Below are positions 1-64,000 of a stretch of DNA of 64,000 bases, piece after piece. The stretch comes from Bacillus sp. FJAT-18017 (GTDB lineage: Bacteria > Bacillota > Bacilli > Bacillales > Cytobacillaceae): positions 2,014,001 through 2,078,000 of the forward strand of contig NZ_CP012602.1 in assembly GCF_001278805.1 (NCBI RefSeq), in the 5' to 3' direction. A program made the position numbers and the translations under genes. Under the pieces are notes generated by a model. That model was not told the origin of the DNA. It was given only the letters and a program-made list of their open reading frames with translations, and did no database searches. How positions within the stretch are numbered: position 1 is the stretch's first letter; the number at the start of each line of letters is the position of its first letter.

Positions 1-681
1 GCAGGGATTATGGGAGCTATACTGGGAACTTTATGGCTCATGTTAATTGTAGCGCCAGTAACGATGATCCTTGGTGTCGGTACTGCGATATACCTTGAAG
101 AATATGCAAAAAAAGGCAGACTGCAATCATTTATTCAAACGAATATTTCCAATCTGGCAGGTGTTCCGTCTGTTGTTTTCGGGATTCTTGGATTAACAGT
201 TTTCGCCCGCTGGATGGATCTGGGCTCTGTTATACTAGCAGGAGGCCTAACCATGTCACTGCTTGTCCTTCCGGTGGTAGTTGTTTCAAGCCAGGAGGCC
301 ATACGTGCTGTCCCACAATTTTTACGTGAAGCGTCATACGGGATGGGAGCGACAAAATGGCAAACGATTAAAAATGTTGTATTGCCGACTTCAATTCCAG
401 GGATCCTGACAGGGGTTATCCTGGCATTATCAAGAGCGATTGGTGAAACAGCCCCGCTTGTTGTTCTGGGAATCCCGGCGCTATTAATTCCGTTCCCTGA
501 CAACATTCTGGATAAATTCACGATTTTGCCTGTTCAAATATACTACTGGACTGTTGACTCGGCCCTTGTTGCCGAATATGCAAATCTTGCTGCGGCAACA
601 ATTATCATCTTGTTGCTTGTCCTGTTCATTATGAACTCCGTAGCAGTTTTAATCAGAAATAAATTTCAAAAAAGATATTAA
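1..681 (+). CDS. pstA: PstA, phosphate ABC transporter permease (5' end outside window)
   Basis: Inner-membrane subunit of the high-affinity phosphate importer PstSCAB. The reading frame is open from base 1, so the gene is cut by the window edge; 226 codons are visible, out of roughly 290 usual for the family. The visible part holds several hydrophobic segments and the permease coupling-loop signature (a stretch with EA, G and ATKWQTIKNVVLP near visible residues 99-126) that contacts the ATPase. It ends in NKFQKRY. pstB follows 18 nt downstream, so the two are co-transcribed. In Bacillus this operon is normally under PhoP control; its promoter is outside the window. Confidence 0.95.
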   Translation, partial: AGIMGAILGTLWLMLIVAPVTMILGVGTAIYLEEYAKKGRLQSFIQTNISNLAGVPSVVFGILGLTVFARWMDLGSVILAGGLTMSLLVLPVVVVSSQEAIRAVPQFLREASYGMGATKWQTIKNVVLPTSIPGILTGVILALSRAIGETAPLVVLGIPALLIPFPDNILDKFTILPVQIYYWTVDSALVAEYANLAAATIIILLLVLFIMNSVAVLIRNKFQKRY

Positions 682-699
682 GACGGGAGGCCAATTTCG

Positions 700-1527
700 A
701 TGGGGACTACAACAGGAAAAATCAATTTGAAGCCAGAGCGGCAGAACGATACAAAGAGTGCCGATACTACAAAAAAGGCAGTTTATGAAACAAATGATTT
801 CAATTTATGGTATGGTGAAGGCCATGCGTTAAAAAATATTAATTTGAATATAAATGAGAATGAAGTAACGGCTATTATCGGCCCATCCGGCTGCGGAAAA
901 TCAACATACATCAAAGCTCTCAACAGGATGGTTGAGCTTGTTCCTGGGGTCAGGACATCCGGGGAAATTCTTTATAGGGGTAAAGATATCCATGATAAGG
1001 GTTTCGAGGTTGAAGACCTGAGGACACGCGTCGGTATGGTATTCCAAAAGCCGAATCCATTTCCTAAATCAATTTATGAAAATATTGCTTACGGTCCGAA
1101 AATCCATGGTATCAAAAACAAAAAAGTGTTGGATGAGATTGTTGAGCAAAGCTTGCGTGGCGCAGCGATTTGGGATGAAGTTAAAGACAGACTTAATCAG
1201 AATGCATACGGATTATCCGGTGGCCAGCAGCAGAGAATTTGTATTGCCCGCTGTCTTGCAATCGAACCAGATGTAATCCTTATGGACGAGCCGACCTCAG
1301 CCCTTGACCCTATCTCAACCCTAAAGGTTGAGGAACTAGTTCAAGAATTGAAACAAAATTACAGTATTATTATCGTTACGCATAATATGCAGCAAGCAGC
1401 AAGGATTTCAGATAAAACGGCATTTTTCCTTAATGGTGAGGTTGTTGAATTTGCGGAAACAAATAAAATCTTCTCAAACCCATCAGATCAGCGGACAGAA
1501 GATTATATTTCAGGTAGGTTTGGTTAA
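700..1527 (+). CDS. pstB: PstB, phosphate import ATP-binding protein
   Basis: ATPase that powers phosphate uptake through PstC-PstA. Walker A GPSGCGKS is at residues 61-68, the ABC signature LSGGQQQR is in the middle, and Walker B reads VILMDEP followed by the His switch in VTHNM. At 275 aa it is slightly longer than the family because of a polar N-terminal extension of about 25 residues. The ATG at 700 has a GGGAGG-type ribosome site. B. subtilis has two pstB copies in tandem, but only one is seen here, followed directly by phoU. Confidence 0.97.
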
Positions 1528-1603
1528 GCAACATTAGCATATAATTTAATGTGGGTAGCAAGCTTCACTGCACTTTACCAGGAAAAATAATGGGGTGACG
1601 AAA

Positions 1604-2263
1604 GTGGTAACAAGGACAAATTTTGATAATAACTTGAATCAGTTAAAGGAAATGCTAATGGAAATGGTTCGGCTTGCAACTGACGCGGTCAGAGAGTCAA
1701 CCGAGGCGTTAGTTGCTCAGGACCTCGATAAAGCACATAAAATCATAGAAGGCGATAACCGGATTGATGAGCTTGAGTCTAAAATAAATGAATTAGCAGT
1801 TCTGTTGATTGCAACTGAATCTCCAGTTGCAACCGACCTCAGAAAAATCATCGCATCCTTGAAGATTTCCTCTGAGGTCGAACGGATTGCTGACAATGCA
1901 GTAAATATCGCAAAGGCGGCTCTCCATATCGGAAAAGAAAAACACATTAAAGAAATTGTAGATATTCCAAGGATGATGGAGCTCGTTATAGAGATGCTTG
2001 AGTGTTCCTTAAAATCATTTTATGAGAGTGACACAGTCCTTGCGAGGGAATGTGCTAAAAAGGATGATCAAGTTGATGAATTATATGGACAACTGGTTAA
2101 GGAATTATTGAGCTATATTCCCCAAAACCCGGCAGCAACAAATCAAATCCAGCAGCTCGCGTTTACGTGCCGCTATATCGAAAGAATTGGCGACCACTCA
2201 ACCAATATAGCCGAGCAAGTTATTTATCTAGTAACAGGCAAAACGTACGATCTTAATACTTAA
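1604..2263 (+). CDS. phoU: PhoU, phosphate signalling protein
   Basis: Two tandem PhoU domains of helical bundles, 219 aa, with the repeated metal-binding type motif (ERIADNAVNIA near residue 90 and ERIGDHSTNIAEQ near 195). PhoU links the Pst transporter to phosphate signalling and limits uptake when phosphate is plentiful. A GTG at 1595 is also open, but the GTG at 1604 has GGGGTGA 5 nt upstream and gives the family-like start MVTRTNF, so I chose it. It lies 76 nt after pstB and ends the operon before a strong terminator. B. subtilis itself lacks phoU at this place; many other Bacillaceae have it. Confidence 0.93.
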   Translation: MVTRTNFDNNLNQLKEMLMEMVRLATDAVRESTEALVAQDLDKAHKIIEGDNRIDELESKINELAVLLIATESPVATDLRKIIASLKISSEVERIADNAVNIAKAALHIGKEKHIKEIVDIPRMMELVIEMLECSLKSFYESDTVLARECAKKDDQVDELYGQLVKELLSYIPQNPAATNQIQQLAFTCRYIERIGDHSTNIAEQVIYLVTGKTYDLNT

Positions 2264-2267
2264 TCAG

Positions 2268-2306
2268 AAAGCATGGTGCCAGCTAAGTTTGGCACCATGC
2301 TTTTTT
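2268..2306 (+). terminator. rho-independent terminator of the pst-phoU operon
   Basis: A 12-bp stem AAGCATGGTGCC / GGCACCATGCTT is followed by a T run five bases after the phoU stop. Confidence 0.92.
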
Positions 2307-2313
2307 GTAGATA

Positions 2314-2519
2314 AGGAAATTGTAGATTTCGCAAAAGAGGATACCTTTTTTATTAGTATCTACGTCTAGCTCTAGCGCCTATCGCCTAGCAAACTTCAGG
2401 CCTCCTCCCTACGATAAGTCATCATCGAATCGCTTACGCTCTTCGTGATTCCTTTATCTCAGTCGAAGTCCCTCCATTTTTGTACGGCGATGACCAAGGC
2501 GCTTGCACTTTTGTTCTCA
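2314..2519 (+). repeat. dispersed repeat family A, copy 1
   Basis: About 205 bp that recurs almost unchanged at 12129-12337. It contains CTAGCTCTAGCGCCTATCGC near its start and AAGGCGCTTGCACTTTTG at its end. The ends can pair (GCGCC...GGCGC and TATCGCC...GGCGATG) and inner segments also pair (GATAA...TTTATC, GAATC...GATTC), so a long foldable RNA or DNA structure is likely. It sits straight after a terminator, as does copy 2. Degenerate relatives are at 20690-20762 and, inverted, at 36010-36133. The rest of the 2307-2749 gap shows no gene. Confidence 0.85.
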
Positions 2520-2749
2520 TTGTCCTTTTTTTATGCTGACTGTGTCGAATCTCCTCTAAAAAATCGGCTGAAATTTTGTAAATAAATTTTTTTCCGCGAG
2601 TTGGAAAAGGTATGGCGAGGCCAGGCGGATTCCGACAATTTGCGTTTATTGTACAAGGATAGCGGAGGTGCTACGATTATTTAAGAAAAGGCGGCATATT
2701 CTTTGACCCGTCGAATATACATAAAAGTTACCATAAAGGCGGTTGGACA

Positions 2750-3388
2750 ATGATAAAGATAAAAAAGGGAATTATCGGGGAGCCAAGCATTCCTTACAAT
2801 ACGCCCAGGGAGAAAGCGATGGCTGTAGGGACTGGAATATGGCTAAATGGAAAGGTACTGTGGAATTTTGATAACAAAGAGACAATCATGTATGAGGAAC
2901 AAGTGACTATGAGAGTAACAGAGGAAAAGCCTCATTCCAAAGTCAGTTTGCTTTCCTATCATGTTATTAATCATAGTTCAAAGGAAAAACAACTAAAACT
3001 TCTTTCAATGAACTATTTAAAAACAATCCGCCGTGATCACTTTGCCTTCATATCTCCTGCCGATGATACAAGCTTCCACCTTGCAGGCGATCAAATGTTC
3101 ATGATTAATGGACAAACAGAAACAGGAGGCAAATGGGAGAGTACCATAGTGCCTTCTTGGATTATGAATTCCGAACAAATCTGGGCGTCTCTTGAAAAAG
3201 GAATATTGAAATATCAGCCTACTGCAAAAGGAAATCCAGCCACGCTCCTTTCAGCAAGCTTTGGCATTCCTGCAGGGATGACGGCGTTAGTAAGGACATG
3301 GACCATTGCAGGAAGTGATAAAAATGAGTTGGTTAACCTAAATAACGTCCTTTTAAAAAACAGACTAGCATTCCCGATAAAAAAGTGA
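2750..3388 (+). CDS. protein of unknown function, 212 aa
   Basis: I do not recognise this protein. It is soluble looking, with no signal peptide or membrane segment, and is rich in beta-type alternating patterns (for example EEQVTMRV, KVSLLSYHVINHS), suggesting a beta-sandwich. It contains no Cys. An AAGGCGG ribosome site lies 8 nt before the ATG, which fits a real gene. It occupies the position of the small uncharacterised yqz/yqg genes between pst and rpmG in B. subtilis. The gene is flanked by a repeat upstream and rpmG downstream on the same strand. No function is proposed. Confidence 0.7.
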   Translation: MIKIKKGIIGEPSIPYNTPREKAMAVGTGIWLNGKVLWNFDNKETIMYEEQVTMRVTEEKPHSKVSLLSYHVINHSSKEKQLKLLSMNYLKTIRRDHFAFISPADDTSFHLAGDQMFMINGQTETGGKWESTIVPSWIMNSEQIWASLEKGILKYQPTAKGNPATLLSASFGIPAGMTALVRTWTIAGSDKNELVNLNNVLLKNRLAFPIKK

Positions 3389-3441
3389 TATTATAGAAAA
3401 GTCGTATGAACGAATAAGCTTTAGTGTTTGGAGGGAAAAAA

Positions 3442-3591
3442 ATGCGCGTGAATATTACGTTGGCTTGCACAGAATGTGGTGAGCGTAACTATATTTCCAA
3501 AAAAAATAAACGAAACAATCCTGATCGTCTTGAGCTGAAAAAATATTGCTCTAGAGAGAAGCGCACAACAGTACATCGTGAAACAAAATAA
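3442..3591 (+). CDS. rpmG: 50S ribosomal protein L33 (bL33)
   Basis: 49 aa, beginning [17 protein letters not shown] and ending HRETK, the typical L33 sequence. It is a zinc-ribbon-type protein of the large ribosomal subunit near the E site. The ribosome site is GGAGGG, 6 nt before the ATG. The zinc ribbon is incomplete: C9-x2-C12 is present, but the second pair is C36-S-R-E39, so the fourth ligand is Glu. Bacilli usually carry zinc-binding and zinc-free L33 paralogues; this one is intermediate. Its own terminator follows at once. Confidence 0.96.
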
Positions 3592-3618
3592 GCAGTAGGG
3601 CTTCCTGCTGCTTTTTTT
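3591..3618 (+). terminator. terminator after rpmG
   Basis: Stem AGCAGTAGG / CCTGCTGCT with one T-G pair and a GCTT loop, followed by seven T. The stem starts on the last base of the rpmG stop codon. Confidence 0.85.
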
Positions 3619-3649
3619 GTTGTCTGAAAAAGTTTCAAGGAGGGTTATA

Positions 3650-4213
3650 ATGGAAGAAAAACGCAAATTGAGACAAACTATACTTAGGGAACTTAAACAA
3701 ATACCTGAAGAAGAACATACCCAGCTATCAGATCAAATAGCCGAAACCTTATACATACAGCCAGAATGGAAAAGGGCTTCTGTAATAGGAATAACTATTT
3801 CCCGCCCCCCTGAAATTAATACATACACAATCATTGAACATGCATGGTCGGAGGGCAAAAGGGTAGCTGTACCTAAATGTATCCCTGCCACCAAAGAAAT
3901 GGAATTCCGTTATATTACTAGGTTTGAACAGCTCGAAAGTGTTTACTACGGATTGCAAGAACCAATTAGGGATAAAACAAAACTGGCCGAGCCTAGTGAA
4001 CTTGGGCTGCTGATTGTCCCTGGCCTTGCTTTTACGAAAGAAGGCTTTCGACTAGGATTTGGCGGAGGGTATTATGACCGTTTTCTTTCCAGCAATTCCG
4101 GAGAGACGATAAGCCTCGCAACAAACAGACAAATTCTCGTAAATCTTCCGGTAGAGCCTCATGACAAACCGGTATCTAAAATCATTACCGAACAAGGGGT
4201 TATATTCCCATGA
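3650..4213 (+). CDS. yqgN: 5-formyltetrahydrofolate cyclo-ligase
   Basis: Converts 5-formyl-THF to 5,10-methenyl-THF with ATP, recycling an inhibitory folate; a one-carbon partner to FolD and the glycine cleavage system elsewhere in this window. The protein has 187 aa and the C-terminal family signature GLAFTKEGFRLGFGGGYYDR (nucleotide and folate site). N-terminal basic residues KRKLRQ match the phosphate-binding helix. The ATG at 3650 is chosen because AAGGAGG lies 6 nt upstream; an upstream TTG at 3617 in the terminator tail is unlikely. The stop overlaps the next ATG by four bases, indicating translational coupling. Confidence 0.95.
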   Translation: MEEKRKLRQTILRELKQIPEEEHTQLSDQIAETLYIQPEWKRASVIGITISRPPEINTYTIIEHAWSEGKRVAVPKCIPATKEMEFRYITRFEQLESVYYGLQEPIRDKTKLAEPSELGLLIVPGLAFTKEGFRLGFGGGYYDRFLSSNSGETISLATNRQILVNLPVEPHDKPVSKIITEQGVIFP

Positions 4214-4995
4214 TGTTAGGGAAGTTTATAAGTATCTTAATGATATTCCTTGCAACTGTTGCGGGGTGGTATCTCAGGGCGCTGACTTTATCAGGGGCGG
4301 TAGCTGCAATTTTTTGCGCATGGGCCATTTTGGCTGGAAACGGAATAGAGGGACTGATTCTTCTCGGTGTATTCTTCGTTACCTCAAGTTTATGGTCAAA
4401 GTATAAAAGTAAAGCAAAAGCAGCACTTGAAGAAAAATTGGCGAAAGGGTCGAGAAGGGACTGGAAGCAGGTGGCAGCTAATGGCGGCCCTGCAGCTCTT
4501 TGCAGTCTGGCCTTCCTCGCTACGGGAAATGAAATATGGATTATTTGTTTTGCTACTGCGATTGCGAGCGCAAATTCCGATACATGGGCATCTGAAATTG
4601 GCTCATTAAGCAGGAAAGAGCCCTTTAACATACTTACATTCAGGCGCGCGGAACGTGGGACCTCGGGGGCCGTCAGTTTTATGGGGACAATGGCCGGAGT
4701 GGCTGGATCGGCACTGATTGCCCTCCTGTCAGTATATCTTTTGAACCTTCAGCCCGGCACTGGTGTATTGATTTTTATCTTTGGTTTTGTTGGAAATGTT
4801 ATTGATACATTGCTTGGGGCATATGCCCAGGCTTTGTATAGATGCCAAAATTGCGGTATTGAGACAGAAAAGGGATTTCATTGTGGGCAGAGGACAAGAA
4901 AACTTAAGGGACTCAAGTTCTTGGATAATGACCTGGTTAATTTCTTGTCTGGTTTTCTGGCTGTCACCGGGACATTCATCTGGCATGTTTTTTAA
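4210..4995 (+). CDS. DUF92 family integral membrane protein
   Basis: 261 aa with five or six hydrophobic segments and the family's polar motif ASANSDTWASEIG near residue 125, which probably forms an active site. DUF92 relatives in plants and cyanobacteria are phytyl-phosphate kinases (VTE6), suggesting a role as a CTP-dependent lipid-phosphate kinase; this is inference only. A CxxC (CQNCG) and a further Cys (FHCGQ) near residues 214-226 could bind a metal. Start and stop overlap with yqgN (ATGA). Confidence 0.85.
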   Translation: MMLGKFISILMIFLATVAGWYLRALTLSGAVAAIFCAWAILAGNGIEGLILLGVFFVTSSLWSKYKSKAKAALEEKLAKGSRRDWKQVAANGGPAALCSLAFLATGNEIWIICFATAIASANSDTWASEIGSLSRKEPFNILTFRRAERGTSGAVSFMGTMAGVAGSALIALLSVYLLNLQPGTGVLIFIFGFVGNVIDTLLGAYAQALYRCQNCGIETEKGFHCGQRTRKLKGLKFLDNDLVNFLSGFLAVTGTFIWHVF

Positions 4996-5043
4996 GCAAA
5001 ACATGGTGCTTTTACATTGAACATAACATTCAAGGGAGGATGA

Positions 5044-5994
<951 letters not shown>

Positions 5995-6015
5995 AACAAA
6001 CCTTCGTTAACCGAG

Positions 6016-6068
6016 TAAGGGCCGAGGCTGAGTCGCCTCGAAAAACATTGGTAACCAATCGGCCTTAA
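6016..6068 (+). other. candidate three-way-junction structure downstream of ldh
   Basis: Three helices nest here. The outer arms are TAAGGGCCGA and TCGGCCTTA. Inside are the hairpins CGAGGC-TGAGTC-GCCTCG and ATTGG-TAA-CCAAT. There is no T run, so it is not a standard terminator; it could stabilise the ldh mRNA 3' end. Confidence 0.45.
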
Positions 6069-6131
6069 GCGTGATTATCGTAAAGTATAGTTCCTTCTTC
6101 CTCAAGGTAAACTAGGGATGGAGGGATTATC

Positions 6132-6323
6132 ATGAAAAAAAGCGTTTCATCTTTAATGATTGCTGGGACTGCGGGTTATTTTCTTTATCGTAACCGTTAC
6201 AGAGTTATGAATGCAGTGCTTGGTACGGGTTGGGTAAGAAAAGCTGCAGTCAGAACCTTTATGGGAATGCCCGGTATGAGGGATAAAATGATGAATACTG
6301 TATTTGGAGGGCCGACCCGTTAA
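6132..6323 (+). CDS. small basic protein of unknown function (YqgO position)
   Basis: 63 aa, strongly basic. It starts MKKSVSSLMIAGTAGYFLYRNR, a single short hydrophobic stretch followed by Arg-rich sequence and a Gly/Met-rich tail (FMGMPGMRDKMM). The layout resembles the short DUF3918/YrzQ-type proteins of bacilli, with a probable membrane-associated N-terminus. ATGGAGGGATT gives a good ribosome site. Its location just before gluP matches yqgO of B. subtilis, but I could not verify homology. Confidence 0.7.
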   Translation: MKKSVSSLMIAGTAGYFLYRNRYRVMNAVLGTGWVRKAAVRTFMGMPGMRDKMMNTVFGGPTR

Positions 6324-6345
6324 TTACGGGGCGGCTTTTCTTTTA
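6311..6345 (+). terminator. terminator overlapping the end of the small gene
   Basis: Stem GCCGACCCGT / ACGGGGCGGC with one mismatch and loop TAATT, then TTTTCTTTT. The stem uses the last codons of the gene. Confidence 0.85.
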
Positions 6346-6373
6346 TTCTTGTCATGAATGAAGAGGGCGGAGA

Positions 6374-6403
6374 TTGGATTGACTCCTTCATATTCAGTAT
6401 AAT
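6374..6403 (+). promoter_or_regulatory. candidate SigA promoter for gluP
   Basis: TTGGAT at 6374-6379, 18 nt spacer, TATAAT at 6398-6403. It lies upstream of the repeat that forms the gluP leader. Confidence 0.5.
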
Positions 6404-6484
6404 AGTGAAGATAAAGACTTTTTGCATTTCATACTACAAATTATACTAAAGAATTTCAGAGGCGTATTTTATTGATTGGACCGG

Positions 6485-6602
6485 AAGGCACGAAGACTCC
6501 TACGGGAGACAAGGCCAGTGGGAGACCCCGCAGGAGCAAAGCGACGAGGAGGCTCCCAGGCCGCCCGTGGAAAGCGAAGTGCCTGGAGGGGAAATCACAG
6601 AA
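6485..6602 (+). repeat. dispersed GC-rich palindromic repeat (family B) in the gluP leader
   Basis: About 115 bp, much richer in G and C than the surroundings. It carries the hallmarks of a repeat common in Bacillaceae intergenic regions: GACTCCTACGGGAGAC, GAGACCCCGCAGGAGC, CGAGGAGGCTCCCAGGCCG and GGAAAGCGAAGTGCCTGGAG. Several of these arms are mutually complementary. It is open in the gluP frame, which makes an automatic gene caller extend gluP backwards. Family assignment is from memory. Confidence 0.7.
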
Positions 6603-6634
6603 TCTATATAGGTTTAAGAAAGCAGGGGAACTTC

Positions 6635-8179
6635 TTGTACAATAAGGAAGATTATCTTTTTTGGAATCTTGCCGAATCATTCATAATCGGCTCAGGTTAT
6701 AGAATTGTAAAATTGTTTCCAAATCAACAGGAACTGTGGCTTGAAAAAAAAGAAAATAATAAAGCTCCAATTATCCGTTTGCTCCGTTACAATTTGGATT
6801 GGGGAAATTGGATGGAACGGGATATCCAGCTGACTGCTTCAACCGGCGATAAAATTAGGAAACAAATGAATAAACGAAGGCTTGGAGTTGTTAATATTTA
6901 TGTAAGCGAGCTCCCGCCAGTTGATGAGTATAAACATTTATTAGACAAGCCTGTTGTTTTGAAAAGCACTTTTTCAGAAACCTCAGTTCATACGATTCTG
7001 TTTGCCGATGGATTGTATCAGGAGGCTCAAAAGGATTTAGCAGTATTGTCTGGCATTGATTCCATTTCTCTTAATCAGAGGGATGATGCTGAGCCGGAAG
7101 ACCTTGAGTCATTGAAGGAACGCACGCTTGGGCATGCGAGGGAGGCAAACAGGGAAGAACAGGCTCTGTTTAGGGCCGGAAAGCCGATATTTACATACGT
7201 TTTTATGGCCCTGCAAATTATGATTTTCATTTTGCTTGAATTATCTGGAGGCAGTACAAATCCTTCGACGTTAATTCAATTCGGTGCAAAGTTTAATCCG
7301 CTTATTCTTCAGGGAGAGTGGTGGCGATTCTTTGCCCCTATTTTCCTTCATATTGGGTTTCTTCATTTGGCTATGAATACACTGGGACTTTATTTTGTCG
7401 GGACTGCTGTAGAAAAAATACTTGGGAGCACGAGGTTTATTTTTGTGTATCTTGTTGCTGGATTTGGCGGTTCTTTGGCTAGCTTCCTGTTCAGCCATGA
7501 TTTATCGGCAGGTGCGAGTGGTGCGATTTTTGGCCTGCTCGGCGCTCTTCTTTACTTTGGAATCACTTTTCCAAGCCTGTTTTTACGAACAATGGGCCCT
7601 ACTGTTTTCTTTATTATTATCTTCAACCTTGCATTCGGCTTTTCAGTGTCGATGGTTGATAATGCAGGCCACCTTGGCGGCTTGGCTGGCGGTTTCTTGG
7701 CGGCTGGGATTGTTCACTTTCCGAAAAAAAAGAAGCTGCTTCTCCAATTTGGTTTTCTTCTATTAACGTTGTTGACAATAGGCTCAGGTCTTTTTTATGG
7801 ATACAATACAGATTTGAGTTCCAAGGATGAACAATCACTAGTAATGCTTGCAGAGGAATACATATCAAAAGAAAATTATGATGATGCATATAACCTTTTA
7901 AAGGAATTTGAGGCGAAAAACAAAGTAACTGAAAGAACGTACTTTTTACTTTCTTTTACAGAAATAAAAAAAGAAATGCTTCCTGAGGCAAAAAGGCATC
8001 TAAAACAGGCGATCAATTTGGATGAAGATTTTCATGAAGCCCACTATAATCTCGCACTTGTATATTTGGAGGAAGGGAATCTTGAAGAAGCCCGTAAGCA
8101 TGCGGCACAGGCAGCAGAAATTAAACCCGACCAGCAAGAATATCAAAACTTGGTAATAGAACTTGACAACCTGCCTTGA
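6635..8179 (+). CDS. gluP: GluP, rhomboid intramembrane serine protease with TPR tail
   Basis: 514 aa. A soluble N-terminal domain of about 190 residues is followed by seven hydrophobic segments of the rhomboid fold, with catalytic Ser in GASGAIFG and catalytic His in NAGHLGG. A C-terminal pair of TPR-like repeats ends the protein (for example EAHYNLALVYLEEGNLEEARKH). In B. subtilis GluP (YqgP) cleaves membrane proteins such as a magnesium transporter and affects cell division. An ATG at 6476 is open, but that would translate a dispersed repeat. The TTG at 6635 has AGGGGA 5 nt upstream and gives the family-like start MYNKEDY. Confidence 0.9.
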   Translation: MYNKEDYLFWNLAESFIIGSGYRIVKLFPNQQELWLEKKENNKAPIIRLLRYNLDWGNWMERDIQLTASTGDKIRKQMNKRRLGVVNIYVSELPPVDEYKHLLDKPVVLKSTFSETSVHTILFADGLYQEAQKDLAVLSGIDSISLNQRDDAEPEDLESLKERTLGHAREANREEQALFRAGKPIFTYVFMALQIMIFILLELSGGSTNPSTLIQFGAKFNPLILQGEWWRFFAPIFLHIGFLHLAMNTLGLYFVGTAVEKILGSTRFIFVYLVAGFGGSLASFLFSHDLSAGASGAIFGLLGALLYFGITFPSLFLRTMGPTVFFIIIFNLAFGFSVSMVDNAGHLGGLAGGFLAAGIVHFPKKKKLLLQFGFLLLTLLTIGSGLFYGYNTDLSSKDEQSLVMLAEEYISKENYDDAYNLLKEFEAKNKVTERTYFLLSFTEIKKEMLPEAKRHLKQAINLDEDFHEAHYNLALVYLEEGNLEEARKHAAQAAEIKPDQQEYQNLVIELDNLP

Positions 8180-8277
8180 CCAGGATAAAGGAACTTTAAT
8201 CTATTGGCTGTTGAGGCTAAAAGGAAAGACAAGTATACTTGTTGAGAAAAGCAAATGGACCAGAGGAGAAGGAAAAA

Positions 8278-8502
8278 GTGAAGACAGTTTACGATATTCA
8301 GCAATTCTTAAAGAGATATGGCACCATTATATACCTCGGAGAACGCCTGGCCGATTTGGAAATGATGGAAGATGAACTAAGCGAAATGTATAATTCCCAG
8401 TTAATCGAAAGAAATGAGTTCCAAAATGCACTCATGCTTTTGAGGCATGAGATACAGATGGAGAAAGAAAAAAAACAATTAAAAAAAGGTGACAGCAAAT
8501 GA
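8278..8502 (+). CDS. yqgQ: YqgQ family small protein
   Basis: 74 aa, acidic and all-helical ([14 protein letters not shown], then [15 protein letters not shown], then a charged Lys/Glu tail). It matches the small YqgQ proteins of bacilli, which fold as a three-helix bundle and may bind single-stranded nucleic acid; this role is not proven. The GTG at 8278 is preceded by AGGAG and AAGGA and gives the family start; a TTG at 8239 is also open but has no ribosome site. The stop overlaps the glcK ATG (ATGA). Confidence 0.85.
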
Positions 8503-9470
8503 CAGAGAAATGGCTAGCAGGTGTTGACCTTGGCGGGACAACAACAAAATTGGCTTTTATTACAGTATACGGTGAGATACTGCATAAGTGGGAGATACCA
8601 ACCGATAATTCGAATGAGGGTAAAAATATCCTCGTAAACATAGCTAAAGCAATTGATGAAAAGCTTGAGGCACTTGGCCGGCGTAAGGATAAACTAGCGG
8701 GTGTAGGCATGGGCGCCCCGGGACCGGTTAACTATGAAACTGGAGTCCTTTACAACGCAGTTAACCTTGGGTTAAGGGATAACTATCCATTACAGGATAT
8801 ACTTGAAATGGAAACAACACTTACAGCAGCGATTGATAATGATGCTAACTGCGCTGCAATAGGGGAGATGTGGAAGGGCGCCGGGGAGGGTGCGAAAGAC
8901 CTGGTATGTGTGACACTTGGAACAGGCGTTGGCGGCGGTGTAATAGCGAATGGACAAATAGTCCAGGGAGCTAGTGGAGCAGCCGGGGAATTAGGTCATA
9001 TTACATCAATAGCGGTTGGCGGAGCCAATTGCAATTGTGGAAAAACAGGCTGCCTCGAGACAATTGCATCGGCAACGGGGATTGTAAGGTTAGGAATGAA
9101 GGCATTGGAGCAAAGCCAAACCGGAGCGATGGCCGATGTTTTTAAATCCAAAGGCTCAATTAGCGCGAAAGATGTATTTGACAGTGCGCGAAATGGTGAC
9201 TCTTCGGCGCTTGCTGTTATAGAAGAAGTTTCTTTCCATTTAGGATTTGCCCTCGCGAATATTGCAAATACCCTAAATCCAGAAAAGATTGTTCTTGGCG
9301 GTGGAGTCTCCAGAGCTGGAGAAATACTGACAGGGAAGGTCCAGCAGCATTTTGAACAGTTTGCTTTTCCTAGGGTTCGTGAATCAACAAAAATTGATTT
9401 GGCTACCCTGGGGAACGACGCAGGTGTCATTGGAGCAGCATGGCTGGCAAAGAATAAATTATCAATCTAA
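8499..9470 (+). CDS. glcK: glucokinase, ROK family
   Basis: Phosphorylates free glucose to glucose-6-phosphate with ATP. 323 aa. The N-terminal phosphate loop DLGGTTTK is near residue 10. The ROK signature with its zinc site reads GELGHI then [10 protein letters not shown] near residues 165-188, and the C-terminal glycine loop is VLGGGVS. It overlaps yqgQ by four bases, the same arrangement as in B. subtilis, so expression is coupled to gluP-yqgQ. Confidence 0.97.
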
Positions 9471-9544
9471 ATTTCTTTATCCAACTTCTTGCAGCAAACA
9501 AATAAGAGTGGAATTATTTTCTCTAATAAAAGCTTCGCCAAACT

Positions 9545-9573
9545 GGGCCCTTTGAGGGTCCTTTTTATTTTTT
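9545..9573 (+). terminator. terminator after glcK
   Basis: Hairpin GGGCCC-TTTGA-GGGTCC (one G-U pair) followed by TTTTTATTTTTT. Confidence 0.85.
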
Positions 9574-9658
9574 GGTTCTGCCATATCTTTTTTTCTGATC
9601 CATGCACATACATTTTTAAAAGGACTTGGATTTTACCGGTTAGAAAAGGAGAGATCGG

Positions 9659-10855
9659 ATGAAGATATACCTGGAACCTCATGATACACTACATGATATT
9701 AGCCGTATTTTTGATATTCCTTTGGAGATACTCGAGGATTCAATTCCACAAAATAGAGAGAAGTGCTCATTGGAAAAAGATTTTATGGAAATTCCCGGAC
9801 TTTTTACCCTTCCATACCGTGTGAGAAAAGGGGATAATCTAGAGAAACTTGAACGTATCTGGCGAATGCCAGCAGGCGCAATCGAACGGGCGAATCGCCT
9901 GAACGAACAAGGGAAATTAAAAGCTGGTCAATTGATATGGCGCCCTTACCGAATAGTATCTCCCATTTTAGTATGTAAAATGGACTATAACTCCCTTGTG
10001 CTTGAGCGTGATGTTGGGTTTTTAAAAAAAGCCTATCCATTTATACGATTTCAGGTAATTGGCAGAAGCGCTCTTGGCAAACCTATCTATGAACTTCTGA
10101 TTGGCCGGGGAAAGCGGAGAATACATTTTAACGCTTCCTTCCATGCGAATGAATGGATTACTACAGGAATTCTTATGGACCTTGTAAACAGCTATTCCAT
10201 TGGATTAACAAATCGCTCCCATATCCACCATTCCAGCCTGCTCCGCTCATATAATGAAATTGAGCTATCTATTGTACCAATGGTTAACCCGGATGGTGTT
10301 GATCTGGTCTTGCTCGATCCCCCATTAAATTGCAAAGATAATGTAGTAAGTATGAACAAAGGCAAAACCGATTTTTCAGGGTGGAAGGCGAATATTAGAG
10401 GAATAGACCTTAATAATCAATTTCCGGCACATTGGGAAATTGAAAAGGAGCGAAAGGAGCCAAAGTCACCGTCTGCCCGCGATTATCCAGGTGTATTACC
10501 CCTTTCCGAGCCGGAAGCAAAAGCCATGGCAGAATTAACGATAAAAAGGAAATTTGATATGGTTATCGCATTCCATTCCCAGGGGGAGGAGTTTTACTGG
10601 GGGTATAACAATAGAGAGCCTGCTGAGGCAGGAGAAATTGCCACACTCATTGCTGAGGCAAGCGGCTACCGGCCAGTCCGGACCATTGACAGCCATGCAG
10701 GGTTTAAGGATTGGTTTATTCAGGAATTTCAAAAGCCGGGATTTACTATTGAGCTGGGAAAAGGAATAAATCCTCTGCCCCTTTCCCAATATGACAGCAT
10801 TCTTCATTCTGTTTCCGGGCTGTTTTTTTCTCTTTTGGAGGTTAGGAAAAATTAG
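9659..10855 (+). CDS. yqgT: M14-family gamma-D-glutamyl-L-diamino acid endopeptidase (YqgT)
   Basis: 398 aa. The N-terminal 100 residues form two LysM-like modules (YRVRKGDNLEKLERIWRMP is the clearer one) for peptidoglycan binding. A zinc carboxypeptidase domain follows: H-x-x-E in ASFHANEW, the third zinc ligand probably in IAFHSQGEEFYW, and the catalytic Glu in FTIELGKG. The family cuts the D-Glu-diaminopimelate bond of muropeptides, usually late in sporulation or for peptide recycling. No signal peptide is present, as in related sporulation enzymes. The ribosome site is AAAGGAGAG. Confidence 0.92.
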   Translation: MKIYLEPHDTLHDISRIFDIPLEILEDSIPQNREKCSLEKDFMEIPGLFTLPYRVRKGDNLEKLERIWRMPAGAIERANRLNEQGKLKAGQLIWRPYRIVSPILVCKMDYNSLVLERDVGFLKKAYPFIRFQVIGRSALGKPIYELLIGRGKRRIHFNASFHANEWITTGILMDLVNSYSIGLTNRSHIHHSSLLRSYNEIELSIVPMVNPDGVDLVLLDPPLNCKDNVVSMNKGKTDFSGWKANIRGIDLNNQFPAHWEIEKERKEPKSPSARDYPGVLPLSEPEAKAMAELTIKRKFDMVIAFHSQGEEFYWGYNNREPAEAGEIATLIAEASGYRPVRTIDSHAGFKDWFIQEFQKPGFTIELGKGINPLPLSQYDSILHSVSGLFFSLLEVRKN

Positions 10856-10932
10856 ATAAACTGCATAATTATTGAAACAATTTTGCTTGATAAACGTCTA
10901 CTATATTATTGATAAATAAAGGGGGATAAGGA

Positions 10933-12090
10933 ATGGAATTAGGCAGATACATACCTACTCATATGCAAGCCTCTAAAATGATGATCATTTTCCTAATATT
11001 CCTTTTTCTCTCTGGATGCACCGAACCTAAAGCTTCGAAGACTCTGCCTCCATCGCATAATGATTCTCAAGAAGAACATGATCAGGGCAAGACGGGGACT
11101 GCTGATTGGGTGGTTCCAATTAACGTTCCGGAAGGGGAGTTTTTCAAAGTATTTGGCTGGTTAGGGGACTCGGATATACTATATGCCTCCAATTTGGCAT
11201 CCGGATCCAATCTGTATTCTTATTCATTGGAAACTGGTGTCAGCAAGTTAATTCTTTCTAGCAAAGCCCCTATAGTAACTGCGGCTGTGAATCCTGATTT
11301 AAGCCGAATTCTTGTCCATACTTCCCCTTCGTCGTTCGAAGCCATTGTTACCGTTTATGATTTGGGAGGAAATGAATTGGTAAGCCAGTCATTCCCATCA
11401 GCGGAATTACACGCGGAATGGAATATGTATGATGAAAATGTTGCTTTAATTGTGGCTTTCAACGAGGATTGGACGTATAACAGCTTCAGGATGGACACAA
11501 ATGATCATATAGTTGAGGAAATTGAATTGCCAGATCCATTTGCTAAATGGGTAGGCAAAGAAAGTATTGCTTACCTGAAATGGAATCAAGATGCTCCGGC
11601 GCTTTTTGCTCCGCTGGAAATCATGGAGTCTGGCGGCGAAATAACCGCCAGTATGGACGAACAAATTTACCATATTGAGACATATAAGGATTTGATTGTG
11701 GCTGTAAGCCGGGATGCTCAGGATGAGACTAAAGCTTTGTATACCTTTTTTTCGCAACAGCTTAAGGCTCTGGGAACGTTTACTGTACCTCATTTAACAA
11801 GATTCTCTGACTGGCTTGTTCCGTATCAGGACTACAGTCTGGCAGCGGGGAGGTTTATGGTATTTGAACCTGTCAGAAGCGGTGAAGCAGATGCTTATAC
11901 TGAAGGTTTTACGCTTGCTTCCTACGAAATCGGTGGAAGCAGGGAGGTTCTAATTGAGGGACTGGACAATCAGCCAATAGTTGCCTCTCCCAATGGCAGG
12001 GTTATCTTATATGGATATAGGTATGAGAGGATCATAGACCCTGAATCAAAGAATATTATCAACCTTATTGAAGAATTCGATTCAAATTAA
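10933..12090 (+). CDS. yqgU: YqgU-like lipoprotein
   Basis: 385 aa. The hydrophobic segment MMIIFLIFLFLSGC ends in a lipobox (LSGC), so the mature protein is a lipid-anchored extracytoplasmic protein. The body shows repeated beta patterns such as ILYASNLASGSNLYSYSLETG, like a WD40/TolB-type beta-propeller. Function is unknown. Several Met codons precede the signal segment; ATG 10933 has AGGGGG 8 nt upstream and was kept. It shares the yqgT-yqgU order of B. subtilis. Confidence 0.85.
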   Translation: MELGRYIPTHMQASKMMIIFLIFLFLSGCTEPKASKTLPPSHNDSQEEHDQGKTGTADWVVPINVPEGEFFKVFGWLGDSDILYASNLASGSNLYSYSLETGVSKLILSSKAPIVTAAVNPDLSRILVHTSPSSFEAIVTVYDLGGNELVSQSFPSAELHAEWNMYDENVALIVAFNEDWTYNSFRMDTNDHIVEEIELPDPFAKWVGKESIAYLKWNQDAPALFAPLEIMESGGEITASMDEQIYHIETYKDLIVAVSRDAQDETKALYTFFSQQLKALGTFTVPHLTRFSDWLVPYQDYSLAAGRFMVFEPVRSGEADAYTEGFTLASYEIGGSREVLIEGLDNQPIVASPNGRVILYGYRYERIIDPESKNIINLIEEFDSN

Positions 12091-12124
12091 AAGGCTGCCA
12101 TCGCGATTGCGAGGCAGCCTTTTT
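12091..12124 (+). terminator. terminator after the yqgU-like gene
   Basis: Stem AAGGCTGCC / GGCAGCCTT with an inner TCGC-GCGA helix, then TTTTT. Confidence 0.9.
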
Positions 12125-12128
12125 ACTA

Positions 12129-12337
12129 TTTGGAAAATGTAGACTTCGCGACTGTAGATAACTTGTTAATTAAGTGTGATCTACGTCTAGCTCCAGCGCC
12201 TATCGCCTAACAAACTTCAGGTCTCCTCCCTACGATAAGTCATCATCGAATCGCATTCGCTCTTCGTGATTCCTTTATCTCAGTCGAAGCCCCTCCAGTA
12301 TTGTACGGCGATAATCAAGGCGCTTGCGCTTTTGTTC
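12129..12337 (+). repeat. dispersed repeat family A, copy 2
   Basis: Same orientation and nearly the same sequence as 2314-2519. Shared blocks include CTACGATAAGTCATCATCGA and CTCTTCGTGATTCCTTTATC. It again begins a few bases after a terminator. Its right end abuts the stop codon of yqgW, transcribed from the other strand. Confidence 0.85.
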
Positions 12338-12338
12338 A

Positions 12339-12512
12339 TTAGTGGCCACTCGGATAGCCATCTTTCCAGACTGTCATGAATGTGAACCATCCAAAAACAA
12401 GAAATGTCAGGAAGGCAAAGCCCACTCCCATGAAATTCTTATTCCTGAGTGCAGTGAATGTGGAGTACCCCGCTAAAAGTGTTACAAGTGTGAAAATGAT
12501 CATAAGTCCCAT
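12339..12512 (-). CDS. yqgW: YqgW, DUF2759 small membrane protein
   Basis: 57 aa with two hydrophobic segments (MIIFTLVTLLAGYSTF and GVGFAFLTFLVFGWFTFM) and a short polar tail DGYPSGH. This fits the DUF2759 family found at this locus in bacilli. The start is set at the ATG at 12512 because AAGGGGG lies 6 nt upstream; the reading frame stays open to 12575. Function unknown. Confidence 0.85.
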   Translation of the reverse strand: MGLMIIFTLVTLLAGYSTFTALRNKNFMGVGFAFLTFLVFGWFTFMTVWKDGYPSGH

Positions 12513-12676
12513 AATATAGCCCCCTTTATACCATATACAGCTTGCAAATGCCCATTTAAAATATGTAAAAAACAATAGTTTTCATTCGATTTTTATTCTA
12601 TAGGTTTTTGTCTGATTTGTCGAGCATTAATAGTGTACAATAAGGCTATCATTCATCAAGTTTGGAGGCAATGAAA

Positions 12677-13315
12677 ATGAATTGGTTTCCTGTTCCGCTT
12701 GGCGGGATTCAAGCAAATTGCTATATTCTACACCGCGAAGACCGCTCCTGCCTGATTGTCGATCCGGGAGAAGAAGGTAAAAAACTGATCCGGATTCTTA
12801 CTGAGAAAAAGCTGGTTCCTACCGCAATCATACTTACCCATGCCCATTTTGATCATATAGGGGCTGTTGATGATATAAGGGATCATTATAAAATACCGGT
12901 TTACGTGCATAAAGCAGAAGCTAAATGGCTGGGGGATCCTTCGTTGAATGGATCCGAACTTTTCCCGGTTCAATCTATTAGAGTCAGGGAAGCTGATCAT
13001 TTATTTGAGAAGGAAGGACAATTTGAAATCGGAGGCTTTCAGTTTACCCTTTTTGAAACTCCAGGTCATTCTCCTGGAGGGGTATCTTTTTATTTTTCAG
13101 ACAAAGGTTTGGTTGTTGCAGGTGATTCGCTCTTTATGGGAAGCATTGGAAGGACAGACCTTCCAGGCGGTAATGAAAAGGTACTGCTAAAGAGTATTCA
13201 TTCAAAACTACTTACCCTCCCGGAGGATACAATCGTTCTACCTGGTCATGGCCCGGCAACGACGATTGGCGATGAAATGGACTCGAATCCTTTTTTAAAC
13301 GGATTCGGGATGTAA
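12677..13315 (+). CDS. yqgX: MBL-fold metallo-hydrolase (YqgX)
   Basis: 212 aa hydrolase of the glyoxalase II-like group. Zinc ligands are visible: THAHFDHIG near residue 55, a His in ETPGHSPGG near residue 130, Asp in VAGDSLF and His in LPGHGP. Substrate is not known; relatives act on hydroxyacyl-thiols. The second ATG (12677) is preferred because GGAGG lies 8 nt upstream and it gives the family start MNWF. Confidence 0.92.
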   Translation: MNWFPVPLGGIQANCYILHREDRSCLIVDPGEEGKKLIRILTEKKLVPTAIILTHAHFDHIGAVDDIRDHYKIPVYVHKAEAKWLGDPSLNGSELFPVQSIRVREADHLFEKEGQFEIGGFQFTLFETPGHSPGGVSFYFSDKGLVVAGDSLFMGSIGRTDLPGGNEKVLLKSIHSKLLTLPEDTIVLPGHGPATTIGDEMDSNPFLNGFGM

Positions 13316-13344
13316 TATGAGTTAAATTGAACGGGTGAGGGATT

Positions 13345-14433
13345 ATGATGCAGGCGCAACTGGCAGAAAAAATTAAACATTCCCCCGGCGGCTTAATTAC
13401 ATATGCCGACTATATTGCCATGGCATTGTATACACCGGAAATCGGTTATTATATGCGTGAAGGGGAAAAAATAGGACGCTCGGGTGATTTTATCACATCA
13501 AGCAATGTGTCAGATATATATGGACGTACTCTCTCTAAATGGTACAAGAGAATGGTAGACAGGCACGGATTAGCTGCTCAAATATGTGAAGTGGGCGGCG
13601 GCAACGGCAGGTTTGCCAAAGCCTTTCTTGAGGAGTGGTATTCAAACTCTGGTATGGAACTTAACTATACGATTGTTGAAACTAGCCCGTTACATAGAAA
13701 ACTCCAGCAGGAATTACTTTCTCGTTTCCCTGGGTTTTCCCAGCCGGAAGCTCTTTCAGCCGTCAACATCCACTCTGGTCTGTTATTTTCCAACGAATTG
13801 TTTGATGCACTTCCTGTCCATGTTATTGAAAAGCAGGATGGAAAGCTATATGAAATTATGATAGGAAGCAAGGATGGCAAGCTTTATGAACAGCAAGTAG
13901 AGCTAAACAATCCCGCGATAGACTTATATTTGGAGCGAAACAGACTAACCCTGGCTGATCGGCAGCGAATAGAAATTCCGCTGTCGATGGAAGGAATGGT
14001 TAAGGATATGGCTTTTGTTCTTGGCGAAGGGCTTGTCGTGACGGTTGATTATGGTTATACAAACGAGGAATGGATGGAGCCAGGCCGGAGAAATGGAAGC
14101 CTGCGAGGCTACATGAAACATAGGATGTTTGACAGTGTGCTTGAGTATCCCGGAGAAATGGACATTACCACTCATATCCACTTGGATGGGCTTGTAGAAG
14201 CGGGAAATAGGCATGGCCTTGATACTATGGCAATTCTCAGGCAGGATGAGTTCTTATTTAAGGCGGGTATCCTAAAGGAATTGGAGGACAATTACGATCC
14301 AAATCCATTCTCTGAAAGAAGCAAACGGAATCGTGCCATACGAAGCCTTGTCATGCCTTCGGGGATGAGTTCGTCCTTTCATGTTGTGATCCAGCAAAAA
14401 GGGCTGGCAATAAAATTAGATGAACTCTACTAA
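13345..14433 (+). CDS. MidA/NDUFAF7-type SAM-dependent methyltransferase
   Basis: 362 aa. The SAM-binding glycine loop reads EVGGGNGRFAKAFLEEW near residue 81, and the family motif FSNELFDALPVHV near residue 151. A later VVTVDYGYTNEEW block is typical of COG1565. Eukaryotic relatives (NDUFAF7) methylate an arginine of respiratory complex I; the bacterial target is not known. It follows yqgX by 29 nt with GGGTGAGG upstream, so they are probably co-transcribed. Either of two adjacent ATGs may be used. Confidence 0.88.
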   Translation: MMQAQLAEKIKHSPGGLITYADYIAMALYTPEIGYYMREGEKIGRSGDFITSSNVSDIYGRTLSKWYKRMVDRHGLAAQICEVGGGNGRFAKAFLEEWYSNSGMELNYTIVETSPLHRKLQQELLSRFPGFSQPEALSAVNIHSGLLFSNELFDALPVHVIEKQDGKLYEIMIGSKDGKLYEQQVELNNPAIDLYLERNRLTLADRQRIEIPLSMEGMVKDMAFVLGEGLVVTVDYGYTNEEWMEPGRRNGSLRGYMKHRMFDSVLEYPGEMDITTHIHLDGLVEAGNRHGLDTMAILRQDEFLFKAGILKELEDNYDPNPFSERSKRNRAIRSLVMPSGMSSSFHVVIQQKGLAIKLDELY

Positions 14434-14435
14434 AA

Positions 14436-14485
14436 AAAGGAACGATAGGAAGCGTATTTTCCGCTCTTATCGTTCCTTCTTTTTA
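14436..14485. terminator. bidirectional terminator between the methyltransferase and yqzE
   Basis: Long imperfect stem AAGGAACGATA...TATCGTTCCTT with an A run on the left and a T run on the right. It can end both convergent transcripts. Confidence 0.88.
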
Positions 14486-14649
14486 ACTCCCAAATAGAAA
14501 AGGTAGGGAAGTATTCCAAACCAGCGATACCAGAATGCTGCTTTTGTTTCCCTCCTGGCTGCACGAAGCCGCTGCCGTTCCTCCCGAGGCTGGTCGTAAT
14601 ATTTTACAAAAGTTTGCGTCATAAATTTAACATAATCATTCGTTTTCAC
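14467..14649 (-). CDS. yqzE: YqzE family protein
   Basis: 60 aa. It begins MKTNDYVKFMTQTFVKYYDQP, has an Arg-rich middle and a hydrophobic segment AFWYRWFGILPYLFYLGV ending KKKER. It corresponds to YqzE, which in B. subtilis is expressed with the comG operon under ComK. The GTG at 14649 has AGGTG 6 nt upstream; a GTG nine bases earlier is also open. It lies downstream of comGG and aroK on the same strand, so late-competence expression is likely. Confidence 0.85.
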   Translation of the reverse strand: MKTNDYVKFMTQTFVKYYDQPREERQRLRAARRETKAAFWYRWFGILPYLFYLGVKKKER

Positions 14650-14689
14650 TAGACACACCTGCTTTCATTATGCTACAAGTATGTCCAAA

Positions 14690-15193
14690 CTAAGCCTGTT
14701 TCAACCAGCCGGCAATTTCTTTTACGATCGTTTCGGGGGCTTTTCCGTCAACAGGAATTTGAGTATGCGAGGCGGCATGGTAAAGGGGAAGGCGTGCTGC
14801 CAATCTTTCTTTTATTTCCTTTTGTTTATCTCCTGCCAATAACGGGCGGGTTTCGTCATTAGCAAGCCTTTTTGCTATCTCCTCTTCACTTGCTTCAAGA
14901 AAAATAACCATCCCTGTTTTTTTCATGGTCTGGCGATTCATTTCCTTCAAGATCGCTCCTCCGCCTGTGGCTACAACCATTTCCTTACCGGCAATTTCAT
15001 TAATTAGGGAAGTTTCCAATTCCCGGAAGCGTTTTTCTCCCTCTTCAAGGAAAATCCTTGAAATGCTTTTCTGGGCCTTGTTTTCAATTTCTAAATCTGT
15101 ATCAATAAAACCCAGGCCAAGTTCTTCAGCGAGTAATCTTCCTACTGTTGTTTTTCCGCACCCCATGAATCCTATCAAAAAAATGGTCCTCAT
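14690..15193 (-). CDS. aroK: shikimate kinase
   Basis: Phosphorylates shikimate at O3 in aromatic amino acid synthesis. 167 aa. Walker A is GFMGCGKTT near residue 7, the DTD motif is in GFIDTDLE, the shikimate-binding stretch is RFRELE, ATGGGAI is the glycine motif, and the LID arginine is in NDETRPLL. ATG 15193 has GGAG 7 nt upstream; a GTG one codon earlier is the alternative. It sits between comGG and yqzE, so it may partly be read from the comG promoter. Confidence 0.95.
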   Translation of the reverse strand: MRTIFLIGFMGCGKTTVGRLLAEELGLGFIDTDLEIENKAQKSISRIFLEEGEKRFRELETSLINEIAGKEMVVATGGGAILKEMNRQTMKKTGMVIFLEASEEEIAKRLANDETRPLLAGDKQKEIKERLAARLPLYHAASHTQIPVDGKAPETIVKEIAGWLKQA

Positions 15194-15206
15194 CACTTTA
15201 CTCCAT

Positions 15207-15590
15207 TCAATTTTTCTTCATCCATTTTACCATCTTTTTTTGATTAATATCATAAAAAGCGTATCCCTCAACAGCCGGTCTGTTATTTAACTTCACAGTG
15301 AACGTCACTTTCTGCTGTTGGGGTACGCCCGCGGATGCCGTGGTAAAGGAAACAGTAGCATTCTCAAAAAAATATCGCCCTGAATAAGTCATGTTTTTAC
15401 TTTGAAAATCCTGCTCGGTTTTCTTTAAAGCTGCAATAAAATAGTAATCCTGCTGCTGAATTGCCGCCAGCTCCACAGCTATTTTCCTTTCAGTCAGGAG
15501 CAGTTCAGCAGACATGGTGAGGAAGAGGCACGTTGATAATAATATTGAGAGGGTCAATGGGTATGTAAAGCCTTTTTGGCAATTTCTCAT
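15207..15590 (-). CDS. comGG: ComGG, minor pseudopilin-like competence protein
   Basis: 127 aa. A single N-terminal hydrophobic segment (FTYPLTLSILLSTCLFLTMS) is followed by the polar body. It lacks the usual processing motif with Glu at position 5, as ComGG proteins do. It is needed to assemble the DNA-uptake pseudopilus. Assignment rests on its position as last gene of comG and on the overlap of four bases with comGF. Confidence 0.88.
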   Translation of the reverse strand: MRNCQKGFTYPLTLSILLSTCLFLTMSAELLLTERKIAVELAAIQQQDYYFIAALKKTEQDFQSKNMTYSGRYFFENATVSFTTASAGVPQQQKVTFTVKLNNRPAVEGYAFYDINQKKMVKWMKKN

Positions 15591-16024
15591 GGTTGTTGCG
15601 CTTCCCAGGGGATAAAGGAATAAACATCCCCTTCATATTTGTTGTTTTGTAAATCAGTCACTTGAATGGTTACGTGCTGGCCGTCCTTTTTAAAGGCGAC
15701 GGAGGTAATGTTTTGAAGGAGAACCTCATGGCCAGTGAGGTTAACCCTTCGCCTTATATTAGGGCCGAACTTTTCATAGATGACTGTATTTGTGCCAACC
15801 TTCAAGAGCAATTTTCCCGATAGGATTTGAACTGAGCTTGAGGCCTGAAGTTCATCCTTTGTTTGGCTCAGAAAAAGGTTCCATTCCATTTCCTGCAATT
15901 GCCGTGATGCCTGCAATTTGCTGCTCTCCATCACCGCGATAGTAGGTGCAAGCAGAAAGGCGACTATCGACAGACAGGCAAGGGAGAGAAGCATCTCACT
16001 CATGATAAAGCCCTTGTTATTCAA
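15587..16024 (-). CDS. comGF: ComGF, competence pseudopilus protein
   Basis: About 145 aa. The N-terminus reads NNKGFIMSEMLLSLACLSIVAFLLAP, a type IV prepilin-like cleavage site (KG/F) and membrane helix. The frame is open to an ATG at 16096, but that would overlap comGE by 80 bases and add a sequence unlike the family. The TTG at 16024 overlaps the comGE stop and is the better start. The ribosome site is weak, so translational coupling to comGE is likely. Confidence 0.85.
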   Translation of the reverse strand: MNNKGFIMSEMLLSLACLSIVAFLLAPTIAVMESSKLQASRQLQEMEWNLFLSQTKDELQASSSVQILSGKLLLKVGTNTVIYEKFGPNIRRRVNLTGHEVLLQNITSVAFKKDGQHVTIQVTDLQNNKYEGDVYSFIPWEAQQP

Positions 16025-16352
16025 TCTTTCCGCATATTTCCTGAAAGTCAGCAGTTTTCTCCCCACTTCGCACACATACCTCCTTATTTCCATCATCCTG
16101 AGTAAGTACGTACACTTTAAAGGTTGTACTGTATTCTTTTTGGATCACTTTTTCTATTGGCAGTACACCTTCAGATGCATACGCAGTAAGCTCGTTATAT
16201 AAAATTTCAATTGCATTATTGGAGATAGTAGTTTTTTCAGATTGCTGCCATATGAAATTGATTGAAGGAATGAGAAACATAGCGGCAATTCCCAGTGCAG
16301 AAAGTGAAAGAAGAAGGTCTGAAAGAAAGAAACCATCATTCGTCCGCCACAT
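16017..16352 (-). CDS. comGE: ComGE, competence pseudopilus protein
   Basis: 111 aa from the ATG at 16352 (GGAAGAGGGCGG upstream). N-terminal TNDGFFLSDLLLSLSALGIAAMFL is a prepilin-type leader and helix, with Asp in place of the usual Glu5. Two Cys near the C-terminus (EVCVRSG and EICGKIE) could form a disulphide outside the membrane. It overlaps comGD by 17 bases. Confidence 0.87.
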   Translation of the reverse strand: MWRTNDGFFLSDLLLSLSALGIAAMFLIPSINFIWQQSEKTTISNNAIEILYNELTAYASEGVLPIEKVIQKEYSTTFKVYVLTQDDGNKEVCVRSGEKTADFQEICGKIE

Positions 16353-16779
16353 AGAACCGCCCTCTTCCAAGCTGAAATGTAATCCGGTAGAAATCACCAT
16401 AGGCATGTACGATAATTGTCCCAAAGCGGCTAATATTCCCGTCTGGCAGGAAATTAAAGGTTAAAGGCATGGTTCCAGGTTTAACAGCGATATCTGCCGG
16501 ATAGGTCCTGTAAACGAGTAAATCCAAGGCGTATCTGCTGTCGTTAATGTAATAGCGGTTGGTCTCGCCGGTAATAATTATCGATTGTTCGCGCTGATGG
16601 GAGAGTGCGTATAGTTGCGCGTAATAAAGGTCTGCCTTTAATAACGTGAAGAAGTTTTCCCTGTTTACCACTGAAAGAAGCGGATTCATAAGTGTGATTG
16701 ATATAGTAACAATAACAAGGAAACCAGAAAGTGTGATAAGGGCTTCGGCCATAGTAAACCCCTCCTCGTTCCTGATCAT
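16336..16779 (-). CDS. comGD: ComGD, minor pseudopilin
   Basis: 147 aa. MIRNEEGFTMAEALITLSGF is a typical class 1 prepilin leader (cleavage after Gly7, Glu5 of the mature chain present) for the ComC peptidase. A membrane helix and a beta-rich globular domain follow (SIIITGETNRYYIND). It overlaps comGC by four bases. Confidence 0.92.
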   Translation of the reverse strand: MIRNEEGFTMAEALITLSGFLVIVTISITLMNPLLSVVNRENFFTLLKADLYYAQLYALSHQREQSIIITGETNRYYINDSRYALDLLVYRTYPADIAVKPGTMPLTFNFLPDGNISRFGTIIVHAYGDFYRITFQLGRGRFYVADE

Positions 16780-17105
16780 GGTGATGGTGCAACAACTACT
16801 TCTTCTACTTTTCCGTTAGTGACCACAATTTTCTTTCCGCCACCAGGACAGTTGCCTGAGCCTGGCTCAAGGTACTTACCATCTATTAAAGCAGCAAGGT
16901 TGGAAGGATAAACACCGTTCTCCAAATGATAAGCCTGTACCTGGGCTTCAACGACCTTTAAGAGCGCTCCACATCCTTTTTTATTGATCGTGTCATTATG
17001 TTTTGTCACATTCGGGATTGTAATGGCTAATAGTACGGATATTACTAACATAACGACCATCATTTCAATTAAAGTAAACCCGTTTTGATTTTTAATTTTT
17101 TTCAT
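16776..17105 (-). CDS. comGC: ComGC, major competence pseudopilin
   Basis: 109 aa. The leader MKKIKNQNG/FTLIEMMVVML is a perfect prepilin peptidase site; ComC would cut before Phe10 and methylate it. The hydrophobic helix is followed by a small C-terminal domain with two Cys (KKGCGALL and GNCPGG) able to form the intramolecular disulphide known for ComGC. It forms the pseudopilus that carries DNA across the wall. Confidence 0.96.
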   Translation of the reverse strand: MKKIKNQNGFTLIEMMVVMLVISVLLAITIPNVTKHNDTINKKGCGALLKVVEAQVQAYHLENGVYPSNLAALIDGKYLEPGSGNCPGGGKKIVVTNGKVEEVVVAPSP

Positions 17106-17123
17106 ATGAAGTTCCTCCTGAAT

Positions 17124-18155
17124 TTAGATTGCATTGAGCATGTGAAACATAGGAAGCAAAATTGCCAGATAAATAGAAATAACCAAAGCTGCAACAATTA
17201 AAAAAATTGATGGCTGGATGATCTTTATAAGAACCTTTACTTTCCCTTCCAGTGAGGAGAGGCAGGTTCTGCTGTAAAAATGGAGCTCACTTTCCAGCCG
17301 GCCATTTTCCTGGCCATGCCGGACAACGGCCGGAAATCCATGTTCAAAGAATGGAGAGAAGGCAATGAGTGACTCAAACGTTTCTCCCGAAGTCAGCCCG
17401 CTCTTAATCTTCCTGGACAATTCACTATAGAAACTTTGCTTTTTATGATTTTCGAAATATGTCAGAGCTTCATAAATAGATAATCCGCCGGTCAGAAGAT
17501 AACTTAATTGAATTGAAAAAAAGTGAGTATGGATTAATTTGAAGACTTTGCCGAGAATAGGTACTTTCATGAGAAGATATCTTTGAGTGAGGGAGGGAAG
17601 GCGCCTGAACCAAAATTGATTGAGAAGGACAGTTACTCCAGCCATTAAGGCGATGATTATCAATAAAAGAGGCAAAATATCACCAAACCGTAATAATGCA
17701 GATGTAATGGCATGCTCCTGGAGTCCCATAGATTGGAACATAAGAGTAAATCTCGGCAGGAGGGAATGTTGGACAAATATGAATAGAATCATTGTAACGG
17801 CGAGCAGAAGTATAGGATAATACATCAGGCTTCTTAGTTTTCTGGCATCGCTGTCTCTATTTAGTAATGCTTCACTACCCTCAAGAATTGCTTTTTCAAA
17901 GTTCCCGTGCTGTTCTGCAAAATACACATAGCCTGAAAGCTCCTTATTAAAGTGCATTCCGTCAATTACTTCGTGAAAAGGCGTACCATTTTTTAATTCC
18001 TTTAGACATGCAGCAAGGTCATTCTTCTTATGGGGCGGTAATTGAAGGGAGAGCGACTCGATAGCTTCGGAAATATGATAACCCCGCTGCAGCAGCTCTC
18101 CGATTCTTTTTAAAAATTCCGCTTGTTCCTTAAGAGTCCACCTACTCCTCCACAT
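17124..18155 (-). CDS. comGB: ComGB, polytopic membrane protein of the pseudopilus
   Basis: 343 aa GspF/PilC-type platform protein with two homologous cytoplasmic halves and three membrane segments (LLLAVTMILFIFVQ; LLLIIIALMAGVTVLL; IFLIVAALVISIYLAILLP). It recruits the ComGA ATPase to the membrane. The ATG at 18155 gives a start that resembles B. subtilis ComGB; an earlier ATG at 18176 overlaps comGA more deeply. Confidence 0.93.
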   Translation of the reverse strand: MWRSRWTLKEQAEFLKRIGELLQRGYHISEAIESLSLQLPPHKKNDLAACLKELKNGTPFHEVIDGMHFNKELSGYVYFAEQHGNFEKAILEGSEALLNRDSDARKLRSLMYYPILLLAVTMILFIFVQHSLLPRFTLMFQSMGLQEHAITSALLRFGDILPLLLIIIALMAGVTVLLNQFWFRRLPSLTQRYLLMKVPILGKVFKLIHTHFFSIQLSYLLTGGLSIYEALTYFENHKKQSFYSELSRKIKSGLTSGETFESLIAFSPFFEHGFPAVVRHGQENGRLESELHFYSRTCLSSLEGKVKVLIKIIQPSIFLIVAALVISIYLAILLPMFHMLNAI

Positions 18156-19230
18156 TGGAATATACCAGCCTTTCATACTCGCGCTCTTTAATATAGCCTA
18201 GTACGATACCCTTTTTAATGTAGTAATCCAATGATCTGTAAATTGGCTTTTTCCTGTCTCCCATTGATGCCTTAATGGCCTCTTCAAGGCTTTTGCCCGA
18301 CAATAGTTCAAACACACTGGCCCTTTTCCGACCATGGGAGGAGGCACAGTAAGGCGAACATTCCTCTCCACCACAGAAAGGGCAAACGAGCTCGACTATC
18401 CGCTGTGCTGTTACAGCCAGCAACGTTTGTTCAATTTCAAGCTGGTTCACTCCAAATTCCTGAAGACGGTAGATTGCGCCAGGGGCATTCCGTGTATGCA
18501 TGGTGCTCAGGACAAGATGCCCGGTAAGTGCTGCCCTTATCGCAACTTTCGCGGTTTCGCTATCGCGGATTTCCCCTACCATAATGATGTCCGGGTCGTG
18601 CCTTAATATTGCCCTTAGTCCTGCCGCGTACGTTACTCCTGCTTTTTCATTAACTTGTACCTGAAGGACAGTTGAACATTCCTTTTCGATCGGGTCTTCA
18701 AGGGTGATAATACTTCGCTGCTGCCTTTTGGCAGTTTCGTTGAGAAGGGAATACAATGTTGTGGTTTTTCCGGATCCGGTTGGTCCAGTGAGGATAATCA
18801 TCCCATGAGCCGCTTTAAGAAGGTTGAACAGTTTAAGGGACATGTCGGGAAATAGTGAGAGCGTTTCGAAGGAAAATGTCTCATTCTGGGGAAGAAGACG
18901 GATGACGAGGCTTTCCCGGTTATTTGAAGGCAAGGTTGAGAGCCTTAATCCAAATGTTTTGCCATCTACAGTAGAAATAATGGAGCCGTTTTGCGGTTTC
19001 CGCCGTTCTCCAATATCCATGTGTGCAATGAACTTAAAGTGGGAGATTAGTTTTTCGCATTGATCGATTGGCAGGGTTAAACGTGGGATAAGGCTGTTGG
19101 TAATCCGGAGCTGAATCAGGGTGTCTGTCTTCCGTGGGAGGATATGAATATCTGTTGCCTGTTGCCTTACTGCATCGGAAATGATTCGCTCAGCAAGGTC
19201 TTCAATTATACTTGGAATTTGTAACACCAC
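18142..19230 (-). CDS. comGA: ComGA, competence traffic ATPase
   Basis: 362 aa GspE/PilB ATPase driving pseudopilus assembly. Walker A GPTGSGKTTT, Asp box and Walker B (DPDIIMVGEIRD), and the His box (LTGHLVLSTMHT) are all present. A zinc-type CPFCGGEECSPYC cluster follows. Two GTG codons (19230, 19227) are possible starts behind AAAGGAG. It is the first gene of comG; adjacent genes overlap or nearly touch. Confidence 0.95.
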   Translation of the reverse strand: MVLQIPSIIEDLAERIISDAVRQQATDIHILPRKTDTLIQLRITNSLIPRLTLPIDQCEKLISHFKFIAHMDIGERRKPQNGSIISTVDGKTFGLRLSTLPSNNRESLVIRLLPQNETFSFETLSLFPDMSLKLFNLLKAAHGMIILTGPTGSGKTTTLYSLLNETAKRQQRSIITLEDPIEKECSTVLQVQVNEKAGVTYAAGLRAILRHDPDIIMVGEIRDSETAKVAIRAALTGHLVLSTMHTRNAPGAIYRLQEFGVNQLEIEQTLLAVTAQRIVELVCPFCGGEECSPYCASSHGRKRASVFELLSGKSLEEAIKASMGDRKKPIYRSLDYYIKKGIVLGYIKEREYERLVYSNVEE

Positions 19231-19241
19231 CTTTCTCCTTT

Positions 19242-19270
19242 ATTATACATAAGTTGCCAAAGAATGCTAA
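19242..19270 (-). promoter_or_regulatory. candidate SigA promoter of comG
   Basis: On the minus strand, TTAGCA (19270-19265), 17 nt, TATAAT (19247-19242), close to the comGA ribosome site. I looked for paired AAAA-N5-TTTT ComK boxes upstream and saw no convincing pair. The rest of 19231-19584 is AT-rich with palindromes such as GTTAACATTGTTAAC (19502-19516) and no gene. Confidence 0.45.
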
Positions 19271-19584
19271 TTTTCGAATGGTTAAAAAATGTGAATACTT
19301 TGTTAACAACATTTGCAAGTAACTAATGAATGTAACTATTGAATATTTCTTCGATTGATTTGCTGTATTTTTATTAGAAAATTGGCAAAAAAGTTCAACA
19401 AATGGGTGTTTGACAAAAAGTGTGTATAAGGTGAGTGTAATAATTGTATAGGTTTTTGTGGTGCTCAATAGGCTAATTGTGAACACTTTCTAAACATATA
19501 GTGTTAACATTGTTAACCTCATTCCCATGATGATTTTCGTATATTATAATTGGGGTAAATTGAAGGGGTCCGAGGTGAACCAAG

Positions 19585-20286
19585 ATGGAGCAAACGTTAA
19601 AAATTACAAATGTGTTGTCTGATCCAACCAGGTATTACATCTATCAATACATTACAAAACGCCACCAGGAAGTAACCGTTCAGGAAGTTGCCGATAATTT
19701 CAATATTCATCCCAATGTTGCACGCCTGCATTTATCAAAACTTGAAGATGTGAACATGCTGGCTTCCGCAACAAAGAAAACTGGAAAAGGCGGCAGGCCT
19801 AGCAGGCTTTATCGACTTTCCGATGATGTCATCCAGCTGCACTTCCCATTCAGAGATTATATGCTTCTTTCGAAAGTGGCTATACAGACAATGATGTCGT
19901 TGGGGGAAGAAGGTAAAAAAGCCCTTTATATGACTGGAAAGCGATTCGGCACGGAAGTCATTGAACAGGAGATATCCAAGAAACAACAGTCCGGGTATGA
20001 AATGACTTTTGATGAAAAAGTATCAATTCTAAAGAGTGCCGCGACACTTGCTGGTTTCTATCCGGAATTCGAAGTGAATGGAGAGCAGAGCAAGATTTAT
20101 TTCCAAATCTTCAACTGCCCGTTCAAGGAAGTGGCACGCGAGCATTCAGAAGCGGTTTGCAGCATGCATCATGAATTCCTCGTTGGAATGTTCGAGGCTT
20201 TGTTTGAAAATGTCGAACTTCAGGAAAGCCAAAACATGGCTGACGGCTGCGATACTTGTTCTTATCAGGCGTTAGTAACAAATTAA
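19585..20286 (+). CDS. SufR-like HTH transcription regulator with C-terminal cysteine cluster
   Basis: 233 aa. Residues 5-80 form an ArsR/DeoR-type winged helix (VTVQEVADNFNIHPNVARLHLSKLE is the helix-turn-helix). The C-terminal half has four Cys: C178 (FNCPF), C192 (VCSMHHEF), C222 and C225 (CDTC). This architecture resembles Fe-S sensing repressors of the SufR type, so a metal or Fe-S cluster ligand set is a reasonable inference. It stands alone between comG (divergent) and yqgY. The ATG lies 13 nt after GGGGTCCGAGG. Target genes are not known. Confidence 0.8.
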   Translation: MEQTLKITNVLSDPTRYYIYQYITKRHQEVTVQEVADNFNIHPNVARLHLSKLEDVNMLASATKKTGKGGRPSRLYRLSDDVIQLHFPFRDYMLLSKVAIQTMMSLGEEGKKALYMTGKRFGTEVIEQEISKKQQSGYEMTFDEKVSILKSAATLAGFYPEFEVNGEQSKIYFQIFNCPFKEVAREHSEAVCSMHHEFLVGMFEALFENVELQESQNMADGCDTCSYQALVTN

Positions 20287-20369
20287 CTGATAAAGAAAAG
20301 TTTACATTTGTCTCTCTTTTACCTTATAATATTGTACGATGGTACTGCGGGTAAAAGGGAGGGTTACAT

Positions 20370-20612
20370 ATGGAGCGAATGTACAGGGTACTTGGCTTCT
20401 GGACAGGAATTTTCACGGTAATGTTTTATGTGGGGCATATGCCTAAAACAGCTCTGCTGTTCCTGGCCCAGACAGGATTCTTTGTTCTATTAAGTTATCT
20501 TAAATTATCTGAACGCATGTATATGTATGTATTTGGTGCATATTTGACAGTTTTCTTTGCTGGCTTCACCTACTGGACTACCTTTATGATGCCGCTAGGC
20601 GGAGGACATTGA
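20370..20612 (+). CDS. yqgY: YqgY, DUF2626 membrane protein
   Basis: 80 aa with three hydrophobic segments and the highly conserved start MERMYRVLGFWTGIF and end GGGH of DUF2626. Function unknown. AAAGGGAGG precedes the ATG, and a TATAAT (20335-20340) without a clear -35 lies upstream. Confidence 0.93.
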   Translation: MERMYRVLGFWTGIFTVMFYVGHMPKTALLFLAQTGFFVLLSYLKLSERMYMYVFGAYLTVFFAGFTYWTTFMMPLGGGH

Positions 20613-20627
20613 TTCAAACTATTCGCC

Positions 20628-20663
20628 AAAAACCGCCAGGGACTTGTACCCGGCGGTTTTTTC
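20628..20663. terminator. bidirectional terminator between yqgY and yqhG
   Basis: Stem AAAACCGCC...GGCGGTTTT with an inner GGG/CCC helix; A and T runs on both sides suit both convergent transcripts. Confidence 0.88.
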
Positions 20664-20689
20664 ATTTCATAGATTTCGCAAATGATAAC

Positions 20690-20762
20690 ACTTTTACAAA
20701 GGCGCTTGCGCTCATCGTCCAGTTCATACAGCGCTGCCCAAGGCGCTCCGCTTTTCTATTTA
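20690..20762 (+). repeat. degenerate remnant of repeat family A
   Basis: It contains AAAGGCGCTTGCGCT and CAAGGCGCTCCGCTTTT, which match only the 3' end of the family A copies at 2.3 and 12.2 kb. Confidence 0.5.
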
Positions 20763-21551
20763 AACAGCGTCTTCCTTCAAATAGAAGAGACCTCCGTTTA
20801 CAAGAGAGATAGCTACTTTTGGTTCATATTGTTCCTGCAATGCTTTTTTTTCAATAAGATAACTTTCTTCACTGTTGCCTTCCATATCTTCATAAAAGTG
20901 ATCAAGAAGCCGCTGATCCTTTTCCCATCTTTCTCTGGCGGCATCTGCCCAGCTATGGTCCTCAGCTTCAAGGCCTGCCCTCAAATGATTTTCAATCCGA
21001 ATAAATCCGCTTTTCGGCATGACAAGTGGTGAAAGCGTGTATGAGTAATCAGGGATTTTCGGAGTGAGAGCAATAGAAAGCATTTGCTCATGAAAACCTT
21101 CAACCATCCTGCCGTTTATCAGATGAAGACCTATTGACTTGAATATATCTCTTTTCCGGTCACATTGGTAAGAAATCTTTACGTTTAGGCATAGCCATGG
21201 AAACAATGGTGTGTGCGAGCCCGCCTCATGTGAGTGGTAAAGCCGGATAAATTTTGCGAGATTTCGCGCGGATTCAAACAATTGATGGAGCCTTGGCGAG
21301 CCAAAATGGATTTGCTCTCCTTTCAACCCCTCTGGTGCTTTTGCCGAGTCTGTTATAAGGGTAATTGACATTGGATTGGGAGTGCCGCCGGTTTTTTCAA
21401 GGTAATGCCAATAAAAGGGCCGGTTCATTAGTTCCTTGTCAATTTCAGCCGTCAACTGTACGGTCAAATGCCCCGGGGACCTGTCAATGACTTCACAATC
21501 GTTCGAACGGAAGTATTTCTCAAGAAATTGATGAATGTCTTGCTGCCGCAT
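20760..21551 (-). CDS. yqhG: YqhG family protein
   Basis: 263 aa from the ATG at 21551, which follows ACGGAGGAGG; the frame is open to 21587. No membrane segment is seen. It contains the family-type stretch NRPFYWHYLEKTGGTPNPM near residue 45. It overlaps the end of the SNF2 helicase gene, as yqhG follows yqhH in B. subtilis, which suggests a joint role in DNA or RNA handling. No activity is established. Confidence 0.88.
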   Translation of the reverse strand: MRQQDIHQFLEKYFRSNDCEVIDRSPGHLTVQLTAEIDKELMNRPFYWHYLEKTGGTPNPMSITLITDSAKAPEGLKGEQIHFGSPRLHQLFESARNLAKFIRLYHSHEAGSHTPLFPWLCLNVKISYQCDRKRDIFKSIGLHLINGRMVEGFHEQMLSIALTPKIPDYSYTLSPLVMPKSGFIRIENHLRAGLEAEDHSWADAARERWEKDQRLLDHFYEDMEGNSEESYLIEKKALQEQYEPKVAISLVNGGLFYLKEDAV

Positions 21552-23217
21552 GCTGTTCCTCCTCCGTATTGCCTTTTGCGAATTCAATCATCGAAGCAAG
21601 GTTTTCCATTTTGATTTTCATTTCACCTTCAGTGGCCGAGTGTCCGAAAATATCCGCTAGATGCTCCTCGATATTTCCCAGCTCCAATCGGACAAGAATG
21701 TCATCGAGCTCACCAATCACTTTTTCAAACAGGTTAATTTTCTCATAAAGAAGCTTTAGTACATGTTCCTCCATAGTGCCTTTAACAGCAAAATTATAAA
21801 TATTCACATCGTTTTTTTGTCCCAGCCTGTGAATACGGCCAATTCTTTGCTCCAGCCGCATCGGATTCCATGGAAGGTCAAAATTAATGATATGATGGCA
21901 AAATTGCAAATTGATTCCTTCCCCGCCGGCTTCTGTGGCTATTAAGACCTGAGCCCTGTGCTCAAACAGTTCCCGCATCCAATCTTTCTTTCCCCGTTTA
22001 AACCCGCCGCGGAACGGGACTGAGCTTATTCCATGCTGCTGCAAATACCATTGGAGGAAGAGCTGTGTTGCCCGATACTCAGTAAAAATAATCACTTTAT
22101 CATTTATCTGCTGAATGAGCTCCAGAGCTTTTTCAGCCTTGGAGTTCCGCTCAACATGATTGACTTTTTCAATTAGCTCCTGGATTTTCGCCTCGAATTC
22201 ACGGGATGGGCTCTCTCTCTTGGTGAGCATGTTTTTCAAAGTATAATAAACGGCTTCACGGCTGCTGCATGCCTCACGCTGCAGGGTCATTAGTGAGAAA
22301 GCACTTGATTGGGCCCAGTCGTCTGAAGAGCGTAAATCGGAAATGGCATCATACAATTCGCGTTCCGTTTTGGAGAATTCAATGGGCATAGTTTCAACTT
22401 GCCGCTTGGTCCATTCAATTCCGGTGTCGCCACGGCGGTTGCGGATCATCACTTTGTTAACAAGCTCTTTCAGACTTGCGTCATCACTTAATGTGCGTGA
22501 GTCCTTTTTATATTTATCATAAAATGCCGACTCGTTTCCGAGATGGCCAGGTTTAAGGAGAGAGACCAGATTGAAAATTTCATCGATTTTATTTTGGATC
22601 GGAGTAGCTGTTAGCAGAAGACAGAATTTCTTTTTTAAGTTCTGTACAAATTCATAGTTTTTCGTTTTGTTATTTTTGAGCTTGTGTGCTTCATCGATAA
22701 TGACAAGGTCATAATCCTGCTGGTAGACAAGTTCTCTATGCGGACTGCGTTTAGCGGTATCGATGGATGAAACCACAATATCGCATTGCTCCCACACATA
22801 TGATTTTTTCTGGGTAACTGCTGGTATATAAAACTTTGAATTCAGCTCCATCGCCCACTGGGTAACCAGGGAAGCGGGAACGAGTATTAAGACCTTCTTG
22901 ACCAAACCTCTAATCATATATTCCTTGAGAATTAATCCTGCCTCGATTGTTTTTCCAAGTCCTACTTCATCGGCAAGAATAGCCTTTCCATTCATATTTT
23001 CCACTACCTGCCTGGCAGCTTCTAATTGATGGGGAAGGATGGTCAGGTCAGGGAGGTAGTTGGGAGCCTGTAAACCCTCAAATTCAGGGATGGCTAAGAA
23101 TTCGGTTGCACCTGTGGCTAGTTTAAAGAGATCCCAATTGCCCCAGGGGCCATCGTTTTCTATTCGCTGCAAAAAACCTTCCTGCCAGCTTGTATCGAAT
23201 TCAATCTTTACTGACAT
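21520..23217 (-). CDS. yqhH: SNF2-family helicase (YqhH)
   Basis: 565 aa double-stranded nucleic acid translocase. Helicase motif I is ILADEVGLGKTIEAG near residue 80, motif II DEAHKLKN, motif III LLTATPIQN, motif V TEAGGEGINLQFC and motif VI QRIGRIHRLGQ. Compact RapA/HepA-like layout without accessory domains. Its role in Bacillus is unknown. The ATG is preceded by AAAGGGGTG. Monocistronic start upstream, overlapping yqhG downstream. Confidence 0.93.
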   Translation of the reverse strand: MSVKIEFDTSWQEGFLQRIENDGPWGNWDLFKLATGATEFLAIPEFEGLQAPNYLPDLTILPHQLEAARQVVENMNGKAILADEVGLGKTIEAGLILKEYMIRGLVKKVLILVPASLVTQWAMELNSKFYIPAVTQKKSYVWEQCDIVVSSIDTAKRSPHRELVYQQDYDLVIIDEAHKLKNNKTKNYEFVQNLKKKFCLLLTATPIQNKIDEIFNLVSLLKPGHLGNESAFYDKYKKDSRTLSDDASLKELVNKVMIRNRRGDTGIEWTKRQVETMPIEFSKTERELYDAISDLRSSDDWAQSSAFSLMTLQREACSSREAVYYTLKNMLTKRESPSREFEAKIQELIEKVNHVERNSKAEKALELIQQINDKVIIFTEYRATQLFLQWYLQQHGISSVPFRGGFKRGKKDWMRELFEHRAQVLIATEAGGEGINLQFCHHIINFDLPWNPMRLEQRIGRIHRLGQKNDVNIYNFAVKGTMEEHVLKLLYEKINLFEKVIGELDDILVRLELGNIEEHLADIFGHSATEGEMKIKMENLASMIEFAKGNTEEEQHAAARHSSIS

Positions 23218-23427
23218 GCGGACACCCCTTTAAAAGTTAATCTATCCCAAAAACTTCAACACCCATAGTAAGCCAGAAAAGAATTGCTCTGCTAAATGGT
23301 TTAATGGTAGGATGAAGATAGTCTTGAAAGTTTCAAAAATTGCAATAATCTCCGGTTAGCAAGTTCCGGATTGTCCATTGCTTCTTAGTATGGCCAGCTT
23401 TAAAAATATTATAATTGCGGATGAAAG

Positions 23428-23600
23428 CAAGGGGAGAGACTACACCGTAGCGCCGAAGGAGCAAACAATGAATTTGTGAATCTCTCAGGCAAAAGAACTC
23501 TTGCTGGACGCAGCTCTGGAGAGAGCTTTACATAGTTGAAGCCACCAAAGGGGAAAACCTGCTTTTAGGTAAAACTTTCAGGTGCAAGGACAGAGACCTC
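23428..23600 (+). ncRNA. tandem glycine riboswitch upstream of gcvT
   Basis: Two consecutive aptamers are visible. The first starts GGGAGAGACTACACCGTAGC and includes CGCCGAAGGAGC and CTCTCAGGCAAAAGAAC with the closing CTCTGGAGAGAGC. The second runs from TTGAAGCCACCAAAGGGG through ACTTTCAGGTGCAAGGAC. These are the conserved glycine-sensing blocks. A TATAAT (23410-23415) lies just upstream. Glycine binding is expected to switch on gcvT-PA-PB by preventing the terminator that overlaps its 3' end. Confidence 0.95.
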
Positions 23601-23634
23601 CTTTTTAGACCAAGGGGGTAATCTGTCCTTTTTT
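23586..23634 (+). terminator. expression-platform terminator of the glycine riboswitch
   Basis: AAGGACAGA pairs with TCTGTCCTT (23622-23630), with an inner CCTCC/GGGGG helix, followed by T residues. The left arm belongs to the second aptamer, so the two structures compete. Confidence 0.88.
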
Positions 23635-23719
23635 GCGGCCAAAAATAGAACGGTGGTCCAATTTGGAAGTTCCGGTGCTGTATGCGAGAAAATGATTCAG
23701 GAAAAAGGGGGATTTATAC

Positions 23720-24826
23720 ATGACCGAACTTAAGCGGACGCCTTTATTCGAGACCTATAAGGAATATGGCGGAAAGACAATTGATTTTGGCGGTTGGGAG
23801 TTGCCTGTCCAGTTTTCCGGCATTAAAGAAGAGCATGAGGCTGTAAGAACAAAAGCAGGCCTGTTTGATGTTTCCCATATGGGTGAAATTGCAGTAACAG
23901 GGGCAGATAGCCTCACCTACCTTCAAAAAATGATGACGAATGATGTTTCTAAAATCTCTGACGGCGCCGCCCAGTACACTGCTATGTGCTATGAGAATGG
24001 CGGGACGATAGATGATTTGCTTATTTATAAAAAAGGCAATGATGACTATCTGCTTGTGGTGAATGCTTCGAATATCGAAAAGGACTACAGCTGGCTCGAA
24101 GACCATCTGGAAGGAAAGGTAACCATCGAGAACCTTTCGGACAGAACTGCTCAATTGGCAATTCAGGGCCCATTGGCCGAGCAGATACTTCAAAAGCTTG
24201 CCAGTCAGGATAATCTTTCCGAAATAGGCTTTTTCAAATTTAGGGATGGTGTAGATCTGAATGGCTCCAAAGGTCTGGTATCCAGGACAGGTTATACCGG
24301 TGAGGATGGCTTCGAGATATATTGCAAACCTGAGGATGTTGTAAAGCTATGGAAGGAAATTCTTGAGGCAGGTAAAGAGGAAGGTGTTCTGCCATGTGGG
24401 CTTGGAGCGCGTGATACACTTCGTTTTGAAGCGACTCTGGCACTTTACGGCCAAGAGCTTTCTCCGGAAATATCCCCATTGGAAGCTGGGATTGGATTTG
24501 CTGTAAAGCTGAACAAAGAAAGTAATTTTATTGGTAAAGAAGTTCTAAAGCTGCAAAAAGAAAATGGCATACCAAGAAAGCTTGCCGGAATTGAAATGAT
24601 TGACAGAGGTATTCCGCGCCATGGCTATCCAGTTTATTCCGGGGATACCCAAATAGGCGAGGTAACTACTGGAACGCAGTCACCAACTTTGAAACGTAAT
24701 ATTGGCCTCGTGTTGATAGAAGCCGGTTACGCAGAGCTTGATAAAGAGCTGCTAGTTGAAATTCGCGGTAAAAAAATTAAGGCTAAGATTGTTCCCGTTC
24801 CTTTTTACAAACGGGCAAAGAAATAA
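23720..24826 (+). CDS. gcvT: GcvT, aminomethyltransferase of the glycine cleavage system
   Basis: T-protein: releases ammonia from the aminomethyl-lipoyl H-protein and passes the C1 unit to THF. 368 aa. Recognisable blocks are [14 protein letters not shown], the folate site around [16 protein letters not shown], and [15 protein letters not shown]. First gene of the riboswitch-controlled operon, with gcvPA 15 nt downstream. Confidence 0.97.
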
Positions 24827-24841
24827 GTAGGGGGAATCAAG

Positions 24842-26188
24842 ATGAAGCACCGCTATTTACCTATGACGGAACAAGACAAGGCAGCTATGCTGGAAACAAT
24901 AGGTGTCGATTCCGTAGAAGAATTATTCAATGACATCCCGGAACGAGTACGTTTCCAGGGAGAATATAACATTAAGCAAGCCAAGTCGGAAACCCAGCTA
25001 ATGAAAGAACTAGCAGGCCTTGCTTCTAAAAATGCAGATTTTAAAAGCCATGCTTCGTTCCTTGGCGCGGGGGTTTACGATCACTATATGCCTGTTATCG
25101 TTGACCATGTTCTTTCCAGGTCGGAGTTTTATACCGCTTATACCCCTTATCAGCCTGAAATCTCCCAGGGGGAGCTGCAGGCCATCTTTGAATTTCAGTC
25201 AATGATTTGCGAACTCACCGGCATGGATGTTGCCAACTCTTCTATGTATGACGGGGGTACAGCTTTGGGAGAGGCAGCGATGCTGAGTGCGGGACATACT
25301 CGGAGGAAGAAGATTCTTATTTCGGAAACTGTTCATCCGGAATCCCGTGAAGTTGTTAAGGCCTATGCAAAGGGGCAGTATATCGAAGTAGTCGAAGTCC
25401 CGGCGGCAGAAGGCGTTACGGACCTTGATGCCTTGAAAGAATTGGTTTCTTCTGATATTGCGGCAGTAATCGTCCAATATCCGAACTTTTTCGGAAGGAT
25501 TGAACCTTTAAAAGAAATTGAAGAAATCGCGCATGCAGAAAAATCAATGTTTGTTGTATCAAGCAATCCACTTTCATTGGGAGTTCTAACACCTCCTGGA
25601 AAATTCGGTGCTGACATCGTTGTAGGGGATGCACAACCATTTGGAATTCCTGCTGCTTTCGGCGGCCCGCACTGCGGATATTTTGCCGTAACAGAAAAGC
25701 TGATGAGGAAGGTTCCTGGCAGGCTTGTCGGCCAAACCCATGATGATCAGGGACGCCGCGGTTTTGTCCTGACCCTGCAGGCTCGTGAACAGCATATCCG
25801 CCGCGATAAGGCCACCTCGAACATTTGCTCAAACCAGGCACTAAACGCACTGGCAGCATCTGTTGCGATGACAGCTCTTGGTAAAAAAGGAGTCCGGGAA
25901 ATGGCAGCAGCCAACATCCAGAAAGCTCATTATGCCAAGAAGGCCTTGCGTGAAAATGGAATTGAAATTGCTATGGACGGACCATCCTTCAATGAGTTCG
26001 TCATTAAATTGGGCAAGCCGGTTAAGGAAGTAAACCAGGCACTCCTGCAAAAAGGTTTCATCGGCGGTTATGATCTAGGCCGCGATTATAAGGAACTTGA
26101 TGGCCATATGCTAATTGCTGTTACTGAACTAAGAACAAAGGAAGAGATTGATACATTTGCAAAGGAATTGGGGGATATACATGCATAA
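24842..26188 (+). CDS. gcvPA: GcvPA, glycine dehydrogenase subunit 1
   Basis: 448 aa. With GcvPB it forms the split P-protein that decarboxylates glycine on PLP. It corresponds to the N-terminal half of the single-chain enzyme and has the characteristic blocks [13 protein letters not shown] and [14 protein letters not shown] plus a degenerate PLP fold (the active lysine is in GcvPB). Overlaps gcvPB by eight bases. Confidence 0.97.
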
Positions 26189-27641
26189 CGAGGATCAGTC
26201 GCTAATTTTCGAAATGAGCAAACCTGGCCGCATCGGCTACAGCCTGCCGGAAATGGATGTCCCTGAACTTGATTTGAATGGCCTACTTCCAGTCGGCTAT
26301 GTACGGGAAGAGGAACCAAATCTTCCTGAGGTTTCCGAATTGGATATTATGCGCCATTACACAGCATTATCCAAGAGAAACCACGGCGTCGATTCAGGAT
26401 TTTATCCGTTAGGCTCGTGTACGATGAAATATAATCCAAAAATCAATGAAAACGTCGCTAGATACAGCGGCTTTGCCCATATCCATCCTCTTCAGGATGA
26501 GAGCTCTGTCCAGGGTGCGCTTGAACTGCTTTATGATTTGCAGCAGCATTTAAAGGAAATAACCGGGATGGACGAAGTTACCCTGCAGCCTGCTGCGGGA
26601 GCGCATGGCGAGTGGACAGGCTTAATGATGATCCGTGCATACCATGAAGCAAACGGAGATACAAAACGTACCAAAGTTGTTGTTCCAGACTCTGCACACG
26701 GGACAAACCCCGCATCGGCAACTGTAGCCGGTTTTGATACGATTACTGTTAAATCGAATGAACATGGATTAGTTGACCTGGATGACCTTCGCAGAGTAGT
26801 AGGCGAGGATACAGCCGCTCTGATGCTGACAAATCCGAATACACTTGGGCTTTTTGAGGAAAACATCCTTGAGATGGCCGAAATCGTCCATGGTGCTGGC
26901 GGAAAGCTTTATTATGATGGAGCGAACCTAAACGCAGTACTTTCCAAAGCACGGCCTGGAGACATGGGATTTGACGTGGTCCACCTTAATCTTCATAAGA
27001 CATTTACTGGCCCGCATGGTGGCGGCGGACCGGGTTCAGGACCTGTAGGTGTTAAATCTGACTTGATTCCATATCTTCCAAAACCGGTCATTACGAAGAG
27101 GGAAGACAAGTATGTGTTTGATTATGACAGACCGCAATCGATTGGTCGTGTTAAACCGTACTATGGAAACTTCGGGATTAATGTCCGCGCCTATACGTAT
27201 ATCCGCTCAATGGGCCCTGATGGTTTGAAGGCGGTAACTGAGTATGCAGTGCTGAACGCAAACTATATGATGAGAAGATTACAGCCTTATTATGACCTTC
27301 CATTCGATAGGCACTGCAAGCACGAATTCGTATTGAGCGGCCGCAGGCAGAAGAAGCTTGGTGTAAGGACACTCGATATTGCGAAAAGGCTGCTTGATTT
27401 CGGTTATCATCCACCAACCATCTACTTCCCGCTTAACGTAGAGGAATGTATCATGATTGAGCCAACTGAAACTGAGTCAAAAGAAACGCTGGATGGGTTT
27501 ATCGATACAATGATCCAAATCGCGAAAGAAGCTGAGGAAAACCCGGAAATCGTCCAGGAAGCGCCTCATACGACGGTGGTTGGACGGCTAGATGAAACAA
27601 CTGCAGCAAGAAAACCGGTATTAAGATATAAACAGGCATAA
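26181..27641 (+). CDS. gcvPB: GcvPB, glycine dehydrogenase subunit 2
   Basis: 486 aa. Carries the PLP lysine in [18 protein letters not shown], following the DVVHLN block, and the glycine-rich GSGPVGV. The ATG at 26181 lies inside the end of gcvPA behind GGGGGAT; the open frame extends to 26148 without a better start. With GcvT here, H-protein elsewhere and LipM downstream, it completes glycine catabolism to methylene-THF. Confidence 0.97.
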
Positions 27642-27646
27642 ATATG

Positions 27647-27676
27647 AAACGCCCGTACTGCAAAGTACGGGCGTTT
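27647..27676 (+). terminator. hairpin after gcvPB
   Basis: A perfect 13-bp stem AAACGCCCGTACT / AGTACGGGCGTTT with a short loop. The T run is brief, so it may act with the second terminator 60 bp downstream. Confidence 0.75.
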
Positions 27677-27734
27677 ATATGCAGAGGGAATATCACTAAA
27701 TGTGGTTTTGAAAAAAGATTTCGTATGTATTTGC

Positions 27735-27780
27735 AAAAAAACGCACTGTCGATTAAGGATTGACAGTGCGTTTTTCTCTT
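27735..27780. terminator. bidirectional terminator between gcvPB and yqhL
   Basis: AAAAAACGCACTGTC pairs with GACAGTGCGTTTTT across a short loop, with A and T runs at the two ends. Confidence 0.9.
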
Positions 27781-28163
27781 TATTTTTTTGCTTTTATTTT
27801 TCCAGACCACTTTTTAAAGCCGCCTTGGAGCTGAACAAGGTTGCGATAACCTCTTCTGTATAGAAATTGTGCCGCACGTCCGCTTCTCATTCCGCTTTGG
27901 CAATAAAGGTAGACAGGCTGGTCCGGACGAATTTCCTTGATCCGTGTCTTCATTTGGGAAAGTGGGATGTTCCTTGCACCAAGGATATGGCCAGCATTGT
28001 ATTCGTTTGGTTCACGCACATCAATGAGCTGGGCTTTCCTGTAGCCTGCCCGGAATTCTTCTTCCGACAATGTTTTTACAATCCTGCGCTGGATCAGCCA
28101 GGCTATGATTGAATAGACAAGAAAACCAGCGAGCAGTACGAGTAAGAAATATAGTGTTTCCAA
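27780..28163 (-). CDS. yqhL: YqhL, membrane-anchored rhodanese
   Basis: 127 aa. An N-terminal membrane helix (YFLLVLLAGFLVYSIIAWLI) is followed by a rhodanese domain with the sulphur-accepting loop CQSGMRSG near residue 87, and the usual LIDVREPNEYNAGHI. Single-domain rhodaneses carry persulphide sulphur; the substrate is not known. The TTG at 28163 is taken as start, 11 nt after AAAGGGG. A TTG at 28184 overlaps the ribosome site and is less likely. Confidence 0.85.
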   Translation of the reverse strand: METLYFLLVLLAGFLVYSIIAWLIQRRIVKTLSEEEFRAGYRKAQLIDVREPNEYNAGHILGARNIPLSQMKTRIKEIRPDQPVYLYCQSGMRSGRAAQFLYRRGYRNLVQLQGGFKKWSGKIKAKK

Positions 28164-28363
28164 AATGTAAAGAGCCCCTTTCAAGCTATGCTACAACAAC
28201 ATGTTTAATTATATAAGCCAAATGTCGAATCAGTAAAGGGAATTTGTCAAAATTCATTTATTGGAAAAGGATATCCGGTTCGTCTGGCTTTGAAATCGAC
28301 TCTCTTTTTGCTAGACTTAACATCGTGTCACATAATGTAAAAGCGAAGCAGGGAGTTATTTTT

Positions 28364-29197
28364 ATGAAAGAACAATGGTATTTTATAGATTCGGGAAATT
28401 GTTCCCCTTCATTTAACATGGCGCTGGATGAGGCCCTTCTTGGTTGGCACAGTTCCGGCGAAATCCCCCCGGTGGTGAGGTTTTACGGATGGGATCCAGC
28501 CACACTGTCTATCGGGTATTTCCAGAAGGTTGAAAAAGAAATTAACATGGAAGCAGTCAAACAACATGGCTTAGGTTTTGTTAGAAGGCCTACAGGAGGC
28601 CGCGGTGTCCTTCATGAACATGAATTAACCTATAGTGTCATTGTCTCCGAACAACATCCAAAAATGCCTCACACGGTTACAGAAGCATATAGAGTTATCT
28701 CGGAAGGAATTCTAGAGGGCTTCCGAAATCTCGGCCTTGATGCTTATTTTGCCGTTCCAAGAACCGATGAGGAAAAAAGCGCGCTGAAAAATCCGCGATC
28801 CTCGGTTTGCTTTGATGCGCCTAGCTGGTATGAGCTTGTCGTTGAGGGACGCAAGGTTGCAGGAAGCGCCCAGACACGCCAAAAAGGTGTCATTCTCCAG
28901 CATGGTTCCATCCTATTGGATCTTGATGAGGATAAGCTTTTCAGCCTGTTCAATTATTCAAGTGAGCGGCTGAAGGAAAGAATGAAGTCTGCATTCAAAG
29001 ACAAAGCTGTCCCAATCAATGATATCAGCCCTCGCAAGATTGGAATTGACGAAGCAAAGTCGGCGTTTTTCAATGGATTTGAAAAAGGACTGGAAATTGA
29101 ACTAATTTCCTATCAGCTGACAGATGAGCAAATGGAGTATGTGAAAAAATTGGCAGCGGACGTTTATGAGAACGACGAATGGAACTTTAAACGATAA
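28364..29197 (+). CDS. lipM: LipM, octanoyl-[GcvH]:protein transferase
   Basis: Transfers octanoate from ACP to GcvH in the Bacillus lipoate synthesis relay. 277 aa. Family features: [23 protein letters not shown] block (here [13 protein letters not shown]), catalytic Cys in [12 protein letters not shown], and Lys in [14 protein letters not shown] 28364 has AGGGAG 8 nt upstream; the frame is open to 28244 without support. Its neighbourhood with gcv genes fits, because GcvH is both its acceptor and part of the glycine cleavage system. B. subtilis has mntR next; that gene is not seen here. Confidence 0.95.
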
Positions 29198-29224
29198 AGA
29201 GCGGTGCTCCCGCTCTTTTCTTGA
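29197..29224 (+). terminator. terminator after lipM
   Basis: Stem AGAGCGG-TGCTC-CCGCTCT followed by TTTCTT. Confidence 0.85.
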
Positions 29225-29389
29225 TTATTGGAAAAATTCACCTGTTCTTTATAGAATTATATTGTTTTGAGGCAACCTTCGAAATTTGTCAAAATTAATG
29301 GTCTGCTGTAGAAATTCCTGCGAAATCTCTCATTTACTCTAGTTTTTATGTGATTCTATTTTTGACAAAATTTTATTCTTTTGCCTTAA

Positions 29390-29405
29390 ACACAATATAT
29401 AGTGT
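29390..29405 (+). promoter_or_regulatory. NrdR box 1 upstream of nrdJ
   Basis: ACACAATATATAGTGT, a perfect palindromic match to the NrdR consensus. NrdR represses ribonucleotide reductase genes when dATP is high. A TTGACA is at 29362-29367. The 29225-29552 region is otherwise AT-rich and shows no gene or cobalamin riboswitch that I can recognise. Confidence 0.88.
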
Positions 29406-29422
29406 TGTCGAAAAATTAATAA

Positions 29423-29438
29423 GCACTATATGTTGATT
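29423..29438 (+). promoter_or_regulatory. NrdR box 2 (degenerate)
   Basis: GCACTATATGTTGATT, centred 33 bp (about three helical turns) from box 1. Paired boxes on the same helix face are the normal NrdR arrangement. Confidence 0.6.
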
Positions 29439-29552
29439 TTGATGGTTTCACTATGATAGGTTAAGGGTATCCAAAAAACAACTAGATATCTAGCAAAACA
29501 TCACAGAGTTCGACATAAGTGGATTTGGATCAAAGGAAAAGGAGATGTGCTC

Positions 29553-30341
29553 ATGTCTGTTGCGTTAAGGAAAAAACTAAATATTGATTTTGATAGGCTT
29601 AATGAAGATATCCGATTGTTTCCTCAGGTTCATCCTGTCACACCGGATATGCACATTACACACAAAGGGGTATCCCGCCTGGTCATGCTTGACCGGTATA
29701 CATTCAAGGATACCGAAAAAATCACGTTAACCAAAGGTGATTTTGTCGTCCTGACTGTCAAGGAGGATCCTAAGTTCCCTGCCAGGGGTCTTGGCTACAT
29801 TCTCGAGATTGACTGGGAAAAAAAGATCGCCCAGGTACAGGTTGATGAGGAATTCAGGGGCGTACTGGATACACCTGAAGAAGTACAAACAGGAGTGATC
29901 ACCCGTTCCCTTGATGTGATTGAAAAGCCACTTGAGATCTTCTACGAGCAGATCGCCATGAGGAATGCAACAGGCCTTGCACAAGCGGAGAAAACCGAGG
30001 AGAAAAGGCTTGAGTGGTTCAATAAGTTCTACGAAGAGCTTGTGAACATGAACTTTATTCCAGCGGGCCGCGTACTGTATGGGGCTGGAGCAGGAACGGA
30101 TGTAACATTCTTTAACTGCTATGTCATGCCATTTGTCCAGGATTCCCGTGAAGGAATTTCCGACCACCGCAAAAAGGTAATGGAAATCATGAGTCGCGGC
30201 GGAGGGGTAGGAACAAACGGTTCAACACTTCGTCCTCGCGCTGCACTTGCGAGGGGCGTAAACGGTAAATCTTCCGGTTCGGTATCATGGCTGGATGACA
30301 TCGCCAAGCTGACGCATTTGGTTGAGCAGGGCGGGTCCCGT
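29553..30341 (+). CDS. nrdJ: nrdJ exon 1
   Basis: 263 codons: the N-terminal domain through the conserved GGGVGTNGS and ending in HLVEQGGSR. The last base is the T of CGT, which pairs as U-G with the intron guide sequence (TCCCGT with GCGGGA, six pairs). Confidence 0.92.
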
Positions 30342-33300
30342 TAAAACCATGGCGGGATTAAAATCTCGTGAATTGCTGGAACACCCTTAGAGCCTTATCA
30401 ACCACAACGTGACTGGTAACGGTGAGCGTGATGGTTCGAAAATGATAAGGATTGGGCAATCAGCAGCGAAGCATCTCTGGAAACGGAGATGAACGTCCAA
30501 CGACTATTGAAATCATCTAAAGATTCTACTCGAATATTGCCGGAAGGGATGTTAAGGATGGAATCCAAGGTGAAAGTAAACCATAAGCCACGGAGACGGG
30601 CATATGGGGCGCGAGACAAAGAGAGATTAGTTAAAACTATTATAGAACTGCATAATCAAGGATTAAGTCAGGTTGATATCGCAAAAATCATTCATGTAAG
30701 TAGAGGGACGATTTTAAGATGGAATAAAGAAATGAACTTCTTTACTCCTCGAAAGCCAGGAGAAGCGGGAAAGTTAAAATCTAGAACCTATCAATACAAT
30801 GAGAATTATTTCTCGGAAATTAGGAAACCCAATCAAGCATATTTGGTTGGATACATTCTGGGAGACGGAACTTTAATTGATAGAAAAAAATCAAAACGAT
30901 TAGTATTAAGCTTAGCCGAAAATGATAGGCAACTGCTATTTGATATAGCAGCTGAGTTGAATATGACTCCTGTAATCAAGTTTAGAAAAGCCAATAATCC
31001 AAAAGAGCAAAATAAATACTCCTTACCAGTAAACTCGACTCAAATATGTAATGATTTAATCGACTTGGGGATCAGACCCCAAAAAACTGGTTCCGAAAAA
31101 TGGATTAATTTTATGGATAAGCAATTGCAATGGGCTTTTTTAAGAGGATTTTTTGATGCAGATGGTCATATCCGAGTTTACTTCAGAAATGGTTATCTTA
31201 AAACTAGGTTAGGTTTTACTGGTTCTAGAGAAATGATGGAAGCTATATTGAGTTTTATGCAGGAAAATGGAATTGGTAATAATGTGAAATCCATCATTCC
31301 CAAACAAGGCTGTTATGACCTCTACTTCTCAAGTTTGAACGATGTGCGGTTAATCTATGAAAGCCTCTATAATAGTGGAACTTTAAAACTTAATCGAAAA
31401 TATTATAAATTTCTCTCTTTGATGATATAGTCTGGTCTCATATGAAAGTATGAGAGCCTGGCAGAAATGACCAGGCCCGCTTAAAAAGCGGTAACAAATA
31501 AGCGTGGAGCACAGATGATAATGTTGGCGGATTAACAGATGCACTAGTCCGCGTCGTTCAGAAAATGAGCGACCAGAAAATCGGGTGAATTGCGGGGAAA
31601 TCCTTAGAGGCTGGCAAGCTACAACGTGACTGGAAACGGTGAGCGTGAATGCTATAAAAATTGCCATGCATTGGACAATCTGCAGCCAAGCGTCATTGGG
31701 CAAAGGTAATGGCGAAGGTTAAACGACTAGAGAGTGAGTCCCAACAATAAACTCTCATAAGCGCCCGGCCCCTAACAGATAAAGCTGAGGGTGATGATAT
31801 AGTCTAGTCCGGCTGCCATTGCAGCGAAATATTCCGAAAGGAACGGTATATACGTGGCATCCCGATATTATCGAATTCATCATTTCAAAAATGCAGAACC
31901 CTCGTATTCTCAGGTTCCTAATCGAAAATACAACCGATGAATGGATCCAGAAGCAGGCGAAGAACAAACTGAAGTTCACACCGCTTACCTTGCAGGAACA
32001 GGCGATGTACCAGGGAATTATCAATTATAAGCATATCCCGGGCCTTGGAGGATTCAGTGAAGAAATCATAGCAGATGCTGAAGAAAAACTAGAAACTGGC
32101 GGTACATATACCGTCCACAATTCTGAATTTCTGACAGGAGCCAATATTTCCGTCACTCTTACAAAAGAGTTTATGGAAGCTGTTGAAAACGACGGGGAGT
32201 ATGAACTCCGTTTCCCTGCCACTGAAACCTATGACGAAGAAACTATGAAGATTTACAACGAAGAATGGCATAAAGTCGGCGATGTCCGCGAGTGGGAAAA
32301 GATGGGCTATAAAGTCCGTACTTACAGAAAGATTAAAGCAAAAGAGCTTTGGAATTTGATTAACATATGCGCCACTTACTCGGCCGAGCCAGGAATCTTC
32401 TTTATTGATAACGCAAATGACATGACGAACGCCCAAGCATATGGGCAAAAAGTAGTTGCAACCAACCCGTGTGGTGAGCAGCCGCTCGCACCATATTCCG
32501 TATGCAACTTAGCTGCAGTTAACCTTGCAGCAATGGCGGACAAGGAAAACAAAACAGTCAATTTTGAAAAGCTTAAAAAGACAGTTGCTACAGGAGTAAG
32601 AATGCAGGATAACGTTATCGATTCAACACCTTACTTCCTGGAAGAGAACAAAAAGCAGGCGCTTGGCGAACGCCGTGTCGGCCTTGGAGTAATGGGACTG
32701 CACGACTTGCTGATCTACTGCGAAACCGAGTACGGTTCTGAAGAAGGAAACAAGCTAGTTGATAAGGTGTTTGAAACAATTGCCGTCACTGCATATGAAA
32801 CGTCCATTGAACTTGCCAAGGAAAAGGGAAGCTTCCCATTCCTAGTGGGTGAAACTGACGAAGAAACAAATCGTTTAAGGAAAGCTTTCACTGAAACTGG
32901 ATTTATGAAGAAAATGCCTGAAAATGTAAGAACAGCGATTCTTGAAAATGGAATTCGAAATTCTCACTTACTGACTGTTGCACCGACGGGTAAACTCATT
33001 GCCCCCTGCGATCGTAAGGCCGCAGCGTAAACTTGGCTATATGCGGGAAACTCTGGAGTATCTCTTGCTACCGAGGCCTTACCAGCCTGAAACAATGGTA
33101 AAAATGCAAGAGTGTAGGCTTGAATGCCTGCCAGACAATCCGCAGGGAAGTCGTGGCTGACCCCTCAACGACTATACGCCGAGCAACCAAATAGTTTAAA
33201 ATTGGTTGAAGATAGAGTCTGACCCATATTGGCGACATATGGAGCGGGTACTAATAATCCCGCCCTCTACAATGTAGAGAGTAACAAACGTGAGTACCGG

Positions 33301-33895
33301 TACAATGGTCGGAGTTTCCACTGGATTAGAGCCTTACTTCTCGTTCTCGTACTTCCGAAGCGGAAGGCTCGGGAAGTTCATTGAAGTGAAAGCAGATATC
33401 GTTGCTGAGTATTTGGAAAAGCATCCTGAAGCAGATCCGGACAACCTTCCAGGCTTCTTCGTGGCTGCGATGGATCTTGCACCGGAAGCCCATGCAGATG
33501 TTCAGTGTGTTATTCAGCGCTGGATTGACAGCTCAATATCCAAGACGGTTAATGCGCCGAAAGGATACAGTGTAGAGCAGGTCGAAAAAGTGTACGAGCG
33601 CCTTTACAAGGGTGGTGCCAAGGGCGGGACGGTCTATGTTGATGGTTCTCGTGATTCCCAGGTATTGACCCTGAAAGCAGAAGAAAATAAAGTAGATGAC
33701 ACTCTTGAGGGAAAACCAAAGCAAAAGCAGCATGTTGTCCTTGTTGATACAATCAGCGACCTCCGTTCGACAGATGTCACGATCGGTTCTGAAATCGGCA
33801 ACACATGTCCTGTTTGCCGCAAAGGAAAGGTTAAGGAAATAGGCGGCTGCAATACGTGTACAAACTGTAATGCGCAATTAAAGTGTGGTCTATAA
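29553..33895 (+). CDS. nrdJ: NrdJ, adenosylcobalamin-dependent ribonucleotide reductase (four exons split by three group I introns)
   Basis: Class II enzyme reducing ribonucleotides with a B12-derived radical, without oxygen dependence. Joining 29553-30341, 31503-31532, 31855-32991 and 33293-33895 gives 852 codons with no frameshift, the normal size for NrdJ. Landmarks: FFNCYVMPF in exon 1, the radical-site NPCGEQ in exon 3, the TVAPTG|STGTMVG phosphate loop across exons 3-4, and the C-terminal CPVCRKG...CNTCTNC cysteine region. Each intron falls between complete codons in a conserved segment. ATG 29553 follows AAAAGGAGATG. Without splicing all proteins would be truncated, the first at the TAA that begins intron 1. 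Confidence 0.93.
30342..31502 (+). ncRNA. group I intron 1 in nrdJ (1161 nt, with endonuclease gene)
   Basis: Begins TAAAACCATGGCGGG and ends ...ACAAATAAG before exon 2. The guide GCGGGA (30353-30358) pairs with the exon end TCCCGT to form P1. Core elements are in order: P-like AATTGCTGGA (30371-30380), Q-like GGGCAATCAGCAGCGAAGC (about 30454-30472), R-like GTCCAACGACTATTG (30495-30509) and S-like GATGATATAGTCTGG (31421-31435). The endonuclease gene lies between R and S, that is in the P8 loop. A terminal G precedes exon 2. Catalysis is predicted, not shown. Confidence 0.9.
30558..31430 (+). CDS. LAGLIDADG homing endonuclease encoded in intron 1
   Basis: 290 aa from ATG 30558, which has GGAAGGG 9 nt upstream; the frame is open to 30489. 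Residues 36-57 form a helix-turn-helix (LSQVDIAKIIHVSRGTILRWN). Two LAGLIDADG helices follow: AYLVGYILGDGT near residue 100 and WAFLRGFFDADGH near residue 198, each with the catalytic acidic residue. A two-motif protein acts as a monomer. It would cut an intronless nrdJ at the GGSR-RGAQ codons and spread the intron. It is more AT-rich than the exons, fitting a mobile gene. The reading frame is intact. Confidence 0.92.
   Translation: MESKVKVNHKPRRRAYGARDKERLVKTIIELHNQGLSQVDIAKIIHVSRGTILRWNKEMNFFTPRKPGEAGKLKSRTYQYNENYFSEIRKPNQAYLVGYILGDGTLIDRKKSKRLVLSLAENDRQLLFDIAAELNMTPVIKFRKANNPKEQNKYSLPVNSTQICNDLIDLGIRPQKTGSEKWINFMDKQLQWAFLRGFFDADGHIRVYFRNGYLKTRLGFTGSREMMEAILSFMQENGIGNNVKSIIPKQGCYDLYFSSLNDVRLIYESLYNSGTLKLNRKYYKFLSLMI
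31503..31532 (+). CDS. nrdJ: nrdJ exon 2 (30-nt micro-exon)
   Basis: Ten codons encoding RGAQMIMLAD, exactly the residues missing between GGSR (exon 1) and WHPDIIEF (exon 3) in NrdJ proteins. The final GCGGAT pairs with GTCCGC of intron 2. Confidence 0.9.
31533..31854 (+). ncRNA. group I intron 2 in nrdJ (322 nt)
   Basis: Begins TAACAGATGCACTAG and ends GGTATATACG. P1 is GCGGAT with GTCCGC (31548-31553), six pairs with U-G at the splice site. Core: GAATTGCGGGGAAATCC (31587-31603), GGACAATCTGCAGCCAAGC (31673-31691), GGTTAAACGACTAGAG (31717-31732) and GATGATATAGTCTAGTCC (31793-31810). It shares ACAACGTGACTGG and AACGGTGAGCGTGA with intron 1, so the two are related; this one has no open reading frame. 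Confidence 0.9.
31855..32991 (+). CDS. nrdJ: nrdJ exon 3
   Basis: 379 codons from TGG (W of WHPDIIEF) to GGT of VAPTG. Contains TGANIS, the catalytic NPCGEQPLAPYSVCNL block and RRVGLGVMGLHDLL, the core of the alpha/beta barrel. Confidence 0.93.
32992..33292 (+). ncRNA. group I intron 3 in nrdJ (301 nt)
   Basis: Begins AAACTCATTGCCCCC and ends ACAAACGTG. Core: ATATGCGGGAAACTC (about 33038-33053), GACAATCCGCAGGGAAG (33134-33150), CCTCAACGACTATACGCC (33163-33180) and GAAGATAGAGTCTGACC (33208-33224). P1 is shorter than in the other two (GGGT with GCCC, four pairs). It lacks the blocks shared by introns 1 and 2, so it probably arrived separately. No reading frame. Confidence 0.87.
33293..33895 (+). 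CDS. nrdJ: nrdJ exon 4
   Basis: 200 codons plus stop, from STGTMVGVSTGLEP to the Cys-rich C-terminus (CPVCRKGKVKEIGGCNTCTNCNAQLKC). The GTG at 33290 could be mistaken for a start, but it straddles the intron end. Confidence 0.92.
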   Translation, partial: STGTMVGVSTGLEPYFSFSYFRSGRLGKFIEVKADIVAEYLEKHPEADPDNLPGFFVAAMDLAPEAHADVQCVIQRWIDSSISKTVNAPKGYSVEQVEKVYERLYKGGAKGGTVYVDGSRDSQVLTLKAEENKVDDTLEGKPKQKQHVVLVDTISDLRSTDVTIGSEIGNTCPVCRKGKVKEIGGCNTCTNCNAQLKCGL

Positions 33896-33900
33896 GTAAG

Positions 33901-33936
33901 AAAAAAGGGATGGAAATATTTTTCCGTCCCTTTTTC
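33901..33936 (+). terminator. terminator after nrdJ
   Basis: Stem AAAAAGGGATGGAAA / TTTCCGTCCCTTTTT with an ATATT loop. Confidence 0.87.
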
Positions 33937-33965
33937 TGTTCAATATCCCTTTTTTGCTGATACTA
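33937..33965 (+). promoter_or_regulatory. possible SigG promoter of splB
   Basis: GATACTA at 33959-33965 resembles the SigG -10 (CATACTA); a weak -35 TGTTCA lies 16 nt upstream. splB is SigG-controlled in B. subtilis, which is the main reason to consider it. Confidence 0.35.
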
Positions 33966-34001
33966 CTAGCAAGACTTTTTGCAAAAAAGAGGGATGAACT
34001 T

Positions 34002-35027
34002 ATGAAGCCATTTATGCCGCAATTGGTTTATATTGAGCCACAGGCTCTTGAATACCCGCTCGGCCGAGAACTGAAGGAAAAGTTTGAAAGCATGGGACTT
34101 GAAATCAGGGAGACCACATCACATAACCAGGTTAGGAACATCCCGGGTGAAAACGAACTCCAGAAGTACCGGAACGCCAAATCGACATTGGTGGTCGGTG
34201 TACGCCGGACACTGAAATTCGACACATCCAAGCCATCAGCGGAGTACGCAATTCCGCTTGCAACTGGATGCATGGGCCATTGCCACTACTGCTATCTTCA
34301 AACCACATTAGGGAGCAAGCCGTATATCAGGACGTATGTGAATCTTGATGAAATATTTGAACAGGCACAGAAATATATGGACGAACGAGCTCCAGAGATT
34401 ACACGATTTGAGGCAGCGTGTACATCTGATATCGTCGGCATCGACCATCTTACCCATTCGTTAAAAAGAGCGATTGAGTTCATTGGGCAGTCGGAGTTTG
34501 GCCAATTAAGGTTCGTGACGAAGTATCAGCATGTCGATCATCTATTGGATGCAAAGCACAACGGAAAAACGAGGTTCAGATTCAGTGTGAATTCCCGTTA
34601 TGTGATTAAAAATTTTGAGCCTGGGACTTCCTCCTTTGATGAAAGACTGGAAGCAGCTCGCAAGGTTGCGGGAGCTGGGTATCCGCTGGGCTTCATTGTT
34701 GCGCCAATTTACATGCATGAGAACTGGGAAGAGGGCTACCATGAATTATTCGAAAGATTGAAGGTGTCGCTTGATGGGGTCGAAATCAAAGATCTATCAT
34801 TTGAGATGATTCAGCATCGTTACACCAAGCCAGCTAAGAATGTAATCATGAAACGATATCCTAAAACCAAGCTTGAAATGAATGAAGAAAAACGCAAGTA
34901 TAAATGGGGCAGGTACGGGATCGGTAAATATGTTTATCCAACCGAGGAAGCAGCACGACTTGAGTCCACCATTCGAGGATATATTGGCGAATACTTCCCA
35001 AATGCTGAAATACAGTATTTCACATAA
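34002..35027 (+). CDS. splB: spore photoproduct lyase
   Basis: Radical SAM enzyme that reverts the UV-induced thymine dimer of spores during germination. 341 aa. The 4Fe-4S site is ATGCMGHCHYCYLQ (Cys-x3-Cys-x2-Cys) near residue 91. The H-donor Cys lies in EAACTSDIVGIDH near residue 140. The ATG at 34002 has AGAGGG 8 nt upstream; the frame is open to 33954 inside a weak context. Its presence confirms an endospore former. Confidence 0.95.
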   Translation: MKPFMPQLVYIEPQALEYPLGRELKEKFESMGLEIRETTSHNQVRNIPGENELQKYRNAKSTLVVGVRRTLKFDTSKPSAEYAIPLATGCMGHCHYCYLQTTLGSKPYIRTYVNLDEIFEQAQKYMDERAPEITRFEAACTSDIVGIDHLTHSLKRAIEFIGQSEFGQLRFVTKYQHVDHLLDAKHNGKTRFRFSVNSRYVIKNFEPGTSSFDERLEAARKVAGAGYPLGFIVAPIYMHENWEEGYHELFERLKVSLDGVEIKDLSFEMIQHRYTKPAKNVIMKRYPKTKLEMNEEKRKYKWGRYGIGKYVYPTEEAARLESTIRGYIGEYFPNAEIQYFT

Positions 35028-35124
35028 GATGGTTTAATTTAAATTTTCAATTTGTCCACCGTACTATTTTGCAGTAAAGCCGCTTAAAGATGTAGGAGTG
35101 AATACATCGATGGGAGTGGCTTCC

Positions 35125-36009
35125 ATGCTGATAGACGGTGTTTTTTCCGGTGGGGGAATAAAAGGCTTCGCTCTAATCGGTGCATATGAGGCCGTTGAAA
35201 GGCGGGGCTTCAGGTTTTGCCGGGTGGCGGGGACAAGTGCTGGGTCCATTGTTGCAAGCCTTGTCGCAGCGGGGTATACAAGCGCTGAAATGCGTGGCCT
35301 CCTTGATGAATTGAATTTGGAAAAGCTGCTTGATTCACGCAAATTGCTATTACCTTCTCCTTTAACAAAATGGCTGCTTCTTTATTGGAAAATGGGATTG
35401 TATAAAGGGGACGCACTGGAAGCCTGGATTGCTGAAAAACTCGCTTTAAAAGGATTAAGAACCTTTGGGGACCTGCCACCTGAAACATTAAGGATCGTTG
35501 CCTCTGACCTATCAAATGGGAGGATGGTTATTCTGCCGGATGACCTTCCAAAATACGGTCTCTCACCTGCTTCTTTTTCGATAGCCAAGGCTGTCAGGAT
35601 GAGCTGCAGCATTCCCTACTTTTTTGAGCCTGTTAAGCTAACGGATGCCAGCGGGACTAACATCCTGGTGGACGGCGGTGTCCTGAGCAATTTCCCAATG
35701 TGGCTGTTTGATCGGGAGAATGTGAAGAAAGTAAGGCCGGTTCTGGGCATTAAGCTAAGCCACGATCCAGAAAATCATCCTAAGCACAAAATAAAAAATG
35801 CCATCCAATTGTTTGAGGCGCTTTTTGAAACAATGAAGGACGCCCATGATGCGAGATACATTGCCCGTAAGCATGCCAGGAATATTATCTTTATCCCCAC
35901 ATCCGGTGTTTTGGCGACAGAATTTGAATTGACAGAGGAGAAAAAGGACCTGTTGATAAAACATGGCAGGGATTGTGCTGAATTCTTTTTCCGGAAGTGG
36001 AGTTATTGA
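35125..36009 (+). CDS. yqhO: patatin-like phospholipase (YqhO)
   Basis: 294 aa. The oxyanion glycine motif is FSGGGIKG near residue 6, the nucleophile elbow GTSAGS near residue 40, and the dyad Asp in VDGGVLSNFP near residue 184. These are the complete patatin catalytic features, so an acyl hydrolase is likely; substrate unknown. Three starts are open; ATG 35125 matches the B. subtilis start (M-x-IDGVFSGGG) and has GGAG 8 nt upstream. Confidence 0.9.
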   Translation: MLIDGVFSGGGIKGFALIGAYEAVERRGFRFCRVAGTSAGSIVASLVAAGYTSAEMRGLLDELNLEKLLDSRKLLLPSPLTKWLLLYWKMGLYKGDALEAWIAEKLALKGLRTFGDLPPETLRIVASDLSNGRMVILPDDLPKYGLSPASFSIAKAVRMSCSIPYFFEPVKLTDASGTNILVDGGVLSNFPMWLFDRENVKKVRPVLGIKLSHDPENHPKHKIKNAIQLFEALFETMKDAHDARYIARKHARNIIFIPTSGVLATEFELTEEKKDLLIKHGRDCAEFFFRKWSY

Positions 36010-36133
36010 CAAAGAAAAGCGCAAGTGCCTTTGTGAAAGGCAGGAACGCCTCACGACGGGCAAAAAGCTGCCTGTCTCTGCGATGTTAAATCACGGATGC
36101 TTTCCTTTGTGCTCAGCGTTGGAGCTAGACAGA
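36010..36133 (-). repeat. family A-like repeat in inverted orientation
   Basis: Read on the minus strand it starts TCTAGCTCCAACGCTGAGCA and ends GGCACTTGCGCTTTTC, the same ends as the family A repeats, with a different interior. It fills the space after yqhO. Confidence 0.5.
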
Positions 36134-36166
36134 TCTCATAATAGAAAATACTTTTTTATTATAAAC

Positions 36167-36208
36167 AAAAGACCGGATTTCCTTTAAAAGGAGGCCCGGT
36201 CTTTTTTC
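36167..36208. terminator. bidirectional terminator between yqhO and yqhP
   Basis: AAAAGACCGG pairs with CCGGTCTTTT, with an inner CCTTT/AAAGG helix. The yqhP stop codon lies inside the hairpin. Confidence 0.87.
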
Positions 36209-36558
36209 TTTCCTTTTTTTCCTTCAATAACTGTTAAATGTGCCTGTGCTTTCTTCTTTGGTCTTTTTAAAGATGCAAGCGTTCCGTGGAAAGAGTTCTT
36301 TCCCTGTTGTTGAGTGTTCTTATTTCCGTTTCGTTTCTTTGATTTTCTGGCAGCTTTGAGGAAAGCCCGTTGCTCTTTTTTGGCAGGATTGGCTGCGGTG
36401 ATACGGCGGTAAATATAGTAAATCACCAAACCGATCAGGACGGCAATCGCGATATTTTGTATGAAAGCGGCAGGATCTTTAAAAAAGGTCCCAAACAAGC
36501 CGATGACCGCGAAAAAGATAAGAGCACCTATAAAGAAACCGGATTTTCTTTTATTCAA
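36184..36558 (-). CDS. yqhP: YqhP, SA1362-type membrane protein
   Basis: 124 aa. Two hydrophobic segments (GFFIGALIFFAVIGLFGTFF and IQNIAIAVLIGLVIYYIY) are followed by a very basic, Lys/Arg/Asn-rich cytoplasmic tail. A TTG at 36558 follows GGGAGGTGG and gives MNKRKSGFF; longer versions start before the ribosome site. Function unknown. Confidence 0.82.
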   Translation of the reverse strand: MNKRKSGFFIGALIFFAVIGLFGTFFKDPAAFIQNIAIAVLIGLVIYYIYRRITAANPAKKEQRAFLKAARKSKKRNGNKNTQQQGKNSFHGTLASLKRPKKKAQAHLTVIEGKKGKKKDRASF

Positions 36559-36624
36559 GATAGCCACCTCCCTAAGAGCATCATAAGCAAATTTCCTCAT
36601 TTTTAAACTTGCTTTACACTTTTT

Positions 36625-37572
36625 TTATACAATTTCACCCTGAAGTTTTGCCGCCTCAGTTTCTTTCTCCATTTTCAAGAGTTCATTAAATGAAAGAATC
36701 GCAACTTCGACCTGGCTATCGTCCGGCTCTTTCGTCGTTAAAAGCTGAAGCCACAAGCCAGGATAACCAAGGTAACGGAGGACCGGGATGTCCCTAAGCT
36801 TATTTGTGAATTGAAGGACCTCGAAAGAAATACCTAGAACAACCGGGATAAGCGCCAGCCTGTTCAGGACACGTACCCAAAGAGGATCAGTCGGGACGAA
36901 TAAATAAATGAAGACGCCGACTACTACTGTAAATAGCATAAAGCTGGAACCGCAGCGATAATGTAATCGGGAGCTGGCTTGGACGTTCTCGACGGTCAGT
37001 TCCTTGCCGCTCTCAAAGCAGTTAATTACCTTATGTTCTGCTCCATGATATTGAAATACCCTTTTTATGAGTGGAGTAAGCGATACAAAATATATATATG
37101 CGAGCAAAAGCAATAGCTTGAAAAGACCTTCGATTAGTACCTGTGCCGTGTCGCCCGGAAAGATTGGCTTAACCATTTCAGCCAGGAAGACAGGGATTAG
37201 AGTGAACAGGAACTTCCCGAATAAAAACGAGATAACACCAATCGCGGCAACGCCAAGCCATAGAGCAAGCTTCGAGGTTTCCTGCTCGGCTATAGTATCG
37301 TCATCATTAGGATCAATATCGTAGCGTTCCGTTGAAAAATTAAGGTGCTTGGAACCATTCGCGCTGGCTTCAATAATGGCTGCGATGCCCCGGATGAATG
37401 GGATTTTTTTCAGGGAAGCTACAAATGGTTGGGATGTGCGCGGCAGTCTTAAGTAATCAATCGAATTATCTTTGCGTCTGACAGCTGTCACATAGTGATG
37501 TCTTCCGCCAAACATGACACCTTCAACGACTGCCTGGCCCCCATATATGGGCTTGTTTTCTTTCGTTGTCAT
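36625..37572 (-). CDS. yqhQ: YqhQ, DUF1385 membrane protein
   Basis: 315 aa with about four membrane segments. It has the DUF1385 signature IYGGQAVVEGVMFGGRHHYVTAVRR at the N-terminus (split here by its length only) and FQYHGAEHKVINCFESG near residue 180, whose conserved His and Glu suggest an enzyme or metal site. Related to bacterial proteins described as metal-dependent enzymes; activity not established. Confidence 0.9.
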   Translation of the reverse strand: MTTKENKPIYGGQAVVEGVMFGGRHHYVTAVRRKDNSIDYLRLPRTSQPFVASLKKIPFIRGIAAIIEASANGSKHLNFSTERYDIDPNDDDTIAEQETSKLALWLGVAAIGVISFLFGKFLFTLIPVFLAEMVKPIFPGDTAQVLIEGLFKLLLLLAYIYFVSLTPLIKRVFQYHGAEHKVINCFESGKELTVENVQASSRLHYRCGSSFMLFTVVVGVFIYLFVPTDPLWVRVLNRLALIPVVLGISFEVLQFTNKLRDIPVLRYLGYPGLWLQLLTTKEPDDSQVEVAILSFNELLKMEKETEAAKLQGEIV

Positions 37573-37753
37573 TCTTTATCTACACCAACCTACTTATAAA
37601 GTTGCACCCGCAGTGGAGACTGCCTGTACTTTCCTTTATTCTACTAGAAAAATACAAAAACCTCTATACATTGTGATTGAACATTTTTGCTGGAAGGAGA
37701 AGGCCTCCGATGTACATACTAAAACAGACCTTAAAATTAAAGGAGATGCAAAA

Positions 37754-38242
37754 ATGGAAACATCCAAGAAGTATGAAAACAAGATGAGTGAATTTCGTAT
37801 GTTAATCATATTAACAGGTTTCTGGGGCGGGCTTTTTTGGAGCTTTTTAGGCCAGGTAGGTTACTACTTCAATTTTACGAAAATTTCTCCAAGAGTAATT
37901 CTTGAGCCATGGGCATTGGGTAATTGGAAAACAAGCTGGCTAGGCACGCTTATTTCTATGATTTTGATTGCGGTGATTTCGATAGGAGTTGCGTTCGTTT
38001 ATTCGGTTTTATTGAAAAAAGCCAAAGGGCTCATTCCTGGTGCAGCATTTGGCCTTGGCGTTTTCTTGATCATATTTCTGCTGCTGAATCCTATTTTTCC
38101 TGGAATTTCGCCTTTAAGAGATTTGGATAAAAATACGTTTGTGACATCTGTATGCCTCTTCCTTCTATACGGCGTATTTATAGGGTATTCTATCTCCTGG
38201 GAATTCTTGAATATTCAAAATAACAAGGAGATATCCGAGTAG
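37754..38242 (+). CDS. yqhR: YqhR family membrane protein
   Basis: 162 aa with four predicted membrane segments, for example LIILTGFWGGLFWSFLGQVGYYF, MILIAVISIGVAFVYSVLL and GVFLIIFLLLNPIF. ATG 37754 follows AAAGGAGATG; an open frame extends far upstream on the divergent side without a ribosome site. Function unknown. It precedes aroQ as in B. subtilis. Confidence 0.87.
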   Translation: METSKKYENKMSEFRMLIILTGFWGGLFWSFLGQVGYYFNFTKISPRVILEPWALGNWKTSWLGTLISMILIAVISIGVAFVYSVLLKKAKGLIPGAAFGLGVFLIIFLLLNPIFPGISPLRDLDKNTFVTSVCLFLLYGVFIGYSISWEFLNIQNNKEISE

Positions 38243-38321
38243 GAGAAAAACTTTTGATATGGTAGAATGATTTAGGTAAATAGTGCTGGCATTAGAGATT
38301 ATAAAGATTTGGGGAATATCG

Positions 38322-38777
38322 ATGACAAAAAAAATCATGCTGTTGAATGGCCCGAATTTGAATATGCTCGGTAAACGTGAACCTGGCATTTATGGAGCGG
38401 AGACACTTGGTTCTATTGAAGATTCAATTAAAAAGCTTGGATTGGATAGGGGTTATGAAGTCGATTGCAGACAGTCCAATCATGAAGGAGCCTTAATTGA
38501 CTGGTTACAGGAAGCAAATGAAGAACGCTTCAATGGAATTATCTTCAATCCCGGTGCGTATACACATTACAGTTATGCAATCCGTGATGCAATAGCAGGA
38601 ATCAGTGTACCGGTTATCGAAGTCCATATATCGAATATTCATGCGCGGGAAAGCTTCAGGCAAACTTCGGTTACGGCCCCAGTATGCAGGGGACAAATTA
38701 GCGGCATGGGCACAAAAGGGTATGAACTGGCTTTTTACGCCCTAGTGGACAGCGAAAAGGAGAGGGAGCAGGAATGA
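38322..38777 (+). CDS. aroQ: type II 3-dehydroquinate dehydratase
   Basis: 151 aa. Dehydrates 3-dehydroquinate to 3-dehydroshikimate; in bacilli it may serve quinate use or aromatic synthesis. Motifs: LNGPNLNMLGKREPGIYG with the active-site Tyr/Arg lid, NPGAYTHYSYAIRDAI, and the catalytic His in EVHISNIHARESFR. ATG 38322 has GGGGAA upstream. The stop overlaps yqhT by four bases. Confidence 0.96.
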   Translation: MTKKIMLLNGPNLNMLGKREPGIYGAETLGSIEDSIKKLGLDRGYEVDCRQSNHEGALIDWLQEANEERFNGIIFNPGAYTHYSYAIRDAIAGISVPVIEVHISNIHARESFRQTSVTAPVCRGQISGMGTKGYELAFYALVDSEKEREQE

Positions 38778-39835
38778 GCAAAGTAGATAAATTAAGAAAT
38801 GAATTCTCAAAACTGGGCATTGACGGCATGCTGATAACAAGTGATTTCAACCGCCGATATATGTCCAATTTTACTGGAACCTCGGGAACAGTCCTCATCA
38901 CTGCGGATAAGGCGCTTTTTATTACTGACTTCAGGTATACAGAACAAGCAGCCAAGCAATGTGCAGATTTCGAAATTATCTTGCGTAAAGGTACGATGGA
39001 GGAAGAAGTTATTCTTCAAGCCAAGCAGCTGGGTATCAAAAAACTTGGTTTTGAGAAGAATCATGTTACATATGGCTTATATAAAACCTATGAGGCTGGA
39101 ATAGAAGGCGAGCTTGTACCAGTAGACGGTGCAGTAGAAAAGTTGCGCTTGATTAAGACCGATGCAGAGATTAAGATATTAAAGGAAGCTGCGGCTATTG
39201 CTGATGCGGCCTTTACACATATCCTGGAATTCATCCGCCCGGGCAGAACGGAATTAGAGGTTTCGAATGAACTTGAATTCTTTATGCGCAAAGCGGGGGC
39301 AACATCATCTTCTTTTGATACGATTGTTGCTTCAGGATACCGTTCTGCATTGCCCCACGGAGTGGCAAGTGAAAAAGTAATTGAATCAGGTGATTTTGTT
39401 ACACTGGATTACGGTGCGTATTATAACGGGTATGTATCCGATATAACCCGGACTATTGCAGTAGGCGCTCCCGACCAGAAGCTAAAGGAAATTTATGATA
39501 TTGTTCTGGAAGCTCAGCTAAGGGGACTTGCTGGCATCAAGCCAGGAATGACCGGTAAGGAAGCAGATGCCCTCACCCGGAATTTCATTACCGAAAAAGG
39601 ATACGGAGAGTATTTTGGCCATTCGACAGGTCATGGAATTGGCCTGGAAATTCATGAATCCCCAGGGTTGTCGGTTCATTCTGATGTAATACTTGAGCCA
39701 GGCATGGTTGTGACGGTTGAGCCGGGCATTTATATTCCTGGCCTTGGCGGAGTCCGGATTGAAGATGATACTGTGATTACGCTTGATAAAAATGAAAAGC
39801 TTACCCACTCATCTAAGGAACTGATTATTCTTTAA
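38774..39835 (+). CDS. yqhT: Xaa-Pro aminopeptidase family M24 (YqhT)
   Basis: 353 aa. A creatinase-like N-terminal domain is followed by the pita-bread catalytic domain with all five metal ligands recognisable: [42 protein letters not shown] and VRIEDDTVI. Removes N-terminal residues before proline. It sits directly upstream of efp, as in B. subtilis. Confidence 0.95.
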
Positions 39836-39855
39836 AGGAATTAGGAGGAACACAA

Positions 39856-40413
39856 ATGATTTCAGTAAACGACTTCCGTACAGGACTTACAATTGAAGTT
39901 GACGGCGGAATTTGGCGCGTTATGGATTTTCAGCACGTGAAGCCAGGTAAAGGAGCTGCTTTCGTCCGCTCCAAATTGCGTAACCTTCGTACAGGAGCAG
40001 TAAATGAGAAAACTTTCCGTGCTGGTGAAAAGGTTGGCAAGGCTCAAATCGATAACCGCAGGATGCAATATTTATATGCTAGCGGTGATCAGCACATCTT
40101 CATGGATAACGAATCGTATGAGCAAATAGAACTTCCTGCAAACACAATTGAGTATGAGTTGAAATTCCTTAAGGAAAACATGGAAGTTTCAATTATGATG
40201 TATCAGGGAGAAACACTGGGTGTTGAACTTCCAAATACAGTTGAACTTGAAGTAACTGAAACTGAACCTGGCATCAAAGGTGATACTGCATCCGGAGGCT
40301 CCAAGCCTGCTACACTTGAAACTGGACTTGTTGTACACGTCCCATTCTTTGTTAACCAGGGAGACCGCCTAATCATCAATACAACTGATGCTTCTTACGT
40401 TTCCCGCGCCTAG
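39856..40413 (+). CDS. efp: elongation factor P
   Basis: 185 aa. Relieves ribosomes stalled on polyproline. The tip loop reads [14 protein letters not shown], with Lys32 as the residue that B. subtilis modifies with 5-aminopentanol. The two OB domains are complete, ending [16 protein letters not shown]. The start follows TAGGAGGAACAC. Confidence 0.98.
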
Positions 40414-40510
40414 TCCAGCCAGACTTGGTCCGATTATGAATCAATACTGATAAGTAAGAATTTACGTAAGAAATTAGTAACCACTTTAACAGAAAAAATG
40501 GCACACTAAA

Positions 40511-40543
40511 AGTTCAGAGCCTCATTGAGGCCTGAGCTTTTTT
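40511..40543. terminator. terminator between efp and the Nudix gene
   Basis: GTTCAG-A-GCCTC-ATT-GAGGC-CTGAGC with one bulged A, followed by six T; the opposite strand gives TTTT as well. Confidence 0.85.
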
Positions 40544-40557
40544 ATATCGGCAATAGT

Positions 40558-40992
40558 TTAGGTAAACAAGGTATCTGATTGAAATACCTCCGTTATGTAG
40601 GAAATAAGAAAATCTTTATCTTCAGGGTAGGTTAAATCTAAAGCCTTTATTTCGTCTATGGTTTTCCATGCAATATCATAAATAAGATTATCAGGGTCAT
40701 GAATTTTTCTCTCTCCCCCTACGACTTTCACTAAAAAATAATGGACTTCAGCCGATAAGTTTAGATGTTCGTAAATCCCAATTTTGACCTTAATTTTCTC
40801 AATAATTTCTGCAGAATATCCCGTTTCTTCCTCAATCTCCCTGATACAACACTCTTCAAAAGTCTCATTGTGCTCTTTTCCCCCTGATGGAATAGACCAC
40901 GTTTTTTTCTCTTCAGGTGTTCCTTGTAAAACCATTAGCAAATGGCCATTCTCATTTATACATAAGCCTGAAGAACCAAACCATCTTTGCAC
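40558..40992 (-). CDS. Nudix hydrolase
   Basis: 144 aa. The Nudix box GGKEHNETFEECCIREIEEE followed by TGY matches G-x5-E-x7-REUxEExGU completely, so it should be a Mg-dependent pyrophosphohydrolase. The substrate cannot be read from sequence. It is the first gene of the extra segment between efp and spoIIIA. The 40993-41323 gap (331 nt) is AT-rich and holds no gene that I can support. Confidence 0.9.
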   Translation of the reverse strand: MQRWFGSSGLCINENGHLLMVLQGTPEEKKTWSIPSGGKEHNETFEECCIREIEEETGYSAEIIEKIKVKIGIYEHLNLSAEVHYFLVKVVGGERKIHDPDNLIYDIAWKTIDEIKALDLTYPEDKDFLISYITEVFQSDTLFT

Positions 40993-41323
40993 ATTATGCG
41001 CCCCCTTTATAAACCTCTAAACGCTTCCATCTCTATCTATTAAAACAGCTTTTAAATGGATTAATTTGCTACCTCATCTTTATGGTTAAAAGATATATTT
41101 TTTTCTACAGCAAAATAGCGATAATCACTTTTTATTTTAACATTATTATCCAGATATTGAGTATCCTTTAATTCACATTCAGTTCTAGTACTCGATAACT
41201 GAACTCTTTTTTTGCCAAGCAAAGCAGAGGTTTATGTTAACAATTTCTCCATGAATTCTGCTTAGATTCTGCACATTTATTTTTTAAATTATAGTCAACC
41301 CCATTACAAAGGAGCAAAACACA

Positions 41324-41812
41324 ATGAATATGACGCATTACATGGAATTGTTGGCAAGCAATCAGCCGTGGAACCTGATTATCTTTATGGCAGTGGTTGT
41401 AATAGCTGCTGAAACCATTGCAATCACCGAACTGAGTATTTTATTCACAAGGAATTTTAACGGAAAACTGAGGAAAATAAATAAGATTACCAGCATTTTT
41501 GCAGGAGTATATTTTACCGGAATTTTCATTTATTTAATGCAGACAGCCTGGATCCCATTAACCTTGTCAGGCGGCTGGCACGGCTGGGTCGACTTTACTG
41601 CGGTGACCTTCTATTTGCTGGGAATAGTACCTCTTCTGGGAATGGCCCTAATCGATATGGGGCTGGTTATGAAAAATAAACCAGACCAGCAAAAAATGAA
41701 AGTTCATGTCTTTTATGTCGGATTATTCCTTATAGTTGCACACGTTGCCATGATTTTCGGAATGGTTGACCCAACTTTGGGCGGCAACATGCATGATATG
41801 AGCAATATGTAG
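41324..41812 (+). CDS. multi-spanning membrane protein (possibly DUF6803)
   Basis: 162 aa with four membrane segments (NLIIFMAVVVIAAETIAI; ITSIFAGVYFTGIFIYLM; FTAVTFYLLGIVPLLGMALI; VFYVGLFLIVAHVAMIFGMV). Conserved-looking His residues (GGWHGWVD, KVHVF, IVAHVAM) and a Met/His tail (GGNMHDMSNM) could bind copper or haem; this is inference. AAAGGAG precedes the ATG. It has its own terminator and so is a single-gene unit next to the cytochrome cluster. Confidence 0.7.
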   Translation: MNMTHYMELLASNQPWNLIIFMAVVVIAAETIAITELSILFTRNFNGKLRKINKITSIFAGVYFTGIFIYLMQTAWIPLTLSGGWHGWVDFTAVTFYLLGIVPLLGMALIDMGLVMKNKPDQQKMKVHVFYVGLFLIVAHVAMIFGMVDPTLGGNMHDMSNM

Positions 41813-41817
41813 TAATT

Positions 41818-41858
41818 ATAGCTGCCTGGAAATCCGGCAGCTATTTCTTGTTTTTTTA
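41818..41858 (+). terminator. terminator after the membrane protein
   Basis: TAGCTGCC...GGCAGCTA stem, then TTTCTTG and seven T. Confidence 0.85.
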
Positions 41859-42039
41859 GCTATAAGCACAAACTTATGAAGAAATTGTGAAGATTGCCAA
41901 CCCTAAATTTGAACGTTTTATAAACATCCTCCCAGATAACTAGTCAGTAGGATATGAGGGGACTAAAATATAACTAATCAATAGTAATTAAGTGGGATAT
42001 TCACTTCACATTACTATATTAGAAGCCTACGACGGTCAA

Positions 42040-42078
42040 AAACCGCCTCGCGGGTTAGGGGAGGCTAATAGCCTGATG
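42040..42078 (+). promoter_or_regulatory. possible translation-control hairpins at the response regulator start
   Basis: The ribosome site GGGGAGG can pair with an upstream GCCTC (42044-42048), while AGGCTAATAGCCT (42063-42075) can form a different hairpin between the ribosome site and the ATG. The two share bases and cannot form together. Confidence 0.4.
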
Positions 42079-42747
42079 GAGAAAATAAAAGTATTAATAG
42101 TCGACGATCATTATATGTTCCTGAAAGGACTAGAAAGTATTATCAATGATGATAGTTCTCTTGAAGTAGTCGGAGAGGCGCATAATGGCAAAGAAGCTGT
42201 GGAACTGGCTTTTGAAATAAAGCCAGATGTAATCTTGATGGATGTAGACATGCCGACAGTCGGAGGAATAGACGCACTGAAGAAAATTATGAAGGACCTT
42301 CCTGAATTGAATGTGTTAATGATGACAAACGATGATAGTGAAGAAAGCCTAATGGAGGCAATGAAGTATGGTGCCAAAGGTTATCTGACAAAACATCTCC
42401 TCCCGAACGAGTTGCTTGTTTTCATTCATATGGCCTATCGAGGAGAATATATCATCTCGAGCCCGTTGGCCAAGAAAGTAATGGAGGCAAATACTTGTGG
42501 AGTTCTTAGTGCGTCCGAAAATGAAGAGGTTGCCGAGAAGAAGGAAAATGTACTGACACGGAGAGAGAAGGAAATTCTTAGCCATGTCATTAAAGGTATG
42601 ACCAACCGTCAAATCGCAAATGCACTTTTTATTTCTGAAAACACCGTTAAGAATCACATTAGAAATATCATGGAGAAACTCCAGATGAATAACCGCCTTT
42701 CAGCAGCCAATTATGCAAAGAAGGAAGGCTGGCTGCAGCTTGTTTAA
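42076..42747 (+). CDS. NarL/LuxR-family response regulator (orphan)
   Basis: 223 aa. Receiver domain with acidic pair VDDH at residues 9-12, phospho-acceptor Asp in VILMDVDMP (near residue 56) and Lys in GAKGYLTKH. C-terminal LuxR helix-turn-helix LTRREKEILSHVIKGMTNRQIANALFISENTVKNH (listed in two overlapping parts by eye, residues about 160-195). No histidine kinase gene is nearby, so the sensor must be elsewhere. Its neighbours (diheme cytochrome c, ccm operon) suggest control of respiration; this is inference. The start is ATG 42076. Confidence 0.88.
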   Translation: MEKIKVLIVDDHYMFLKGLESIINDDSSLEVVGEAHNGKEAVELAFEIKPDVILMDVDMPTVGGIDALKKIMKDLPELNVLMMTNDDSEESLMEAMKYGAKGYLTKHLLPNELLVFIHMAYRGEYIISSPLAKKVMEANTCGVLSASENEEVAEKKENVLTRREKEILSHVIKGMTNRQIANALFISENTVKNHIRNIMEKLQMNNRLSAANYAKKEGWLQLV

Positions 42748-42859
42748 TCTGGGCTTCGCTACTAATAGTTTGGCTTTTAGTAAAAGGAGTTCAATGCCAT
42801 ACAATAATCAGAAAAAATAAGGACTTTTGCTAAATGAGTCCAGAGCAAGGGTGCAGATA

Positions 42860-43519
42860 ATGAAGAAAAAATTATTAATCGGCAGCTACATTCTTGTTGT
42901 CATAATTGGAATATCAGTATTTGTTGGCACAAATGGATTTAAAGGCAAGAATTATGAATCGGTCCAGGCCGGCGAAAAGATCTATAAAGCCGAATGTGCA
43001 CTTTGCCATGGAGATACTGGCAAAGGTGAAGGATCAAAAGTAGGAACCGCACTTAATAGCCAGGTCTATTTAAGCTACTCTTCGGATGAGGACTTATACA
43101 ACAGTGTAAAATATGGCCGTCCCGCTGCTGCAATGCCCGCATATGGAGAGAGAATGTCTGAAGAACAATTGCAGAATGTCGTTGATTTTATGAGAAGCTG
43201 GCAAAAGGATGAGATCAATTTCGATGTTCCTGAAAAAATTGAAGGAGATCCAGTTGCCGGAGAGAAAATATACAACCGTTCTTGCCTGACATGCCATGGT
43301 GAAAAGGGTGCTGGCAAGAAGAGTATGGGAACGGTTCTAGCTAATCCCGAGCACTTGAAATACACATCGGATAGACAGATTTGGATCGGAGTTGCCTACG
43401 GCCGGGAAGAAACCCGGATGGCTCCGTCCCTCAAAGGGCTAGATGGTATCCGTCAATTGAGCAAGCAGGAAATCTCGGATGTTGTCGCGTTTATCCGTTC
43501 CCTAGAAAAAAGGGAATAA
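42860..43519 (+). CDS. membrane-anchored diheme c-type cytochrome
   Basis: 219 aa. An uncleaved or lipid-free membrane anchor (LLIGSYILVVIIGISVFVG) is followed by two cytochrome c domains with haem sites C46-A-L-C-H50 and C142-L-T-C-H146. Each domain has a later Met (AMPAYGERM and RMAPSL) as probable sixth ligand. Domains are related to each other, so the protein arose by duplication. It would carry electrons on the outer face of the membrane. ATG 42860 has AAGGGTG 7 nt upstream. It is an obvious client for the maturation system encoded next door. Confidence 0.92.
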   Translation: MKKKLLIGSYILVVIIGISVFVGTNGFKGKNYESVQAGEKIYKAECALCHGDTGKGEGSKVGTALNSQVYLSYSSDEDLYNSVKYGRPAAAMPAYGERMSEEQLQNVVDFMRSWQKDEINFDVPEKIEGDPVAGEKIYNRSCLTCHGEKGAGKKSMGTVLANPEHLKYTSDRQIWIGVAYGREETRMAPSLKGLDGIRQLSKQEISDVVAFIRSLEKRE

Positions 43520-43584
43520 TCAAGATGAAGGTGTAAAACGTAAATTGAAGGTTATCGAGACTAAAACTAACTGGCACATCAAAT

Positions 43585-43617
43585 CGCAGTCCAATGCATT
43601 GGGCTGCTTTTTTTGTT
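43585..43617 (+). terminator. terminator after the diheme cytochrome gene
   Basis: GCAGTCCAATGCATTGGGCTGC hairpin (listed as arms GCAGTCCAAT and ATTGGGCTGC) followed by seven T. Confidence 0.9.
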
Positions 43618-43770
43618 GAGGGCTTTCTCCAAACCAGGCTCGAATTAATTATTTTCCTAATTCAATGTTTATCATTCAACTTTGACCAATAAAAGCTCTT
43701 TTCTCATTTTTCTCCAAAAAGATTAATATCCAAATTCACTAGTTATGACTATATATTAGCCAAGTTTAAC

Positions 43771-44081
43771 AAAACGTTCATATCTGGAATAACTGGTAAA
43801 AAAGGATAGGCATTATAGTAAATATAGGAAATAAGAATTAGTGATTTTACTAAATACATAGTAATCATTTTTAGAAATAAGGAAATGAGGGGTTCGAATT
43901 CACCACTAAACATTCATATGTTAAAAATTTCACAAGATAGAAAATTAACAGAATGCACGAGTAAATTCTTTGAATTCTTTTCGTTGAAGTTTGTTAAAAA
44001 ACAAGTGGAAGCAAAATGTGAACATTTTATGTTCTTTTCATGTCAAAAACCAAACGTTTCTTTCCCTTTAACAAAATGTTC
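43771..44081 (+). promoter_or_regulatory. ccm operon leader with repeated AAAAYGTTC motifs
   Basis: The 674-nt gap 43520-44193 holds no supported gene. It contains AAAACGTTC (43771-43779), a perfect palindrome AAAATGTGAACATTTT (44013-44028) and AAAATGTTC (44073-44081). The same nine bases occur as GAACGTTTT (41911-41919) in the leader of the NarL-type regulator gene. They may be binding sites of one regulator. Confidence 0.4.
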
Positions 44082-44193
44082 AAGAGTGAATAACCCACGA
44101 AGTAGTACTGTCGATTATATTTATTTCAAAGAGGACTATAGTGGAAAATAGTACTAACTAGTCAAGGGTTTTCCACAGCCAAGGAGGATTAAC

Positions 44194-45258
44194 ATGTTCA
44201 ATAAAATTTTGTCGGTAGTGCTAGGGGCCGTAATTGCTTTATCGGTAAACGGTACCGTGACCAATGCTGAAGGAAGTTTTCCTACTGATAAATTTCCCTA
44301 TCAGGAAATGCAGATCCAAGTCATGCCTGAGTTTGATTATCCAGAAAATTGGCCGAAAGAGGAACCATCCTTATTAGTGGGCCTGTACGGAACAATTACC
44401 AATAAAAGCGGCCAGGACTACACAGGTAAAATTGAAGTCCCAGTGCCAGTTAAAGAAAAAGATTTCCAGATATATCTGGTTGCCGAATTTCCTAGTCCTG
44501 AAGAACCAGAAGTACAGCGTCCTTACGAAGTGGATAAAGAACGGGGGGTTGTAACATTTCAGCCTCAGAAGCCCATTAAAAAAGATGCTGCCTATAGCTT
44601 CGTGGTCGAGTACTATTCCAACCCAATTGCTGTAAAAGATTCACAGAAAAATTTTACTTATGAATACAAGACTCCATCAGCAGTTGAAACAATCGACGTA
44701 ATTGTGTATGCACCACTAAAGTCGACTGACATCGTAATGGATCCAAAGCCTTCCAGCACCCAGAAGAGCGAGTATGGAGAACAGATTGCTTTTTATCAGC
44801 AAAAGGGTGTCAAACAGGGGGATGCCCTAAAGTACGCAGTTTCTTATAAAAAGGAAGGAAATGCTTCTACTCTATCGATGGTAGATACATCGAAGGCTCC
44901 AAATGACGAAAATCATAGTGGCCAAACTGCAACTGACCAGGTTACCGGTGCAGCCAACAACGGAAGTGGCGGAAACGGTGGAAATGGAGACCGCCCGATA
45001 ATCGGGGCTGCAGGTGGAACGATCATTGGAGTATCTATCATCATTGCTGGCATGTTCGTGTTCTTTGGTTTTAAAAATAAAGCCGACAACCGGAACAACC
45101 CAACTCCTCAGAAAAAGACAAAAGAGAAAAAATCTGCTGGTAAACAAGAAAAAAAGAACGTTTCAAACGCGGATGAAATAAAAGAGCTTCGAAAAAAGCT
45201 GTTGAATGGAAAGATTGATCAGGAAGCTTACGAAGAGCAAGTCAAAAAATTGATTTAG
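44194..45258 (+). CDS. unknown membrane protein, first gene of the ccm operon
   Basis: 354 aa. Signal peptide (ILSVVLGAVIALSVNGTVTNAEG), an extracytoplasmic domain of about 230 residues with beta-sandwich patterns (PEFDYPENWPKEEPSLLVGLYGTITN), a Gly/Asn linker, one membrane helix (AAGGTIIGVSIIIAGMFVFFGF) and a Lys-rich cytoplasmic tail ending in a SHOCT-like helix pair (ADEIKELRKKLLNGKIDQEA). No Cys or haem motif. The product of 48614-49600 has the same layout, so the two may form a pair. Function unknown; position implies a part in cytochrome maturation or haem handling. Start follows AAGGAGG. Confidence 0.75.
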   Translation: MFNKILSVVLGAVIALSVNGTVTNAEGSFPTDKFPYQEMQIQVMPEFDYPENWPKEEPSLLVGLYGTITNKSGQDYTGKIEVPVPVKEKDFQIYLVAEFPSPEEPEVQRPYEVDKERGVVTFQPQKPIKKDAAYSFVVEYYSNPIAVKDSQKNFTYEYKTPSAVETIDVIVYAPLKSTDIVMDPKPSSTQKSEYGEQIAFYQQKGVKQGDALKYAVSYKKEGNASTLSMVDTSKAPNDENHSGQTATDQVTGAANNGSGGNGGNGDRPIIGAAGGTIIGVSIIIAGMFVFFGFKNKADNRNNPTPQKKTKEKKSAGKQEKKNVSNADEIKELRKKLLNGKIDQEAYEEQVKKLI

Positions 45259-45271
45259 GGGGATGTAAGGA

Positions 45272-45724
45272 ATGAAAAAGAACACAATTGTCATGCTGGG
45301 TGGATTTATCATTGCAGGAGCAATTATCTTTTTGCTTATGGCTGCTACACCAGGTTCAAGTGGCGTTGAATTGACCATGAAGGATTTGCTTGCTAACCAG
45401 GAAAAGCATAAGGACGATTTCGTTACGGTTGAAGGCCTGCTAATTGAAGAATCAATCAAATGGAATGCGGACAAGATTGAACTGAGATTTGATCTTAAAG
45501 ATAATGAAGGCAATTTGATGCATGTCGTCCACAATGGTGTGAAGCCTGATAACTTCTCGGAAGGTGTCATTGTCATCCTCCAAGGTGCACCGACTAAGAA
45601 AGATACGTTCCAGGCTGAAACGGTTAAGACTCGCTGCCCTTCCAAGTACGAAGGTGAAGATATTGAAAACTACGATCCGGAAGCACATAAAAGCAAGTTG
45701 AACAAGCCTTCCAGCGAAGAATAG
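45272..45724 (+). CDS. ccmE: CcmE, haem chaperone of System I (Cys-type)
   Basis: 150 aa. An N-terminal membrane anchor is followed by an OB-fold domain (FVTVEGLLIEESIKWNADKI, HVVHNGVKPDNFSEG, VILQGAP). The haem-attachment motif of classical CcmE is H-x3-Y; here it is C122-P-S-K-Y126, the variant known from archaea and some sulphate reducers. Such Cys-type CcmE still binds haem covalently in studied cases. It lies 13 nt after the first gene, with GGGGGATG-type ribosome site. Confidence 0.9.
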   Translation: MKKNTIVMLGGFIIAGAIIFLLMAATPGSSGVELTMKDLLANQEKHKDDFVTVEGLLIEESIKWNADKIELRFDLKDNEGNLMHVVHNGVKPDNFSEGVIVILQGAPTKKDTFQAETVKTRCPSKYEGEDIENYDPEAHKSKLNKPSSEE

Positions 45725-45749
45725 AAGCCAAATTAAAGAAGGTGACGAT

Positions 45750-47732
45750 ATGTATTTATTCTCAAACGCGACAATCTATGTAGGCCTTGCATTGGCAATC
45801 TATTCATTACTGGTGACAACCTACGGGATTGCGACAAAGAATCAAAAATTAGTAAACAGCGGTAAAGGAGCGGCGCTTGGCCTGTTCATAAGCGCTTCGC
45901 TCGCAATGCTTTCGTTATTTTACCTTTTAGCAACCTCCCAATTCCAATATGAATATGTCAATGACTATACAAGCAGTGAACTACCGGTTATTTATAAACT
46001 CACTGCATTGTGGGCAGGGAACGCGGGCTCGCTGCTTCTGTGGACTTTCTTCCTCACACTTTATATTGTCATGATTGTTTTTTCGCGGAAGATGAAAGGC
46101 AATCCAATGGTTCCGTACATCATGTCCATCCTGATGGCCAATGGTGTGTTCTTCTTCCTTGTACTTGCGTTTGTTGCAAATCCATTCAATATACTGCCTG
46201 AAGTTCCGGTTGAAGGAAAAGGGCTTAACCCGATGCTTCAGAACCCTGGCATGATCATCCATCCTGTTACTCTGTACCTTGGTTATGTTGGTCTGGCTGT
46301 TCCATTCGCATTCGCAATGGCTGCCTTGATCCTGAAGAATATGGATGACTTTTGGATCAAGATGACGAGAAGATGGACGATTATCGCCTGGCTATTCTTG
46401 AGTCTTGGCAATATCTTCGGCGGCCAGTGGGCGTATGTTGAGCTCGGCTGGGGCGGTTACTGGGCATGGGATCCTGTTGAGAACGCATCCTTTATGCCTT
46501 GGCTTACAGCAACAGCATTCCTGCACTCTGTCATGATTCAGGAACGTAAGAATATGTTAAAGGTCTGGAATATTAGTTTAATCATTATCTCGTATGCTCT
46601 CACTCTATTTGGTACATTCCTGGTCCGAAGCGGTGTATTGACATCGGTTCATGCTTTTGCAAACTCCAATCTTGGATTATACTTCCTGATTTTCATGGGA
46701 GTAGCCGTAATTGGGGCAATGTATGTCCTTATGAGCCGCTACAATCTGATCAAACGGAGTGCTGGGGAATTCAATTCCTATGTCTCTAAAGAAAGCAGTT
46801 TCCTAATTAATAACCTTTTGCTTGTAGGTTCTGCCTTCGCAGTCTTCTGGGGAACTATTTTCCCACTTGTTTCTGAAGCAGTCCGCGGCACGAAGGTTAC
46901 GGTCGGAATCCCATTCTTTAATGCAACGCAGGCACCAATTTTACTAGCGATGATGTTCGTTATGGCGGTTTGTCCTCTGCTTGCATGGCAAAGATCATCC
47001 CTTAAAAACCTGAAGAAGAATTTCCTTATTCCAGCCATTATCGCGGTTGTGGCAATGGCCATGATGGTTATCCTTGGAATTTCAAAGGCATGGGCTGTCA
47101 TTGGATATGGTGTCATCTCGCTTCTGCTATGCACTCACTATCTAGAGTTTCATAGAGGTGTCAGGGCACGCCGGAAAATGACTCATGAAAGCATTCCTGT
47201 TGCGCTTTACCGCCTGATGACAAAGAACCGCCGCCGTTATGGAGGCTACATCGTCCATTTAGGTATCGCCTTTATTGCTGTCGGAATTATCGGCTCTCAG
47301 AACTATGACCATGAAACAATGAAAACTGTTGAAGTTGGTGGTTCTATTGAAATTGATGATTACAGGATCAATTATGACAAGCTGGACCAAAGGTCTGAGG
47401 GCATCAATGATATCGTTTACGCAGATTTGACAGTATTTAAAAATGGTGAAAGATTAGGCAATTACGAGGTGGAAAAAGTTTTCTACGGCAACTGGGATCA
47501 GCCATCCTCGGAAGTAGCACTAATTTCAAACGCAGTTGAGGATTTATATATTATCCTCAGCGCCTGGGAAGATGATGGAAGGGCAACTTTCATCGTAAAA
47601 GTAATTCCAATGATGACCGCTATGTGGGTCGGATCATTCCTGATTGTAATAGGTTCGGTGTTTGCGGTATGGAATGGCAGATATCAAAATGTTACCCCTA
47701 GATATACTGGTACATCCAGGGAGGTGGCTTAA
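45750..47732 (+). CDS. ccmF: CcmF, cytochrome c haem lyase subunit
   Basis: 660 aa, about fifteen membrane segments. The tryptophan-rich WWD domain reads WGGYWAWDPVENASFMPWL near residue 230, and conserved His flank it (IIHPVTLYLGYVG; SVHAFANSNLG). The periplasmic part ends with a soluble domain of about 90 residues and a final membrane helix. It joins haem from CcmE to apocytochrome together with CcmH. Start codon follows AGAAGGTGACG. Confidence 0.95.
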   Translation: MYLFSNATIYVGLALAIYSLLVTTYGIATKNQKLVNSGKGAALGLFISASLAMLSLFYLLATSQFQYEYVNDYTSSELPVIYKLTALWAGNAGSLLLWTFFLTLYIVMIVFSRKMKGNPMVPYIMSILMANGVFFFLVLAFVANPFNILPEVPVEGKGLNPMLQNPGMIIHPVTLYLGYVGLAVPFAFAMAALILKNMDDFWIKMTRRWTIIAWLFLSLGNIFGGQWAYVELGWGGYWAWDPVENASFMPWLTATAFLHSVMIQERKNMLKVWNISLIIISYALTLFGTFLVRSGVLTSVHAFANSNLGLYFLIFMGVAVIGAMYVLMSRYNLIKRSAGEFNSYVSKESSFLINNLLLVGSAFAVFWGTIFPLVSEAVRGTKVTVGIPFFNATQAPILLAMMFVMAVCPLLAWQRSSLKNLKKNFLIPAIIAVVAMAMMVILGISKAWAVIGYGVISLLLCTHYLEFHRGVRARRKMTHESIPVALYRLMTKNRRRYGGYIVHLGIAFIAVGIIGSQNYDHETMKTVEVGGSIEIDDYRINYDKLDQRSEGINDIVYADLTVFKNGERLGNYEVEKVFYGNWDQPSSEVALISNAVEDLYIILSAWEDDGRATFIVKVIPMMTAMWVGSFLIVIGSVFAVWNGRYQNVTPRYTGTSREVA

Positions 47733-48242
47733 ATGCTGAAAAAGCTTTATGCGGGACTGCTGATTGCGCTGGTCCTGTTCCAGGCAGCAATAGCACCTGC
47801 CGAAGCAAAGGATAAGGAATTTGACTATAAGTCCCCGGAATTTAAGGCAGTTGCATCCCAGTTTGCCTGTACATGTGGCTGCGGGCAGGACCACTATGAA
47901 TGTGATCCGAACACCTGTAACCTGACTGTGGAATTCAAGGCAGACCTCGTAGGAATGATGAACAAGGGCATGGATAAGGATGAAATCCGTAAATACTATA
48001 TCGGCATTTATGGGGAAGAAATCCTGACAGCTCCTGAAAAAGAAGGTTTCAGCCTGACTGCTTGGGTCTTTCCATTTGTTGCACTAGGCGGAGCAGGGAC
48101 CGCGGTATTCTTTGTCATTAGAAAATGGGTCAAGAGAAAAGGGCCTCAAACCTTAATGGAAGAAGAAATTGTCGGAACTGACGAAGTAGAGGGTGAAATC
48201 CTTTCTTCAATCATTGACGAGGAACGAAAAAAGTATCTTTAG
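47733..48242 (+). CDS. ccmH: CcmH, apocytochrome thiol-handling protein
   Basis: 169 aa. Signal peptide (LLIALVLFQAAIAPAEA), an extracytoplasmic helical domain and a C-terminal membrane helix (LTAWVFPFVALGGAGTAVFFVI). Classical CcmH has LRCxxC; here the site is C46-T-C48-G-C50, with extra Cys at 57 and 62, an unusual set. The family block VEFKADLVGMMNKGMDKDEIRKYY with IYGEEIL (xYG motif) is intact. It starts one base after the ccmF stop. Confidence 0.9.
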   Translation: MLKKLYAGLLIALVLFQAAIAPAEAKDKEFDYKSPEFKAVASQFACTCGCGQDHYECDPNTCNLTVEFKADLVGMMNKGMDKDEIRKYYIGIYGEEILTAPEKEGFSLTAWVFPFVALGGAGTAVFFVIRKWVKRKGPQTLMEEEIVGTDEVEGEILSSIIDEERKKYL

Positions 48243-48245
48243 GAT

Positions 48246-48617
48246 GTGAACAGAATGGATTTAGTATTTATGTTCCTTACCGCTGTGTTTCTTCTCGGCT
48301 GCCTTTACCTCGTGCTAGCGCCGTTGTTTAAAGAAGACACCTTCCTTGACCATACAAGAAAGAGCCAGACGAATGCAGCGACCAAGGAAGCATTGCTGAC
48401 AACATTAAATGAAATTGAATTTGAATACAAAATGGATAAATTGTCCGAAAGTGATTATCGACAGCTGAAAAAGCAGTACGAAATCCAGGTTACTAAAATT
48501 ATGAAGGACGAAGAAGCTTCTTCAGACAAACAAGTTGATCTTGATCTTTTAGCTGAAGTTGAAAGAGAAATTGAGGAATCCATGAAAAAGAATCGGAAAA
48601 AGGGGGAAGGAAAGTGA
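48246..48617 (+). CDS. CcmI-like short membrane protein
   Basis: 123 aa. One membrane helix (LVFMFLTAVFLLGCLYLVLAPLF) and a charged coiled-coil tail with KEALLTTLNEIEFEYKMDKLSESDY, the layout of the N-terminal part of CcmI without its TPR domain. CcmI presents apocytochrome to the lyase. Assignment rests on this layout and on its place after ccmH. Overlaps the next gene by four bases. Confidence 0.75.
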   Translation: MNRMDLVFMFLTAVFLLGCLYLVLAPLFKEDTFLDHTRKSQTNAATKEALLTTLNEIEFEYKMDKLSESDYRQLKKQYEIQVTKIMKDEEASSDKQVDLDLLAEVEREIEESMKKNRKKGEGK

Positions 48618-49600
48618 TTAAAAAAATCACGATTTTCCTTCTCGGCCTAATGCTCCTCGCCCCAGTAACCGGGGCGAGTGCAGCCGAATCGAAAATCACC
48701 ATAGATATGCTTTATTTAGTCGTTAGTCCTGCTGAAGACGGGTCTACTAATATGATGTATATGGTGAATTACACCAATACCGATTCCGCGGAATATAAAG
48801 GTGATGGCAAAAGTGAGGCTGTGCTCAATGTAACTTTACCAGAGGGTGCAACAAATTTAGCTTTCATGGATGCGAAGATTACCTCCAAACAAACTGATAC
48901 AGGTTTTATTACCACAGATCCCATACCGGGGAATCAAACAGTTGTCCTGCCATATAGCTACAGAATGCCGGCTGGAAAGGATATTAATCTTGCATTTGAT
49001 TATCCGGCTCAATTGATACAGGTGCTAGTACCTGAAGGCATGGGGAGTATTGAATTTAAGGGAATCAAGGCCACTAACCAGGGATTTTTTGATTTTGAAG
49101 ATCAAAAATATGTTGGCTATAGTGTAGAAGGCATTCAGGCAAACCAAAAGCTGACGATGAACTATAACAAGGATGTACAGCCAAGCCCAAGCGAAACAGC
49201 TCAGGCTGGAGGAAATAGTACAGATTCTGTCGTTTCAAAACAATCGCCTGCATTCCATAATCCAGGACATTTGCGAATGTGGTTCCAGTCTCCATTAAAA
49301 AGCTTCGATCCACACATTTTAATGATTATTCTGGCTGCTATTTTGATAGCTGGAATAAGTTATTACTCTTATTTCAGGGTCAAAAATAGGGCAGAAGTAG
49401 AAAAGCTTGAGAACGATTCAGATGAGAAAGCATTCAAGCTGCTTATGGCAAAGCAAAAGACCATTATGGATAAAATCATTGAACTCGAAGAAAATCTTGG
49501 CAATGGGGAGCTCTCCGAGGACGAATATAATGCGAAGCTTGAGGCTTACAAGCAGCACCTGGTCAAAGTAAAGCTTGGGCTCAGGAGATTTGTAGAGTAA
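48614..49600 (+). CDS. unknown membrane protein within the ccm operon
   Basis: 328 aa. Signal peptide (ITIFLLGLMLLAPVTGASA), an extracytoplasmic beta-rich domain, a Ser/Gly linker, a membrane helix (ILMIILAAILIAGISYYSYF) and a cytoplasmic helical hairpin (IMDKIIELEENLGNGELSED). The plan matches the 44194-45258 product: secreted domain, linker, one helix, and a tail with the NG-x-(L/I) turn between helices. No Cys. Function unknown; the GTG at 48614 overlaps the preceding gene and follows GGGGGAAGG. Confidence 0.75.
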   Translation: MIKKITIFLLGLMLLAPVTGASAAESKITIDMLYLVVSPAEDGSTNMMYMVNYTNTDSAEYKGDGKSEAVLNVTLPEGATNLAFMDAKITSKQTDTGFITTDPIPGNQTVVLPYSYRMPAGKDINLAFDYPAQLIQVLVPEGMGSIEFKGIKATNQGFFDFEDQKYVGYSVEGIQANQKLTMNYNKDVQPSPSETAQAGGNSTDSVVSKQSPAFHNPGHLRMWFQSPLKSFDPHILMIILAAILIAGISYYSYFRVKNRAEVEKLENDSDEKAFKLLMAKQKTIMDKIIELEENLGNGELSEDEYNAKLEAYKQHLVKVKLGLRRFVE

Positions 49601-49622
49601 GAGCACGCAAGGAGGGTCTCTT

Positions 49623-50327
49623 ATGATAGAAGTAAAAAAGCTTACCAAGCAGGCTGATAGTAAACTGATTTTGAGAGGTATTAATCTCACCATCAACAAG
49701 GGAGAAACAGTCGGGATATTGGGACCGAACGGGGCGGGAAAAAGCACACTCCTGAAGGTCCTGGCCACACTGATCAAGCCATCGACGGGTGAGGTGACAA
49801 TAGGAGGGTTCAGCCTCCGAAAAGAGCAGTCAGAGATTAAGAAGCTGTTTGGTTATCTTCCGCACTCTAGTTTGCTCTATGACCACTATTCTCCTCGTGA
49901 AAATCTTGTATTCTTTGGAAACCTATATGGTATAAAGAATCCGGAACAAAGAGCCGTTGAGTTAGTCAAAGAGGTAGGTTTATCATTTTTTCTTAATGAG
50001 CCAGTCAAAAACTTTTCACGCGGCATGATCCAACGTATAGCGATTGCTCGGGCAATCGTCCATGATCCAGAAATCCTTTTTCTTGACGAACCACATACCG
50101 GGCTGGACCAGGGAGCGATTTCAATCCTGAATAACGTCATCCTGAGAATGAAGGAAAAGGGTGCAACTACTTTGATGGTAACGCATGACTTTAAACAAGC
50201 AGCCGAGATATGTGATCGGATTATCATCATTAAAAATGGAAAAATAGCGGATGACTTTATCCTGGAGGATAAAATGATTGACCTATTATCCGAAAAATAC
50301 AATGACCAGGTGGAGGGAGTTTCATGA
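49623..50327 (+). CDS. ccmA: CcmA, ATPase of the haem-chaperone release complex
   Basis: 234 aa ABC ATPase: Walker A GPNGAGKS near residue 38, Q-loop GYLPHSSLLYD, signature FSRGMIQR (noncanonical SRGM in place of SGGQ, as is common in CcmA), Walker B ILFLDEP and the His switch VTHDF. With CcmB it uses ATP to release haem-loaded CcmE from CcmC. Overlaps ccmB by four bases; AAGGAGGG precedes the ATG. Confidence 0.92.
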   Translation: MIEVKKLTKQADSKLILRGINLTINKGETVGILGPNGAGKSTLLKVLATLIKPSTGEVTIGGFSLRKEQSEIKKLFGYLPHSSLLYDHYSPRENLVFFGNLYGIKNPEQRAVELVKEVGLSFFLNEPVKNFSRGMIQRIAIARAIVHDPEILFLDEPHTGLDQGAISILNNVILRMKEKGATTLMVTHDFKQAAEICDRIIIIKNGKIADDFILEDKMIDLLSEKYNDQVEGVS

Positions 50328-51004
50328 ACTATTTAAAGCCCGCCCTCCTTTTGGCAAAAAAAGATTTATACTCTGAATTCAAAACAAAACAAGTCCTGGT
50401 GACAATGGCCATTTTTGCTGGGCTTGTCATCCTGATTTTCAGCTTTGCTTTTGATCCTGCGAACAACACAACCAAGGCAGTCATTCCCGGAGTCATCTGG
50501 GTCATTATCGTGTTTTCAGGGATTCTGGGTTTGAACAGGTCCATCATATCCGAACAGAGAAACGATACAATGCAAAGCCTGTTAATCGCACCGATGGACA
50601 AGTCGAGTATCTTTTTAGGGAAAATGCTGGCAAACCTTGCTATGATGCTGATTGTTGAGATAGTCGCCCTGCCATTTTTATTCTTGTTATTCGACTTTAA
50701 AATTACAGGCAGCTTTGGTTACTTCATTCTCGTTTTGTTCATTGGAACGTTTGGCTTTATCTCAATAGGGACGTTTCTTGCAGTGCTGGCATCCAACTCA
50801 AAAAGCAGTGAAATGCTCCTGCCGCTCCTGCTATTCCCAATAACCAGTCCGATATTGATTGGAGCTGTGCAAGCAACTAAAATCATACTCACCAATATTG
50901 AAAAACTCCCAAGTGCAATTGCCTGGATACAACTTATCGGTGCGTATGATGTGATATTTTTCGTCCTTTGCTTTTTATTAATAGAATATGTGTTGGAGGT
51001 ATAG
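50324..51004 (+). CDS. ccmB: CcmB, membrane subunit of the CcmAB transporter
   Basis: 226 aa with six membrane segments and the CcmB block GVIWVIIVFSGILGLNRS near residue 55, followed by SEQRNDTMQSLLIAP. Partner of CcmA. Normal length. It ends four bases before the ccmC ATG. Confidence 0.92.
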   Translation: MNYLKPALLLAKKDLYSEFKTKQVLVTMAIFAGLVILIFSFAFDPANNTTKAVIPGVIWVIIVFSGILGLNRSIISEQRNDTMQSLLIAPMDKSSIFLGKMLANLAMMLIVEIVALPFLFLLFDFKITGSFGYFILVLFIGTFGFISIGTFLAVLASNSKSSEMLLPLLLFPITSPILIGAVQATKIILTNIEKLPSAIAWIQLIGAYDVIFFVLCFLLIEYVLEV

Positions 51005-51007
51005 GAG

Positions 51008-51769
51008 ATGGATCTAAATCTCAATAAAGACAGTGCCGTGCTCCATTCTAAAGCTGATAAAGCTTTTGGAAACCCATTGGTCTCTAAGGTTTTGTTTGGT
51101 GGAACCATCGTAACAATGCTTGTCTCAATTTACTTGATATTCATGTATGCGAACATTGAAAAATTTATGGGTGTCGTTCAAAAAATATTTTATATCCACG
51201 TTTCTACAGCCTGGATTGCATTTCTTGCCTTCTTTGTAACATTTGTTTTCAGTATTCTATTTCTCTGGAAACGTGAACGGATTTATGACACATACGCTTA
51301 CATTTCTGCTGAGATCGGCGTTTTGTTTACAACAGTCGTTTTGACAACCGGTCCAATCTGGGCAAAATCCTCCTGGAATGTCTGGTGGGCTTGGGAACCG
51401 CGTCTGACTACTACTCTGATTTTATGGTTTATCTATATCGCTTATATTATGATTCGCCAAATGGATGGCGCGTGGGATAAAAAAGCTCGCCTTTGTGCAG
51501 TATTCGGTATCATCGGGTTTGCGGATGTTCCAATCGTTTGGTTCGCAATCCGCTGGTGGAATACGAAATTCCACCCAGTCGTTTTCGGAGAAGGAAAAGA
51601 CCAATCTGGCGGCGGAATCGATGATACGATGCTTGTAGCGCTTCTTGCTTCCATTTCTGCAATGACATTCCTCTATGCATTCTTGCTGCATAAGGGTGTC
51701 ATAATTGAAAATATGAAAATCAAAGTTACTCAGTACAAAGAAAAAATTCGCGAAGCAATCGAAAACTAG
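51008..51769 (+). CDS. ccmC: CcmC, haem delivery protein to CcmE
   Basis: 253 aa, six membrane segments. The WWD domain reads WNVWWAWEPRLTTTLILWF near residue 118, with flanking His in FYIHVSTAWIAF and in the later WWNTKFHPVVFG. CcmC attaches haem to CcmE. The same fold occurs in ResC/CcsA, but the length and the neighbours ccmA, ccmB, ccmD and ccmE settle the assignment. Confidence 0.94.
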   Translation: MDLNLNKDSAVLHSKADKAFGNPLVSKVLFGGTIVTMLVSIYLIFMYANIEKFMGVVQKIFYIHVSTAWIAFLAFFVTFVFSILFLWKRERIYDTYAYISAEIGVLFTTVVLTTGPIWAKSSWNVWWAWEPRLTTTLILWFIYIAYIMIRQMDGAWDKKARLCAVFGIIGFADVPIVWFAIRWWNTKFHPVVFGEGKDQSGGGIDDTMLVALLASISAMTFLYAFLLHKGVIIENMKIKVTQYKEKIREAIEN

Positions 51770-51781
51770 GAGGAAACTAAA

Positions 51782-51907
51782 ATGGAATTCATGTATGGAG
51801 CATATTCAGTAGCCTGGATTTTAATCTTCGGATATATTGCGATTCTCGGCAAACGTCAAACAAATCTCAAGAAGGAAATTGAATTCTTGAAGCAATTGGA
51901 AAAATAA
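51782..51907 (+). CDS. ccmD: CcmD-like small membrane protein
   Basis: 41 aa: MEFMYGAYSVAWILIFGYIAILGKRQ with a charged helical tail ending FLKQLEK (the sequence is given in part). One membrane helix with a short extracytoplasmic N-terminus is the CcmD plan; CcmD holds CcmC, CcmE and CcmAB together. The ribosome site AGGAGG is 8 nt upstream and it follows ccmC by 12 nt. Too short for most gene callers. Confidence 0.85.
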   Translation: MEFMYGAYSVAWILIFGYIAILGKRQTNLKKEIEFLKQLEK

Positions 51908-51914
51908 CTTTAAA

Positions 51915-51945
51915 TTGCAGGGCCTGAAAATGTCAGGTCCTGCAA
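51915..51945 (+). other. strong hairpin without a T run after ccmD
   Basis: TTGCAGGGCCTGA pairs with TCAGGTCCTGCAA (one G-U pair) over a five-base loop. The lack of T residues argues against termination; it may mark an mRNA processing or stabilising site before the thioredoxin gene. Confidence 0.55.
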
Positions 51946-52008
51946 TGTGGTATCTCCGTCAAGGCGGTACAGGCGGAATATCAATAATCTGTATCAGGAG
52001 GAAATACC

Positions 52009-52587
52009 ATGAATCAGGAAGAGATCAATGGTACTGAAGAAAATCCCTCTGTTGTAGAGCAGCCGAAAACAACGTCCATGAAACAAAAAGTCATCAGGAT
52101 GACAATCATCGTTGTCGTGCTCGGACTGTTCGGCGTTATCGGCATGAGCATGGCCAAAAAAGCAGATATTTCAACAATTGGCGACCCGGCTCCGGCCTTT
52201 GAGCTTGAAGATATCGATGGGAAGATGAGGACGCTTTCGGAATATAATCAAGACCAGGTAGTTGTGATTAACTATTTTGCAACCTGGTGCGGTCCATGTG
52301 TGGATGAAGCCCCTGAATTGGAAGCCTTTGAGCAAGAATATGGTGACCGTTATAAGCTTTTGATTCTCGATTTAGGGGAAACCAGGGATCGAGTTAAGAA
52401 GTTTATGGAAAAGCATAATACAACTTCCACCTATTTATTCGACTATAATTCCAAGACAGCAAAACTTTACGGAGTAACCGGCCAGCCGGAAACCTTTGTG
52501 ATTGATAAAAAAGGCGTAATCCGTGAACATATTAAAGGCCCGATTACAAAGATGGAATTATACACCCTCGTCAGCAAATATGAGTAG
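52009..52587 (+). CDS. membrane-anchored thioredoxin-like protein (CcmG/ResA type)
   Basis: 192 aa. A cytoplasmic N-terminus of about 30 residues, one membrane helix (MTIIVVVLGLFGVIGMSM) and an extracytoplasmic TlpA/ResA-type domain with NYFATWCGPCVDEAPE near residue 90 and cis-Pro in GVTGQPETFVID. It should reduce the haem-binding cysteines of apocytochromes. Whether it is closer to ResA or to CcmG cannot be decided by eye. AGGAGG precedes the ATG. Confidence 0.88.
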   Translation: MNQEEINGTEENPSVVEQPKTTSMKQKVIRMTIIVVVLGLFGVIGMSMAKKADISTIGDPAPAFELEDIDGKMRTLSEYNQDQVVVINYFATWCGPCVDEAPELEAFEQEYGDRYKLLILDLGETRDRVKKFMEKHNTTSTYLFDYNSKTAKLYGVTGQPETFVIDKKGVIREHIKGPITKMELYTLVSKYE

Positions 52588-52647
52588 AAAAGTATAAGCT
52601 GGACAACAAACTTTGTTCCATTTATCGTAATGGTATATACGCTATAA

Positions 52648-52686
52648 GAAGAGTGTCCCAAGAGAATATATGGGACACTCTTTTTG
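52648..52686 (+). terminator. terminator of the ccm operon
   Basis: AAGAGTGTCCCA / TGGGACACTC with a loop of about ten bases, then TTTTT. Confidence 0.9.
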
Positions 52687-52839
52687 TATTATCTAAGATT
52701 TCCGTTCATCCAAGGGAAAGCACCCATGGATAACCACCGTGGGGACACATTTTCGAAGAGAACTTGTTGGGGCTATCAATGTGCTTACACATGTCATACT
52801 CCTCGGTGCTATTAACTGTGCGGTCTAACTGTTTATGAT

Positions 52840-53045
52840 GACCCTGATGGTTATTAGATGATGGGTGCGGTCGTCAAAACGTCAATAGAGGTTCTTGACG
52901 ACCCTGTAGGTAAAGAAATTGAGGGTGCGGTCGTCAATAGAGGTTCTTGACGACCCTGTAGGCAAAGGAATTGAGGGTACGGTCGTCAATAGAGGTTCTT
53001 GACGACCCTGTAGGTAAAGAAATTGAGGGTACGGTCGTCAATAGG
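52840..53045. repeat. tandem array of 52-bp hairpin repeats
   Basis: Unit starts (GACCCTG) are at 52900, 52952 and 53004, exactly 52 bp apart, with a degenerate unit from 52840 (60 bp). Each unit carries the palindrome GGTCGTCAA-TAGAGGTTC-TTGACGACC (arms of nine bases, loop of nine, named in parts) and a 25-bp linker with AGGTAAAGAAATTGAGGGT. Units differ at only a few positions. The unit length is not a multiple of three and no frame runs through it, so it is noncoding. The surrounding 52687-53186 region has no gene. Confidence 0.9.
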
Positions 53046-53187
53046 GATTTACTGCCCTTTTCTCACGTAAGCCATTCATGAAGTTCAAATCCTGTTCAAA
53101 TTATTAGTTAGCATAAATGAGGATTTTGAACGAGTCTTCGCCACTTCCGTTCCAATTAAATAAGTTTTTTTGTTCATCCTCCATATT

Positions 53188-53226
53188 TTTAAAAAGGATT
53201 AAGCCCTCGGGCTTAATCCTTTTTGT
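53188..53226. terminator. bidirectional terminator downstream of the SIMPL gene
   Basis: Perfect AAAAAGGATTAAGCCC / GGGCTTAATCCTTTTT with a TCG loop. Confidence 0.9.
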
Positions 53227-53230
53227 ATTA

Positions 53231-53890
53231 TTAATTTCGCCGCGTAAAGCTATAGATGGCTGTTATGGTCGCCTCTATAAGCAGCTGGCCTGGCTGGATT
53301 GGGGTGCTGGTTGCCCCTTTAACCATCGGAACCTGATATTCCATTAGCGGCCTTGCAATCCGATTTTCTTCAACTTGAACAGGAACAGAGTCAAGGGCAA
53401 CATTTATAGCACCCGCTATTGTTTTTGCCTTATTAAAAGAATTTCTAACGGCCAATTCCAGGGCTTCATTATAAAGCCCCTCCTTCCTTTTGGCTGTAAA
53501 AGCTATATCTGAAATGTAATTGGCCCCATTTTGAACAGCTGTGTCCACTACTGTGCCTACCTTTTCCAAATCGGAGATGGTTACCTGTAAAAGATGAGTA
53601 ATCTTGTAGCCGCGAAATGTCTGGACACCGTCCTTATAATCATAAACTGATTCAATACGATAATCGAGTGTCTTAATATTTTCAGATGGAATCCCGGTTT
53701 GCTGAATGGATTGGATAACTGCTGCTACAGCCCTGGCATTTTGCTGCTGTCCTTGTACGAGGTCCTGGACCTCTGTTGAAACACCCACAGTAACTGTTGC
53801 TGTATCCGGACTGGCGGCAACGGAACCCTCACCCTGCACTTGAATGATATCCTTCTTTAAGTTTGATTGCCTTTCAAAAGTTTCAGCCAC
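53231..53890 (-). CDS. SIMPL (DUF541) domain protein
   Basis: 219 aa. The N-terminal half has VQGEGSVAASPDTATVTVGVST and the later NIKTLDYRIESVYDYKDG pattern of the SIMPL/DUF541 family, whose members form oligomeric rings. Most relatives are exported, but no signal peptide is seen here, so it may be cytoplasmic or released by lysis. Function unknown. The start follows AGGAGGAAA. Confidence 0.87.
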   Translation of the reverse strand: MAETFERQSNLKKDIIQVQGEGSVAASPDTATVTVGVSTEVQDLVQGQQQNARAVAAVIQSIQQTGIPSENIKTLDYRIESVYDYKDGVQTFRGYKITHLLQVTISDLEKVGTVVDTAVQNGANYISDIAFTAKRKEGLYNEALELAVRNSFNKAKTIAGAINVALDSVPVQVEENRIARPLMEYQVPMVKGATSTPIQPGQLLIEATITAIYSFTRRN

Positions 53891-53990
53891 ACTTTTTTCC
53901 TCCTTTCAATCTTCCTTCCTATTGAATTGTACTCCTTTGTTTTTTATACATACCATCTGTTATTGATTCTATTTGATTATAAGCTAACAG

Positions 53991-54018
53991 TCATATTAAG
54001 CATGTACAGGCATACATT
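53991..54018 (+). promoter_or_regulatory. SigE promoter of the spoIIIA operon
   Basis: TCATATT (53991-53997), 13 nt, CATACATT (54011-54018): close to the mother-cell SigE consensus. spoIIIA is SigE-driven in B. subtilis. Confidence 0.85.
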
Positions 54019-54055
54019 TTAACTATGGTAGGTGCAGAAAGGGAGGAGTATGCCA

Positions 54056-54979
54056 ATGGACAACATCGTAAAATTTTTGCCAAAAACAATCACTGACGCT
54101 TTAGATGAAATCCCCTCTCTATCAAAAGAAGATGTAGAAGAAATCAGGATTCGAATCAACAGGCCGATTGAGGTTACGGTTAGAGGGGCACCAGTATTTC
54201 TCCGCTATATTGCCAAGCCAGAAGATGCAGTCCTCCTTTTGCAAAAAATCAGCAAGCACTCAATCTATGCAATGGATGAGGAGTTAATGAGAGGTTATAT
54301 AACCGTTTCTGGTGGACACAGAGTAGGCCTCGCTGGAAAAGTAATTCTTGAACAAGGAAAAGTTAGGGCAATCAGGGATGTTTCTTCTTTCAATATCCGA
54401 ATTGCCAGAGAGAAAATCGGCATTTCAAGACAATTGATTCCTTTTATTTATAAAAAAGGATGGCTGCACACGATGATAATCGGCCCTCCACAAACCGGGA
54501 AGACAACCCTTTTAAGAGATATTGCAAGGCTAATTTCACTCGGGGACTTAGAACACCAGATCAGACCATCAAAAGCGGGTATTGTCGATGAGCGCTCCGA
54601 AATCGCGGGGTGTGTGAACGGGATACCACAGCTCACCTTCGGCCCAAGAGTCGACATCCTGGATGCTTGTCCTAAGGCGGAAGGGATTATGATGCTGATT
54701 CGTTCGATGAGTCCCGATGTCATAATAGCGGATGAAATTGGCAGAAAAGAAGACTCGGAGGCAATCCTGGAAGCGGTCCATGCCGGGATCAAGATTATGA
54801 CAACCGTACATGGAGGTTCCCTGGATGAAGTGAGGAATAGGCCGTCCTTAACGATGTTAATTAACTCGCATATTTTTGAACGGTTTATTGTCCTTGGAAG
54901 GTCGAGTGGACCTGGGACAATTGTCACGATACTTGACAGGGATGGGAATCCTGTAAACGGGATGGTGGGGGTGACATAA
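54056..54979 (+). CDS. spoIIIAA: SpoIIIAA, ATPase of the sporulation channel
   Basis: 307 aa secretion-type ATPase on the mother-cell side of the SpoIIIA-SpoIIQ channel. Walker A GPPQTGKTTL, Walker B DVIIADEIGRKED and the later TTVHGGS. Two ATGs (54050, 54056) follow AGGGAGGAG; the second has better spacing and gives MDNIVKFLP. It overlaps spoIIIAB by one base at the stop. Confidence 0.95.
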   Translation: MDNIVKFLPKTITDALDEIPSLSKEDVEEIRIRINRPIEVTVRGAPVFLRYIAKPEDAVLLLQKISKHSIYAMDEELMRGYITVSGGHRVGLAGKVILEQGKVRAIRDVSSFNIRIAREKIGISRQLIPFIYKKGWLHTMIIGPPQTGKTTLLRDIARLISLGDLEHQIRPSKAGIVDERSEIAGCVNGIPQLTFGPRVDILDACPKAEGIMMLIRSMSPDVIIADEIGRKEDSEAILEAVHAGIKIMTTVHGGSLDEVRNRPSLTMLINSHIFERFIVLGRSSGPGTIVTILDRDGNPVNGMVGVT

Positions 54980-55495
54980 ATGATCAAATTAATTGGCGCC
55001 ATCTTTATTCTTATATCAACAACCTGGGCTGGCTTTGAATTGGCCAGGCACCTGAGTGAACGGCCCAGGCAGCTTCGTCAGCTTAAATCGGCACTTCAAT
55101 CCCTTGAAGCCGAAATTATGTATGGCCATACTCCTCTTCATGAAGCATCAAGAAGGCTGGCAGCCCAGCTTTCACGTCCTTTATCGTGGCTTTTTGAATC
55201 TTTCGGGAACAGGCTTGCGACAACGGAAACGACTGTTAAGGAAGCTTGGGATGAGAGTTTGCGGGAAGTATGGAAGCTGACTGCATTGAAGCAGGGCGAA
55301 TTTGAGATTATGAGCCAATTTGGGGAAACTCTTGGCCGTCATGATCGTGTATCCCAGCAAAAACAAATCCAGCTTACACTTAACCACCTTGAAAGGGAAG
55401 AAGCAGAGGCAAGGGATAAACAATCAAAATATGAAAAAATGATGAAGAGCCTCGGTTTCCTCTCAGGCCTGCTTCTCATTATTGTCATGATATAG
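54980..55495 (+). CDS. spoIIIAB: SpoIIIAB, stage III sporulation protein
   Basis: 171 aa. Two membrane segments at the ends (LIGAIFILISTTWAGFELA and LGFLSGLLLIIVMI) flank a helical cytoplasmic domain resembling GspF. The stretch RPRQLRQLKSALQSLEAEIMYG is typical. Acts as the platform for the channel ATPase. Confidence 0.95.
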   Translation: MIKLIGAIFILISTTWAGFELARHLSERPRQLRQLKSALQSLEAEIMYGHTPLHEASRRLAAQLSRPLSWLFESFGNRLATTETTVKEAWDESLREVWKLTALKQGEFEIMSQFGETLGRHDRVSQQKQIQLTLNHLEREEAEARDKQSKYEKMMKSLGFLSGLLLIIVMI

Positions 55496-55507
55496 GAGGG
55501 AATTGGA

Positions 55508-55711
55508 ATGGGGTTGGATGTCGATATTATTTTTAAAATTGCCGGCGTAGGAATTGTTGTCGCGTTTTTGCACACAGTCTTAGATCAGGTCGGAAAGAAG
55601 GAATATGCCCAATGGGTAACCCTTTTTGGCTTCATCTACATCCTGTTCCAGGTAGCCACAATTGTAGACGGGCTATTCCAAAAAATAAAATCAGTCTTTC
55701 TGTTTCAGTAG
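55508..55711 (+). CDS. spoIIIAC: SpoIIIAC, stage III sporulation protein
   Basis: 67 aa with two membrane helices (IIFKIAGVGIVVAFLHTVL and WVTLFGFIYILFQVATIV). Related in sequence to SpoIIIAD. The start follows TAGGAGGGAATTGG. Confidence 0.95.
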   Translation: MGLDVDIIFKIAGVGIVVAFLHTVLDQVGKKEYAQWVTLFGFIYILFQVATIVDGLFQKIKSVFLFQ

Positions 55712-55727
55712 AGGGGAGGGCTTTAAA

Positions 55728-56117
55728 ATTGAGATTCTAAAAATAGTTGGAGTTTCATTGATCGCTACGTTTCTAGCGATGATTATCAAGGAACAAAAGC
55801 CCAACTTCGCCTTTCTGCTCGTCTTGTTCACTGGGTGTGTGATCTTTCTTTTTCTGATTGATCAAATTCATCAAATCATTTCAATGATAGAACGTATAGC
55901 CGCCAACGCACATGTGAACCTTGTGTACGTGGAAACCATCTTAAAGATTATTGGAATTGCATATATTGCGGAATTTGCTTCTCAAGTAACAAAGGATGCG
56001 GGGCAGGGAGCGATTGCCTCGAAAATTGAATTGGGCGGGAAAATCCTGATTCTAACGATGGCCATTCCAATCCTGACAGTGCTTATAGAAACCATCATTA
56101 AATTAATACCAAGCTAA
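55728..56117 (+). CDS. spoIIIAD: SpoIIIAD, stage III sporulation protein (probable ATT start)
   Basis: 129 aa if started at ATT 55728, giving MEILKIVGVSLIATFLAMIIKEQKP, which lines up with the B. subtilis N-terminus and keeps the first membrane helix whole. GGGGAGGG ends 7 nt before the ATT. No ATG, GTG or TTG is available there in frame; the next is TTG 55758, which would cut the first helix but does have GGAG 5 nt upstream. Three membrane segments; the block YVETILKIIGIAYIAEFASQ is diagnostic. Confidence 0.85.
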   Translation: MEILKIVGVSLIATFLAMIIKEQKPNFAFLLVLFTGCVIFLFLIDQIHQIISMIERIAANAHVNLVYVETILKIIGIAYIAEFASQVTKDAGQGAIASKIELGGKILILTMAIPILTVLIETIIKLIPS

Positions 56118-56125
56118 GCAGGGAC

Positions 56126-56298
56126 CGTGAACAACTGTGAACTTTGCCGCTATGCATCCAAGCAGCAACAGTCTTACGGTCCCTTAAGGTGGGATAAAGT
56201 GAACCTTCCATCAGCTAGCTGATGGTTAGCTGAACCAATCGGACCTTTAGGGACAGTTGCCCTTTAGGGCTTACGGTCCCTTAAGGTGGGATAAACTG
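56126..56298 (+). repeat. dispersed repeat family C, copy 1, inside the spoIIIA operon
   Basis: Contains TCCATCAGCTAGCTGATGG (perfect hairpin), TGAACCAATCGGACCTTTAG and CCCTTTAGGGC. A 26-bp sequence beginning CTTACGGTCCCTTAAGG occurs twice, at 56173-56198 and 56270-56295, bounding a 97-bp period. A diverged relative is at 63668-63815. It separates spoIIIAD from spoIIIAE, which are close together in other bacilli. Confidence 0.8.
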
Positions 56299-56308
56299 AG
56301 GTGAAAAT

Positions 56309-57496
56309 ATGAAGTTTAGATTATGCATAATTCCAACACTTATTCTATTTTTCTTGTTTTTAATACCTATTCCAGCCCTTGCCTCAGCAGAAACAGTTTC
56401 CAAGGGAACTGAAGAGCTTGTAAATGCCCAGCTTGAACGGATGGAATTATCCGAAGTTATGGAATATTGGGAGAACCTATCGGAGGAATACGGGGGATTC
56501 CTTCCCGAAAGCCAAAAGGGAAGTCTTTATGAATTCCTGAAAGGGGACAAACAGTTTTCACTTGAAGAGTGGGCAAAAGGTTTCATGAAATTTGCGTTCC
56601 ATGAGTTCATTTCAAATGGAAAGCTGATGGGATCAATAATATTATTAACGATTTTCAGCATGTTCCTCCAATCCCTGCAAAATGCGTTTGAGAAAAGCAC
56701 CATCAGCAAAGTAGCCTATTCAATTGTATTTATGGTTTTAGTCATTTTAGCCCTGAATAGTTTTCATATTGTTATCGATTATACAAATGAAGCAATCAGG
56801 ACAATGTCGACCTTCATCCTTGCATTAATACCACTGCTGCTGGGATTGATTGCTGCTTCCGGCGGGGTTGTATCTGCAGCCTTCTTCCATCCTGTTGTTC
56901 TGTTTCTGATGAATGTAAGTGGATTCCTCGTAGAAACTGTCGTTTTGCCTTTACTGTTCCTGTCTACACTGCTCAGCATTGTCAGTACGATGTCAGAACA
57001 TTATAAGGTCACCCAGCTTGCCGGTATGCTTAAAAACTGGAGTATCGGTCTTCTTGGTATATTTCTTACTGTGTTTCTTGGTGTCCTTTCCGTTCAGGGT
57101 GCTACCTCGGCGGTTTCGGATGGGATTGCGATTAGAACGGCAAAGTTTCTTACCGGGAATTTTGTTCCGGTTATCGGGAGGGTGTTCACGGACGCAGCGG
57201 ATACTGTAATAGGAGCTTCAGTCCTTCTCAAGAATTCAGTAGGAATATTCGGGGTTGTGCTGCTGCTGCTCATTGCAGCTTTTCCGGCAATTAAAATTCT
57301 TATGATTGCCTTTATTTATAAACTCGCTGCAGCGATCCTTCAGCCGCTTGGCGGCGGCCCAATCATTTCATGCCTTGATATGATAGGCAAGAATATTATT
57401 TATGTATTTGCTTCGCTGGGAATTGTTTCGCTCATGTTCTTTCTGTGTATTGCTGTCATTGTTGCCTCTGGAAATATAACAATGATGATGAGGTAA
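56309..57496 (+). CDS. spoIIIAE: SpoIIIAE, stage III sporulation channel protein
   Basis: 395 aa. Signal peptide (CIIPTLILFFLFLIPIPALASA), a short extracytoplasmic domain and seven or eight membrane segments. Blocks such as GLIAASGGVVSAAFFHPVVLF and FLTGNFVPVIGRVFTDAADT are typical. Largest membrane component of the feeding tube. ATG follows TGAGGTG; coupling to the upstream genes is interrupted by the repeat. Confidence 0.95.
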   Translation: MKFRLCIIPTLILFFLFLIPIPALASAETVSKGTEELVNAQLERMELSEVMEYWENLSEEYGGFLPESQKGSLYEFLKGDKQFSLEEWAKGFMKFAFHEFISNGKLMGSIILLTIFSMFLQSLQNAFEKSTISKVAYSIVFMVLVILALNSFHIVIDYTNEAIRTMSTFILALIPLLLGLIAASGGVVSAAFFHPVVLFLMNVSGFLVETVVLPLLFLSTLLSIVSTMSEHYKVTQLAGMLKNWSIGLLGIFLTVFLGVLSVQGATSAVSDGIAIRTAKFLTGNFVPVIGRVFTDAADTVIGASVLLKNSVGIFGVVLLLLIAAFPAIKILMIAFIYKLAAAILQPLGGGPIISCLDMIGKNIIYVFASLGIVSLMFFLCIAVIVASGNITMMMR

Positions 57497-57509
57497 GGAG
57501 GGGAATGGA

Positions 57510-58142
57510 ATGGATTTTCTAATAGAATGGGTTACCAATATCATTTTGTTCATCCTCTTAGCAACTATCATTGATATGCTCATGCCAAACTCAGCCATGC
57601 AAAAATATACGAAGATCGTAACAGGACTGCTTCTTATTGCTATCGTTCTAAGTCCAATCCTGAAGCTGATTTCTAACGATTTTGAAGAGACATTAGCTTC
57701 AATTCCAGCACTTGAAGCTTACAGTAACGGTGAAAATAGCAAAAGTTTACTAGAATCTCAGAAAAAAGAAATACAGGAGACACAACATGCATATATTTTA
57801 GAACAAATGGCTGTCCAACTTAAGAAGGACGCGGAAGAGGAGTTGATGAATCAATTCGGGTACAAGATTGCAGGGATATCGATTGCTGCAAAAAAAGCGG
57901 ACGGGCAGGGCCTTCCGGAGCATATTGACGAAGTATCCTTACAATTGGCCGAGCCGGAACAGGAAGCCCAGGCGATCAAAACAGTTGAAGTAATCAATAT
58001 TCAGACAACCAGATCCTCACAAGAAAAACCAGCTAATAAGCAAGTTGATGAAGTTCGGGCATTCCTGGCGAGTAAATGGCAGGTACCTGCAGAAAACATT
58101 GTAATCGCCATCGAGGGAGGGATGAACAAGGGTGGGCAATAA
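57510..58142 (+). CDS. spoIIIAF: SpoIIIAF, stage III sporulation protein
   Basis: 210 aa. Two N-terminal membrane helices (WVTNIILFILLATIIDMLMP and IVTGLLLIAIVLSPILKLI) and a C-terminal ring-building domain (RBM-like) ending VPAENIVIAIEGG. The start follows AAGGAGGGG. Overlaps spoIIIAG by 11 bases. Confidence 0.94.
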   Translation: MDFLIEWVTNIILFILLATIIDMLMPNSAMQKYTKIVTGLLLIAIVLSPILKLISNDFEETLASIPALEAYSNGENSKSLLESQKKEIQETQHAYILEQMAVQLKKDAEEELMNQFGYKIAGISIAAKKADGQGLPEHIDEVSLQLAEPEQEAQAIKTVEVINIQTTRSSQEKPANKQVDEVRAFLASKWQVPAENIVIAIEGGMNKGGQ

Positions 58143-58794
58143 TCATGATGGGCCGTTCTCCTGGATTAAGAAAAAGCTGAATGGAGATGGGCAAAACGAT
58201 AAAAAGCAGATGAAATACCAGTATATGGCACTTGTTCTTTGTATTGGTGCGGCATTTATGCTGGTAGGCAATGTCTTCCTCTCCAACAATCAGGCACTAG
58301 AAGCAACAGCCGGAGTAGACCAAACAGGCCAGGAAGAAAATATGGCCGTATTCGGGCAAAAGAAAACCAAGAAAGAAACAGCTACGGATTATGAGCGGGC
58401 CTATGAGACTCAATTAAAGGATGCACTAGAGAAAATGCTTGGGGTCGATGATGTAACGGTTGTTGTGAATTTGGAATCTACTGAATCCCGAGTTCTTGAA
58501 AAAAATACGGTTACCAAAAGGCAGACAACCGATGAAACCGATCGTGAAGGCGGTAAACGGCAGGTTGAGGATGCTTCTGTAGACGAGCAGCTCGTCATAA
58601 TCCGAAATGGAGAAAAAGAGGAGCCTATTGTTGTAGAAACCAAAAAACCCGAAATTCGCGGGGTTCTTGTAGTGGCCCGCGGAGCGGATAATATAGAAGT
58701 GAAAAAATGGATTATAGAGGCGGTTACAAGGGCCTTGGGGGTTCCAAGCCATCGGGTCGCTGTTATGCCTAAAAAAAATAAGGGGGACTCCTGA
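58132..58794 (+). CDS. spoIIIAG: SpoIIIAG, ring-forming sporulation channel protein
   Basis: 220 aa from GTG 58132. One membrane helix (YMALVLCIGAAFMLVGNVFL) and a ring-building domain with LEKMLGVDDVTVVVNLES and the C-terminal VEVKKWI-like stretch IEVKKWIIEAVTRALGVPSH. It forms the large ring in the intermembrane space. Confidence 0.94.
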   Translation: MGNNHDGPFSWIKKKLNGDGQNDKKQMKYQYMALVLCIGAAFMLVGNVFLSNNQALEATAGVDQTGQEENMAVFGQKKTKKETATDYERAYETQLKDALEKMLGVDDVTVVVNLESTESRVLEKNTVTKRQTTDETDREGGKRQVEDASVDEQLVIIRNGEKEEPIVVETKKPEIRGVLVVARGADNIEVKKWIIEAVTRALGVPSHRVAVMPKKNKGDS

Positions 58795-58796
58795 TT

Positions 58797-59360
58797 ATGT
58801 TATTAAAAAAGCAAACGGTTTGGCTGCTGACTATGCTAAGTTTAGTTATCGTTCTTTCGGTTTATTATGTCACATCTGACCCGCAAAGCGGCAAGGATTT
58901 GGCTTCAATAAGCGAGGAGGCAAAGGAGAAGGCTGATGCAGGCAAGGAAACTGCCACATCCCAATCTGAAGATGGGAAAACAATCGTAACCGAAACAACA
59001 AATGATGAAGCATTTGAAACGATTCGGCTTGAGCTTACGGATCAGCGCAATCAAATGAAAGAAGAATATGAAACGATGATTGGCTCCTCCGACCTTCCAG
59101 CAGAAAAAAAGAGCGAGGCAGCTGATAAAATCGAGGCAATCAATGAGCTTGGACGCACCGAAGCTATGCTTGAAACCCTCCTTAAGACCACCATGGGCTA
59201 TGAAGATGCACTGGTACGTGCGGATGGAGCAAATGTCCGAGTGACAGTTAAATCCAAAAAAGAGCACTCTCCACAGGCTGCAAATCAAATCATTCAGCTT
59301 GTCCGCAATGAGGTCGGTTCGATGAAAATTACTGCGGTCGAATTCCAGCCATCCAAATAA
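58797..59360 (+). CDS. spoIIIAH: SpoIIIAH, mother-cell partner of SpoIIQ
   Basis: 187 aa. N-terminal membrane helix (QTVWLLTMLSLVIVLSVYYV), a charged linker and a YscJ/FliF-like domain (SDLPAEKKSEAADKIEAINE to VRNEVGSMKITAVEF) that binds SpoIIQ from the forespore and locks the channel. Start two bases after spoIIIAG with AAGGGGGACT. Confidence 0.95.
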   Translation: MLLKKQTVWLLTMLSLVIVLSVYYVTSDPQSGKDLASISEEAKEKADAGKETATSQSEDGKTIVTETTNDEAFETIRLELTDQRNQMKEEYETMIGSSDLPAEKKSEAADKIEAINELGRTEAMLETLLKTTMGYEDALVRADGANVRVTVKSKKEHSPQAANQIIQLVRNEVGSMKITAVEFQPSK

Positions 59361-59363
59361 GAA

Positions 59364-59393
59364 GAAAGCCGGGCCGAGTGGCCTGGCTTTTTC
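59364..59393 (+). terminator. terminator of the spoIIIA operon
   Basis: AAAGCCGGGCC-GAGT-GGCCTGGCTTT followed by TTC; the run of T is short but the stem is strong. Confidence 0.85.
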
Positions 59394-59661
59394 TATAGGA
59401 TATGATAGCTTGCTGTGGGAGAAGCTGTGAGCTGCTAATCTGAAACCTATTCTTAATAGACGAAAAACATACGGAACTATTATAAAAGATTCCCCTTCTG
59501 GCCCTGCTAAGAGCTTCTTTTAATGAAACAGGAAGCTAATTTTCAAGATGAATCAATAAATATAACATTTGGGAATAATTACATAGAGCACAGTTGAAAA
59601 TTTCTTTTTTTGGATAAAAGATTTACAATTAAGTAAGGGATGGATATAAATTCTTTTCATA

Positions 59662-59691
59662 TTGAACTTAGACAAGGTATTATCGTATAGT
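59662..59691 (+). promoter_or_regulatory. SigA promoter of accBC
   Basis: TTGAAC (59662-59667), 18 nt, TATAGT (59686-59691). The rest of 59394-59661 holds nothing I can identify. Confidence 0.7.
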
Positions 59692-59711
59692 ATTAGTAGT
59701 TAGTCTTAAAT
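59692..59711 (+). promoter_or_regulatory. FapR operator overlapping the accB transcription start
   Basis: ATTAGTAGTTAGTCTTAAAT is very close to the FapR site as I remember it (ATTAGTACCTAGTCTTAAAT). FapR represses fatty acid synthesis genes until malonyl-CoA accumulates. It directly follows the -10 element, the standard position for repression. Confidence 0.75.
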
Positions 59712-59729
59712 TTGAAGGAGTGCTGAAAG

Positions 59730-60254
59730 GTGTTAAAAGTACAAGAAATTCGTGAATTAATAAAATTAATTGATCAATCCAGCATTGATGAATTTGTTTT
59801 TGAAAATGAAGGTTCAAAAATTAAGATGAAGAAGCATGGCCAGCAAATGGCTGTAGCGGTGCAGCAACAGCCAGCCGTGCAAACGCCACAAGCAGCTGTC
59901 CAGGCACTATCCGCTGCACCGGCACCACAGGCAGTAAATGCTCCTGCAGCTGTTCAGGAAGCACCAAGCCAGCCGGAAGCGGCAGCAAAAGAGGAGCAAA
60001 CTGATTTACATAAAATCGTTTCACCAATGGTTGGAACATTCTATCAGTCCCCTTCCCCTGAAACAGATGCATATGTAAAGCCCGGTTCACAAATTACACC
60101 GGATACAGTTGTCTGTATTGTGGAAGCGATGAAGCTTTTCAATGAAATTGAAGCGGAAGTAAGCGGCGAAATCGTTGAGATACTCGTTAAGGATGGCCAA
60201 CTTGTTGAGTACGGACAGCCGCTGTTCCTTGTAAAAACCCAAGGGGAGCGTTAA
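59730..60254 (+). CDS. accB: AccB, biotin carboxyl carrier protein
   Basis: 174 aa. N-terminal helical region, an Ala/Pro/Gln-rich linker (residues 45-90) and a biotinyl domain with the Lys in [13 protein letters not shown]. Carrier subunit of acetyl-CoA carboxylase, first step of fatty acid synthesis. GTG start after GAAGGAG. accC follows 3 nt downstream. Confidence 0.96.
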
Positions 60255-60257
60255 TTA

Positions 60258-61610
60258 ATGATTAAGAAGTTATTAATTGCAAACAGGGGAGAAATTGCGG
60301 TTAGGATCATTCGTGCCTGCCGTGACATGGGCATCGATTCAGTGGCTGTTTTTTCCGAAGCGGACCGTGAATCACTTCATGTCCAGCTTGCGGATGAAGC
60401 TTACTGCATTGGCCCTAAATCCTCTAAAGACAGTTATTTGAATTTCACAAACATTATTAGTGTTGCAAAGCTTACCGGCTGTGACGCCATCCATCCTGGC
60501 TACGGCTTTTTGGCTGAGAATGCAGCATTTGCAGAATTGTGCAGGGAATGTAACATTACATTTGTCGGACCAAGTCCGGAAGCGATAAACAAAATGGGAA
60601 CAAAGGATATCGCCCGTCAGACAATGAAAGAAGCAGGTGTACCGATTGTTCCGGGCTCGGAAGGTATTATTAAAGATAACGACGAGGCAATTGCGCTGGC
60701 AGAAACGATTGGCTATCCAGTAATCATTAAGGCTACTGCAGGCGGCGGCGGGAAAGGTATCCGGATTGCCAGAGACGAGCAGGATTTAATCAAGGGAATT
60801 AATATTACACAGCAGGAAGCAATGACCGCATTCGGAAATCCGGGAGTTTATATCGAAAAGTATATTGAAGATTTCCGCCATGTAGAGATTCAAGTACTTG
60901 CCGATACTTACGGAAATACGATTCATTTAGGTGAGAGGGATTGTTCCATTCAAAGGCGCCTTCAAAAACTTCTTGAAGAAACTCCATCTCCTGCCCTGGA
61001 TTCTGAAATGAGGGCTGAAATGGGTGCGGCAGCGGTAAAAGCAGCAAAAGCGGTTGATTATACAGGCGCAGGTACTGTAGAATTTATATATGATTACCGC
61101 AATCGCAAGTTCTACTTTATGGAAATGAACACTAGGATACAGGTTGAGCATCCCGTTACCGAAATGGTTACCGGAGTCGATCTAATTAAAGAACAAATCA
61201 AGGTTGCATCTGGTGAGGAATTGCCATTAAGCCAGGAAGAAGTCACTTTTACAGGCTGGGCAATCGAATGCCGGATTAATGCCGAAAATCCTGAAAAGAA
61301 CTTCATGCCTTCAGCCGGGAAAATAAAAATGTATTTGCCGCCTGGCGGGATTGGGGTTAGGGTTGATTCTGCGGCCTATCCGGGCTATACAATTCCTCCT
61401 TATTATGATTCAATGATTGCGAAGGTTATCACATATGGCAGTACCCGGGAAGAAGCGATTGCAAGGATGAAAAGGGCCCTTTCTGAATTTGCTGTGGAAG
61501 GGATCCATACAACAATACCATTCCATTTAAGGCTTCTTGAGCACAAGCAATTCGTGGAAGGGGAATTCAACACCAAGTTCCTGGAGCTTTATGATGTGAT
61601 GAAATCCTAG
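60258..61610 (+). CDS. accC: AccC, biotin carboxylase
   Basis: 450 aa ATP-grasp enzyme that carboxylates the biotin on AccB. N-terminal [20 protein letters not shown], glycine-rich ATP loop [14 protein letters not shown], and the catalytic [18 protein letters not shown] block are all intact. Standard length. Confidence 0.98.
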
Positions 61611-61631
61611 AGATACGCGGAGGTGTCTGGA

Positions 61632-62042
61632 ATGAATGAAAACAGTATTTTGGAAATGAGCGAAGGCATGAGTGGCCACGGCAAGGTGGAAATTGCACCT
61701 GAAGTTATTGAAGTCATTGCAGGGATTGCTGCTTCAGAGGTTGAAGGAGTTGCATCGATGAGAGGCAATTTTGCCACTGGAGTTGTTGAAAAGCTTGGTA
61801 AAAAGAATCACGGAAAAGGAATCAAGGTTGAACTGACTGAATCCGGAATCAAGGTAGATGTTTTCTGCATGATGAAATTTGGAGTATCGATTCCTTCTGT
61901 TGCACAAAAAGTACAGGATAATATCCGCCAGACATTGATGAACATGACAGCTCTCACAGCCGAAGAAGTCAATGTCCATATCGTTGGTATCCAATTCGAA
62001 ACCGTGAAGCAGGAAATGCCTGAAGTAGAACAAGAAATGTAG
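61632..62042 (+). CDS. yqhY: Asp23/Gls24 family protein YqhY
   Basis: 136 aa. Gls24 block GKVEIAPEVIEVIAGIAASEVEGV followed by VKVDVFCMMKFGVSIP (partial quotes). In B. subtilis loss of YqhY disturbs acetyl-CoA carboxylase activity, consistent with its place in the accBC operon. ATG 61632 with GCGGAGGTG; the first of two open starts (61623) lacks spacing. Confidence 0.92.
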   Translation: MNENSILEMSEGMSGHGKVEIAPEVIEVIAGIAASEVEGVASMRGNFATGVVEKLGKKNHGKGIKVELTESGIKVDVFCMMKFGVSIPSVAQKVQDNIRQTLMNMTALTAEEVNVHIVGIQFETVKQEMPEVEQEM

Positions 62043-62083
62043 GCTTCAGCTTACTTTCTTGATGAACGGGAAAAATAGAAAAT

Positions 62084-62118
62084 GGGGGCCGAGGCTAAAT
62101 GCTTCTGCCCTTTTTTTA
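62084..62118 (+). terminator. terminator of accB-accC-yqhY
   Basis: GGGGCCGAGGC pairs with GCTTCTGCCC (one mismatch, one G-U) and is followed by seven T. The remaining gap to nusB (62119-62356) contains no supported gene. Confidence 0.7.
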
Positions 62119-62356
62119 TTGGGTATATGGTCCAGCGTTTGTCAGTCTGTTTTCCCTTTTGGTCTCGACTTTGGAATACCGGGATGCCTTTTTTCGCATT
62201 TGGTGAAACTATCTGCAGAGTTTTCATCCATTGCAGTGCATTCATCTTTTCTGTATGCTATTATTTTCAAGGGGATAGCAAAACAAGCATCCCAATTTAT
62301 GACTATTTGCGCAATTTACTGATTTGCGATTAATTTATAAAGGAGCTAATTGTATA

Positions 62357-62749
62357 ATGAAGAGAAGGACAGCCAGGGAAAAGGCACTTCAGGCGCTTTT
62401 TCAAATCGACGTAAGTGATGCGGAACCAACTGCAGCAATAGAACATGTACTTGAGGAAGAACAGGGAGATTCGTACTTGTCAAGGCTTGTAAATGGGACG
62501 GTCGAACATAAGCAGGAAATTGATGGCTTAATTACAAGGAACCTGGAGAAGTGGTCTTTGGAAAGGCTCGCTGCTGTTGATAGAAACCTGCTCCGCCTAG
62601 GAGTTTTTGAATTAAAGTATTGTTCTGAAGAAGTGCCTGCAAATGTTGTATTGGATGAGGCAATTGAAATTGCAAAGCTTTATGGAGACGATCAATCAAG
62701 TAAATTCATCAATGGCGTCCTATCAAAGGTTAAGCAGCAATTGATTTAA
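62357..62749 (+). CDS. nusB: NusB, transcription antitermination factor
   Basis: 130 aa. MKRRTAREKALQALFQIDVS is the family start; helical throughout, ending SSKFINGVLSKVKQQ. With NusE it binds BoxA in rRNA leaders. ATG 62357 is chosen by similarity; AAAGGAG is 11 nt upstream. Confidence 0.96.
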   Translation: MKRRTAREKALQALFQIDVSDAEPTAAIEHVLEEEQGDSYLSRLVNGTVEHKQEIDGLITRNLEKWSLERLAAVDRNLLRLGVFELKYCSEEVPANVVLDEAIEIAKLYGDDQSSKFINGVLSKVKQQLI

Positions 62750-62794
62750 AGATGAATAATGATTGGCGGCTCCTACAAAAGGGGAGGAATCGGG

Positions 62795-63661
62795 ATGGCA
62801 GCTAAATTGATTGATGGTAAAGAAATTGCCAAGAAGAAACGGCAGGAAATTGCCCAAAAGGTTAAGGAATTAAAAGAGAGGGACATCCACCCTGGACTAG
62901 CTGTAATTCTAGTCGGAGATAACCATGCTTCTCGGACCTATGTCAAAAACAAGGAAAAAGCCTGCAATGAAGCTGGTATCAATTCGTTTATGTTTGAACT
63001 TCCCGCATCTATCTCGCAGGAGCAGCTTTTGGAAAAAATATCAGAACTTAACCATGATGAAAAAGTTCATGGCATCCTTGTACAGCTTCCGCTTCCTGCA
63101 CATATAGAGGAAAAAACAGTAATTGAGGCAATTGCTCCAAATAAGGATGTCGATGGCTTCCATCCGATAAATATTGGCCGGATGATGACCGGGCAGGATG
63201 CCTTCCTTCCATGCACACCATACGGTATCCTCGTTTTAATGGAGGAAATCGGCCTTGAAATAACCGGAAAGCATGTAGTTATAGTCGGCAGGAGTAATAT
63301 TGTCGGAAAACCAGCGGGACAGCTTTTCCTCAACAAAAATGCTACTGTTACATATTGCCATTCAAGGACCAAGGATCTTGAATTCCACACTCGCCAGGCA
63401 GATATCCTCGTATCAGCAATTGGAAAACCAAACTTTATCCGCGCAAGCCACATCAAGGAAGGCGCAGCAGTCATTGATGTTGGAATTAACAGAAATGAAG
63501 CAGGTAAACTTTGCGGGGATGTGCATTTTGAAGAGGTTGCTGAAAAGGCAGGCTATATAACCCCTGTTCCTGGAGGAGTAGGGCCAATGACCATTACAAT
63601 GCTATTATTTAATACTTTGAAAGCAGCGAGCCAGTCAAAGCCTGTGCTTTCAAGGGCATAA
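62795..63661 (+). CDS. folD: FolD, methylene-THF dehydrogenase/cyclohydrolase
   Basis: 288 aa bifunctional enzyme interconverting methylene-, methenyl- and formyl-THF. The substrate motif has the catalytic Lys in SRTYVKNKEKAC (Y-x3-K), the NADP loop is VVIVGRSNIVGKP, and the C-terminal PGGVGPMTITML is present. ATG 62795 after GGGGAGG. Complements yqgN and the glycine cleavage genes in this window. Confidence 0.97.
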   Translation: MAAKLIDGKEIAKKKRQEIAQKVKELKERDIHPGLAVILVGDNHASRTYVKNKEKACNEAGINSFMFELPASISQEQLLEKISELNHDEKVHGILVQLPLPAHIEEKTVIEAIAPNKDVDGFHPINIGRMMTGQDAFLPCTPYGILVLMEEIGLEITGKHVVIVGRSNIVGKPAGQLFLNKNATVTYCHSRTKDLEFHTRQADILVSAIGKPNFIRASHIKEGAAVIDVGINRNEAGKLCGDVHFEEVAEKAGYITPVPGGVGPMTITMLLFNTLKAASQSKPVLSRA

Positions 63662-63667
63662 ATGTAA

Positions 63668-63815
63668 ATATTCCATCAATGGTGACCTTTCACTGATGGT
63701 CAGTCTTGCAAAGCCCGAATACTGAACCAATGGGAAATCTTGTTCAGCACTCGGATCTTTAGGAACACTTGGCCTTTAAAGTGAAAAGTCCTTAGAACCA
63801 GGATAAAGTAAGGAA
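63668..63815 (+). repeat. dispersed repeat family C, copy 2 (diverged)
   Basis: Shares TTCCATCA, TGATGGT, TGAACCAAT, CTTTAGG, GGCCTTTA and GGATAAA in the same order with the 56.1-56.3 kb copy, with about 40 extra bases inside. The rest of 63816-64000 shows no gene. Confidence 0.55.
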
Positions 63816-64000
63816 AAGCCTCTTGCCTAAGGGTTGAATTTCTTATTCGTGACGAATGAGAAATGTGACCTTATAATGGAAGGGGCTGTTTTTTTAAAGG
63901 TTTTTTTAATAAACTAGTTGGGATGGGGAGCATTGGATTGAATTCGGCCCCATAAAACCAGCAACCGTTAAGAAGGATTCTAATCGACAGCCAAAACGGA

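Follow-up and report, generated by a model that had tools for sequence, protein, structure and literature searches.

The nrdJ gene, which encodes a vitamin B12-dependent class II ribonucleotide reductase, lies on the + strand at 29553-33895 of the window (the whole stretch of 64,000 nucleotides from Bacillus sp. FJAT-18017 that was analysed) and is split into four exons by three group I introns. Exon 1 (29553-30341; 789 nt, 263 codons) corresponds to positions 2-263 of the NCBIfam profile PRK08115 (858 positions), exon 3 (31855-32991; 1137 nt, 379 codons) to positions 274-652 and exon 4 (33293-33895; 603 nt, 200 codons plus stop) to positions 653-858. These three exons lie end to end on the profile, each scoring under its whole-protein cut-off because they were scanned apart. 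Exon 2 (31503-31532; 30 nt) was placed by the gap that remains at profile positions 264-273, which its ten codons (RGAQMIMLAD) fill. When joined, the exons (789+30+1137+603 nt) give 852 codons plus a stop.

Intron 1 (30342-31502; 1161 nt) separates GGSR from RGAQ and has an endonuclease gene inside, intron 2 (31533-31854; 322 nt) separates AD from WHPD and intron 3 (32992-33292; 301 nt) separates APTG from STG; introns 2 and 3 are without an endonuclease ORF. All three are on the + strand and sit between codons, at sites 786, 816 and 1953, respectively (numbered on the coding nucleotides of an uninterrupted Mesobacillus foraminis nrdJ, L008). In each case the preceding exon base is T and the last intron base is G. 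A preliminary description of this DNA had proposed the same arrangement: its four exons, three introns, 30-nt RGAQMIMLAD exon and 852 codons agree with the coordinates and the PRK08115 fit, its exon-final T (U) and intron-final G hold for all three introns, and the exon continuity on PRK08115 bears the model out.

The ORF inside intron 1, on which the preliminary description was silent, is predicted to encode a LAGLIDADG homing endonuclease. It extends over 30489-31430 on the + strand and has 313 codons if read from the first ATG; translation more likely starts at 30549 or 30558, as some homologues begin near MES-V-VNH. The predicted protein matches the endonuclease phrog_4645 (E-value: 2.7e-40) and has the domain PF14528 (E-value: 9.9e-11), with a further match to PF00961 (E-value: 6.2e-4) that is under the cut-off for that family. 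Two LAGLIDADG motifs (YLVGYILGDG and LRGFFDADG) can be read directly, and the N-terminal part is helix-turn-helix-like, those matches being under their cut-offs. In a by-eye comparison with ORF-less relatives of the intron, the ORF lies in the P8 loop and runs at its 3' end into the 3' strands of P8 and P7. Homologous ORFs are found in the introns of relatives at the same site.

The host genome, a single 5.27-Mb contig, also encodes nrdE and nrdF, which rules out nrdJ as the sole reductase of the host. No match to nrdD was found in this genome, so nrdJ may be needed without oxygen. Upstream of nrdJ, a palindrome at 29390-29405 (unstranded) matches 15/16 positions of the NrdR-box consensus, and a weaker copy (11/16) is found at 29423. 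A flagellin gene of the host genome also holds an intron.

Group I features of the introns

In a scan of the whole window with the Rfam model RF00028, intron 3 scored 73.0 bits and intron 2 scored 57.8 bits (gathering threshold: 50). In a narrower 1.3-kb search, intron 1, which is interrupted by the 942-nt endonuclease ORF, gave 34.4 bits (E-value: 9.8e-7), plus 21.9 bits for a 3' piece matched separately; neither reaches gathering. The Rfam check suggested in the preliminary description thus upheld the group I assignment for introns 2 and 3, and left intron 1 to other evidence. The exon pairs of P1 number six, six and four for introns 1-3 (TCCCGT/GCGGGA, GCGGAT/GTCCGC and GGGT/GCCC), the same pair counts, and for introns 1 and 2 the same sequences, as had been read before, with a U.G pair at the 5' splice site; P1 of introns 2 and 3 runs two further pairs into the intron. 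P10 has five, three and three pairs, respectively.

Covariation was scored among same-site introns. For intron 3 (14 sequences without an ORF, including that of the window), 98.3% of the cells in 82 pairs were paired and 27 pairs changed on both sides, and 0/500 shuffle controls reached any of five measures. For intron 2 (20 sequences), 99.3% of the cells in 74 pairs were paired and 17 pairs changed on both sides, with 0/500 shuffles reaching four of the measures and 2/500 the fifth. Slid controls paired in only 32-45% of cells. As the structures were partly built from the same alignments, the percentages paired are inflated, and the pairs changed on both sides are more telling. Among nine ORF-less relatives of intron 1 at site 786, a set from which the window's own intron was left out, 40/104 predicted pairs changed on both sides. 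P3 of intron 3 shows such changes; P7 of introns 2 and 3 shows no covariation and is uninformative, and the last P7 pair of intron 3 is unpaired in 4/14 sequences, including that of the window. The P3/P7 core of intron 1 is modelled on its ORF-less relatives, and the terminal G is present in all three introns. Introns 2 and 3 are confirmed as group I introns by the Rfam threshold and covariation, and the same assignment for intron 1 is supported by the fold of its relatives and its pairing. Intron 2 has a helix after P7 (253-279) and partial DNA matches to phages; an extra helix in this position and a likeness to phage IA2 introns are marks of subgroup IA2, to which intron 2 may belong.

P1 and P10 of the mapped introns were inspected for five sites, and covariation between exon and intron is seen at several of these. 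At site 1953, exon AGT stands opposite intron A and exon AGC opposite intron G in 20/20 carriers, eight of which need a one-base register shift. At site 786, position +3 of the downstream exon is T opposite intron A in 15 carriers and G opposite U or C in three (18/18). Site 1437 is unoccupied in the window; among its carriers, changes in the 5' exon and in the guide go together in 34/34 (three of one form and 31 of the other). P10 at site 816 has three pairs in 28/35 introns, two in five and five in two, with an invariant exon side, and at site 792 it has just two pairs in 10/16. This agreement is as expected if the introns must splice, and supports P1 and P10 by comparison of natural genomes.

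The locus is very probably a working nrdJ with three self-splicing group I introns that arrived as mobile DNA at three sites. The guide of each intron would pair with the last bases of the 5' exon (P1) and the first bases of the 3' exon (P10), and each intron would excise itself from the transcript, joining the exons into an 852-codon message. Introns 1 and 2 open with an in-frame UAA as their first codon, which would halt translation of unspliced message. In the family sample described below, reading on in frame from the 5' exon first meets a stop at codon 0 in 18/18 introns at site 786 and 34/35 at site 816, and at codon 12 in 20/20 at site 1953. Such early stops are viewed as an aid to intron folding in the accessible part of a review (PMC3984707). 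A dead or dying nrdJ, in which at least one intron no longer splices and the deoxynucleotides are supplied by the nrdE and nrdF products, would be compatible with the presence of those two genes but is highly improbable: the exons are open and fit PRK08115 end to end, P1, P10, P3, P4 and P7 are retained in introns 2 and 3, the NrdR-box-like site precedes the gene, and the lack of an nrdD match points to a possible need for nrdJ without oxygen.

Introns in the nrdJ genes of related bacteria

A search with the NrdJ of L008 in 151 genomes of the family, all eight of the window's genus among them, gave matches in 144. One remnant (L184) was dropped and a truncated gene (L185) was kept as intronless, giving 143 genes. 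The mapping of junctions slightly favoured boundaries with T and G, and one acceptor (L172 at site 792) is without the G. Group I-type introns were found in 81/143 genes, with one intron in 42, two in 31, three in seven and four in one. They occupy seven sites, all between codons: 786 (18 genes), 789 (1), 792 (16), 816 (35), 1437 (34), 1947 (5) and 1953 (20), in the motifs SR/R/G/AQ, D/WHP, NPCG/EQ and AP/TG/STG (slashes mark the sites). The gene in the window has the combination 786, 816 and 1953. The genus includes seven further genomes; nrdJ introns are found in six, and in three of those the gene has three introns. In a second set of named loci (the best 80 of 455), 32 have introns, among them L072 of Neobacillus drentensis NBRC 102427, with introns at the same three sites as in the window. 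Since exon 3 served to select the named loci, which are thereby biased against site 1437, all counts are drawn from the family sample.

Three introns in one nrdJ are thus uncommon and not unique, being equalled or exceeded in 8/143 genes. The preliminary description had treated them as exceptional, a view that does not stand given this count, the same 30-nt exon between introns in 13/143 genes and, in the accessible part of PMC3653736, a phage nrdE with three introns. Its warning that automatic annotation would truncate such genes is illustrated by one case, a Rossellomorea plasmid (CP128836) for whose nrdJ the gene table, which is stated to be incomplete, has a 1473-nt CDS and no entry for the remainder. 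nrdJ may therefore be mis-called as broken in these bacteria.

When 13 loci were searched with RF00028 at gathering, ten gave matches, to introns at sites 786, 792, 816, 1947 and 1953. No match at this threshold was found for the single 789 intron (L138), the 1437 introns or, in L099, L174 and L178, the 786 introns that contain an ORF. A permissive search at site 1437 gave nothing in L144, L148 and L178 and 20.2 bits in L104 (E-value: 0.39). The group I-type label of the 1437 and 789 introns is therefore based only on their P1-like pairing or their position, a terminal G and P7-like motifs.

Seven intron ORFs of relatives were scanned. They encode predicted LAGLIDADG proteins at sites 786 and 789, HNH proteins at 816 and 1953 and a DUF559-type nuclease at 792; at 1437, one is HNH and one is without a Pfam match. 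Intron 1 of the window would thus still have its mobility gene, and introns 2 and 3 have none here where same-site relatives carry HNH-type genes. The endonuclease is present at site 786 in the window and absent from its nearest relative by tree (L105), and the 786 intron of L167 contains an apparent remnant, judged by eye. Phages as the direct source of the introns are without support in a comparison that covered introns 2 and 3 and the endonuclease. No phage record covers 80% of intron 2 (best 48% among the 20 listed of 255 records); intron 3 has four phage matches, with 18% coverage, and the endonuclease is less than 60% identical to its counterpart in all 144 records.

Intron presence is patchy, with little phylogenetic signal. 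On a quick NrdJ tree (48 of 140 inner branches starred), the fewest changes required were 16 at site 786 versus a shuffled mean of 17.3 (18 carriers), 13 versus 15.4 at 792, 28 versus 31.7 at 816 (35 carriers), 27 versus 30.7 at 1437 and 19 versus 19.1 at 1953 (20 carriers). Values as low as those observed occurred in 35, 3, 6, 6 and 109 of 200 shuffles, respectively, and a weak signal is left at 816, 1437 and 792. Distances between intron cores follow those between hosts at four sites (r = 0.40-0.68; 0.40 at 786, 0.52 at 816 and 0.68 at 1953), with r = 0.19 (p = 0.05) at 792. This tracking is as compatible with old introns that were often precisely lost as with gains among relatives.

The exon flanks bear on the choice between gain and loss. 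Carriers have a uniform 5' exon end (TCCCGT in 18/18 at 786, GCGGAT in 34/34 at 816 and ACGGGT in 20/20 at 1953). Counted without L149 and L179, the carrier-type end is found in 2/106 non-carriers at 786, 9/106 at 792, 7/107 at 816, 8/109 at 1437 and 2/117 at 1953; the window's own intronless site 1437 is among them. AGY encodes the serine that follows site 1953 in 20/20 carriers versus 15/118 non-carriers, and as a change from TCN to AGY needs two base changes, import of flanking DNA is suggested. Excess flank identity among carriers (a test that also left out L185) is mostly within 12 nt but reaches 24 nt on the upstream side of 1953 and on the downstream side of 1437; a small excess is found 24-60 nt upstream of 1437 (+0.025; 18/2000 permutations). 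Long shared exon tracts around the introns are rejected on this basis. Pairing constraint could explain much of such a short excess, and the change from TCN to AGY is harder to explain in this way.

We read this pattern as probably reflecting repeated gain from relatives with some loss. Frequent precise loss from an anciently intron-rich nrdJ, in place of repeated gain, is a possible but less probable source of the patchiness. It would explain why cores track host distances at four of the five sites tested and why some intronless sites, including 1437 of the window, keep carrier-type exon ends, but such sites are minorities. Furthermore, L227 (no introns) and L178 (four introns) have NrdJ proteins that are 99.4% identical with the intron sites left out, yet the flanks of each of the four sites differ, with a single base changed at 1437 and more than one at 786, 816 and 1953. 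With seven sites, several endonuclease types and introns in 81/143 genes, the family offers a natural replicate experiment on the site choice, retention and loss of mobile introns.

The 30-nt exon and the co-occurrence of sites

Exon 2 is used by both of its neighbours: its first five bases form P10 of intron 1 and its last six form P1 of intron 2, which leaves 19 free. In all 13 genes with this exon, the guides of introns 1 and 2 match their own exon at 6/6 positions and the other exon at only 3/6 or 2/6, so that cross-recognition between them is rejected. In the 11/13 genes where they could be read, the P3 strands of the two introns pair 7/7 in cis and 5/7 across. As the guides do not cross-match, independent splicing is favoured over the forced ordered or interfering splicing, with possibly limited reductase output, that the preliminary description had proposed, and we expect exon 2 to be mostly included in the spliced message.

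The pair that flanks this exon is over-represented: 13/18 carriers of 786 also have 816 (Fisher p = 6e-6). Sites 792 and 816 occur together in 0/16 genes of the family sample (p = 0.012), and the test of 816 with 1947/1953 gave p = 0.020. Eight site pairs were tested on 142 genes (L185 left out), with p values uncorrected for their number, and three were below 0.05. When relatedness was removed on the tree, the median p was 0.109 for 786-816, which is then just suggestive, and 0.125 for 792-816; L059, a named locus outside the family count, has both 792 and 816.

Skipping of exon 2 would keep the frame, as the exon has a length divisible by three and neither intron interrupts a codon. Exon 2 might then be spliced variably, sometimes leaving with introns 1 and 2 to give an in-frame reductase that lacks RGAQMIMLAD and so tuning reductase output. 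The over-represented pair of sites could be taken as a sign of this, and the accessible part of PMC10136302 records exon skipping for a 23-nt exon (Twort orf142, between two IA2 introns) and a 34-nt exon (Coxiella 23S rRNA). We nevertheless consider variable splicing quite unlikely, given the guides and P3 strands described above, the position of exon 2 within a conserved protein stretch and the weakened link between 786 and 816. The same source indicates that inclusion is favoured when splice-site recognition is separated, although separating the intron cores alone is not always enough (PMC10136302).

Given host distance, the correlation between introns is 0.44 for 786-816 (p = 0.07, n = 13), 0.53 for 816-1953 (p = 0.01, n = 9) and 0.78 for 816-1437 (p = 0.011, n = 5), so it is not special to 786-816. 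Little excess identity is seen 12-24 nt downstream of 786 (164/2000 permutations were as high), which counts against joint transfer in one tract. It is accordingly doubtful, though conceivable, that 786 and 816 act as a unit, perhaps working jointly on the 30-nt exon or travelling together, that 792 nearly excludes 816, and that nrdJ is a family-wide arena in which mobile ribozymes compete or cooperate over active-site codons and even set the serine codon (AGY, not TCN) beside APTGS. The exon-intron covariation nevertheless suggests that introns constrain codon choice in conserved enzyme motifs.

Comparison with known systems

Among the records listed in a search of the open literature, no title or opening abstract concerns group I introns in a chromosomal nrdJ, which is weak evidence since subscription journals are mostly outside its scope. 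RNRdb had curated more than 100 group I introns in reductase entries by 2009 (PMC2795772); their genes are not specified in the accessible text, and some may be nrdJ. Group I introns of recA, nrdE, nrdF and flagellin genes in Bacillus likewise lie in protein-coding genes of Bacillus-type chromosomes (PMC3984707). nrdJ is not named in the accessible part of that review, and the present case differs in having seven sites in one gene across a family.

The closest likeness in gene and number is to phage nrdE. In the accessible part of PMC3653736, nrdE of Staphylococcus phage Twort has two group I introns, near conserved residues and one with an endonuclease, and nrdE of Brochothrix phage A9 has three introns plus an intein-encoded endonuclease. 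As here, several introns interrupt one reductase large-subunit gene. The phage genes are class Ib nrdE, whereas the gene in the window is a chromosomal class II nrdJ. Twort orf142 (23 nt) and Coxiella 23S rRNA (34 nt) resemble exon 2 in that group I introns flank a very short exon on both sides; skipping of those exons has been observed (PMC10136302), whereas the guides differ here. Short exons between group I introns are thus already in print, and the element in the window is of a known kind; the wider pattern in its relatives is the more interesting.

Introns at site 1437 of nrdJ

Site 1437 (NPCG|EQ; numbered by the coding nucleotides of the Mesobacillus foraminis nrdJ) is occupied in 34 loci, including the nrdJ genes L104, L144, L148 and L178 of relatives. 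The introns at this site have P1, P10 and a terminal G, and many of them lack an ORF, with lengths of 176-201 nt in four loci and 238-311 nt in others. The Rfam group I intron model RF00028 (gathering threshold: 50 bits) gave no match at an E-value of 0.5 to the site-1437 introns of L144, L148 and L178, and that of L104 scored just 20.2 bits (E-value: 0.39). The site-1437 introns probably belong to a divergent group I type.

Other insertions and copies of nrdJ

Three nrdJ genes carry insertions of 2.6-2.7 kb that contain reverse transcriptase-like ORFs of approximately 600 codons: in L160 and L161 the insertion lies near CDS nt 1375, in L180 near CDS nt 1443. L160 and L180, the two of these loci included in the Rfam scan, have insertions that match Rfam group II. 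A further nrdJ gene, L179, has an additional insertion of approximately 2.6 kb near residue 527.

In Rossellomorea, Priestia and Pontibacillus, large plasmids carry nrdJ genes (L186, L187 and L188) whose match falls into two pieces, as if these genes were likewise interrupted. In the family-sample search, three genomes (G020, G042 and G060) each have an extra NrdJ match (71-72% identity).

Other elements in the FJAT-18017 genome

Window positions 23421-23595 match a tandem glycine riboswitch, and the gene cluster downstream looks like one for glycine cleavage. Elsewhere in the same genome (locus L001 1-3367, at approximately 4.83 Mb), a flagellin gene holds one more group I intron, the fourth, which scores 101.7 bits. 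A separate ORF at this intron locus (L001 391-1341) appears by eye to be endonuclease-like.
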